This document shows, piece by piece, positions 1 to 39,058 of a stretch of DNA of 39,058 nt. The stretch's first letter is position 1. The number at the start of each line of letters is the position of its first letter. Where the stretch lies: positions 1 through 39,058 of the forward strand of contig JAGCFX010000066.1 of the NCBI GenBank assembly GCA_017649925.1, written 5' to 3'. The position numbers and the translations under genes are program-made. Source of the stretch: Paludibacteraceae bacterium. GTDB taxonomy: Bacteria > Bacteroidota > Bacteroidia > Bacteroidales > Paludibacteraceae. Below the pieces are notes generated by a model that ran no database searches, had not been told where the DNA came from, and saw only the letters and a program-made list of their open reading frames with translations.

Positions 1-25
1 GCTCTACCAACTGAGCTATGGCACC
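1..25 (-). tRNA. 5' end of a tRNA, cut by the window edge
   Basis: Read on the minus strand, the first 25 bases form the 5' acceptor strand (GGTGCC), the two-base joint and the D-arm with the classic TAGCTCAGTTGGTAGAGC sequence. The anticodon lies outside the window, so the amino acid cannot be stated. It is transcribed away from trmO. Confidence 0.85.
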
Positions 26-106
26 GTTGCTTTTTTGAAAAGCGGGTGCAAAAGTACTGCTTTTTTTTGATATGACCAAATTTTTTTGCTTTTTTTTTGC
101 AAAAAC

Positions 107-137
107 TTGCATTTTCGGTCAAAAAAGTGTATCTTTG
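107..137 (+). promoter_or_regulatory. Promoter of trmO
   Basis: TTG at 107-109, exactly 20 bases, then TATCTTTG at 130-137. This matches the Bacteroidota primary sigma pattern (TTG near -33, TAnnTTTG near -7). The ATG follows 19 bases after the -7 element, giving a very short leader. Confidence 0.8.
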
Positions 138-156
138 CACACTATTTTGAAGAAAA

Positions 157-906
157 ATGACATTAAAAGTGATTGCATACGCCCATAACGGGCATACGGA
201 TAAGTTTGGCATTCCGCGGCAGAGCAGAGAGGAAAGTCCGATACTGACTCGTATTGTTTTTGAGCCGGAGTTTCGTGTTGCTGAAGCGCTTCGCGGAATT
301 GAACATTTCTCGCACCTTTGGCTGCTTTGGGGTTTTAGCGAGCTGAGCTCGCTGACCGCTAACGCTGAAAGACCGCAGGATAAGCCTGCTGTAGGACTTT
401 CGTGGAGTCCGACAGTTCGTCCGCCGAGATTAGGCGGAAACAAACGGATGGGAGTGTTTGCGACGCGTTCGCCATTTCGGCCTAATCCAATAGGATTAAG
501 TAGTGTGCGGTTGGTAAAAGTGCAAAGAAAGAAAGTGCAGGGCGCGAAGAGTTCTCTGGAATTGATTGTGAGCGGAGCAGATCTATTGGACGGAACGCCG
601 ATATATGACATCAAACCTTATTTGAGTTTCTCCGATAGCCACGAAGATGCGCAAAACGGTTTTGCGGAAGATACGAAAAATAGAACATTGGAGGTGGATT
701 GGAATGGTCTCGAAGTTGCTTCGATACCCGCTCGACATTGGACTGATGCTATAAGGAGGGAAATATCATACATTTTGAGTCAAGATCCTCGTCCCGGTTA
801 TCAAGATGATCCGGAACGGGAATACAAGATGGATTATGGCGGTTGGCGTATAATTTTTGTTGTGGAAGGTGCAAGAGTTATCGTTAAAAAAGTTGAAAAA
901 GTGTGA
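157..906 (+). CDS. trmO: tRNA (N6-threonylcarbamoyladenosine37-N6)-methyltransferase TrmO
   Basis: This protein belongs to the TsaA/YaeB family. Characterised members use SAM to methylate t6A37 of certain tRNAs, in the cytoplasm. The N-terminal beta-barrel domain covers about residues 1-150. It carries the family signature GVFATRSPFRPNPIGLS near residues 99-115 and the DGTPIYDIKPY stretch further on. The C-terminal domain has the typical DPRPGYQ and YGGWRIIF segments. At 249 residues it is full length for the family. The start is the first ATG after a perfect promoter, and the family N-terminus (start of the first strand) aligns with it. It is a single-gene unit next to a tRNA gene on the other strand, with the amylase cluster downstream under its own promoter. 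Confidence 0.9.
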   Translation: MTLKVIAYAHNGHTDKFGIPRQSREESPILTRIVFEPEFRVAEALRGIEHFSHLWLLWGFSELSSLTANAERPQDKPAVGLSWSPTVRPPRLGGNKRMGVFATRSPFRPNPIGLSSVRLVKVQRKKVQGAKSSLELIVSGADLLDGTPIYDIKPYLSFSDSHEDAQNGFAEDTKNRTLEVDWNGLEVASIPARHWTDAIRREISYILSQDPRPGYQDDPEREYKMDYGGWRIIFVVEGARVIVKKVEKV

Positions 907-943
907 AAAAACGCACTTTTTTTCCGAAAAATGACGCGCGCGC

Positions 944-974
944 TTGCATATGTGCAAAAAAAGCAGTATATTTG
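944..974 (+). promoter_or_regulatory. Promoter of the amylase cluster
   Basis: TTG at 944-946, 20 bases, then TATATTTG at 967-974. It lies inside the reading frame open upstream of the first amylase. This argues that translation starts downstream (996 or 1005) and not at the GTG that overlaps the trmO stop. Confidence 0.8.
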
Positions 975-1004
975 CAGCCGGTTTGTGAAAAAATCATGAT
1001 AGCC

Positions 1005-2450
1005 ATGAAAAAAATAATTCTTACTTTACTCGCGATTTTCTTTCTCGCGCCCATGCTGCGCGCGAAAAATATCGGCGTTCCCGCGGAGTGCGAGGACGTG
1101 ATGCTTCAAGCTTTTTACTGGGACAGTTATGACAGCAACAAGAGTTCCACGAAGTACGGTCGTACGAAATGGATTGACCTTCTGAAGGATACTGCTGCAA
1201 TTAACGCCAATTTCGATTTGGTTTGGCTGCCGCCAAGTGCCAAAGCCGGAAGTGACGGTGTGGGTTATAACCACAAGAAATTGAGCAATCAGGACAGTTC
1301 GTGGGGAACAAAAGCCAAATTGAATGAACTGATTGCCGCTTTGCATGCCGGAAATACGAAAGTGCTGGCTGATATTGTGATTAACCACCGTGCGAACAAG
1401 AGCAACTGGTGCGATTTTGAAGAAGATGTGTTTGGTGAGGGTTATGGTTCGTTCCAGCTGACCGAGGCGCATATCTGCAGCGATGATGAGTGTTTCACTA
1501 CGTCTACTTCTTCCTGTTACGGCAGTTCTACGCACGGAGCAAAGGATACGGGCTCTAAGTTCGACGGTCTGCGCGACTTGGATCATACGAGTGAGTATGT
1601 GCAGAATTGGGCAAAGACTTATATGCGTTGGATGCTGGATTCGATGAAATACGATGGTTTCCGTCATGACATGACGCTGGGTTTCCACGGTCAGTATCTG
1701 GGAATGTACAACGAGGCGTCGAAGCCATATCTGTCCGTTTCGGAACTATGGGAAAGTATCACTCGTCAGAAGCAACACTTGCAGGAAACGGATTCCAACA
1801 CGATGATTTTCGACTTCCAGCAGAAGTACGAGTTGCACAAAGCCATTGTGAACGGCAGTTACAGTAAGTTGATGAAGAATACGAATTCTTTCCGCGGGCA
1901 AGGATTGGAGAGGTATGCTGTGACGTTTGTTGACAATCATGATACATTCGAGCGTGACGGTTATGGCGACAATCAGTTCGGCGGACAATATTGCGATTTG
2001 AATAGTGCGGCAAAGAAAGCGCAGATTGTGCAGGCTTATGCGTATATTCTGATGATGCCGGGTGTGCCGTGTGTGTTCTGGCCGCATTGGTATAAATATA
2101 AAGACGAGATCAACCAGTTGATTAAGCTTCGCAAGTTGGCGGGAATTCATTCGGAGAGTGCGGTAAGCGACGAGAGTTATGTACAGGGTGCATATCAGGG
2201 AACGATACAGGGCAAGAAGCACAAAGTGATTCTGCGATTGGGCAAAAACCGCGATATGACAGCGCCTGCGGGTTACGGATGCTGCGCAAATGGCGACCAT
2301 TACAGCGTGTATGTGGAAGGCGTTGAGGCGCTTGGCGAAATTGAAGGACAGCCGTTGAAGGGCGAGAAGTTTATGCGCGACGGCCGTTTGTATATCCGCT
2401 GCGGCGAGAGAATATATGACGCCCAAGGGCGATTGATAAACGAATTTTAG
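1005..2450 (+). CDS. Secreted GH13 alpha-amylase, single catalytic domain (amylase 1)
   Basis: This is a glycoside hydrolase family 13 enzyme, predicted to cut alpha-1,4 bonds in starch or glycogen outside the cytoplasm. The start at 1005 gives a signal peptide (MKKIILTLLAIFF then hydrophobic, ending near LRA). An ATG at 996 adds only three residues, and the longer frame from 903 would run through the promoter. The catalytic domain begins at once (DVMLQAFYWDSY). The four conserved regions are visible: ADIVINH (region I), GFRHD with nucleophile Asp222, SELWE with acid/base Glu247, and FVDNHD with Asp313. It has no N-terminal accessory module, unlike the next two amylases. The last 29 residues carry the C-terminal signature shared by all five proteins in this cluster. 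It is the first gene of the cluster, with a 12-base gap to amylase 2. Confidence 0.87.
   Translation: MKKIILTLLAIFFLAPMLRAKNIGVPAECEDVMLQAFYWDSYDSNKSSTKYGRTKWIDLLKDTAAINANFDLVWLPPSAKAGSDGVGYNHKKLSNQDSSWGTKAKLNELIAALHAGNTKVLADIVINHRANKSNWCDFEEDVFGEGYGSFQLTEAHICSDDECFTTSTSSCYGSSTHGAKDTGSKFDGLRDLDHTSEYVQNWAKTYMRWMLDSMKYDGFRHDMTLGFHGQYLGMYNEASKPYLSVSELWESITRQKQHLQETDSNTMIFDFQQKYELHKAIVNGSYSKLMKNTNSFRGQGLERYAVTFVDNHDTFERDGYGDNQFGGQYCDLNSAAKKAQIVQAYAYILMMPGVPCVFWPHWYKYKDEINQLIKLRKLAGIHSESAVSDESYVQGAYQGTIQGKKHKVILRLGKNRDMTAPAGYGCCANGDHYSVYVEGVEALGEIEGQPLKGEKFMRDGRLYIRCGERIYDAQGRLINEF
2361..2404 (+). repeat. 44-bp perfect direct repeat, copy 1
   Basis: This stretch encodes GEKFMRDGRLYIRCG in the tail of amylase 1. 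It is identical base for base to 6051-6094 in the tail of amylase 3, with flanking bases differing on both sides. The bodies of the two genes are much more diverged at the DNA level. Confidence 0.9.
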
Positions 2451-2462
2451 TTTCAAAATACT

Positions 2463-4274
2463 ATGAAAAAGATATTTGTTCTTTGTCTTTCTGTGATTGT
2501 CAGTGCCGGTCTATGGGCGGCCAATTACGGAATTCTGGTAAACGGACAGACGTATTATGCCGGTGAACATACCGGTCAATTTGAAGGTTTTGAACAGTAC
2601 TTAGTTCATGTTCCCGTAACCTCAGGGGATTATCTCCAACTATGCGACCCATGGAATGATGCCAAATGGGCGGTAAAATTGAATTCCTATTCAGTAAGCG
2701 GGTTTACGTATGATAAGGATAATAATCGTTATACTGTCAGCGTGACGGGCTGCTATGATTTTTACATCAAATTAAAGTGGGAAGCCGATGAATTGTATAT
2801 TGGCGGAGGTTCAAATTGCGGAACCGGAGAGGATTATGCTACAATGTATAAGGGGTCTGTTCCTCCGCGTTGCGAGGCTGTGCTGATGCAGGCTTTTTAC
2901 AACGAATCATATGATCCAGCCTCTCCGGGCGTGGATACATATGGGGATACGAAATGGAATACCTTGGCCTCGCAAGCTACGGAACTCGGCAAGTATTTCG
3001 ATTATATTTGGTTGCCACCTTCTGCAATGGGCGACGGAGCCGGTTATCATCCAAAACAATATAGTAATCAAAATTCCAATTGGGGTACTCGCGAACAATT
3101 GGATGCATTGATTAGTGCACTGCATAATGCCGGTGCGAAAGTGGTGGCGGATGTAGTGATCAACCACTGCGCGAACAAAAGCACGTGGTGTGATTTCTAT
3201 GAAATGGATTTTGGGACCTACGGTAAGTTCTACCCGGACGCAAGTTATATCTGCAAGAATGACGAGGTGAATTTTGATGACAACGCAGGAACTTGCAAAG
3301 GAAAAGCTACTGGTCCGGATGACGATGGCGATAACTGGAGTGGTGCGCGCGACTGGTCACATAGTAACGTGGCTGTGCAAAATATGTTCAAGGCTTATGT
3401 GAAATGGTTACGCAATGTGATGCATTATGATGGTTTTCGTTATGACAAAGGTGACGGATTCAATAACTGGCATCACAATAACTATAACTGGAATGCTCAG
3501 CCTGAGATAGCTTTCATGGAGAGTTATAATAGCACTTCTACTATTTGGAGCGAGATTGAGGCTGCGGAATATAATCTTATGGCTTTGGATTTTGACACTA
3601 AGTGGAGTGTGTTCAATTCATTCGCAGGTTGGAATTATAGTCAAGGTCGTGGAAGCGGTTTGTTAGGTCAAGGCAAGTCTAAATATGCAGTAGAGTTTAT
3701 TGATAGTCATGACTGGTTCTTGCGTCCTGACAATGAAAACGAGTTTGGTGGTCGCGGTAACTCAATGACCGATGCATTAAAATGTCGTCTGCTGCAAGCA
3801 AATGCATTCCTGTTGAGTATGCCCGGTGTGCCTTGTGTCTTCTATCCTCACTGGCATAAATATAAGGAGTTCATCAAGTTGATGATCGAGGCACGTAAGT
3901 TTGCAGGGGTTCATAGCGAGAGTTCCGTGACGGATGAATATGCGGAGGAAGGCGGCTATCAGGCTACGATTCATGGTAAATACGGATATTTGATTTTAAT
4001 GCTTGGGAACAAGACATCTCATGGAGATGTGGATTGGTTAAAAGATTATAAATTGATGGCCAGTTATTACGAAACCAATGACTGTGGTATGGGGAAGAAC
4101 GCGAGCTATGAGATTTGGGTGAATAGGACAGCGCCGATACCGACGGGAGTGGAGCAGCCTACCTCCGACTCCTCCCTGAGGGGAAGAGGGGAAAAGTTCG
4201 TGCAAGACGGGCAGTTGTATATCCGCTTGGGTGACCAAGTATTTGATGCGACAGGTAAACTGATTCAAAAATAA
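2463..4274 (+). CDS. Secreted GH13 alpha-amylase with N-terminal accessory module (amylase 2)
   Basis: A signal peptide (residues 1-19, ending LWA) precedes a roughly 100-residue beta-rich module that starts NYGILVNGQTYY and ends CYDFYIKLKWEADELYIGG. The same module opens amylase 3 and, more diverged, the 291-residue protein downstream. A starch-binding role is inferred from context. The GH13 domain starts near residue 137. It shows ADVVINH, GFRYD with nucleophile Asp328, AFMES with acid/base Glu353, and FIDSHD with Asp417. The usual Asn of the last motif is Ser here, but both key residues (His, Asp) are intact. The C-terminus carries the shared signature (GEKFVQDGQLYIRLGDQVFD). Just before the signature the linker holds a GC-rich segment (TSDSSLRGR) absent from its paralogues. 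It sits 12 bases after amylase 1 and 21 before amylase 3, consistent with one transcript. Confidence 0.87.
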   Translation: MKKIFVLCLSVIVSAGLWAANYGILVNGQTYYAGEHTGQFEGFEQYLVHVPVTSGDYLQLCDPWNDAKWAVKLNSYSVSGFTYDKDNNRYTVSVTGCYDFYIKLKWEADELYIGGGSNCGTGEDYATMYKGSVPPRCEAVLMQAFYNESYDPASPGVDTYGDTKWNTLASQATELGKYFDYIWLPPSAMGDGAGYHPKQYSNQNSNWGTREQLDALISALHNAGAKVVADVVINHCANKSTWCDFYEMDFGTYGKFYPDASYICKNDEVNFDDNAGTCKGKATGPDDDGDNWSGARDWSHSNVAVQNMFKAYVKWLRNVMHYDGFRYDKGDGFNNWHHNNYNWNAQPEIAFMESYNSTSTIWSEIEAAEYNLMALDFDTKWSVFNSFAGWNYSQGRGSGLLGQGKSKYAVEFIDSHDWFLRPDNENEFGGRGNSMTDALKCRLLQANAFLLSMPGVPCVFYPHWHKYKEFIKLMIEARKFAGVHSESSVTDEYAEEGGYQATIHGKYGYLILMLGNKTSHGDVDWLKDYKLMASYYETNDCGMGKNASYEIWVNRTAPIPTGVEQPTSDSSLRGRGEKFVQDGQLYIRLGDQVFDATGKLIQK

Positions 4275-4295
4275 CATACTAAAAATTTTAATACA

Positions 4296-6134
4296 ATGAA
4301 AAAAGGATTAATTATTTTATTTGCGATGCTGTGCGCGACATGGACGTTCGCGCAAAACTACGGCATCTTGGTAAATGGGAAGACGTATTACCAGGCTTCG
4401 TATGAAGGTCCTGATCCTTATGGTGGAGGATATGAGCAGTATTTGTCTCATGTGCAGGTCAAGAGCGGTGATTACTGTCAGTTGTATGATGCGGAGAACA
4501 AAGCCGCTTGGGCTGTTGACTTGGATGGTGCATCATCTGAAGGATTTACACGTAATAACGACCGTTACAACATCACGGCAACGGGTTGTTATGACTTCTA
4601 CATCAAGTTGAAATGGGAGGCTGACGCTTTGTATGTTGGTAAGGGTTCCAACTGCGGTTCTGGTGTAGATGTGGATAAGATAGACACCGGAGGCGGTGGC
4701 GGCGGTGGTGATGGCACTCAATACTCTACTGCAGCGCCAGCGAAATGTGCGGACGTAATGCTTCAGGCTTTCTATTGGGACAGTTATGAAGATAAGGGCT
4801 ATGGTCGTACCAAATGGATGGATTGGAATAATGGTGCCAATAACACCAGTGCTGAGGAAATCGGCAAGTGGTTTGATTTGGTTTGGTTACCGCCTATGTC
4901 CAGATCGAGTGGAGGTACGGGTTATCACCCGTTGATTTATAGTAGTTTGGATAGTCAGTGGGGTTCCAAAACCACGTTACAAACATTAATCAGCACATTG
5001 CATCAGAACGGTGCGAGAGTGGTAGCAGACATCGTGATTAACCATGCGGCTAACAAGAGCGGCTGGTGCGATTTCAATACCTATAATTTTGGTTCGTACG
5101 GTACGTTTACCCCGGATGCCTCGTGGATTTGCAACACGGATGAGGTAAACTATGACAGCAGTGCAGGTTCTTGCAAGGGTAAGGCAACAGGTGCGGCAGA
5201 TGATGGTTATGGCGACGAGGCCAATTACGGAGCAGCACGCGATTGGGATCACAATAGTGCCAAAGTACGTGACATGTTCAAAGCGTATCTGAAATGGCTG
5301 CGCAATGATGTGGGAGTAGATGGTTTCCGTTACGATTACTGCAAAGGATTCCACAATAGTCACATCAATGATTATAACAAGGCAGCCGGTGCTTATTTCT
5401 CCGTAATGGAGTATTGGGATGGTAATGTGAACACGCTTCAAGACCGTTTGAATGATGCCGGTTGGAACACTTTGACGTTTGACTTTGCCACCAAGTACAC
5501 GGCATTCAATGACGGTATTGCGGCTAATAACTATTGGAAACTGAAGGGCGCAGGTCTGCCAGGAGCAGGTAAAGCGCGTTACGCTTGTACGTTCCTTGAT
5601 AGCCATGACTCTTTCCAGCGCGATGACAATGAGTTCTGCGGAAAGAATAACTCAATGAAATATCCGGGTAAGATTCAGCAATGCTATGCATACTTGCTGT
5701 CTATGCCGGGAATCCCGTGTGTATTCTATCCGCACTGGGTAAAATTCAAAGATCAAATTAAAGCGATGATCAACGCCCGCTACAAAGCAGGTGTACATAG
5801 CGAGAGTGCCGTAAGTGACGAGGCTGGTGACGGTTTCTATAAAGCAACCATTACCGGTACAAACGGTGAGATCCGCGTACTGATTGGTCCGAACTCCGGT
5901 TATGGCTCTACTCCTTCCGGCTTTACGAAGGCTGTAACAGGCGAGAACTATGGCGTTTACTATAAGATGAATAGTAATCGCGGCGATAAAGACCAGAACC
6001 GCAAGCCGCAAGGCATAGAAGATGTGACCGTTAACACGGAGAAACCGCTTGGCGAGAAGTTTATGCGCGACGGCCGTTTGTATATCCGCTGCGGTGAGCA
6101 AGTATTTGATATGATGGGCAACCGAATTAAGTAA
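4296..6134 (+). CDS. Secreted GH13 alpha-amylase with N-terminal accessory module (amylase 3)
   Basis: It has the same plan as amylase 2. A signal peptide (MKKGLIILFAMLCATWTFAQ) is followed by the NYGILVNGKTYY module to about residue 118, a glycine-rich linker (TGGGGGGGDG, residues 131-140), then GH13 from about 150. Conserved regions are ADIVINH, GFRYD with nucleophile Asp347, FSVMEYW with acid/base Glu372, and FLDSHD with Asp438. Asp-rich and Cys-containing segments near residues 278-306 resemble the calcium-binding B-domain region of GH13 enzymes, and the paired cysteines could form a disulfide outside the cytoplasm. The C-terminal tail is the shared signature and is identical to that of amylase 1 over 44 bp. 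The three amylases look like tandem duplicates that have since diverged. Exact specificity cannot be read from sequence. Confidence 0.87.
   Translation: MKKGLIILFAMLCATWTFAQNYGILVNGKTYYQASYEGPDPYGGGYEQYLSHVQVKSGDYCQLYDAENKAAWAVDLDGASSEGFTRNNDRYNITATGCYDFYIKLKWEADALYVGKGSNCGSGVDVDKIDTGGGGGGGDGTQYSTAAPAKCADVMLQAFYWDSYEDKGYGRTKWMDWNNGANNTSAEEIGKWFDLVWLPPMSRSSGGTGYHPLIYSSLDSQWGSKTTLQTLISTLHQNGARVVADIVINHAANKSGWCDFNTYNFGSYGTFTPDASWICNTDEVNYDSSAGSCKGKATGAADDGYGDEANYGAARDWDHNSAKVRDMFKAYLKWLRNDVGVDGFRYDYCKGFHNSHINDYNKAAGAYFSVMEYWDGNVNTLQDRLNDAGWNTLTFDFATKYTAFNDGIAANNYWKLKGAGLPGAGKARYACTFLDSHDSFQRDDNEFCGKNNSMKYPGKIQQCYAYLLSMPGIPCVFYPHWVKFKDQIKAMINARYKAGVHSESAVSDEAGDGFYKATITGTNGEIRVLIGPNSGYGSTPSGFTKAVTGENYGVYYKMNSNRGDKDQNRKPQGIEDVTVNTEKPLGEKFMRDGRLYIRCGEQVFDMMGNRIK
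6051..6094 (+). repeat. 44-bp perfect direct repeat, copy 2
   Basis: Identical to 2361-2404 (see copy 1). It encodes the conserved core of the shared C-terminal signature in amylase 3 and suggests recent gene conversion or tail exchange. Confidence 0.9.
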
Positions 6135-6170
6135 TTTACCAATAAAAACAACAAATTAAATTTTAGTATT

Positions 6171-7046
6171 ATGAAAAAATTATTTACATTTGCATTGGGG
6201 CTAGTAGCTAGTCTTGCAATGATGGCAGAACCTTTCTCTGTTCGAGTAAATGGAACAACTGATTACCCTGCAACGAACACCGGAGAGAAAGATTATCAGG
6301 ATCGTGTACAATATGCAGCACTTGGTGTGACACTTCAGGTAGGCGATAAATTGACTTGCTATGACGGAGGAAGCGGGTCCGCGTGGAACATCGGTGTGAT
6401 AGATCAATATGGTGCTTATCAGAACTTTTCAACGGGTAGCGATGCATTAACATGTAATGTAGCCGGCACCTATAACATCTACATTAAAATGAAATATCAA
6501 GACGATATGTGGTACATTGAGGAAGCTAACGGCGGCGGAGGCCAAGGTGGTGGCCAAGGTGGTGGCGGCGGCCAAGGCGGTCAAGGTGGCGGCGAAGGCA
6601 ATCCGCGTTACTACTATAAAGGTTTTATTGACGACTCTGACGTTGAGCCAAGCGAGAGCACGTTGTTTAATAGTGGCATTGCGAACATCAGCTTCACTGC
6701 AGCGGCTTATCTTTTCGTTATCTATCAGGTAGATGGACAGCCAGGAGTTCAGTACATGACAGCTCAATATGTTGATGGTCCGACTCATGCAACATTGACC
6801 AAAACCGGTAGTGAGAAATGGAAATGTCCGGCAGGAGCTACCAAACTATATTTGTATGACAACGAAGACGGTACGCTGGAGATCTCGAGCGAGCAAATGT
6901 CAGGTAAGACTTTGGTAACCGGTGGTGGTAATCAAGCTATTGATAACACCGCAGTTAAGGAGGAAGCTCGCAAGGTGATTGTTGACGGAGAACTGCGTAT
7001 TATTCGCGGAGATAAGGTATTTGACGCTACAGGTCGTCAGTTGTAA
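6171..7046 (+). CDS. Secreted non-catalytic two-module protein, candidate alpha-glucan binder
   Basis: A signal peptide (ending SLAMMA) is followed by a beta-rich module (PFSVRVNGTTDYP to NIYIKMKYQDDMWYIEE, about residues 20-118). This module is clearly related to the N-terminal modules of amylases 2 and 3. A glycine/glutamine-rich linker (about 120-143) joins it to a second module of roughly 100 residues (RYYYKGFIDDSD to LEISSEQ) that I do not recognise. No glycosidase domain is present. The protein ends with the shared C-terminal signature (VDGELRIIRGDKVFDATGR). Its position between two GH13 genes and the shared module suggest a substrate-binding surface or periplasmic protein, perhaps replacing the SusE/SusF role, since no sus-type genes are in the window. 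The function is inference; the module relationship is seen directly. Confidence 0.8.
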   Translation: MKKLFTFALGLVASLAMMAEPFSVRVNGTTDYPATNTGEKDYQDRVQYAALGVTLQVGDKLTCYDGGSGSAWNIGVIDQYGAYQNFSTGSDALTCNVAGTYNIYIKMKYQDDMWYIEEANGGGGQGGGQGGGGGQGGQGGGEGNPRYYYKGFIDDSDVEPSESTLFNSGIANISFTAAAYLFVIYQVDGQPGVQYMTAQYVDGPTHATLTKTGSEKWKCPAGATKLYLYDNEDGTLEISSEQMSGKTLVTGGGNQAIDNTAVKEEARKVIVDGELRIIRGDKVFDATGRQL

Positions 7047-7056
7047 TAACCAGCAG

Positions 7057-7074
7057 GCTCGCGTGTGTGCGAGC
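7057..7074 (+). other. Hairpin between two cluster genes
   Basis: A perfect 6-bp GC-rich stem (GCTCGC / GCGAGC) with a six-base loop GTGTGT lies in the 50-base gap before the last GH13 gene. No T-run follows, so it is not a standard terminator. It might moderate transcript processing or stability. Confidence 0.4.
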
Positions 7075-7096
7075 GTGCATAGACACATATAATAGT

Positions 7097-9505
7097 ATGC
7101 GCAAGACTATTTTAAGTTTGTTGACGTTGTTCGCCATCTGTGTGCAAGCGCAGGTGACGACTTCTCCAGCAATCATCGAGTCGGATTATACCGGCAAGAT
7201 TATCATTACTTTTGACCCCGCGAAAGGTAACGGAGATATGGTAGGTGCTACTCAATGTTACGCCCATACGGGCTATTGCACGGCTACCGAAGACTGGAAA
7301 GGTGTGGTAGGCGGTTCGTGGCGTTCGACTAGCGCTCCGCAGTTAACCAAAGTAGGCGACAAATGGCAACTGGAAATCAACAACATGTTCGATTTCTATA
7401 AGATTCCTTCGGGTACAGAGGTAACGGCTTTAGCGTTTGTGTTCCACGATGGCCCCGGCGGAAGCAAGGAAGGTAAGACCGCTTCTGGCGGCGATATCTT
7501 TATCTTTATGGGTGAGGATAACTCGGATGCAGATATTTGGGATGCTGTTGCAGGTCTGACACCGACAACGAAAGCTCGTCCTTCGGGCGTTGACCAAGGT
7601 ATCTACTATGGTTCGGACGGTACATCTGTGACACTGTGTACCTATGCAGCAAGTAAGACGGAAGCAGCCAAACGCGTATTCCTTATCGGTGATATGACCA
7701 ATTGGAAACTGGATGCAGAGCACCAACTCTTCAAGGACGGAAACTATTTCTGGATTACTTTGACGGGTTTGGAACCACAAAAAGAGTATCGTTTCCAGTA
7801 TGCAATAGAGCGTGCTGACGGCGTGAAGAAACAAATCTCGGATCTGTTCTCAGAGAAAGTGATTCACCCGGATGACAAGTATGAACCGAAGGCTGTTGAC
7901 CCGACGTTGATTGACTATCCAAAGCGTGGTGCTGATGGCGGTTATGTGACCGTTATCCAGACACAGAAACCCGCTTATCCATGGTCTGATGCAACGCTGA
8001 ACTTCAAGCGACCGGATAAGAACAACCTCGTTATCTATGAGTTGTGGGTGTACGACTACACGGCAGCTCGTTGGATAGAAGGTGTACGCCAGCGTCTTGA
8101 TTATTTGGCGCAGTTAGGTGTGAACGCCATCGAGTTGATGCCTATCTGTGAGTTCGACGGCAACTATAACTGGGGATATTCTCCGAACCACTATTTTGCA
8201 CCGGATAGGGCTTATGGCTCGGAAACGAAAATCAAACAGTTTATCGACGAGTGCCATCAACACAACATTGCGGTTATTCTGGACATGGTATTCAATCATG
8301 CCACGGGTTTGAATCCGATGAATAAACTCTATCCGTATGGTACAGACTTAGCGAGCAACCCATGGTTTAACGTTACCGCTCCGCACGAAGACAATGTGTA
8401 TGAGGACTGGAATCATGATTTTGAACCGGCACAGAAGATGTTCAAACGGGCTATCCAATACTGGCTTAAGGAGTATAAAGTGGATGGTTTCCGCTTTGAC
8501 TTGAGTCATGGATTCTGCGGTACAACAAAGAACTCCGTTACGCATATCAAGGACTATTACACCAACGGTCTGAAGGCAGTAGCTCCCGATGCATATATGA
8601 TTTGCGAGCACTGGGGAAGTCAGATGGGTAGTGAGCGTCCGCAACTTATCAACGAAGGTATGCTCTGCTGGCAGAATACGAACAATGCATACATGCAGAC
8701 CGCGATGGGTTGGTTAAAGGATGGCGACAGTTTTGTAGATGCCAATAAAGATGGCTATGTGTCTTACTGCGAGAGTCATGACGAGGAGCGTATGCAATGG
8801 AAATGTAAGATGTACGGCAACGGTGCTATCAAAACGGACTTGGCTACGCGTATTGCGCGTGTGCCGGAGAACGTGGCATTGAACGTGTTGCTGAACGGCT
8901 CACATATGATCTGGCAATTTGAGGAGATCGGTTATGACTATTCCATCAACTGCGATGTAGATCATCCGAATGCAGGCGACAAGAGCGGTGATGACAAATA
9001 CCGTTGTAACAAGAAGCCTCGTCCTGAAGGCGTAGGTTATTTCAAGGACGCTGACCGCGTGGCGGCTTACACGAAATGTGCGCAAGCCATTCAGTTGCGT
9101 ACGAGGATCATGCCGGAGGTGTTTGCCGGCAATCCAACCGCGCAGGCTATTGGCGGAGGTGCGAAAGTGCGTTACGTACAATGGGGAAGCGATGCGTACA
9201 TCGTTGCTAATTTCGATCCTGCTGAGGCACAGACCGTAACTTTGCCTTCCGGTACATGGTATGATTACTATGCCGGTGGAACGAGTGCGAGTGGAAACAT
9301 CACATTGCAAGCAGGCGAACTGAAGATCTTCACGGGTAAGCAAGTAACGCTGCCGACAATCAACAAAGATCTTGAGAGTCTGCTGCCGATAGAGAATGTA
9401 CAAAGTGACGATGTCCAGAAAGCACAGAAGATTCTGCGCGACGGGCAAGTACTTATTCTCCGTGGCGATAAGATGTACACGATAACCGGAATGGAGGTAA
9501 GATAG
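7097..9505 (+). CDS. Secreted multidomain GH13 enzyme (branching/debranching-like architecture)
   Basis: The ATG at 7097 places a signal peptide at the N-terminus (MRKTILSLLTLFAICVQAQ). The frame also opens at a GTG at 7067 inside the intergenic hairpin, which I reject. After the signal come a beta domain (about 20-150) and a second beta domain resembling CBM48 (about 178-265, with RVFLIGDMTNWK). The GH13 barrel follows from about residue 310 (NLVIYELWVYDYT). Conserved regions are VILDMVFNH, GFRFD with nucleophile Asp468, MICEHW with acid/base Glu504, and CESHDE with Asp562. This two-domain-plus-barrel plan is that of isoamylase, pullulanase or branching-type GH13 proteins. Which reaction it performs is not decided by sequence. 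It ends with the shared C-terminal signature (KILRDGQVLILRGDKMYTITG). The stop overlaps the start of the next gene by one base. Confidence 0.85.
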   Translation: MRKTILSLLTLFAICVQAQVTTSPAIIESDYTGKIIITFDPAKGNGDMVGATQCYAHTGYCTATEDWKGVVGGSWRSTSAPQLTKVGDKWQLEINNMFDFYKIPSGTEVTALAFVFHDGPGGSKEGKTASGGDIFIFMGEDNSDADIWDAVAGLTPTTKARPSGVDQGIYYGSDGTSVTLCTYAASKTEAAKRVFLIGDMTNWKLDAEHQLFKDGNYFWITLTGLEPQKEYRFQYAIERADGVKKQISDLFSEKVIHPDDKYEPKAVDPTLIDYPKRGADGGYVTVIQTQKPAYPWSDATLNFKRPDKNNLVIYELWVYDYTAARWIEGVRQRLDYLAQLGVNAIELMPICEFDGNYNWGYSPNHYFAPDRAYGSETKIKQFIDECHQHNIAVILDMVFNHATGLNPMNKLYPYGTDLASNPWFNVTAPHEDNVYEDWNHDFEPAQKMFKRAIQYWLKEYKVDGFRFDLSHGFCGTTKNSVTHIKDYYTNGLKAVAPDAYMICEHWGSQMGSERPQLINEGMLCWQNTNNAYMQTAMGWLKDGDSFVDANKDGYVSYCESHDEERMQWKCKMYGNGAIKTDLATRIARVPENVALNVLLNGSHMIWQFEEIGYDYSINCDVDHPNAGDKSGDDKYRCNKKPRPEGVGYFKDADRVAAYTKCAQAIQLRTRIMPEVFAGNPTAQAIGGGAKVRYVQWGSDAYIVANFDPAEAQTVTLPSGTWYDYYAGGTSASGNITLQAGELKIFTGKQVTLPTINKDLESLLPIENVQSDDVQKAQKILRDGQVLILRGDKMYTITGMEVR
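9493..9497 (+). promoter_or_regulatory. Shine-Dalgarno site deciding a GTG start
   Basis: GGAGG inside the last codons of the GH13 gene lies seven bases before the GTG at 9505. Such sites are uncommon in this window. It supports GTG initiation and translational coupling across the TAGTG overlap. Confidence 0.6.
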
Positions 9506-10140
9506 TGTATATAGCTATCGCAGGAAATATCGGAGCAGGCAAGACAACGCTGACGAAAATGTTAGCGAGGTATTACGGATGGGAGCCACGCTTTGAGAGC
9601 GTGAGCTTCAATCCGTATTTGGAGGATTATTACGGCGATATCAAACGCTGGGCATTCTGCCTTGAGACCTATTTTCTCAAGGAGCGATTCAAGGACATGC
9701 TGGCTGTTCAGAAGTCCACGCACACTATCGTTCAGGACCGCAGTATATTTGAGGGCGTTTATGTGTTCGTGCGCAATAATTACGAACGCGGTGACCTTAG
9801 CGATCGTGATTATACGACGTTCATGGAACTATTCGACCTGATGAAATCGCAGATGAAGATGCCGGACATGATGATATACTTGCGCAAATCAGTGCCGGCT
9901 CTCATTGCGCAGATCCAGAAGCGCGGACGGGACTATGAACAGACGATGCAAATCGACTATCTGAAAGACTTGAACGAGAAATATGAGGACTTTATCTTCC
10001 ATAAATATGAAGGCAGAGTGCTGGTGATTGAGTCTGACGGAATGGATTTCGAGAATAATCCCGCGGACTTCCGAACGGTTATAAACAAAGTGGATGCCGA
10101 GCTGTTCGGACTCTTCAGCGAAAATAATTGGAACAAATAA
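9505..10140 (+). CDS. Deoxynucleoside kinase, first of a tandem pair
   Basis: This is a cytoplasmic salvage kinase that transfers phosphate from ATP to a deoxynucleoside. The P-loop is GNIGAGKT at residues 7-14. The substrate-binding WEPRFESV segment follows, then the DRS motif at 78-80 (QDRSIFEG), the LID arginines (KRGRDYE) and the typical C-terminal DAELFGLF. The length of 211 residues fits the dAK/dGK/dCK family. The start is GTG, overlapping the preceding stop, with GGAGG upstream. The next gene is a clear paralogue of the same length and layout. In Lactobacillus, paired genes of this family encode a dAK/dGK heterodimer, so a similar partnership is possible here. The base preference is not readable from sequence alone. 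Confidence 0.85.
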   Translation: MYIAIAGNIGAGKTTLTKMLARYYGWEPRFESVSFNPYLEDYYGDIKRWAFCLETYFLKERFKDMLAVQKSTHTIVQDRSIFEGVYVFVRNNYERGDLSDRDYTTFMELFDLMKSQMKMPDMMIYLRKSVPALIAQIQKRGRDYEQTMQIDYLKDLNEKYEDFIFHKYEGRVLVIESDGMDFENNPADFRTVINKVDAELFGLFSENNWNK

Positions 10141-10157
10141 TAAAATAACTATTTAAT

Positions 10158-10808
10158 ATGCACATAGCAGTAGCAGGAAATATCGGTTGTGGCAAAACCA
10201 CGCTGACGAACATGTTAGCCAAACATTATGGCTGGGAACCGCGTTTTGAGAGTGTGGAATATAACCCCTATCTCTCGGATTTCTATGCCGATATGGCACG
10301 TTGGTCATTTAATCTGCAAGTCTATTTTCTGAACAAGCGTTTCAAAGACGTGGTAGAGATAGGCAAACAGGACAAGTATATTATTCAAGACCGCACTATA
10401 TATGAGGACGCGCGTATTTTTGCGCCCAACCTGCATGAGCAGGGTTTCATGAGCGATCGCGATTTTGAGAACTACCGTGACTTGTTTGACCTGATGATGT
10501 CGCTGGTTAAGATGCCTGATTTGCTGATTTATGTGCGTGCATCTATTCCTACGCTCGTGGCGCAAATCCAGAAGCGTGGTCGTGCTTATGAATCCAGTAT
10601 GCGTATTGATTATCTGCAGGGCTTGAACGATAAGTATGAGAATTGGATTAAGGACTACAAGGGCAAGTTGCTGATTGTTGAGGGCGATAAGATTAAGTTC
10701 GGCAATAATCCAGAAGATTTCCGATGGATTACTGACCGCATCGATGCGGAATTGTTCGGTCTCTTCCCGTTTGAAACGAAAGAGCAGACCGGCAAAGAGA
10801 TTAAATAA
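10158..10808 (+). CDS. Deoxynucleoside kinase, second of a tandem pair
   Basis: Paralogue of the preceding gene. It has P-loop GNIGCGKT at residues 7-14, WEPRFESVEYNPY, the DRT motif at 78-80 (QDRTIYEDARIF), KRGRAYE in the LID and DAELFGLF near the end. The two proteins differ most just after the DR motif (GVYVFVRNN against DARIFAPNL). That region contacts the nucleoside base in this family, so the copies probably prefer different deoxynucleosides. It is 216 residues long and starts with ATG, 17 bases after the first kinase, so the two are almost certainly co-transcribed. A gap of 93 bases separates it from dxs. Confidence 0.85.
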   Translation: MHIAVAGNIGCGKTTLTNMLAKHYGWEPRFESVEYNPYLSDFYADMARWSFNLQVYFLNKRFKDVVEIGKQDKYIIQDRTIYEDARIFAPNLHEQGFMSDRDFENYRDLFDLMMSLVKMPDLLIYVRASIPTLVAQIQKRGRAYESSMRIDYLQGLNDKYENWIKDYKGKLLIVEGDKIKFGNNPEDFRWITDRIDAELFGLFPFETKEQTGKEIK

Positions 10809-10901
10809 CGGAGAAAAACGCAACATTGTACTCTCGATGAAAGTGCGATAAAGGTCCGATGATGGTTCGTAAGAAATTTGGAACATTGGGGAGCATAAAG
10901 A

Positions 10902-12785
10902 ATGGAGTATAAGTACTTGAATAAGATTGATTCGCCGGCGGATTTGAAGGCATTGAAAATTGAGGAGTTGCCGGCGGTGTGTGCGGAATTGCGGGATTTT
11001 ATTATCGAGGCGCTGAGCAAGAACCCCGGTCATTTGGCTTCGTCGCTGGGCGCGATAGAATTGACCGTGGCGTTGCATTATGTATTCGATACACCGAACG
11101 ATAAATTGGTTTGGGACGTGGGGCATCAGGCTTATGCGCATAAGATACTGACGGGCAGACGTGACCGATTCCATACGAACCGTCAGTTCAAGGGTTTGAG
11201 TCCGTTTACGAATCCTGCAGAAAGCGAGTACGATGCGTTTATCGCAGGGCATGCGAGCAATAGTATATCTGCGGCATTGGGCCTTGATATTGCTAATGTG
11301 CGAAGTACAGAGGGCAATGTACAGAGGAATGTTGTTGCAATCATCGGGGACGGCGCAATGACGGGCGGGTTGGCGTTCGAGGGATTGAATAACACCTCAA
11401 TGGACAAGAACAATCTCTTGATTGTATTGAACGACAATCATATGGCCATCGATCCGTTGAAAGGCGGAATTACGCAGTATTTGGTGGATCTCACAACGAG
11501 TGCGGCGTATAACAAATGGCGTTGGAAACTATATCAGTTGGCGGCTAAGTTACACCTTGTAGATGAGCGTAAAAGGCAGGCTATTCTGCGAAGGAACAAC
11601 AACCTGAAGGCGATGTTCAGTAAGCAGCCGAACAACATTTTTACGGGTTTGAATATCCGTTATTTCGGTCCGACGGATGGTCATGACGTGGCTGGTTTGG
11701 TACGTATATTGAGTGAGATAAAGAACCACCGCGGTCCGAAAGTGCTGCATATCATTACTAAAAAAGGCAAAGGCTATGGTCCTGCAGAGAACGACCAAAC
11801 GGTATGGCATGCGCCGGGAGAGTTTGACGTGGAGTCGGGAGTAAGGAATCAAGATTCAGGACAAAATGCCACTCCTTTATGGCAGGAAGTGTTTGGTGAG
11901 ACGCTATTGGGGTTGGCGAAGAAAAACAAGAAGATAGTGGGTATCACCCCTGCGATGCCGAGCGGTTGCAGTATGAGTATCATGCAGAAAGAGTTACCTG
12001 ACCGCGTGTTTGACGTGGGAATTGCCGAGGGGCATGCCGTAACGTTTAGTGCGGGTTTGGCGAAAGCAGGCATGTTGCCGTACTGCAATATTTACTCTAC
12101 GTTCTTGCAGCGTGCGTACGATAATATTGTGCATGATGTGGCGTTGCAAAACCTGCATGTAGTGCTATGTATTGATCGCGCGGGGATAGTAGGCAATGAC
12201 GGTGCTACACATCACGGGTTGCTGGATTTGGCCTATTTGCGTCCAATTCCGAACATGCAGATTTGCGCTCCGCGGACAGCAGAGGACTTGCGGGAAGCGA
12301 TGAAGTTAGCTGAGAACATGGAAGGACCTGTGGCGATACGGTATCCGAGAGGAAGGACTCCTTTGGATAATGGCCAACAGGCAGAAGTCAAATATGGCAA
12401 GGGTGTAAAGTTAAGGGACGGAAAAGATTTTGCGGTGCTCACTATCGGTTCTATAGGCAATCCGATGGCAGAAGCGATTGAGGCTTCCAAACGTGATGTA
12501 GCGCATTATGATATGCGATGGCTGAAACCGTTAGACGAAGATATTCTGCATGAGGTTGGAAAGAAGTTCAAGACCATTGTGACAGCAGAGGACGGCTTGA
12601 TAGCCGGAGGCTTAGGCAGTGCGGTGCTGGAATGGATGGCAGATCACGGCTACACACCTCGGGTGATACGCCTCGGAGTGAACGACCAGTTTGTAGAACA
12701 CGGCTCTACGAAAGAGCTCTATCATATGCTTAAATTAGACAAAGAAGGACTATGCGAATCGTTATTGCAGGTGCCGGTGAAGTAG
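10902..12785 (+). CDS. dxs: 1-deoxy-D-xylulose-5-phosphate synthase
   Basis: This thiamine-diphosphate enzyme condenses pyruvate and glyceraldehyde 3-phosphate, the first step of the MEP isoprenoid pathway. Visible features are the [14 protein letters not shown] segment, the thiamine/Mg motif GDGAMTGG (149-156) followed by [17 protein letters not shown], and the transketolase pyrimidine-binding domain ([28 protein letters not shown]). The length of 627 residues is normal. The linker between the two halves (about residues 311-320) is encoded by four degenerate 7-bp units, see the repeat at 11832. The 3' end overlaps trkA by 34 bases. No consensus promoter was seen in the 93-base gap upstream, so it may be read with the kinase genes or from a weaker promoter. 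Confidence 0.93.
11832..11859 (+). repeat. In-frame 4 x 7-bp degenerate tandem repeat inside dxs
   Basis: Four heptamers in a row: GAGTCGG, GAGTAAG, GAATCAA, GATTCAG. They encode the variable linker [10 protein letters not shown] of Dxs. The unit number and size match the two arrays in the MBOAT gene (17154 and 18388). Confidence 0.6.
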
Positions 12786-14086
12786 GCACGCACTTGGCAA
12801 AATTGCTGAGTCGCGAAGATATGGAGATAAGCCTCTTGGACGAATATCAAGAACGTTTAGGCGATTTGAGTGCCAACTATGATATCTTGACCAAGGTGGG
12901 GAACCCGACGTCAATTCATGACTTGCAGGATATTGGTGTGAAGGACTGCGATTTGTTCATCTCCGTTACCCCTCATGAGACCGAAAACATGACGGCATGT
13001 CTGATAGCCAACGCGTTGGGTGCCAAGCGTACTTTGGCCCGTATTGACAACTATGAGTACTTGCTGCCTGCCAATAAGAAATTCTTTGAGAACATGGGTT
13101 TGAACCACCTCATTTATCCGGAGGTGTTGGCGGCTAACGAGATAGAAGAGAGTCTGCGTACCAACTGGATGCGGTATCACTTGCATCTGGGACAGGGCGC
13201 CTTGGAGTTATGCGTCATCAAGGTGCGCGAGGGCGCAAAGATACTGGGTAAGACCTTCGCTTCGGGTGTCTATAATCACGGCAAATATCGTATCGTCGCC
13301 ATCAAACGTGAGCAAGAGACAATTATTCCGCGCGGCGGTGACACGGTGCTCGTCGGCGATATGGTGTATTGCGTGTGCCCGAAAGAGAATATGGAATACA
13401 TGCGCGAGGAACTCGGTAAGTCAAAGCGTGAGATAAAGAACGTCATCTTCTTTGGCGGCAACCGTATCACGCGTAAAACCATCACTGAACTGACGGGTGA
13501 GATGAATATCAAAGTGATAGAGAAAGACCGTGAGTTATGCAATATCCTTAGTGAGAAAGTGCCTAACGCGCTTATCATCAACGATGACGGCACGGACATG
13601 GATGTGTTGAAAGAGGAGGGGATTCAGGATGCGGACGCTTTTGTTGCCGTGACGGATAGCAGTGAAGCCAATATCTTCGCCTGCCTTGCCGCCAAGCGTT
13701 TCGGTGTGCGTAAGACCATCGCCGAGGTGGAGAATCTGGATTATATCCCGATGGCGGAAGGCTTGGATATAGGAACGGTGCTCAACAAGAAAACCATTGC
13801 CGCGTCGTATATCTATCAGATGCTGTTGGATGCATCTGTTCGCGGCGTTCATAATCTTACGAGTGCGGATGCAGAAATCGTGGAGTTCTATGCGAAAGAG
13901 GACAGTTTGATCACGAAACGCAAAGTGCGCGAGTTGGACCTGCCGGAAGAGGCGAACATAGGCGGTATCGTCCGCGCGAACGAAGGTGTGCTGGTCAACG
14001 GAGACACGCAGATTATCTCCGGAGACCTGGTTGTCGTCTTCTGTAAAAGCAATGTGATACGTAACTTAGAGCGTTTCTTCAAATGA
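12752..14086 (+). CDS. trkA: Trk potassium uptake regulatory protein TrkA
   Basis: Cytoplasmic NAD-binding partner of the TrkH potassium channel. It has two RCK units in tandem. The first begins with the Rossmann glycine motif [13 protein letters not shown] at the N-terminus. The second begins near residue 230 ([12 protein letters not shown]), where the glycine motif is degenerate. Each unit is followed by a RCK C-terminal domain (the second ends with SGDLVVVF). The length of 444 residues is typical. The start overlaps the end of dxs by 34 bases. The ATG directly precedes the first beta strand of the Rossmann fold, so no other start fits. The stop overlaps the trkH ATG (ATGA), indicating coupled translation of the two channel parts. 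The dxs-trkA-trkH order is known from other Bacteroidales. Confidence 0.92.
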
Positions 14087-15582
14087 CACGAACATTCAAC
14101 TGGCAGTTGGTTTTCAAGACCATGGGCGTATTGACTACACTGGAGGCGCTATTCATGTTAGTGCCTACGTTCATGGCATGGTGGTACCACGAAGCCGATT
14201 TCGGAGCATGGATTGTATCGAGCGCCGTTACGTGGTTGAGCAGCTGGTGGATGTTGTTAGCCGGCCGCAAAGCGGAGAAACGCGTAGGCGAGCGAGAAGG
14301 ATATGTGATTGTAGCGACCGTGTGGATCGTCTATTCGCTGTTCGGTATGTTACCGTTCTGGTTGAGCGGCGCGTTGCCGGACATCACGAATGCCTGGTTT
14401 GAGACGATGGCCGGCTTTACGACGACCGGCGCTACCGTCATTCGGGACGTGACCGCTATGACCCATTCGATACTCCTCTGGCGCGCCTTGATGCAATGGC
14501 TCGGAGGTATGGGTATTATCGTCCTATCTGTCGCTATCCTGCCTATGTTCGGCCTCGGCGGCATGCAGCTCTATAGTGCCGAAGTGACGGGTGTCAGTTA
14601 CGAAAAACTCAGTCCCCGTATCGCCGACACCGCCAAACATATGTGGATCACCTATATCGGTCTGACGATCGCTCAAACAGCATTGATGCACCTCGAGGGA
14701 ATGGAGTTCTTCGATTCGCTTTGCCATTCGATGAGTACGATCTCCACCGGCGGTTTCTCTACGCGGAACGACAGTATGATCGGCGACAACGCCGCTATCC
14801 AATGGACCACAGCGGCCTTCATGTTCCTCTCCGGTTTCAATTTCACGCAATTGATTTATCTCTTCCGCGGTAAACCGCAGCGTATTTTCCGCGATGAGGA
14901 GTCACGGTGGTACGCCATCGCGGTAGGAATAGCTACGTTATTCCTCTCTTTAGGTCTTTTCATCCATTACGGTATAGAGCACGACGTCAGCAGGATCGTA
15001 GAGTTGGAGAATTTCTTCGCTACGGTAGAGCGTGCGCTGCGCAAAGGATTCTTCATGACCTGCTCGGCTATGACCAGTACCGGTTTTGCCGCCAGCGACT
15101 ATATGACGTGGCCGAAACTACTGTGGGTGTTTGTTTTCTTCCTGATGTTCACCGGAGCTTCGTCGGGTTCTACGGCGGGAGGTATCAAATGGGTGCGCAT
15201 CGCTATCTTTGCCAAGTCGGCGGTAGCGGAACTCAAACGTCGTATTCATCCAAACGCCGTTATTCCGGTTCGCTTCAACGGGCGCACGCTGCGCGAGCAG
15301 ACAACAAGTAATATCATGGCATTTATGTTCTTCTATATCGCAATCATCGTAGTGGCAGTTCTTGTTTTTTGCGCTTCGGGCGTAGCATTCGACGAGGCAA
15401 TCGGTACTGCAGTCTCTGCTATTGGCAATGTGGGAGTTTCGATTGGCCAGTTTGGTCCATCGGGTACCTATGCCGATTATCCGATAGTAGCCAAATGGAC
15501 GGCTACGTTGGTCATGCTCATTGGGCGTTTGGAAATTTTTACGGTTCTTTTGTTGTTCAGTAGAGCTCTTTGGAAAAAATAA
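14083..15582 (+). CDS. trkH: Trk potassium uptake channel subunit TrkH
   Basis: Inner-membrane potassium channel of the SKT superfamily with four membrane-pore-membrane repeats. Pore-loop signatures are visible as FTTTGATV, MSTISTGGFSTRN, SAMTSTGFAA and AIGNVGVSIGQFG. The characteristic SGSTAGGIKWVRI segment follows the third pore. The length of 499 residues fits. The gene starts within the trkA stop (ATGA) and stops one base before the next ATG. It uses C-ending codons such as ATC, CTC and GTC noticeably more than the amylase genes do. Confidence 0.92.
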   Translation: MTRTFNWQLVFKTMGVLTTLEALFMLVPTFMAWWYHEADFGAWIVSSAVTWLSSWWMLLAGRKAEKRVGEREGYVIVATVWIVYSLFGMLPFWLSGALPDITNAWFETMAGFTTTGATVIRDVTAMTHSILLWRALMQWLGGMGIIVLSVAILPMFGLGGMQLYSAEVTGVSYEKLSPRIADTAKHMWITYIGLTIAQTALMHLEGMEFFDSLCHSMSTISTGGFSTRNDSMIGDNAAIQWTTAAFMFLSGFNFTQLIYLFRGKPQRIFRDEESRWYAIAVGIATLFLSLGLFIHYGIEHDVSRIVELENFFATVERALRKGFFMTCSAMTSTGFAASDYMTWPKLLWVFVFFLMFTGASSGSTAGGIKWVRIAIFAKSAVAELKRRIHPNAVIPVRFNGRTLREQTTSNIMAFMFFYIAIIVVAVLVFCASGVAFDEAIGTAVSAIGNVGVSIGQFGPSGTYADYPIVAKWTATLVMLIGRLEIFTVLLLFSRALWKK

Positions 15583-15583
15583 A

Positions 15584-16885
15584 ATGAGACCCTACAAGGT
15601 ATTATGGTTTATAGCCTGTGTGATGGCTTGTTTGGCTGCACTGTGTGTGGTGTTGCCCGGGCGCGTTGCGTGGGGTAATGAAGAACTGCGTTGGCCGACT
15701 TTGGCGGAAGTGTTTGAGACGCAAGAGTCTGGACTCAAGAGTCCGGAAACGTTTGTTTCGCTTGATACGATTGCTCCGGTAGACACTGTGGATATACAGG
15801 ACACCGTTGCTACCAAATTCCCCAAACCTGTTATTCCTAAACTAACGGTTGATTCGACTACCGACAGCCGTGCTTATCTATCCGCCTTCTATGCTTCGTT
15901 AGCGGAGAGCGGTTCGCGTGTAGTGCGCGTGTTGCATTATGGAGACAGTCAAATCGAGGAAGACCGTATGACGATGGAGATTCGCGAACAACTGCAGCGT
16001 CGTTACGGCGGGAAAGGTGTAGGATTAATGCCGTTGGCACAGACGATTCGTGCGCTGACGGTGGACCAGGAATTGCGTATGAACGGCCGTCATGTGAGTC
16101 CGCAACAGGGTCCGCGCAGGTATCTGGTGTATGGCCTCAAAGGGGTGCAACGTGCCGATGGACTGTATGGTGCTATGGGACAAATGGCGGTGATGAACGA
16201 CAGTCTCGTGCGAGGCAGCGAAGATATTACTGCTATCTGTACACCTAAGGACGGACGACCGCGGTACACAAAATGGAAGGTATTTGCAGACACGTCAGTG
16301 CATTATACTTTTGCAGGCGACACGGTGCATCTCACAGGCCGCGGAAATGTATACGGTCTCTCGCAGCAAAGTGAGACAGGCGTTATCGTAGATAACATTC
16401 CTATGCGCGGGTGCTTGGGGTTAGTGTTCACAAAAATGAATGAGGCGCAGTTACGGCGCTTCTACAGCGAGCAAAACGTCAAACTCATCATCATGCAGTT
16501 CGGCGGTAATGCTATTCCTTCCAATGAGAACCCGGGCACCATTGTAGGAATCGTAAAAGGGCTTAGGGAACAAGTTCAGTTTATCAAACGCTGTGCACCG
16601 GAGGCCTCGATATTGTTTGTAGGGCCGAGCGATATGATGCGGCAGACGGAGGGTGAATGGGAGACCTATCCGCTTGTGCCGTATATGGATAAACTGCTGC
16701 GGAAGATGGCAATAGAGGAAGAGATTGCGTATTTCAGTCTGTTCCGATGGATGGGAGGAGTCGGTAGTATGAAACACTGGCAGGAGATAGGCTTGGCGGG
16801 TGCTGACGGCGTGCATTTCTATCGTGGCGGTGCGCGTAAAGCCGGTAATGCCGTGGCTGAATGGATTTTGGAGGGCGTAGAATGA
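15584..16885 (+). CDS. Periplasmic SGNH-fold esterase-like protein paired with an MBOAT acyltransferase
   Basis: An N-terminal hydrophobic segment (residues 5-24) acts as signal or anchor. After a Pro/Thr-rich stretch the SGNH domain shows block I HYGDSQIE with Ser122, block III IIMQFGGNA with the Asn, and block V DGVHF with Asp408 and His411, so the triad is complete. The start at 15584 is one base after the trkH stop. The frame stays open upstream but lies within trkH. The gene overlaps the MBOAT gene by ATGA. SGNH and MBOAT partners like this are known to transfer or remove acyl (usually acetyl) groups on polysaccharides such as peptidoglycan, alginate or cellulose. The target here cannot be named. 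Confidence 0.8.
   Translation: MRPYKVLWFIACVMACLAALCVVLPGRVAWGNEELRWPTLAEVFETQESGLKSPETFVSLDTIAPVDTVDIQDTVATKFPKPVIPKLTVDSTTDSRAYLSAFYASLAESGSRVVRVLHYGDSQIEEDRMTMEIREQLQRRYGGKGVGLMPLAQTIRALTVDQELRMNGRHVSPQQGPRRYLVYGLKGVQRADGLYGAMGQMAVMNDSLVRGSEDITAICTPKDGRPRYTKWKVFADTSVHYTFAGDTVHLTGRGNVYGLSQQSETGVIVDNIPMRGCLGLVFTKMNEAQLRRFYSEQNVKLIIMQFGGNAIPSNENPGTIVGIVKGLREQVQFIKRCAPEASILFVGPSDMMRQTEGEWETYPLVPYMDKLLRKMAIEEEIAYFSLFRWMGGVGSMKHWQEIGLAGADGVHFYRGGARKAGNAVAEWILEGVE
16870..16875 (+). promoter_or_regulatory. Shine-Dalgarno site fixing the MBOAT start
   Basis: GGAGGG lies six bases before the ATG at 16882. This favours that start over the upstream in-frame ATG at 16861, which would overlap the SGNH gene further and add a non-hydrophobic extension. 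Confidence 0.55.
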
Positions 16886-18801
16886 GTTTCTGGGAGCACA
16901 TATTGGCTTTTAATGAAGACTCACCGCTGCTCTTCACACAGTTCTATTTCTGGGCATTCTTCGCACTCGTCTATGCGCTTTTTGCTTTGATAATGAGTGC
17001 CCGCCCGTTAGGAGCCGGCCGCCAAAAGTTACACATGCGCAATGTGTATCTGCTCTTCGTCAGTTGGTTCTTTTATTATAAGACCAGCGGACTCTTTTTG
17101 CTGATACTGGCGTTCGTGACACTGAGCGATTGGCTGATTGCAGGGAGAATAAAATCACAAATTATACATCACAAACCACAAATAGCCAAAGTCTTATTGG
17201 CGCTTTCGGTGACCATAGATCTCGGATTGTTGGCTTATTTCAAGTACGCATATTTCTTTACGAACATGATCAACGACCTGTTCGGTACGGGTTTCCGCGT
17301 GTTCGATATCTTTGCGTATGTGGGTAATGGTTTTGCGCAAGCGGGGCGTTTTTCGGTGGATACCATCATACTGCCGGTAGGTATCTCGTTCTATATTTTT
17401 CAGGTCATTTCTTACACAGCGGATGTGTTCAGAGGAAGGATTCAACCGGTCAAGAATATCTTGGACTTCGGCTTCTATGTGTCGTTCTTTCCACAACTTG
17501 TTGCCGGACCTATTGTGCGCGCAGAGGAGTTTATCCCGCAGTTATACAAACCTTTCCGTCTCAGTCGTCGACTCTTCGGTATCGCGGTGTTTTGGATTAT
17601 CAACGGTTTGGCGAAGAAAATCATCATGTCTGACTATCTTGCCGTTAACCTCATTGACCGCGTTTTCGACAATCCGCTCCTTTTCTCAGGGTTTGAGAAC
17701 CTGTTTGCACTCTTCGCGTACTCGCTGCAAGTGTATGCGGATTTCTCCGGTTATACAGATATAGCGATTGGTGTAGCAATGCTGATGGGTTTCTATCTGC
17801 CGATGAATTTCAATAGTCCGTATAAGTCGCAGAGTCCGCAGGAGTTCTGGCGGCGCTGGCACATGTCGTTGGGGCGTTGGCTGAAGACATATCTGTATAT
17901 TCCGTTGGGCGGCAACCGCAAGATAGGTTTTGGCACGTATTTCTGGTGGACTCTCATCGCGATTGTCTCCGCTGCACTTACCGGCTGGTGGTGGATACTG
18001 ATACCTTTCGCGGTGTTTATCGGTATTGTAGCAATTGTAAACTCCGCTCCTTTCAGGGAGAGGCTGGGAGTAGGCCGTCTTAAACTTCTATACTCTAATC
18101 TGAACTCGTTTATTACGCAGGTACTGGGTGGTTTGTGGCATGGCGCAAGTTGGAACTTTATCATTTGGGGTGGTATCAACGGCATCGGTATGATTGTGGA
18201 GAAGATCTGGCGTGAGATGAACTGGCATGTACGATTTGCATCGATAACGCTCTTAACCGGCGGATTATGGGCTACGGATTATTTCTGGCACCTACCCGTT
18301 TGGCGACTCTTTGCCGTTTGGGCATCCGTCATATGGATTGGTGCGTTTATTAGGTATGTCTACTGGCTCTGCACGCATAATAAAGCAATCACAAATCACC
18401 AATTACAAATCACAAATGGCCTTGCCAAAGCCTGGGCTATCCTCCAGACCTTCACCTTCATTACTTTTACGCGTCTTTTCTTCCGCTCGAGTAGTAATCT
18501 TGACCCCGCGACGGCGAATAAAGTAGCATGGGAGACGGCGAAGAACATGGTTAACCAGATCGGTGGTGCGTGGAGTAATGCCATCATCCCTGATTTCCTT
18601 TGGGAGTATCGGTGGGTTGTGGCGATGTTCATCACAGGCATGGTTGTTCACTGGGTGCCCACGAACTGGAAACGGCGTTACCGTTTGGCTTTCAGTGCGA
18701 TGCCGTTATGGTTAATGGTGCTGACGGTGTGTGTGGCGATTATCGTTATCTATCAGTTTGTGACCGCAGACATGCAACCCTTTATTTATTTCCAATTCTA
18801 A
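16882..18801 (+). CDS. MBOAT-family membrane O-acyltransferase
   Basis: Multi-pass inner-membrane protein of the AlgI/DltB/PatA type that passes an acyl group across the membrane to a polymer, with the SGNH partner upstream. Family signatures are FFPQLVAGPIVRAEEF, EFWRRWHMSLGRWLKTYLYI (His327), the IPLGGNRK turn and LWHGASWNF with the catalytic His420. There are three oddities. About 45 residues with an extra hydrophobic segment separate GGNRK from the LGGLWHGASW helix. Two loops (residues 90-101 and 503-512) are encoded by 4 x 7-bp arrays and read as low-complexity peptides (SQIIHHKPQI and ITNHQLQITN). The ATG sits in the stop of the SGNH gene with GGAGGG upstream, and the coaE start follows after one base. 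Confidence 0.87.
   Translation: MSFWEHILAFNEDSPLLFTQFYFWAFFALVYALFALIMSARPLGAGRQKLHMRNVYLLFVSWFFYYKTSGLFLLILAFVTLSDWLIAGRIKSQIIHHKPQIAKVLLALSVTIDLGLLAYFKYAYFFTNMINDLFGTGFRVFDIFAYVGNGFAQAGRFSVDTIILPVGISFYIFQVISYTADVFRGRIQPVKNILDFGFYVSFFPQLVAGPIVRAEEFIPQLYKPFRLSRRLFGIAVFWIINGLAKKIIMSDYLAVNLIDRVFDNPLLFSGFENLFALFAYSLQVYADFSGYTDIAIGVAMLMGFYLPMNFNSPYKSQSPQEFWRRWHMSLGRWLKTYLYIPLGGNRKIGFGTYFWWTLIAIVSAALTGWWWILIPFAVFIGIVAIVNSAPFRERLGVGRLKLLYSNLNSFITQVLGGLWHGASWNFIIWGGINGIGMIVEKIWREMNWHVRFASITLLTGGLWATDYFWHLPVWRLFAVWASVIWIGAFIRYVYWLCTHNKAITNHQLQITNGLAKAWAILQTFTFITFTRLFFRSSSNLDPATANKVAWETAKNMVNQIGGAWSNAIIPDFLWEYRWVVAMFITGMVVHWVPTNWKRRYRLAFSAMPLWLMVLTVCVAIIVIYQFVTADMQPFIYFQF
17154..17181 (+). repeat. In-frame 4 x 7-bp tandem repeat in the MBOAT gene, site 1
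   Basis: Units ATCACAA, ATTATAC, ATCACAA, ACCACAA. They encode a polar loop between two predicted membrane segments. The same unit family occurs at 18388-18415. Confidence 0.7.
18388..18415 (+). repeat. In-frame 4 x 7-bp tandem repeat in the MBOAT gene, site 2
   Basis: Units ATCACAA, ATCACCA, ATTACAA, ATCACAA, read in frame as ITNHQLQITN. It is 28 bp long, as are the other two heptamer arrays in this window. Confidence 0.75.
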
Positions 18802-18802
18802 C

Positions 18803-19351
18803 ATGATCGGCATCACTGGTGGCATAGGAAGTGGCAAATCGACCATTGCAAAAGGGTTCGCGGAACGCGGATTCACGGTCTATGACTGTGACCGTGAGGC
18901 GAAACGTATCATCGTCGAGAATGCAAAAGTCAAGGCGCAGGTGATTGCTCTATTGGGCGAAGAAGCGTTTGCGGACGGGCGTTACAACACCGCGTATGTG
19001 GCGAAGAAAGTGTTCAGCGACCCGCACTTACTGGAGGCTTTGAATGCCATTGTGCATCCGGCCGTCAAACAAGACATTTTACAAAAGAAACCGGATTATA
19101 TCGAATCGGCTATTCTGTATGAGGCGGGGCTGGATAAATTGTGCGAAAAGGTTATTGTAGTGGAAGCGCCCGAAGATGTCCGCATTGCGCGTATCATTGA
19201 TCGCGATTATAATGGCAAGGCGACACCTGAGAATATAAATATTGTTCTTGCCCGCATGCGCGCCCAAAAACCTCATAAAGGAGATATTGTGATTGATAAT
19301 TCTAAATTTATATCGCAAAGTTCTCCAAAATGCAAAAAAAGTAAAAAATAG
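18803..19351 (+). CDS. coaE: Dephospho-CoA kinase
   Basis: It catalyses the last step of coenzyme A synthesis, ATP-dependent phosphorylation of dephospho-CoA, in the cytoplasm. The P-loop GGIGSGKS (residues 6-13) is followed by DCDREAK, the HPAVK motif of the substrate site and the RIIDRDYN lid segment. The length of 182 residues is slightly short. The C-terminus after DIVIDN is a brief basic tail (PKCKKSKK) instead of the usual helix, so the 3' end may be slightly truncated or diverged. It starts one base after the MBOAT stop and is the last gene of the dxs operon. Confidence 0.88.
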   Translation: MIGITGGIGSGKSTIAKGFAERGFTVYDCDREAKRIIVENAKVKAQVIALLGEEAFADGRYNTAYVAKKVFSDPHLLEALNAIVHPAVKQDILQKKPDYIESAILYEAGLDKLCEKVIVVEAPEDVRIARIIDRDYNGKATPENINIVLARMRAQKPHKGDIVIDNSKFISQSSPKCKKSKK

Positions 19352-19360
19352 ATATTTTTT
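19343..19360 (+). terminator. AT-only inverted repeat at the end of coaE
   Basis: AAAAAATA and TATTTTTT with a two-base loop overlap the coaE stop codon. The stem is weak because it has no GC pairs, but the T-run would suit a leaky terminator before the next promoter. Confidence 0.35.
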
Positions 19361-19362
19361 AT

Positions 19363-19393
19363 TTGCATAATTCGCTGAAAAGTTGTAATTTTG
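19363..19393 (+). promoter_or_regulatory. Promoter of the first endonuclease gene
   Basis: TTG at 19363-19365, 20 bases, then TAATTTTG at 19386-19393. The 17 bases from 19390 to 19406 (TTTGCACACTTTTTCGC) are identical to 22333-22349 at the second nuclease promoter, and both -33 regions read ATTTGCATAA. Confidence 0.8.
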
Positions 19394-19418
19394 CACACTT
19401 TTTCGCTGAAAAAAGGCC

Positions 19419-22202
19419 TTGAAAAACACTAAACACATATTTTCTATACGAATCTCCCTGCTCCTTGCAGTCTTTCTTCTCGCTGTTCAATCCATTTGGG
19501 CAGTTGCCGGAGGCCCTCCTTCCGGTTATTATAGCGCAATCGAAGGAAAGAAAGACTCGGTGCTCAAATCTACGCTTGGCGCACTTACCTATGCCAATTT
19601 TACTACCATGCTCAGTTATGGTTCCGGGATCGGTAAAACATGGCAAGGGCTTTATTATACGGACCGTAATACGACAGATAATAGCGTGATTGATATGTAC
19701 TCGACTGTCAAGCGCTATTTTGACCCAGAGAATCCAACTGCCAGTGTAACCAATTGTGATATAGAACACATGGTTGCCAACTCATGGTGGGGGGCGAAGG
19801 CTGGTAACGAACATGCATATTGCGATTTGCATCATTTAGTTCCATCCGACTACTCCGCTAATAGAAGTAAAAGTAACCGAGGTCCGGGAATACCGACCGA
19901 CACTACGTTTAATAATGGTGTGTGGGTAAATGGGAAAGACGGTACTCGTAATGACTTGAAAGTGTTCTGTCCCCCCGATGAATACAAAGGAGATTTTGCC
20001 CGTGCATTCTTTTATATAGCCACCACTTACGGAGACACCGCCGTATGGCAAAGTGAAGCCGTCCCTGACTTTATGACAAATTCCAGTTGGCAAGAGTTTT
20101 TGCCATATTTACGTGATTTGTTATTAAGTTGGCACCGTGCAGATCCTGTTTCCGATAAAGAACGTGTGCGCATGAATGAGGTGTATAAAATTCAAGGAAA
20201 CCGCAACCCGTTTATTGACTACCCATGTTTGGCAGAGTATATTTGGGGTGATAAGTCTGGACAGACCGTTACATTAGCAAGTCTTACATGTGCCTATGAC
20301 GACGGTTTTGCAGATGAGGGATGTGCAACGGTTACAACGCCGCTTCTTACATCACCTACTGGTTCTATTAATGTGGGTTCTACATCTGTGAATAATCCAA
20401 TAACGAAGACCATTCATGTTAAAGGAATCAACTTGGCGACCGGAAACCTGACTTTGGCTCTCAGCGGTGCGAATGCAGGATTATTTAGCCTATCTACAGC
20501 ATCGATTATCAAAGCCGATGCCGAAACAGGTTATGATGTAACAATCACTTATACTCCAACGGCCAATGGCTATCATAATGCCACTTTGACAATCAGCGGA
20601 TGTGGAATAACGACGAAGACATTCAGCATTTCCGGTTCCTGTTCTAATATCTATACGGCTACTTGGATGGCAAAGGGATCTCAACATGCGCAGACAACGG
20701 CATCGGACGGACAGACTCCCGCTATTCCGAGTGACCCGACGGATTGCTCTGCTACGCGTGTATTCATGGGGTGGACTGAACAATCCTCAGTCAGCAGCCG
20801 ACCGGCGGATTTATTTGCAGATGAAGCTCCTGCCCTTACATCAAACAAGACATTCTATGCGGTCTTTGCTGATGAGGAAACAGGCGGTGGGAGTGGTGGA
20901 AATGTTACTTACACATTCTCCACTAAATCATGGGCAGCCTCTCCATCTAATTGGATTTCTGGGAAGGATGCATATAGGTACAAAGACAGCCAAGGAGTGT
21001 GGGTAAGTACGTCGTACACAGGCGCGAATGCCACCTGCCCGACATCATATAGCAATATATCTTCGGTAGTGGTGAATTATTGTACCAATGCTACTGCTGG
21101 TGCAGGAAATGTGACTATTACCATTGGCGAGAGTTCGGTGACGCAAGCGGTCACATCCACGGGTGGAACCTCATTGCGCGACTTAACTTTTGATTTCTCA
21201 ACTACTCACCCAACCGGCACACCGAATCTCTCTGTCGAGTGTACTACTAATTCCATTTATATCAATAGTGTTACCATTACTTACGGTCCGCCAACTACAT
21301 ATTCGTACTATTCGTTAGCTTGCAGTACAGCACCTGCTGTGAGTGTGACTGCAACATTTATGAATGGTGTCTCTACTTACGATACCAAAACAGGTAATGC
21401 CGGTCAGGCAGTAAGTGTGACCGACCCAACGCCTTGCGAAGGGCATTCGTTTATCGGTTGGAGTCTTAATACCTACACAAATACCTCTTCCTTGCCTTCG
21501 GTCGATTTCTCGGGAACGCTTCCGTCGACAGATGCTACATATCATGCAGTCTATAGCCATATAGAGGCAGGCGGAGGTAGTGGTGCGCCGGTAGGCACAA
21601 CCTTATGGTCGGAAGATTTTGGTAGTTATGTTCAATACGACCATACAGAGGGAACAGTGACAAATGCAACCGGTAGAACTATTTATAACGGAGGTAGTGT
21701 GACATATAATTATTCAAATGGAAGCACAAATACCAGAATTTATGGAGAAGGTAATACTTGGGCTAATGGCGTACCTCCGGAATTGATGATAGGATATAAT
21801 AATGGTTATTTCAGTATTTCCGGTATTCCGACTGCGGGCGCTGATACCATGACACTAACTTTCAAAACCAACAAATCGTCAACAGCTTATATAAACATCT
21901 CCTCCGGAACAACGGGTATTAATGTGATTGAAACTACATTTGAAGGCATAACAGATGGAGTGGGTGTTGGAACGTGCCATATTAAAAATACCGGAGACGT
22001 CGCCAACTTTGATTTAACTATTAAAAATATTTCTGGTACAACGACCAATATTCGTGTAGATGATTTCTTGTTAGTTATTAAATCAACCAATAATGCATCT
22101 ACCACCTATTACTCCACTTCCACTGATTGTGGGTGTACGGTAACCGTCACAGCGATTAGTGAGGATGACTCGCAAGGAACGGTAACGGTGACAAAACCAT
22201 AA
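19419..22202 (+). CDS. Large secreted endonuclease I family protein with repeat domains (nuclease 1)
   Basis: A signal peptide (residues 1 to about 28) precedes an endonuclease I domain (EndA/Vvn type, beta-beta-alpha-metal fold, about 30-280). It has IEH at 115-117 holding the general-base His117, DLHHLVP at 136-142, and the N-x-x-x-x-SN metal region near 148-153. After it come an Ig-like beta domain (about 305-410), an InlB/Listeria-Bacteroides repeat (ATWMAKGSQ to FYAVFAD), a beta domain of unknown type, a second such repeat, and a jelly-roll-like domain. Glycine-rich GGGSG linkers separate them. The chain ends abruptly in half a repeat (TVTVTAISEDDSQGTVTVTKP). No T9SS sorting domain is present. 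The start codon is TTG, 13 bases beyond the shared promoter block, and gives a good signal peptide. Its role is probably degradation of external DNA. Confidence 0.83.
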   Translation: MKNTKHIFSIRISLLLAVFLLAVQSIWAVAGGPPSGYYSAIEGKKDSVLKSTLGALTYANFTTMLSYGSGIGKTWQGLYYTDRNTTDNSVIDMYSTVKRYFDPENPTASVTNCDIEHMVANSWWGAKAGNEHAYCDLHHLVPSDYSANRSKSNRGPGIPTDTTFNNGVWVNGKDGTRNDLKVFCPPDEYKGDFARAFFYIATTYGDTAVWQSEAVPDFMTNSSWQEFLPYLRDLLLSWHRADPVSDKERVRMNEVYKIQGNRNPFIDYPCLAEYIWGDKSGQTVTLASLTCAYDDGFADEGCATVTTPLLTSPTGSINVGSTSVNNPITKTIHVKGINLATGNLTLALSGANAGLFSLSTASIIKADAETGYDVTITYTPTANGYHNATLTISGCGITTKTFSISGSCSNIYTATWMAKGSQHAQTTASDGQTPAIPSDPTDCSATRVFMGWTEQSSVSSRPADLFADEAPALTSNKTFYAVFADEETGGGSGGNVTYTFSTKSWAASPSNWISGKDAYRYKDSQGVWVSTSYTGANATCPTSYSNISSVVVNYCTNATAGAGNVTITIGESSVTQAVTSTGGTSLRDLTFDFSTTHPTGTPNLSVECTTNSIYINSVTITYGPPTTYSYYSLACSTAPAVSVTATFMNGVSTYDTKTGNAGQAVSVTDPTPCEGHSFIGWSLNTYTNTSSLPSVDFSGTLPSTDATYHAVYSHIEAGGGSGAPVGTTLWSEDFGSYVQYDHTEGTVTNATGRTIYNGGSVTYNYSNGSTNTRIYGEGNTWANGVPPELMIGYNNGYFSISGIPTAGADTMTLTFKTNKSSTAYINISSGTTGINVIETTFEGITDGVGVGTCHIKNTGDVANFDLTIKNISGTTTNIRVDDFLLVIKSTNNASTTYYSTSTDCGCTVTVTAISEDDSQGTVTVTKP

Positions 22203-22305
22203 AAATGGAGTGTTTTATTTGAAACTATAAATGTTTGATACCTTACTAAATGATAAAAAATCGCCCAAAATTCGTGAAAAAACGATAAAAAACCGTAACA
22301 ATTAT

Positions 22306-22336
22306 TTGCATAAATAAAAATAACTTTGTAACTTTG
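22306..22336 (+). promoter_or_regulatory. Promoter of the second endonuclease operon
   Basis: TTG at 22306-22308, 20 bases, then TAACTTTG at 22329-22336. A second identical TAACTTTG directly precedes it at 22321-22328, so the -7 box is duplicated. The leader from here to the start codon is about 130 bases, against about 25 in the paralogous gene. Confidence 0.8.
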
Positions 22337-22379
22337 CACACTTTTTCGCCGATAATGCAATTGTATTGCATAGGGGTCG

Positions 22380-22445
22380 TATCGAGAGCGTATCGAGAGC
22401 ATATCGAGCCATTATCGAGTCATTATCGAACCAATATCGAGAGAT
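22380..22445 (+). repeat. Six 11-bp tandem repeats in the leader of the second nuclease gene
   Basis: TATCGA begins at 22380, 22391, 22402, 22413, 22424 and 22435, an exact 11-bp period. The first two units are identical (TATCGAGAGCG/A) and later ones drift. The array lies between promoter and start codon, in the part of the leader missing from nuclease 1. The 22203-22305 stretch before the promoter is AT-rich with no gene. Confidence 0.9.
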
Positions 22446-22472
22446 AAACTTAACAAAGCAAAAAACAATACC

Positions 22473-24920
22473 TTGAAGCACATCAAGCACATAGCATTTC
22501 TTCTTTTAGCATTGTTGTCCTCATCAATTGCTTACGCTGGTATTGATATGCAAGCGCACGTCGCTTCAGATGAAGGTAAAGCGGCTTACACTTCTTATCA
22601 ATCAAAACAATCAGCCTATTATACCGGCAGTTATTCTTATGCAACGATGATGAGCCAAACAGGTAGTACATTGTTCTGTACCATTAATGCCTTAATGGGT
22701 AGTACATGCCTAAATGGAGGATCGGGATATAGTTATAATAATTTAAGGAGCCAATACATCAATGTAGATAGAGACCTTAATAATTCTTCCAATATCATTG
22801 GTTACTATGATGGATCGTCCTTTAGTGGAACATGGGATAGCGGCACTACATGGAATCGTGAGCATACATGGCCTCAATCAAAATTCAAGGGAACGAATAA
22901 TTCTGGAACAAGTATTCCTATTGGTTATGACATGCAGTCAGTGCGCCCGGCAAGCACGTCTGTCAATAGTAGCCGCTCGAACACAGCCTATGGCGAGGGA
23001 TCGAGTTACTATGACCCTAATGAAATATCAATAAATAATTCTAACTATAAATCTTCTAATAATGGAACATATCGTGGAGATTGCGCTCGTGTGATTTTAT
23101 ACGATTATGTAGTATATGGTAAATGGGGGAGTTGTTCCAATAGTTTATATAAGAGTTCATGTACTGTTGATTTGCTTACCCAAATAGGTACAAATAGCAA
23201 CTCGGTATTTGAGTCATTGGCTATATTACTGAAGTGGCATATGCAAGATCCTCCATCGCTTACAGAGATGGTACGAAATGATGGTGGACAAGATTATCAG
23301 GGTAACCGTAACGTCTTTATAGACTATCCGGAGTTGGCAATAAATATGCTCAAGGATCAAACAGGAGTTACTGCATATACCGTGACATACAATATAACAG
23401 AAACGGCCTCTCCTGCGTATGCATATACCACCCCGGCTGGTTTTGTAACATATCTTACGAATTCGTTAGGAGGTCATCCTACTTCTGTTACCGTCACGGG
23501 AGCTACGTACACATATGACTCAACATTAGGACGATTGACTATAACAAACGTAACAGGTGCGGTAACAATCAGTACCACCAGTACCCCGACACTCTCTGTT
23601 TCATCTTCTTCGATTACTATTGGCCCGATTGCAACAAGCAGTTTTACAACTCAAACGTTCACTGTTACTGGTGCTAATCTTACGGGAAGTATCTCGATTA
23701 CTAAGAATTCGGGAAGCAGCAGTTATATTACGGTTAGCCCGACTTCGATTACTTCCGGTTATAACGGAACAAACATAATCACCATTACCTATAACGCACC
23801 CGCGTCAGCAGGAACGCACACGGCTACTTTGACTATCTCAAGTCCGGGAGCGACGTCCGTAACTGTAAATATCACGGCATCCTGTGCTGCTTCCTATACC
23901 GCCACATGGATGGCGAATGGTTCACAGTTTGACACTTCAACGACTGCAAGTGGTGGACGTCCTGATGTACCGGCAACTAATCCGAGTAATTGCTCGTCTT
24001 CTCGTGTCTTCGTTGGCTGGACAGAAAGTAGCAGCGTAAGCAGTGAACCGGCGGACTTATTCACCACCACCGCACCAGAGATTACAACTGACAAGACCTT
24101 CTATGCCGTTTATGCCGATGCTAGCACAAGCGGAGGAGGTAGCCCGACTATAGAGTATGTCAAGGTGACATCAGAACCTGCAGATTGGTCCGGTAATTAT
24201 TTGGTTGTATATGAAGCCGGTGGTCTCGCCTTCAATGGTCTTTCTGCAAAAGGGGAATCGGATGCTGTTACAATATCAAATAATACGATAGCACATACTA
24301 CGGCGTTGGAGAAAGATGAAGTGATAATAGCTTCTATGAGCGGGGGGTATTCGTTACAGATGAATAGTTCTGCAAACAATAATGCAAGTAAATATTTATA
24401 TGGCACAAGCGGTTCGAACGCAATGAATTTTGGTGACGCGGCAAGTGCAAATACGATTTCCATTAGTAGTGGAGATGTTACTATTACATCCAATACTTCC
24501 GTTTTAAGATATAATACAACTGCAAGTAGTGGCTTAATGTTCCGATATTATAAATCAACATCTACAACATTCCCACTCATTCAATTGTTCAAACGTATAG
24601 AAACAGGTGGCTCTATAACTACTTACAGCAATTATAGTACTTATTGCTCTTCCTCCTATACAATTACAGTCAATGCAGGAGCAGGAGGAACGGCATCAGG
24701 TGGAGGCACGTATGCAAATGGAAGTTCGCAAATAATTAGCGCAACGCCAAGCACATGTTATCAGTTCTTGCAGTGGAACGATGGCAATACCGATAACCCA
24801 CGAACGATAACCGTTAGTGGAGATGCTACCTACACCGCTACTTTTGAGCAGATTACTTATAGGGTCACTGCCACCAGTGATGATAGTAGCAAAGGAACGG
24901 TGAATGTTACAAAACCATAA
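22473..24920 (+). CDS. Secreted endonuclease I family protein with repeat domains (nuclease 2)
   Basis: Paralogue of nuclease 1. A signal peptide (ending SSIAYA) is followed by the endonuclease I domain, with WNREHTWPQS (general-base His131) and a RSN metal region at 168-170. The usual DLHH is DMQS here (153-156), a variant that keeps the Asp. Then follow an Ig-like domain (about 375-475), one InlB-type repeat (ATWMANGSQF to FYAVYAD), and a domain of about 140 residues starting WSGNYLVVYE that I cannot name. A complete repeat comes next (YTITVNAGAGG to YTATFEQ) and a terminal half repeat (YRVTATSDDSSKGTVNVTKP). There is no T9SS domain. The start is TTG, like its paralogue. The gene is visibly more AT-rich than its neighbours. 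The repeat protein follows after 55 bases. Confidence 0.82.
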   Translation: MKHIKHIAFLLLALLSSSIAYAGIDMQAHVASDEGKAAYTSYQSKQSAYYTGSYSYATMMSQTGSTLFCTINALMGSTCLNGGSGYSYNNLRSQYINVDRDLNNSSNIIGYYDGSSFSGTWDSGTTWNREHTWPQSKFKGTNNSGTSIPIGYDMQSVRPASTSVNSSRSNTAYGEGSSYYDPNEISINNSNYKSSNNGTYRGDCARVILYDYVVYGKWGSCSNSLYKSSCTVDLLTQIGTNSNSVFESLAILLKWHMQDPPSLTEMVRNDGGQDYQGNRNVFIDYPELAINMLKDQTGVTAYTVTYNITETASPAYAYTTPAGFVTYLTNSLGGHPTSVTVTGATYTYDSTLGRLTITNVTGAVTISTTSTPTLSVSSSSITIGPIATSSFTTQTFTVTGANLTGSISITKNSGSSSYITVSPTSITSGYNGTNIITITYNAPASAGTHTATLTISSPGATSVTVNITASCAASYTATWMANGSQFDTSTTASGGRPDVPATNPSNCSSSRVFVGWTESSSVSSEPADLFTTTAPEITTDKTFYAVYADASTSGGGSPTIEYVKVTSEPADWSGNYLVVYEAGGLAFNGLSAKGESDAVTISNNTIAHTTALEKDEVIIASMSGGYSLQMNSSANNNASKYLYGTSGSNAMNFGDAASANTISISSGDVTITSNTSVLRYNTTASSGLMFRYYKSTSTTFPLIQLFKRIETGGSITTYSNYSTYCSSSYTITVNAGAGGTASGGGTYANGSSQIISATPSTCYQFLQWNDGNTDNPRTITVSGDATYTATFEQITYRVTATSDDSSKGTVNVTKP

Positions 24921-24975
24921 TTTGCAGTAAAGCAAAAAAACAAAGTATATTATAAACTAAAAACTCAACACAGTT

Positions 24976-26673
24976 ATGAGAAAGTTATTCTCCTTGCTAT
25001 TAGCCTTAACGGCTACAGCAACATTGGCTTTCGCAGCTTCGCAATCATCTTACCAGGATGTAAATTGCGGCTCGTCTGCCACACTGACCGCTACTCCTAA
25101 AACGGGTTATCACTTCGTGGAGTGGCAAAAAGACGGAGTGCAAGTCAGCACTTCCAACCCTTATCAAGTAACAGATGTCAACGCTGTCGCATCCTACAAA
25201 GCCATCTTTGCGCTTGACACCTACATCGTAACTTACAACAAAGGAACTGCCGCTAGCGCAAATGGCTCTGATCAAACGGACACTAAGACGTACGGTGTGA
25301 CGCTTAACCTCCGTTCTTCCGCTCTCTTTACCCGTACGGGTTACACGCAAACAGCATGGAGCGAAAGTCCGGACGGATCTACCAATGACCATGCTTTTGG
25401 TTGGGGATACACAGCCAATGCTGCGGCTACGTTCTATCCGTATTGGACGGCTAACACCTATACCATTACTTACAACAAAGGTACGGCAGTTGGCGCTACA
25501 GGTGGCAATCAAACGGATACCAAGACCCATGATGTAGCACTTACATTGAAAGGTGCCATTTTTACCCGTGACGGTTATGACCAGGACGGTTGGAGTACGA
25601 ATGAAGCAGGTTCAACTAAAGATTATAATTTAAACGCAAGTTATACAACCGAAGGCAACGCAACGCTCTATCCGCACTGGGTTCTTAAGACTTATACCAT
25701 TTCATATAACCCGGGTGCTAATGGTTCCGGTAGTGTCGCTTCAACGAGCAAGACGCATGGTACAAATGCTACTTTGTCAAGTAGTACCTTTACTCGTGCC
25801 GGATATACACAAGACGGTTGGAGCACATCTGATGGCGGCGCATTGGCTTATGCATTAGGCGCAACCAACTATGCAACCGAAGGCAATGCAACGCTCTATC
25901 CGCACTGGTCAATCAATCATTATACAATCACATACCACGCAGGTGCAAATGGCACAGGTACTGTAGCTTCAACGGATAAGACACATGGAGTAAACACCAA
26001 TGTGTCCAGCAGCACCTTCACTCGTGAATGCTACACACAGACTGGTTGGAGTTATTCCGATGGTGGAGCAGAAGCTTTCGGATTAGGTGCAGCATATACA
26101 GTTGACGCAGACGCAGACCTCTATCCTGTATGGGTACAAGATACTTACACGGTTACATTCAATAACCATAATGGTACTCAGCTCAAGTCGGGCAGTGTAG
26201 CGTGTGGCGCTAATCCTACACCTCCGGCTTCTGATCCTGTTCATGACGCTGTATCAGGTCATTCTTATACCTTCACAGGTTGGAATGATGGCACGACCAC
26301 TTATGCAAAGGGCGCTACACTTCCTGCTGTTAGCGGTAATGTAACATACACAGCTGTATTCTCGGATGCAACATTGTCCTATACACTCAGCGTTGCCGTA
26401 GCAAGCGGCCAATCAAGTATGGGTAGTGTGAAAGTGGATGCAGGTCCTGCTACAAGTGTAACAGATCAATACGGCGAAACGCACACTATTACTGCTACTG
26501 CCAATGCATGCTATGAATTCGTTCAATGGAACGATGGTAATACCAATGCAACGCGTAGTATTGAGATTACCGGCGATATTACTTACACGGCAACTTTCCA
26601 GATTATCCAGTACAGGATTACTGCAGTAAGTGATGATGACAGTCAAGGTACTGTAACAGTAACACTGCCCTAA
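24976..26673 (+). CDS. Secreted protein made only of beta repeats, with half-repeats at both ends
   Basis: After a signal peptide (ending TLAFA) the protein is a string of InlB/Listeria-Bacteroides-type repeats. It opens with the second half of one (VNCGSSATLTATPKTGYHF... to SYKAIFA). Six complete units follow, starting near YIVTYNKG, YTITYNKG, YTISYNPG, YTITYHAG, YTVTFNNH and YTLSVAVA. It ends in the first half of another (YRITAVSDDDSQGTVTVTLP). There is no enzyme domain and no sorting signal. The units at 25647-25680 and 25875-25908 share 34 bp with one mismatch, a sign of recent unit duplication. It starts with ATG and is 21 bases from the next gene. The role is unknown, and a scaffold or linker role is inferred. 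Confidence 0.8.
   Translation: MRKLFSLLLALTATATLAFAASQSSYQDVNCGSSATLTATPKTGYHFVEWQKDGVQVSTSNPYQVTDVNAVASYKAIFALDTYIVTYNKGTAASANGSDQTDTKTYGVTLNLRSSALFTRTGYTQTAWSESPDGSTNDHAFGWGYTANAAATFYPYWTANTYTITYNKGTAVGATGGNQTDTKTHDVALTLKGAIFTRDGYDQDGWSTNEAGSTKDYNLNASYTTEGNATLYPHWVLKTYTISYNPGANGSGSVASTSKTHGTNATLSSSTFTRAGYTQDGWSTSDGGALAYALGATNYATEGNATLYPHWSINHYTITYHAGANGTGTVASTDKTHGVNTNVSSSTFTRECYTQTGWSYSDGGAEAFGLGAAYTVDADADLYPVWVQDTYTVTFNNHNGTQLKSGSVACGANPTPPASDPVHDAVSGHSYTFTGWNDGTTTYAKGATLPAVSGNVTYTAVFSDATLSYTLSVAVASGQSSMGSVKVDAGPATSVTDQYGETHTITATANACYEFVQWNDGNTNATRSIEITGDITYTATFQIIQYRITAVSDDDSQGTVTVTLP
25647..25680 (+). repeat. 34-bp intragenic direct repeat (partner at 25875-25908)
   Basis: Encodes TEGNATLYPHW in two neighbouring repeat units. 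The two copies differ at one base only, whereas the other units of the protein have diverged further. Confidence 0.8.
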
Positions 26674-26694
26674 TCAACAAACGAACCAAACGAA

Positions 26695-27489
26695 ATGAAA
26701 CGGTTTATTCTCTATATATTCCTTAGTACATTCTGCCTCGGGGTAATGGCGCAAGCCAACCCCGTAGGCGGAGTGACTGTGGATTGCGGCACTTGGCTTA
26801 CGCTGAGCGCTATTCCGCATGAGGATTACCATTTCGTGGAATGGAACGACGGGGCGAAAGATTCAATTCGACAAGTAGAGGTAACGGCTGATGCGTTGTA
26901 CATCGCGTATTTTGCCGAGAATTGTGTTGAGTTGCCAAACTTGCCGGTTGTGACTCTGTATGATTGGCTTATCATGCTTAATATCAATGAGATTCATGAT
27001 CGTGGATATTATTTCAACCCCAATGATGTAACGTGGTGTCGCGTAGTGGGAGAACCCGATAAAGCGGGAGAAGACGGCGACGACGAGCAAGTATGCAAAG
27101 GCTATTACCTGACGCTTGACAAGAATCTGTGGGGCACGGGTGATTACTATGCTCAAATAGATATTCTGCTTGAGTCACCGGTTACGCTCTGTTCGGATGT
27201 GCTTCGGTCGGTATTGGTCCATTTCGCCGGCCCGAATCCTAATCGTCAGCTCGCTTTGCTGCCTAACGGCGCAAGGATGGGCGGCCAACTCAAATTGGTG
27301 GGATTGGATCCGAACGAAGAGACGACATTGCAAGTATTCTCTTCCGCCGGTCAATTGGTTAATACGTTCACCACTTCAGGCGAGCCGACATTTATGTTCC
27401 CGGCGGGAGTCGTCAGCGGATGCTATCATGTGCGCGTGACTTCGCCGAGCGTTGATGCAGTCCTCAAATATATCGTATATGCGAAGTAA
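26695..27489 (+). CDS. T9SS-sorted protein with an N-terminal half-repeat
   Basis: The signal peptide (MKRFILYIFLSTFCLGVMAQ) is followed directly by the second half of a beta repeat (GGVTVDCGTWLTLSAIP, HFVEWNDG, LYIAYFAE, about 25-75). A middle domain comes next (VTLYDWLIMLN to YYAQIDILLE, about 85-160). The end (about 180-264) is a type A T9SS C-terminal sorting domain: it opens PNPNRQL, has TLQVFSSAGQLV in the middle and finishes CYHVRVTS...LKYIVYAK. It is the only protein of the operon with such a domain. It should cross the outer membrane by T9SS and be attached or released at the surface. It overlaps the barrel gene by 11 bases. Confidence 0.83.
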   Translation: MKRFILYIFLSTFCLGVMAQANPVGGVTVDCGTWLTLSAIPHEDYHFVEWNDGAKDSIRQVEVTADALYIAYFAENCVELPNLPVVTLYDWLIMLNINEIHDRGYYFNPNDVTWCRVVGEPDKAGEDGDDEQVCKGYYLTLDKNLWGTGDYYAQIDILLESPVTLCSDVLRSVLVHFAGPNPNRQLALLPNGARMGGQLKLVGLDPNEETTLQVFSSAGQLVNTFTTSGEPTFMFPAGVVSGCYHVRVTSPSVDAVLKYIVYAK

Positions 27490-28354
27490 ATGGCGTACCT
27501 ATATCATTTGTTCGTTACTAGCGTTCAGTAGCAGCCTTATCGCTCAGCCGCATTATATTAGTGTGGGCGTGCGAGGCGGTGCAGGTACATTCCGTGCGAC
27601 CGGAGCGCTGAAGAATCAATGGGAGCCGAATGTCTGGGTGGATGCGAACTATTCGTATCTTTGGCCTGTTCAAGAGACACAATTGGGTATTACAACGGGT
27701 CTCAATTTCGGCTACGTAGGCGGTGGATATACGACATCTTATACGGATCAATATACCAACTTTGATTACTATGGTAATGCGATAGACTATACTAATACCG
27801 TTGGTTCCATCGAAGAGCGTACGCATGGCTTTGCCATGGAGATTCCGGCATTGTTTGCATTGCACTACAAAGGTCTGATCATGCATGCGGGAATCAAGTT
27901 GCAAGTGCCGTGCTGGTACAAATATACGCAAACGATAAGTGACATCAATATTCACGCCGACTACCCAGCATTTGGAGTGGCGCTGGATAATGAACTTATT
28001 ACCGGTAAGTTACCGCAAGAACAATATGTCACGGAAGCAGAGTGGCGTGACGTGGGCGATGTCAGTTTGTTGTTTAGCGTAGATTTAGGCTATGAGTGGC
28101 AACTGACAGAACGGGACTGGCTGGGTTTGCAAGCTTGGTTTGACGGCGCGCCATACAGCCATCCGGCGGGCAAACCCACCGAGCGGATGATTGATGTGGC
28201 GCCGATTAGCGACCCTACTTATCCGCCTGCACAAGTGACCGTTAATACCGCCATTAGTACTACCGCTACGCGGCTCAATTATTTGGCGTGTGGCATCAAG
28301 TTGAGTTATCGCTTTGATGTCTTAGGGCATATGCAACAAAGGCAACCCCAATAA
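27479..28354 (+). CDS. Predicted outer-membrane beta-barrel protein
   Basis: The ATG at 27479, overlapping the previous gene by 11 bases, gives a signal peptide (YIICSLLAFSSSLIAQ). The mature part has alternating amphipathic strands rich in Tyr, Trp and Gly (YISVGVRGGAG, WVDANYSYLW, TGLNFGYVGGGY, LFSVDLGYEWQL, YLACGIKLSYRFD), typical of a small barrel. The length is 291 residues, with no plug or peptidase domain. I do not recognise the family. The size is near that of PorP/SprF-type partners of T9SS cargo, but I see no clear PorP/SprF signature. It is the last gene of the nuclease 2 operon and a plausible surface anchor for it. Confidence 0.7.
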   Translation: MRSKWRTYIICSLLAFSSSLIAQPHYISVGVRGGAGTFRATGALKNQWEPNVWVDANYSYLWPVQETQLGITTGLNFGYVGGGYTTSYTDQYTNFDYYGNAIDYTNTVGSIEERTHGFAMEIPALFALHYKGLIMHAGIKLQVPCWYKYTQTISDINIHADYPAFGVALDNELITGKLPQEQYVTEAEWRDVGDVSLLFSVDLGYEWQLTERDWLGLQAWFDGAPYSHPAGKPTERMIDVAPISDPTYPPAQVTVNTAISTTATRLNYLACGIKLSYRFDVLGHMQQRQPQ

Positions 28355-28407
28355 CGACGCACTTATAACAGACTAACCGCACACTAACCACACACTAATC
28401 ACGCACT
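28353..28407 (+). repeat. Five 11-bp tandem repeats downstream of the nuclease operon
   Basis: The units are AACGACGCACT, TATAACAGACT, AACCGCACACT, AACCACACACT, AATCACGCACT. The array starts on the last two bases of the stop codon and its last unit forms the left arm of the following hairpin. Confidence 0.85.
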
Positions 28408-28422
28408 AAAATTGTGCGTGAT
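28398..28422 (+). terminator. Terminator of the nuclease operon
   Basis: A perfect 9-bp stem (ATCACGCAC / GTGCGTGAT) with a seven-base loop, followed by ATTTTATT. It lies 44 bases after the last stop codon. Confidence 0.65.
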
Positions 28423-28431
28423 ATTTTATTA

Positions 28432-28456
28432 GTATTATATACATAGTATATAATAC
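28432..28456. promoter_or_regulatory. 25-bp AT-rich palindrome, possible operator
   Basis: GTATTATATAC, three bases ATA, then GTATATAATAC: an 11-bp perfect inverted repeat. It lies 93 bases upstream of the tetR -33 element and just after the preceding terminator. Its symmetry suits a dimeric regulator. Confidence 0.5.
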
Positions 28457-28512
28457 AGAGGACTGAAAAGTAAAAAGAGAGAAGTGAAGGAAAAAGGAGT
28501 GGTTTTGCAACA

Positions 28513-28542
28513 TGGAAACTACAAAAGTAAAAAAAGTTTCCA
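28513..28542. promoter_or_regulatory. Inverted repeat next to the tetR promoter, candidate TetR operator
   Basis: TGGAAACT and AGTTTCCA are perfect 8-base arms separated by 14 bases. The right arm ends six bases before the -33 TTG. Autoregulation by the downstream TetR protein is inferred from position. Confidence 0.5.
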
Positions 28543-28548
28543 GAATAT

Positions 28549-28579
28549 TTGGTAGAATGAAAAAAAAGTTGTACCTTTG
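28549..28579 (+). promoter_or_regulatory. Promoter of the tetR-efflux operon
   Basis: TTG at 28549-28551, 20 bases, then TACCTTTG at 28572-28579. The tetR start codon follows 23 bases later. Confidence 0.8.
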
Positions 28580-28602
28580 CACGCTTTTTTGAAAATAGAA
28601 AG

Positions 28603-29211
28603 GTGAGTGACCAAAAAAATCATATTATCAAGACAGCCGGAGATTTGTTTTTCCGCCTGGGAATACGGAGCGTTTCGATAGATGACATATGCCGTGAACT
28701 GGGCATGTCAAAGAAGACTTTCTATGTCTATTTCGAGTCCAAGGACGCGCTGATAGAGCAATTGCTGCAAGCAAACTTGGACTATATGTCCGGAAAGATG
28801 GAGGAGTTGTTGAAACTGGGCGATTTCAGGCAATTGGTTAAAGTGTTCATCAAACGTCAGGAAGCGGAGAAAAACGATGTACGTCGCGTGCCGCAGTTGG
28901 TGTATGATTTGAAGAAATATTATCCTCGTCAGTTTGCGGAGTTTCAGTTGAAATGCTTTGAGACGCAGAAAGCGTTTATCATGCGCTATCTGGAATTGGG
29001 TGTGTCGCAAGGCCTCGTGCGCGCGAATCTTAATATAGAATTGACGGCGGTGCTGTTTGCGAAGATTCACAGCGATGCGATTCGCGATTTTGAGGTGATT
29101 GAGGGGCACAATCATAATATGCATCAGTTGGCCCATACGGCGATGGACGTGTTTGTTAGGGGCGTGCTGAGCAAAGAAGGAATGAAACTGTTCGAAGGAA
29201 AATCCGAATAA
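28603..29211 (+). CDS. TetR/AcrR-family transcriptional regulator
   Basis: The N-terminal helix-turn-helix (about residues 20-50, RSVSIDDICRELGMSKKTFYVYFESKDAL) is a textbook TetR DNA-binding domain. The remainder is the helical ligand/dimer domain, 202 residues in total. The GTG start follows a perfect promoter, and the helix preceding the HTH begins right after it. The gene heads an efflux operon, so it most likely represses tetR and the pump and releases DNA when it binds a pump substrate. Two inverted repeats upstream are possible binding sites. The last codons and the gap to the next gene consist of 9-bp tandem repeats. Confidence 0.88.
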   Translation: MSDQKNHIIKTAGDLFFRLGIRSVSIDDICRELGMSKKTFYVYFESKDALIEQLLQANLDYMSGKMEELLKLGDFRQLVKVFIKRQEAEKNDVRRVPQLVYDLKKYYPRQFAEFQLKCFETQKAFIMRYLELGVSQGLVRANLNIELTAVLFAKIHSDAIRDFEVIEGHNHNMHQLAHTAMDVFVRGVLSKEGMKLFEGKSE

Positions 29212-29237
29212 TCAGAAATATCAGAATTATCAGAATA
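29202..29237 (+). repeat. Four 9-bp tandem repeats filling the tetR-tolC gap
   Basis: ATCCGAATA, ATCAGAAAT, ATCAGAATT, ATCAGAATA. The array begins in the last codons of tetR and ends on the base before the ATG of the next gene. Confidence 0.85.
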
Positions 29238-30584
29238 ATGAAGAAAGTTTATTTATTAATGACAGCAATGCTGATGGTAAGTACTGCGATGACTGCGGGC
29301 GACCATGTGATGGCGGCGACAAAAGGTTCGCAGAAGCCGGCAGAAGATTCGGCGCCTAAAGCATTAAGTCTGAGTTTGAAAGAGGCGCAGGACTATGCCG
29401 TGAAGCAGAATAGGAGTCTGAAGAATTCGTCATTAGCGGTTCAAGAGGCATATGCGGCGCGTTGGCAGACGATCGCATCAATGTTACCGCAAGTGGACGG
29501 AAGTTATAGTTACAGTAACTATTTGGGCTATAGCGCAACAATGAGTACTGCGATGGGCGATTTCAATATTGATATGCCGAACGTTGGTGCGCTTGGCGTG
29601 ACGGCTTCTATCGGTCTGAACGGTCAAGGCATCGTGGGTGTTCTACTCAATAATATCGCCATCGACATGAAGAAGATTTCGTTGGAGCAATCGGAGAGTC
29701 AGTTGCTCGGGAGTGTGATGAGCAGTTATGTGAGCGTACTGGCATTACAAAGTATTAGCGATTTGCTGGACTCCAGCCTTATTAATATTAAAGAATTAGA
29801 AACGATAACGCAGTATGCAGTAGAGGCTGGTTCGGCAGAACAAACAGCGGCGGATCAAATTCGCGTGCGCGTGAACACGATGAAGAACTCTATCAATGCG
29901 CAAAAACGCAATATCGAACTGGCGACCAATAGTCTTAAGGTTCTTTTGGACGTTCCCGTTGAGACGGAGTTGGTGTTGACTGAAAATCTGGACGAGGTGC
30001 TTTCTCCGGAACGTGTGCTGGCCCTTCTCAGCGCTAATTTTAATATTGAGAATAACCTTAATTATCAACTCCTACAGAAACAGGTTGAACTTGCTAAGCG
30101 TAATGTCCATATGGCAGGATGGGCATATGGGCCTACTCTTAGTCTGGCTTATAACTATGCCAACCAGCAGTATTATGGTGAGGGTGGTATGCGTATGACT
30201 CCGCCTAATACGATTCAAGTCAGTGTCAGAATGCCACTTTGGTCTTCAGGAAAACGTGCAGCCGGTGTCGTGGAGAAAAAGATTGCATTGGAGGAAGCAA
30301 AGAATACATTATCAGAAACGACTGACAATCTTGCTATACAATATCGTCAATTATGTTTCAATCTGACTAACGCTTACGAGACCTATTTGAATGAGAAGGA
30401 TAATATTGAGGTTTCCCAACGTGTTTTCAGATCTGCAACTGAGAAATTCAAATGGGGCGCAAGTAGTAATCTGGAACTTACAAATGCTTCCAATGACCTT
30501 ATAAACGCGCAGTCAACCTATGTGCAAGCGATGCTCGCCTTGGTCAACGCGCAAGTCGAACTTGAGAAATTTTTGAATAATTAA
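29238..30584 (+). CDS. TolC-family outer-membrane efflux protein
   Basis: Outer-membrane channel of the tripartite pump encoded by this and the next two genes. A signal peptide (VYLLMTAMLMVSTAMTA) is followed by two related halves with long heptad-like helices. Examples are LSLKEAQDYAVKQNRSLKNSSLAVQ at the start of the first half and YQLLQKQVELAKRNVHMAGW in the second. Amphipathic strand segments occur in between (VDGSYSYSNYLGYS). The length of 448 residues is normal. It starts immediately after the 9-bp repeat array and ends four bases before the adaptor gene. Confidence 0.88.
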   Translation: MKKVYLLMTAMLMVSTAMTAGDHVMAATKGSQKPAEDSAPKALSLSLKEAQDYAVKQNRSLKNSSLAVQEAYAARWQTIASMLPQVDGSYSYSNYLGYSATMSTAMGDFNIDMPNVGALGVTASIGLNGQGIVGVLLNNIAIDMKKISLEQSESQLLGSVMSSYVSVLALQSISDLLDSSLINIKELETITQYAVEAGSAEQTAADQIRVRVNTMKNSINAQKRNIELATNSLKVLLDVPVETELVLTENLDEVLSPERVLALLSANFNIENNLNYQLLQKQVELAKRNVHMAGWAYGPTLSLAYNYANQQYYGEGGMRMTPPNTIQVSVRMPLWSSGKRAAGVVEKKIALEEAKNTLSETTDNLAIQYRQLCFNLTNAYETYLNEKDNIEVSQRVFRSATEKFKWGASSNLELTNASNDLINAQSTYVQAMLALVNAQVELEKFLNN

Positions 30585-30588
30585 TTAT

Positions 30589-31599
30589 ATGAAAAAATCA
30601 TTTATTTATTTAGTTGCCGCTTTGTCTCTCGTTGGTTGCGGCAAAAAGGCAGAGACTGCGGCCTCTGAGGAACAGGAACGTGTAGAGCAAGTACGGACAA
30701 CTGTTCTTCAACCGCGTGAGATAGAGAGAGAGATTAGCGTTTCAACCAATTTACAGGGATATCTTACTCAAAACGTTGCGCCATCGTTAACCGGTAAAAT
30801 TGAGCATATTTATCGCGAGGTTGGCGATAAGGTGGTCAAAGGTTCGGATCTTGTACGTATGGACCAAACCCAGTACAAAACTACCAAAATCACTATGGCC
30901 AATCTCGAGATTGAGAAGAACCGCGTGGAACAACTTCTGAAATCCGGGTCGGCTACTCAACAGCAATACGACCAGATTCTCACGCAGTATAACTCCACAA
31001 AAGAGCAACTGGAGTTCTTGAAAATCAATACGTACGTTAAGGCTCCGTTTGCAGGCGTCATCTCGGCGAAAACGTATGAGGACGGAGAATTGTATAGCGG
31101 ACAACCCATATTAGTGCTCACTCAAATTGACAAACTCAAGGCTCTGGTGGCCATTCCAGAGACCTATTTTCCGAAGTTTAAAGAAGGCATGAAATTGACG
31201 CTTACTACGGATATATACCCCGACCAAATCTTCCCGGCCAGTGTGGAGATTGTCTATCCGACGGTGGATCCATCTTCTCATACATTCCAGTGTAAGATTG
31301 TTATACCGAATGGCAAGAATCTTCTCCGTCCGGGTATGTATGTCACTACTACCATTGGTTTGGGTAAAGCGAACGCTTTGGTTGTTCCTTATCAAGCGGT
31401 GGAAAAACTTGTCGGAGCCAATGACCGATATGTCTTTATCAATGAAAACGGCTATGCCAAGCGTGTTGCCGTTACCCTCGGACAGCGCTTCGACCAAGAT
31501 ATTGAAATTATCGCTCCGGAGATTGTCGCAGGAGTGGAAGTTGTTACTACCGGCCAGCATAAACTTGTCGATGGTGTCAAAATCAATGTAGCTGAGTAA
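30589..31599 (+). CDS. RND efflux periplasmic adaptor lipoprotein
   Basis: Membrane fusion protein linking the inner-membrane permease to the TolC-like channel. The lipobox SLVGC puts the lipidated Cys at residue 17. The order is the lipoyl-like half (APSLTGKIEHIYREVGDKVVKG), a short helical hairpin (NLEIEKNRVEQLLKSGSATQQQYDQ), the returning lipoyl strand (VKAPFAGVISAKTYEDGE), the beta-barrel domain and the membrane-proximal domain. The length is 336 residues. The hairpin is short compared with AcrA, as is common in Bacteroidota. It lies four bases after the TolC-family gene. Confidence 0.9.
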   Translation: MKKSFIYLVAALSLVGCGKKAETAASEEQERVEQVRTTVLQPREIEREISVSTNLQGYLTQNVAPSLTGKIEHIYREVGDKVVKGSDLVRMDQTQYKTTKITMANLEIEKNRVEQLLKSGSATQQQYDQILTQYNSTKEQLEFLKINTYVKAPFAGVISAKTYEDGELYSGQPILVLTQIDKLKALVAIPETYFPKFKEGMKLTLTTDIYPDQIFPASVEIVYPTVDPSSHTFQCKIVIPNGKNLLRPGMYVTTTIGLGKANALVVPYQAVEKLVGANDRYVFINENGYAKRVAVTLGQRFDQDIEIIAPEIVAGVEVVTTGQHKLVDGVKINVAE

Positions 31600-31618
31600 T
31601 TGACAATTGGACAATTTA

Positions 31619-31690
31619 GCAATTTACAATTAAAGCAACTTGGGCAACAGTATGACGGATAGTAATCTCAATTGTAAAATTGTAAATTTG
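31619..31690. repeat. AT-rich inverted repeats between adaptor and permease genes
   Basis: CAATTTACAATT at 31620-31631 is mirrored by AATTGTAAATT at 31678-31688, with another AATTGTAAAATTG just before it. The 110-base gap also holds a TAAATTTG at 31683-31690 that resembles a -7 box, but no TTG lies at the right distance. Confidence 0.5.
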
Positions 31691-31709
31691 AAAAATCAAA
31701 AATAATTTT

Positions 31710-34700
31710 ATGGCTATCTATAAAAGTGCAATACAAAAACCGGTGACTACCGCCTTGATCTTCATCGCGGTCATCGTCATCGGTATCTATAGCTTCATGA
31801 AGCTGCCAGTGGATATGTTCCCGCAGGTGGATCCACCATACATCACGGTAATGACCACTTATCCGGGCGCCTCGGCTTCCGAGATGGAGACGAACGTGAC
31901 CAAGTACATGGAGAATGCCCTGACCTCGGTGGACCACCTCAAGCATATCACCTCGCAATCCAAGGATAATATGTCTATGGTGATGCTTGAGTTGGAGTGG
32001 GGCGCTAACATGGACGAGGCGGTCAATGATGTGCGTTCGTATGTCGATATGACCAAGAGTAACCTGCCCGATAACTGCGGTACGCCGATGATATTTAAGC
32101 TATCGACTTCCGCAATGCCGGTCGCGCAGTATTCCATTACGGCCGATGAAACCTATGCGGGACTGGATAAAATCCTAAACGACGAGGTGATCCCGCAGCT
32201 CAACCAAATCGATGGTATCGGTAATATATCCCTTTCGGGGGCACCGGACCGATATGTCTATATCAATATCGACCAGCAGAAACTCGATGCCTACGGTTTG
32301 ACTATAGAACAGGTTGGGCAGGTGGTACAGGCCAATAACCTCAACCTATCTTCCGGTACCGTCAAAATGCCGCAGGAACAATATCAGATGCAGGTGCGTT
32401 CCGAGTACATTGAGTCTTCTGAGATTGAGGACCTGATGGTAACGATGACACCGCAGGGACAACAGGTCTTCATTCGCGATATTGCGACGGTGAAGGATAC
32501 GATCAAAGATTTATCTTTGGACGAGAAAACCAATGGTCGTGAGTCCGTTCGACTCATCATCGCCAAGCAGACCGGAGCAAACACTGTGCAGATCTGTAAG
32601 GACGTGCGCAAAAAACTGGCAGAGATACAGAAACAGTTGCCGTCTGACGTCAAGATCGAGAAGATTTATGACCTGAGTGAGACGATCCAGAACTCTATCA
32701 ATTCATTGGAGGAGTCTGTGATGTACGCATTGCTGTTCGTCGTTCTCGTTGTGTTGTTCTTCCTTGGTCGTTGGCGTGCGACGCTCATCATCGGTATCAC
32801 CATTCCTATCGCCCTGATTGTGGCGTTCATCTACCTCGCTGTCGCCGATTCGTCCCTCAATATTATATCTCTCTGTTCGCTTACCATCGCCATCGGTATG
32901 GTGGTAGATGATGCCATTGTTGTGCTTGAGAATATCACTCGTCACGTGGAGCGTGGCGAGGACCCGCACGAGGCGGCTATCTACGCTACCAACGAGGTCT
33001 GGGTATCTGTTATCGCAACGACCCTTGTGCTCGTGGCCGTATTTGTGCCGCTGACGATGCTGAACGGCCAGATGGGAATCATGTTTCATGAGTTAGGTTG
33101 GATTGTGACAGTCGTTTGCTGTACTTCGACACTCGTTGCTATCTCTTTGACGCCGATGCTTTGCTCGAAATTGCTGACGGCGAAGAAAGTGCATGTCGAT
33201 GAAGAGGGAAATCTGGTGGACGATGAGGCGAATAAGAAATCGTGGTATGACAAAACGGTCGTTCGTATGCTCGATACGATTGATGGTTGGTATGCTAATT
33301 CGCTCGGATGGTGCCTGCGGCATAAAATCATCACCATACTTACTATCTTTGCTATCTTCGGTGCTTCTCTCATACCTGTCTTTACCGGTAAAATCGGTAC
33401 GGACTTCATGCAGGAGCAGGATAACGGCCGTCTGAGCGTGACGGTTAAGTTACAGCGCGGTACGCGTATTGAGGAAACTCTCAAAACAGCTCGTACGCTG
33501 GAAACACGCTTCATGACGCTGGTTCCGGAGATCGAGTTGATCAATACCTCTGCCGGTTCGAATGACGAGGCTACTTTTTCTGCGTTGTTCTCCAACACAA
33601 TGAATAACAAGATTTCCATGATCGTTCGTCTGCCGAAAAAATGGCAACGCGATAAGTCTGTTTGGGAGATTGCCGAGATTCTTCGCCAGGAGATGGCGCG
33701 TTACCCTGAAATAGTCGAGTACCAATGCCAAGTGGCTTCCAATGGTCCCGGTGGCGGAGGTGGTAATACGGTGGATGTCGAGATCTACGGTTATGATTTC
33801 GATAAGACCTCCCAGCTCGCAGAGCAGACCCGCCGTCTCTGTATGGCGCTGCCTGGTGCGCGTGATATCAATATCTCCCGCGAGGATGACCGCCCGGATA
33901 TCAAGATCACCGTCGATAAGGAGAAAGCTTCACGGCTCGGACTCTCGTCGGCCACTGTTTCCACCTATTTGCGTAATCGCGTTGCAGGTATGAACTGCGG
34001 TTATCTCAAAGATGATGGATCGGAGTATGATATCGTCGTTCGTCTGCAAGAAGAAGACCGTAATTCTATCTCCGATGTGCTCAACCTTACTATCCCGACG
34101 CCCACCGGCGGAAGAGTCAAACTGAGCGAGGTAGCCGAAGTAGGTGAGTACTGGGCTCCGCCTACCATCGAACGTAAATCGCGTCAGCGTATCGTTACGG
34201 TCAAAGTAACGCCATATAACACTTCGCTGGGAGAACTCGCAGAGCAGATAAAGGAGAAGGTTATACCCGAACTTGACATACCTGCTGGTTATTCCACTCA
34301 CCTTGCAGGAAATTTTGAAGATATGCAAGATACAATTAAAGATATGTTACTTTTGTTCGCACTTATCGTTCTGCTTGTCTATATTACGATGGCTTCGCAG
34401 TTCGAGTCGCTTCGTATGCCGTTCATTATCATGCTTACTATCTTCCCTGCGCTCACAGGTGTCATCATGGCACTCTGGCTCACCGGGCGAAGTCTTGATA
34501 TGATTGGTGCATTGGGAATCGTGCTTTTGGTCGGAATTGTGGTCAAGAATGGTATAGTGCTCGTGGACTATATCAACCTTATGCGTGAGCGTGGCTATGA
34601 ACTGAATAAGGCCATCACAATGTCTGGAAGAAGTCGTATTCGACCGATTTTGATGACAGCCTTCACTACTATCTTAGGTATGGTGCCGATGGCTGTGTCG

Positions 34701-34901
34701 AATGGCGAGGGTGCGGAGATGTGGCAACCGCTGGGTATCGTCGTTATCGGCGGTCTGACGGTCAGCACATTCTTGACGCTCTACCTTGTCCCGGTTCTTT
34801 ACGGCTCGATGACGCGCCACGGTGATCGCGACAAAACGGAAGCGCTCCGCAAGAAATTCATCTTTATGGATATCAAAGTAAAGAAGGAGGATGCAAAATG
34901 A
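31710..34901 (+). CDS. RND efflux permease, hydrophobe/amphiphile efflux type
   Basis: Inner-membrane proton-driven pump of the AcrB/MexB family, 1063 residues. The N-terminal membrane helix is followed by the porter domain, then TM2-6. TM4 carries the proton-relay pair Asp400-Asp401 (GMVVDDAIVVLENI). A second porter half follows, and TM10 carries Lys946 (GIVVKNGIVLVDY). All three relay residues are present, so the pump should be active. The HAE1-like TM4 motif and drug-pump organisation, together with a TetR regulator, argue for organic substrates and not metals. Codons ending in C are frequent. The stop overlaps the start of the next gene by ATGA. Confidence 0.93.
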   Translation: MAIYKSAIQKPVTTALIFIAVIVIGIYSFMKLPVDMFPQVDPPYITVMTTYPGASASEMETNVTKYMENALTSVDHLKHITSQSKDNMSMVMLELEWGANMDEAVNDVRSYVDMTKSNLPDNCGTPMIFKLSTSAMPVAQYSITADETYAGLDKILNDEVIPQLNQIDGIGNISLSGAPDRYVYINIDQQKLDAYGLTIEQVGQVVQANNLNLSSGTVKMPQEQYQMQVRSEYIESSEIEDLMVTMTPQGQQVFIRDIATVKDTIKDLSLDEKTNGRESVRLIIAKQTGANTVQICKDVRKKLAEIQKQLPSDVKIEKIYDLSETIQNSINSLEESVMYALLFVVLVVLFFLGRWRATLIIGITIPIALIVAFIYLAVADSSLNIISLCSLTIAIGMVVDDAIVVLENITRHVERGEDPHEAAIYATNEVWVSVIATTLVLVAVFVPLTMLNGQMGIMFHELGWIVTVVCCTSTLVAISLTPMLCSKLLTAKKVHVDEEGNLVDDEANKKSWYDKTVVRMLDTIDGWYANSLGWCLRHKIITILTIFAIFGASLIPVFTGKIGTDFMQEQDNGRLSVTVKLQRGTRIEETLKTARTLETRFMTLVPEIELINTSAGSNDEATFSALFSNTMNNKISMIVRLPKKWQRDKSVWEIAEILRQEMARYPEIVEYQCQVASNGPGGGGGNTVDVEIYGYDFDKTSQLAEQTRRLCMALPGARDINISREDDRPDIKITVDKEKASRLGLSSATVSTYLRNRVAGMNCGYLKDDGSEYDIVVRLQEEDRNSISDVLNLTIPTPTGGRVKLSEVAEVGEYWAPPTIERKSRQRIVTVKVTPYNTSLGELAEQIKEKVIPELDIPAGYSTHLAGNFEDMQDTIKDMLLLFALIVLLVYITMASQFESLRMPFIIMLTIFPALTGVIMALWLTGRSLDMIGALGIVLLVGIVVKNGIVLVDYINLMRERGYELNKAITMSGRSRIRPILMTAFTTILGMVPMAVSNGEGAEMWQPLGIVVIGGLTVSTFLTLYLVPVLYGSMTRHGDRDKTEALRKKFIFMDIKVKKEDAK

Positions 34902-35191
34902 AAAGCGTAATGATCGTATTTAATCAGGCCAATACAGGTCGTGTGGAATATATGTTGGACGTGTTGGGCATCAACGGCTTCACGTTCTTTGAGCAAGTGC
35001 AAGGTCGTGGCACTAACGGCGGCGAGCCGCGTCGTGGCACGCATGCATGGCCGGAGATGAACTCTGCGGTGATGACGGTAGTGGAAGACGAAAAAGTGCC
35101 GGAACTGCTGGAGTCTGTGAAGAAACTTGACCTTCGAAACGAAGAAGTTGGTGTTCGTGCCTTTGTTTGGAACATAGAGGCAACGGTATAA
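34898..35191 (+). CDS. Small PII-like protein coupled to the RND pump
   Basis: This 97-residue protein has the ferredoxin-like pattern of PII/CutA-type proteins. It opens with a strand (KSVMIVFNQ), has a helix (RVEYMLDVLGI), a strand with a glycine-rich loop (TFFEQVQGRGTNGGEPRRGTH) in the T-loop position, then strand-helix-strand (NSAVMTVVEDEKVPELLESV). The start ATG lies in the permease stop (ATGA), so production is tied to the pump. Small PII-like proteins beside RND pumps are known (for example the DUF3240 group near metal pumps). A sensing or regulatory role is inferred. Confidence 0.7.
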   Translation: MKSVMIVFNQANTGRVEYMLDVLGINGFTFFEQVQGRGTNGGEPRRGTHAWPEMNSAVMTVVEDEKVPELLESVKKLDLRNEEVGVRAFVWNIEATV

Positions 35192-35203
35192 TTTTGAAAT
35201 AAC

Positions 35204-36226
35204 ATGAGTAAAGTACTTTTGATTTCTACGGGAGGCACGATTACAATGGTGCGGGACGCTAAGTCAGACGCATTGGTGCCTGCCGACATTGAGACCTTCA
35301 AGGCCTTCATGCCGGAACTCTTCGCTGGAGGCATACATGTTGACATACAGGCCTTCTCTCCGCTTATCGACTCGTCGGATATTGGTCCGGATAGTTGGCG
35401 GCAGATAGCGCAGATGGTTTATGATCGTTACGCGGACTACGATGGTTTTGTGGTACTGCACGGCACCGACACGATGAGTTATTCTGCATCCGCGTTGTCG
35501 TTTATGTTGGAAAACCTCAGCAAACCGGTCGTCTTCACCGGCTCACAGTTGCCTGTTGGTGTACTGCGCAGCGATGCAAAGGAGAATCTTCTGACGGCCA
35601 TTGAAATCGCTGCAGCTAAGGATGAAGAAGGCAATGCCATCGTGCCCGAAGTGACGATTTATTTCGAGGACCAACTATTCCGCGCCAACCGCACGACGAA
35701 GCGTAATGCGGAGCATTTCTCGGCCTTTAATAGTTATAACTACCCGCCGTTGGCAAAGGCCGGCGTGCACATCACTTACCTACCGCACCTCATCCGCTAC
35801 TCTGACCCGAAGGCTCCATTGACGCTGCATACGCAGTTCGACACAAACGTGGCGGTACTCAAACTATTCCCTGGTATTCAGCCGGCTGTAGTACACGCCG
35901 TGCTTCATGCGCGAGGTATCAAAGGCGTGGTACTCGAGACCTTTGGCGCAGGTAATGCACCTTCCGACCAATGGCTCTACCGCGAACTCAAAGCCGCTGT
36001 GGAGAGAGGCATCATCATCGTCAATAAGACACAGTGTAACACCGGTTCGGTGGAAATGGGATTATATGCCGTGTCGCTTAATCTGATGAAAGCAGGCGTG
36101 CTCTCAGGGCATGACATCACCACCGAGGCACTGCTTACCAAAATGATGCTGCTGTTGGGTGAGCAACCGGACAAAGCGCACGACTTGATAACGCAAGATT
36201 TATGCGGAGAGGTAACGGTTGATTAA
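35204..36226 (+). CDS. ansA: L-asparaginase, type I (cytoplasmic)
   Basis: Hydrolyses L-asparagine to aspartate and ammonia. The N-terminal STGGTI contains the nucleophile Thr12. The second active-site motif LHGTDTM holds Thr88 and Asp89. FTGSQLPVG and ETFGAGNAP are further family signatures. The length of 340 residues and lack of a signal peptide match the cytoplasmic type I enzyme. It starts 12 bases after the PII-like gene and its stop shares one base with the next start (TAATG), so it may be co-transcribed with both. Confidence 0.92.
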   Translation: MSKVLLISTGGTITMVRDAKSDALVPADIETFKAFMPELFAGGIHVDIQAFSPLIDSSDIGPDSWRQIAQMVYDRYADYDGFVVLHGTDTMSYSASALSFMLENLSKPVVFTGSQLPVGVLRSDAKENLLTAIEIAAAKDEEGNAIVPEVTIYFEDQLFRANRTTKRNAEHFSAFNSYNYPPLAKAGVHITYLPHLIRYSDPKAPLTLHTQFDTNVAVLKLFPGIQPAVVHAVLHARGIKGVVLETFGAGNAPSDQWLYRELKAAVERGIIIVNKTQCNTGSVEMGLYAVSLNLMKAGVLSGHDITTEALLTKMMLLLGEQPDKAHDLITQDLCGEVTVD

Positions 36227-37698
36227 TGTTGAATATTAAATATATAATGGATATGAAAAACTTAGAACCCAAAGGTGTGTGGAATAGTTTCTACAGCCTT
36301 ACCCAAATTCCACGTCCCAGCGGTAAACGCAAAGAGATTGCAGACTTTTTAGTAAATTATGGCAAATCGCTCGGTTTGGAAACTCTCCAAGACGAGATAG
36401 GTAATGTCCTTATCCGCAAACCTGCTTCGCAGGGTTACGAGAACCACCCGGGAGTTATCCTGCAAGGACATATGGATATGGTACCTCAGAAGAACAGCGA
36501 TAAGGTCTTTGATTTTGAGAAAGATGCTATTCAGGCTTATGTGGAAGACAACCGCGAATGGGTGACCGCAGACGGCACTACGTTGGGTGCTGACAATGGC
36601 ATCGGCGTAGCAACAGCGATGGCTATTCTCGCAGATAAGGACGCCGTTCATCCGCCTTTGGAGGCTTTCTTCACGATTGACGAAGAGACAGGTATGTATG
36701 GAGCCAACGACCTCAAGAGCGGTTGGCTGAAAGGTAAGTATCTGCTTAATTTGGATAGCGAGACGGAAGGTGAACTATACGTCGGCTGTGCCGGAGGTGT
36801 TGATGCTGAGGCTACGTTCGACTATCAGCCGGTAGAGACTGAAGAGGGCGATATTGCTCTGCGCGTGACTATCAAGGGTTGCAAAGGAGGACACTCGGGT
36901 TGCGACATCCATCTGCAGCGCGCAAACGCCATCAAACTGCTATTCCGTTTCTTGAAGGACGCTGTAGCTAACTTCGAGGCACGACTGGTAAGTGTGGAAG
37001 GTGGCAACATGCGTAACTCTATTCCTCGCGAGGCTTCGACTGTCATCACCATTCCCGAGGAGAGTTATCAAGACGTACAGGACCTTGTGGACCGTTATGA
37101 AGACCTCTTCCTGCGTGAGTACGATGGTGTTGAACCAGACTTGCATTTCTCTGCAGAAGAAATCGAGTGCCCGAAAACGGAGATGCCGGAGGATGTGCAG
37201 GACTTCCTCATTCACGCCATCACCCTCTGTCCGCATGGTGTTTACCGCGTGATACCGGAGATGCCGGACATCGTAGAGACATCCAACAACCTCGCCATCA
37301 TCGAGACGAAAGATAATCAAGTGAAGGCAATCTGTCTCGCGCGTTCGAGTGTGGAGAGCCGTAAGGAAGAACTGGCCTCCATTATTCAGTCCGCGTTCTC
37401 GCTAGCGGGCGCTAAGGTGGAGTTCAGCGGCGCATACCCGGGTTGGAAACCCAATTTCAAGAGCGGTCTGCTAGCAACAATGAAGAGTGTGTATGAGAAA
37501 GAGTTCGGCGAGAGTCCGCGCATCGTAACTATCCACGCAGGACTCGAGTGTGGAATCATTGGCAGTAAATACGAAGGCATGGAGATGATTTCCTTCGGTC
37601 CAACCATCGAGCATCCGCATAGTCCCGATGAGCGCGTGAACATTGCTACCGTGCAGAAGTTCTACAAGTTCGTATTAGCCGCGTTGAAAGCGATTTAA
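36226..37698 (+). CDS. pepD: M20 family aminoacyl-histidine dipeptidase (PepD-like)
   Basis: Zinc dipeptidase of the M20C group that cleaves Xaa-His and other dipeptides in the cytoplasm. The metal site is visible as LQGHMDMVPQK (His82, Asp84), GADNGIGVA (Asp123) and TIDEETGM (Glu153/Glu154). GGHSGCDI opens the lid domain, and the C-terminal part has IHAGLECGII and FGPTIEHPHSPDE with the last ligands. The start at 36226 overlaps the asparaginase stop. In-frame ATGs at 36247 and 36253 are also possible, and the last one (MKNLEPKGVW) matches the usual family N-terminus best. Together with asparaginase it suggests amino-acid and peptide catabolism. Confidence 0.9.
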   Translation: MLNIKYIMDMKNLEPKGVWNSFYSLTQIPRPSGKRKEIADFLVNYGKSLGLETLQDEIGNVLIRKPASQGYENHPGVILQGHMDMVPQKNSDKVFDFEKDAIQAYVEDNREWVTADGTTLGADNGIGVATAMAILADKDAVHPPLEAFFTIDEETGMYGANDLKSGWLKGKYLLNLDSETEGELYVGCAGGVDAEATFDYQPVETEEGDIALRVTIKGCKGGHSGCDIHLQRANAIKLLFRFLKDAVANFEARLVSVEGGNMRNSIPREASTVITIPEESYQDVQDLVDRYEDLFLREYDGVEPDLHFSAEEIECPKTEMPEDVQDFLIHAITLCPHGVYRVIPEMPDIVETSNNLAIIETKDNQVKAICLARSSVESRKEELASIIQSAFSLAGAKVEFSGAYPGWKPNFKSGLLATMKSVYEKEFGESPRIVTIHAGLECGIIGSKYEGMEMISFGPTIEHPHSPDERVNIATVQKFYKFVLAALKAI

Positions 37699-37700
37699 AC

Positions 37701-37730
37701 AAATAGGCAGCCTCGCAAGGCTGCCTATTT
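37701..37730. terminator. Bidirectional terminator between convergent genes
   Basis: A perfect 12-bp stem (AAATAGGCAGCC / GGCTGCCTATTT) with loop TCGCAA, AT-rich at both feet. It lies between pepD and the convergent S41 protease gene and can serve both strands. Confidence 0.9.
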
Positions 37731-37747
37731 TTAAATATCATAGATGC

Positions 37748-39058
37748 TTATTTTGTAAGCTCTTCCACTGCTTTTTTGGTAATCTCGTCGTCTCGCTCAT
37801 AGAGCGGGAAGAAGCCGTCGTCGCCGAGTATGTTACGAACGATATAGGCATTGAGCAGACGTACCATCAATGGTTCCGACTTCGCTATCTCTGCCTCGTT
37901 CGGTTCAACACCTTTATCTTTAGCGAACGCTACAAACTCACGCAGGATATTCTGGCTCAACAGGTGTTTCTCCAGGCTCTGCCAGTCTTTGTATTTGTCC
38001 AGTTCTTTGCGGTGCTTGTCCGTATATTGGTACGCAAACTGATAGGTGTAGGCGAGGTTCACGCAGCGGTTATACCACGGCGTATTGAGCGTTGTGTCGC
38101 GACCGACAAAGATGTCCGGCATGATACCTCCGCCGCCACGGACGATGCGCCCTTTCTTTGTGCGGTAGGTGGTCGTGTCGATATAATGAATGCTGTCGGC
38201 GGAGAAGAACTCGCCATGTTTCCAACGCTCCTCCAGTTCATTGGCATAGTCATCTTGGTCGCCCAAGGTATAGGGCTTTTGGATACAACGTCCTGAGGGC
38301 GTGTAGTACCGCGCGACGGTCAGACGGATAGCGCTACCGTCGTCGAACGGCATCTGCTGCTGGACAAGGCCCTTGCCGAAGGAACGGCGACCGACAATCG
38401 TGGCACGGTCATTATCCTGCATTGCGCCTGCGAAGATTTCGCTCGCTGAAGCGGAGAAGTCATCGATCAGTATCACTAACGGCACATCTTTGAATCGTCC
38501 GTTTCCATCTGCTTTCGCTTCATAACGCGGGTACGCGCGACCTTCCGAATAAACGATTAGTTCGCCGCGACGTAGGAACTCGTTTGCCATACGAATGGAC
38601 TGCTCCATGTAACCACCGCTGTTCTCGCGCAGGTCTACAATGAAACTCGTTGCGCCTTTGGAGGCCAACTCAGCCATTGCGGAGAGAAATTCTTTATAGG
38701 TGGTCTCGCCGAACTTGTTCACGCGCACGAAACCGATTTTCTTGCCCTTCCGCTCGATGATGAACTTCGCGTCCACGCTTGTCACGGGGATGTCTCCGCG
38801 GGTGATGGTAAACGACAGTTTCTCTTTCACGCCTGCGCGCATCACGCCGAGTTTTACTTGCGTACCTTTAGGTCCGCGAAGCGTCTTCATCACTTTCTCG
38901 TTGCTTATTTTCTTCCCCACGAAAACGCTGTCATCTACCGTCACTAGCTTATCGCCTGCTAGCACTCCGACACCTTCACTCGGACCGCCGGCGATGACTG
39001 CCACAATGCGGACGGTGTCTTGCTGGATAGTGAATTGCACGCCGATGCCGGAGAACGA
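37748..39058 (-). CDS. C-terminal processing peptidase, S41 family, 5' end outside the window
   Basis: Periplasmic serine protease of the Ctp/Prc/Tsp type. Read from the window edge it begins inside the PDZ domain (SFSGIGVQF, then GVLAGDKLVTVDD). The catalytic S41 core follows, with IVDLRENSGGYMEQSI, the catalytic Ser in DDFSASASEIFAGA and the catalytic Lys in RRSFGKGLVQ. A C-terminal region of about 170 residues beyond the core is present, as in many Bacteroidota homologues. The apparent GTG at 39040 is an internal valine. The signal peptide and N-terminal domain are missing because the gene runs past base 39058. Confidence 0.9.
   Translation of the reverse strand, partial: SFSGIGVQFTIQQDTVRIVAVIAGGPSEGVGVLAGDKLVTVDDSVFVGKKISNEKVMKTLRGPKGTQVKLGVMRAGVKEKLSFTITRGDIPVTSVDAKFIIERKGKKIGFVRVNKFGETTYKEFLSAMAELASKGATSFIVDLRENSGGYMEQSIRMANEFLRRGELIVYSEGRAYPRYEAKADGNGRFKDVPLVILIDDFSASASEIFAGAMQDNDRATIVGRRSFGKGLVQQQMPFDDGSAIRLTVARYYTPSGRCIQKPYTLGDQDDYANELEERWKHGEFFSADSIHYIDTTTYRTKKGRIVRGGGGIMPDIFVGRDTTLNTPWYNRCVNLAYTYQFAYQYTDKHRKELDKYKDWQSLEKHLLSQNILREFVAFAKDKGVEPNEAEIAKSEPLMVRLLNAYIVRNILGDDGFFPLYERDDEITKKAVEELTK

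What the first reader, a model, noticed from the sequence alone, without database searches (positions are those of the whole stretch)
22473..27489. Split beta-repeats across gene junctions: each protein ends where the next begins
Nuclease 2 ends in the first half of an InlB-type repeat (YRVTATSDDSSKGTVNVTKP). The repeat protein begins, after its signal peptide, with the second half (VNCGSSATLTATPKTGYHF...). The repeat protein ends in the same first half (YRITAVSDDDSQGTVTVTLP), and the T9SS-sorted protein begins with the same second half (VTVDCGTWLTLSAIP...HFVEWNDG). Both junctions break the repeat at the same point, and joining the halves restores a unit like the intact ones inside nuclease 2 and the repeat protein. 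Three separate secreted proteins could therefore assemble by strand complementation, in the manner of donor-strand exchange. Only the last has a T9SS sorting domain, so it could carry or anchor the others. I know of no described system of this kind. The halves are seen in the sequence; docking is inference.
Basis: partly seen in the sequence, partly recalled or inferred. Interest (0 to 1): 0.88.

Follow-up and report, generated by a model that had tools for sequence, protein, structure and literature searches.

The report
Secreted proteins sharing split repeat domains
Neighbouring secreted proteins in uncultured gut bacteria each carry part of one beta-repeat at the facing ends of their genes, and the parts, with matching cysteines, suggest that the proteins snap together behind one shared export signal; this is a prediction without experiment.

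Summary
In 41 gene triplets from 39 loci of one genus (relatives are filed as Paludibacteraceae or Bacteroidales), spacer B begins with the second part of an InlB-type repeat and ends with the first part, and adaptor C begins with the second part and carries a sorting end. In the 40 with cargo A in view (Endonuclease I, BspA-LRR, others), A ends in the first part.

New evidence: (1) five fused relatives have a complete repeat where C is cut; (2) every split head (82/82) has a cysteine that 18/260 intact repeats have, and B has a cysteine within 46 residues before its tail in 41/41; (3) in continuous arrays these two positions co-occur (17/18 against 37/241), so an inter-unit contact, perhaps a disulfide, seems to straddle each split. 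AlphaFold gives the B tail two confident strands when C follows; partners could not be read.

Best reading: cargo, spacer and adaptor assemble by repeat complementation and leave through C's T9SS-like domain. Against: no DsbA or VKOR found, small profile gain on joining, no preference of A-B over B-B, no experiment.

The parts
19419..22202 (+). A1: Endonuclease I cargo (927 aa, TTG start in the ORF list) ending in a first-part repeat; no own T9SS sorting domain detected
   Evidence: PF04231 120.9 bits; no TIGR04183 hit; tail read from sequence
22128..22199 (+). A1 tail: Cys-Gly-Cys directly before strand 1, then the first part of an InlB-type repeat up to the stop
   Evidence: sequence
22473..24920 (+). 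A2: Endonuclease I cargo (815 aa, TTG start in the ORF list) with one intact InlB unit and then the tail
   Evidence: PF04231 87 bits, PF18998 45.4 bits at residues 729-794
24756..24758 (+). A2 candidate donor cysteine (Cys762, CYQFLQW) in the last intact unit before the tail
24852..24917 (+). A2 tail: first part of a repeat (ITYRVTATSDDSSKGTVNVTKP)
24976..26673 (+). B: spacer (565 aa), signal-peptide-like start (by eye), second-part head, several List_Bact/InlB units, first-part tail
   Evidence: PF09479 and PF18998
25051..25212 (+). B head: second part of a repeat with acceptor Cys31 (25066-25068)
   Evidence: PF18998 from profile position 15; Cys at match 21
26509..26511 (+). B candidate donor cysteine (Cys512, CYEFVQW) in the last intact unit before the tail
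26605..26670 (+). B tail: first part of a repeat (IQYRITAVSDDDSQGTVTVTLP); strands 75-82 and 88-93 of the B-C model
26695..27489 (+). C: adaptor (264 aa), signal-peptide-like start (by eye), second-part head, middle domain, T9SS type A-like sorting domain
   Evidence: TIGR04183 below cut-off; profile match to solved sorting domains
26764..26919 (+). C head: second part of a repeat with acceptor Cys31 (26785-26787)
   Evidence: PF18998 from profile position 18
27280..27477 (+). T9SS type A-like sorting domain of C
   Evidence: TIGR04183 21.7 bits, cut-off 23; chains of 5hfs, 8glk, 7pq4
27452..28354 (+). D: conserved neighbour gene, possible outer-membrane beta-barrel (ATG at 27479 is a likelier start); candidate anchor or carrier
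   Evidence: relative directly downstream of C in 25 of 41 triplets and upstream of A in 3; no Pfam match for window D; NF049866 below cut-off in two of three other D proteins

Best explanation
A split-repeat surface assembly. Each protein enters the periplasm by its own signal peptide. The C-terminal tail of cargo A (strands 1 and 2 of an InlB-type repeat) completes the N-terminal part-repeat of spacer B, and the tail of B completes that of adaptor C, restoring the tandem-repeat geometry of a continuous protein. A cysteine near the tail and the cysteine at the start of the head probably staple the joint. In the window only C has a T9SS-like sorting domain, so the complex would leave through the T9SS on C, possibly held at the surface with help of D. 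Shown: the anatomy, its conservation, fused relatives, cysteine covariation, SprA in the genome. Inferred: docking, the disulfide, joint export, anchoring.
For: B and C features in 41 of 41 triplets, A tail in 38 of 40 by motif plus two by eye; A cargo differs (Endonuclease I, BspA LRR, others) while the tail stays. Fused relatives L086, L120, L129, L130, L131 carry a complete unit before the C middle domain, with Tyr, by eye, at the head-Cys position. Head Cys 82/82 against 18/260 unique intact units. B donor Cys in 41/41 (40 within 45 residues before the tail, L077 at 46) while the B interior has 18 Cys in 4059 residues; 31/41 mature B have exactly two Cys. In continuous arrays units with the head Cys have a Cys just upstream in 17/18, others 37/241. 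AlphaFold of window B end plus C: tail strands at pLDDT about 90; in an A-tail plus B model the A tail is stranded and the B tail is not. A and B tails of one locus resemble each other (0.349 against 0.220 in 24 non-redundant triplets, 0/5000 permutations). SprA 2666 bits in the genome. C of L098 and L099 (160 and 164 aa) read as little more than head plus sorting domain.
Against: No VKOR and no DSBA family match in the host genome, 96% complete, so a disulfide lacks its usual enzymes. Strand partners could not be read; pTM 0.43 and 0.41; in the A-B model the A tail has pLDDT only 43-62 and the five models range from 62.4 down to 51.0. Profile gain from adding the tail is small: median 0.55 bits (A-B, n=40) and 1.8 (B-C, n=41), against -0.5 and -0.8 for foreign and -0.2 and 0.0 for shuffled tails. 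No preference of A-B over B-B or A-C by profile. A cysteine parity is uninformative, 20 odd and 18 even, and the A donor cysteine is near background (39/40, about 0.69 expected). Of the 18 intact Cys units 12 come from two proteins. Window C sorting domain is below cut-off. Within-locus likeness of tails could also be gene conversion.
Confidence: 0.72

Rival explanations
1. B polymerises: its own tail fits the head of the next copy, so B forms a fibre with A at the tip and C at the base.
For: B-B joins score like A-B and B-C joins (medians 43.7, 44.8, 44.3 bits; n 38, 37, 41, three loci dropped where the head cut failed); A and B tails are alike within a locus; short B of about 170 aa is, by eye, just head, one unit, tail.
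Against: Nothing shows copy number; long B proteins (window 565 aa) would be odd pilins; the same data fit a 1:1:1 complex.
Confidence: 0.3
2. The parts are caps: tail and head each fold alone to end a repeat array and never meet.
For: Repeat arrays in other families can end in partial capping units (recalled); profile gain on joining is small.
Against: The cut is kept in 41 of 41 B-C and 40 of 40 A-B junctions in view; the head Cys is nearly specific to split heads and its partner position lies before the neighbour's tail; five fused relatives have the whole unit; the B tail forms no strand in the model where C is absent.
Confidence: 0.12
3. The tail is a short sorting or processing signal of its own, independent of the head of the next protein.
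For: Window A and B lack the usual sorting domain and share a C-terminal motif.
Against: T9SS sorting domains are seven-stranded sandwiches (PMC10994853, passage), the model being 72 positions long; the tail is about 20 residues and does not explain the heads or the cysteines.
Confidence: 0.08
4. In B the tail closes on its own head inside one molecule, a circular permutation without part in assembly.
For: B has both parts and usually two cysteines.
Against: A has only a tail and C only a head; in window B several units lie between; in the A-tail plus B model the B tail has no strand.
Confidence: 0.07
5. Gene fission with no function: a frameshift or assembly error broke one long protein.
For: Fused relatives exist; a real frame break inside a repeat is seen in L134, outside the family.
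Against: Each part has its own start and signal-peptide-like leader (by eye), the layout is kept across 24 triplets under 70% identity in C, and the head cysteine is fixed.
Confidence: 0.03

Closest known systems
Type V pili of Bacteroidales (FimA/Mfa1)
   Same: Surface assembly in the same order, with donor-strand complementation proposed between subunits (PMC4789730, passages read).
   Different: There lipoprotein precursors lose an N-terminal strand to a protease (same passages). Here two strands lie at the C-terminus, the fold is an InlB-type repeat, no fimbrillin family was hit and a T9SS-like sorting domain is on one partner. A processing site was not looked for.
Chaperone-usher pili
   Same: Incomplete domain completed by a neighbour's strand (recalled; also compared in PMC4789730).
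   Different: Donor part is C-terminal and the fold differs; chaperone and usher families were not searched for.
T9SS substrates with their own sorting domain, including an Endonuclease I
   Same: Same kind of cargo and a sorting domain of the same family on C (one search lists 8glk chain D, named Endonuclease I).
   Different: Here cargo and sorting domain are separate proteins joined, as inferred, by a split repeat.
Type B T9SS substrates with a carrier other than PorV (SprB type)
   Same: Substrate held at the surface by a carrier protein (PMC10994853, passages); D could play that part.
   Different: C resembles the type A sorting model and window D has no Pfam match.
Cohesin-dockerin and SpyTag-like split domains (recalled)
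   Same: Many cargo types bear one docking end for one partner.
   Different: Here a tandem repeat is split between genes of one cluster; sequence relation to those systems was not tested.

Membership tests
PF18998 Divergent InlB B-repeat (Flg_new_2) | Profile match over the gathering score | tested here: met
   B 71.6 bits, nuclease 2 45.4; window C 21.1, just below 23.6, its head fragment alone 24.9
PF18998 Divergent InlB B-repeat (Flg_new_2) | Complete unit in one chain at the joints | tested here: not met
   Heads begin at profile position 15-19; the first strands lie on the preceding protein
T9SS type A substrate (C protein) | TIGR04183 over cut-off | tested here: inconclusive
   Window C 19.4-21.7 bits, cut-off 23; of six other C scanned, L078 27.6 is above, L064 and L070 below, three short ones without match
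T9SS type A substrate (C protein) | Similarity to solved sorting domains | tested here: met
   C profile 206-263 to 5hfs, 8glk, 7pq4, E 0.006-0.008, and to 9whd, E 0.0004
T9SS type A substrate (C protein) | T9SS translocon gene in the genome | tested here: met
   SprA TIGR04189 2666 bits, 0 of 14 control genomes ring
T9SS type A substrate (A and B) | Own C-terminal sorting domain | tested here: not met
   No TIGR04183 hit in nuclease 1, nuclease 2 or B of the window
Type V pili | Fimbrillin/Mfa family domain | tested here: not met
   Pfam scans of four window proteins and ten more, one of them window D
Type V pili | Strand exchange between subunits | not testable with these tools
   needs protein work; model coordinates not available
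Chaperone-usher pili | Chaperone and usher genes in the operon | not tested
   families not searched

The most novel reading that the evidence does not exclude
A modular display system in which T9SS export is given in trans: exchangeable cargoes carry a docking tail, spacer B can chain head to tail into a fibre, adaptor C is a detachable sorting signal (in the 160-aa form little more than head plus sorting domain), and each joint is a tandem repeat split between two proteins and stapled by a cysteine pair taken over from continuous arrays.
Probability: 0.4. Interest if true: 0.92.

Novelty: new variant of a known kind. Interest (0 to 1): 0.8.

Why it matters
If true, Bacteroidota can export cargo without its own T9SS signal by clipping it to a separate adaptor, and a repeat unit cut between genes serves as a joint. 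That would be a new way to build surface complexes, would change how T9SS secretomes are predicted (proteins without a sorting domain could be surface exposed), and offers a natural two-strand docking pair. It is directly testable with purified domains.

Tried and rejected
Fission without function, caps, intramolecular closure and a stand-alone tag were weighed and put lower (see rivals). A frameshift or read-through origin was rejected: B and C have their own starts and leaders (by eye), and gaps vary in length and frame. Pair specificity by profile was sought and not found (three loci dropped where the head cut failed). The gain suggested is confounded by different head cuts; the controlled figure is. 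In one search the head comparison held two wrongly cut heads (L089 B, L092 C), so only its tail result is used. Cysteine parity of A gave nothing (38 A proteins with a start in view). Enzymes for disulfides: no match. Foldseek hits of the B-C model were long Ig-like strings with TM about 0.2, uninformative. Alignments A5 and A6 were misplaced and not folded. Sixteen genome-contig hits (L134-L149) looked unlike the rest; I read 12 of them and two order hits of the family (L158, L164): repeats or sorting ends inside longer frames, no triplet.

In print: ten library searches showed no such system; the library holds open-licence PMC papers only, so this is weak. PMC10994853: passages read. PMC4789730: passages, part of the abstract among them. 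All others: search listing only.
Full report
What is there. In the window, two Endonuclease I genes (nuclease 1, 19419-22202; nuclease 2, 22473-24920), a repeat protein B (24976-26673), a small protein C (26695-27489) and a neighbour D (27452-28354) stand in a row on the + strand. The quoted part-repeats are exact. The DNA for GTVxVTxP-stop occurs exactly three times in the host genome, all here, and four times in 101 genomes, the fourth in the G041 relative of this locus.

It is a conserved layout. C was searched in 151 genomes of the genus; 143 have some match, many of them to parts of longer proteins (the match list is cut). I fetched 40 loci picked from that list, mainly those with a stand-alone C, not every one. 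Two are fusions; the other 38 plus the window give 41 triplets in 39 loci, 40 with A in view. In 41 of 41 the gene before C has a head at its start and a tail at its end. The tail motif is within 14 residues of the stop in 38/40 A and 41/41 B proteins, against 6/238 other ORFs, two of which look like further A genes. Among the 40 triplets with A, 24 remain when C must be under 70% identical. Cargo A differs: Endonuclease I, BspA leucine-rich repeats, InlB units only, or no Pfam match. B ranges from 168 to 565 aa. C of L098 and L099 is 160 and 164 aa and reads as leader, head and sorting end. A relative of D lies directly downstream of C in 25 of 41 and directly upstream of A in 3; in the other 13 the search saw none next to the triplet, though by eye a D-like ORF follows in L062, L093-L095.

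Who has it. In genome contigs 48 loci were found; titles of the close ones name Bacteroidales and Paludibacteraceae MAGs, many from rumen and gut samples; the nearest C is 79% identical (isolate pig5.17). In 295 genomes drawn from the order, no listed match outside the genus covers head plus sorting end in a short frame; the list is cut, and only two genomes of other genera of the family are among those listed with a match. Outside hits that I read were repeats in longer frames.

Rosetta-stone evidence. One search lists 20 frames in which the C middle region lies in a longer protein (19 places, L085 and L119 being one). In at least five (L086, L120, L129, L130, L131) a complete InlB-type unit stands before it, in L129 and L131 with a short linker; in L086 D follows. 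The others have List_Bact units or other sequence there, for example L085 and L176, so fusion did not always keep this unit.

The cysteines. At the start of the head (profile position 21) 41/41 B and 41/41 C heads have Cys; 18 of 260 unique intact units do, and the five fused units have Tyr by eye. Before the tail, in the last intact unit (CxxF..W), B has Cys in 41/41 (40 within 45 residues, L077 at 46), while the B interior holds 18 Cys in 4059 residues; 31/41 mature B have exactly two Cys. In continuous arrays, units with the position-21 Cys have a Cys in the stretch before them in 17/18, others in 37/241 (Fisher 4e-12; 12 of the 18 come from two proteins, so the units are not independent). 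So a contact between the preceding unit and the start of the next half is inferred in continuous proteins, and its two ends sit on two different proteins at both split joints. For A the signal is weaker: 39/40, but background alone gives about 0.69, and parity says nothing. Neither VKOR nor DSBA was found in the genome, so how a disulfide would form is open; another contact is possible.

Structure. Window B end plus C as one chain (stop read as Gly, 23 sequences): pLDDT 78.4, pTM 0.43; tail strands 75-82 and 88-93 at about 90, most of the linker about 50, head strands from 130 to 178 mostly about 90. L108 A tail plus B (12 sequences): best model pLDDT 62.4, the others 56.0 to 51.0; A tail stranded at 43-62, B's own tail without strand. 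This fits tail with the next head rather than B on itself, but coordinates could not be read, and linking favours neighbours.

Sequence tests that were weak. Adding the true tail raises the repeat score by a median 0.55 bits (A-B, n=40) and 1.8 (B-C, n=41); foreign tails give -0.5 and -0.8 (n=410 each), shuffled ones -0.2 (n=400) and 0.0 (n=410). Joins A-B, B-C, B-B and A-C score alike. A and B tails of one locus are more alike than across loci, which fits two like sockets but also gene conversion.

Export. A and B of the window have no sorting-domain hit; C has one of type A by similarity (TIGR04183 21.7 bits, cut-off 23; solved sorting domains). The genome has SprA and 11 sorting-domain stretches over cut-off; at the loose E used, 13 of 14 control genomes ring but only one over cut-off. 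Type A substrates leave with PorV and type B with another carrier (PMC10994853, passages). Export of A and B on C is therefore inference; so is D as anchor.

Verdict. Observation confirmed and widened; interpretation partly supported: docking likely (about 0.8), joint export through C plausible (about 0.65), fibre formation open (0.3). By principle it works like donor-strand complementation; it is not shown to belong to any pilus family considered.

Noticed in passing
window 22380-22441: Six TATCGA copies at exact 11-base spacing just upstream of nuclease 2; the paired pattern (up to 2 mismatches) is found six times in the window, five of them here, against 0.2 in shuffles. Looks like a helically phased regulator site.
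   Followed up: partly
window 19419-22202 and 22473-24920: Two tandem Endonuclease I genes, both read from TTG starts, both with docking tails; L062 (G041) has a similar pair by eye.
   Followed up: partly
L078 and L079: Two successive A-B-C triplets in one locus with different tail types (GSVTG against GQVGGE in L078); in L078 D follows only the second.
   Followed up: partly
L179 and L128: Long frames (2921 and 2624 aa) with repeated Cys pairs between neighbouring InlB-type units, the continuous counterpart of the split joint.
   Followed up: yes
L067 A protein: Very cysteine-rich BspA-like cargo (53 Cys in the trimmed protein), in the genus of the window genome, which shows no DsbA or VKOR match.
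   Followed up: no
L088, L090, L091, L092, L094, L095: A second, longer D-like gene (489-564 aa) lies before A.
   Followed up: no
L134, about 6210: A repeat protein outside the family broken by a frame change inside a repeat, without a new leader; different from the split seen here.
   Followed up: no
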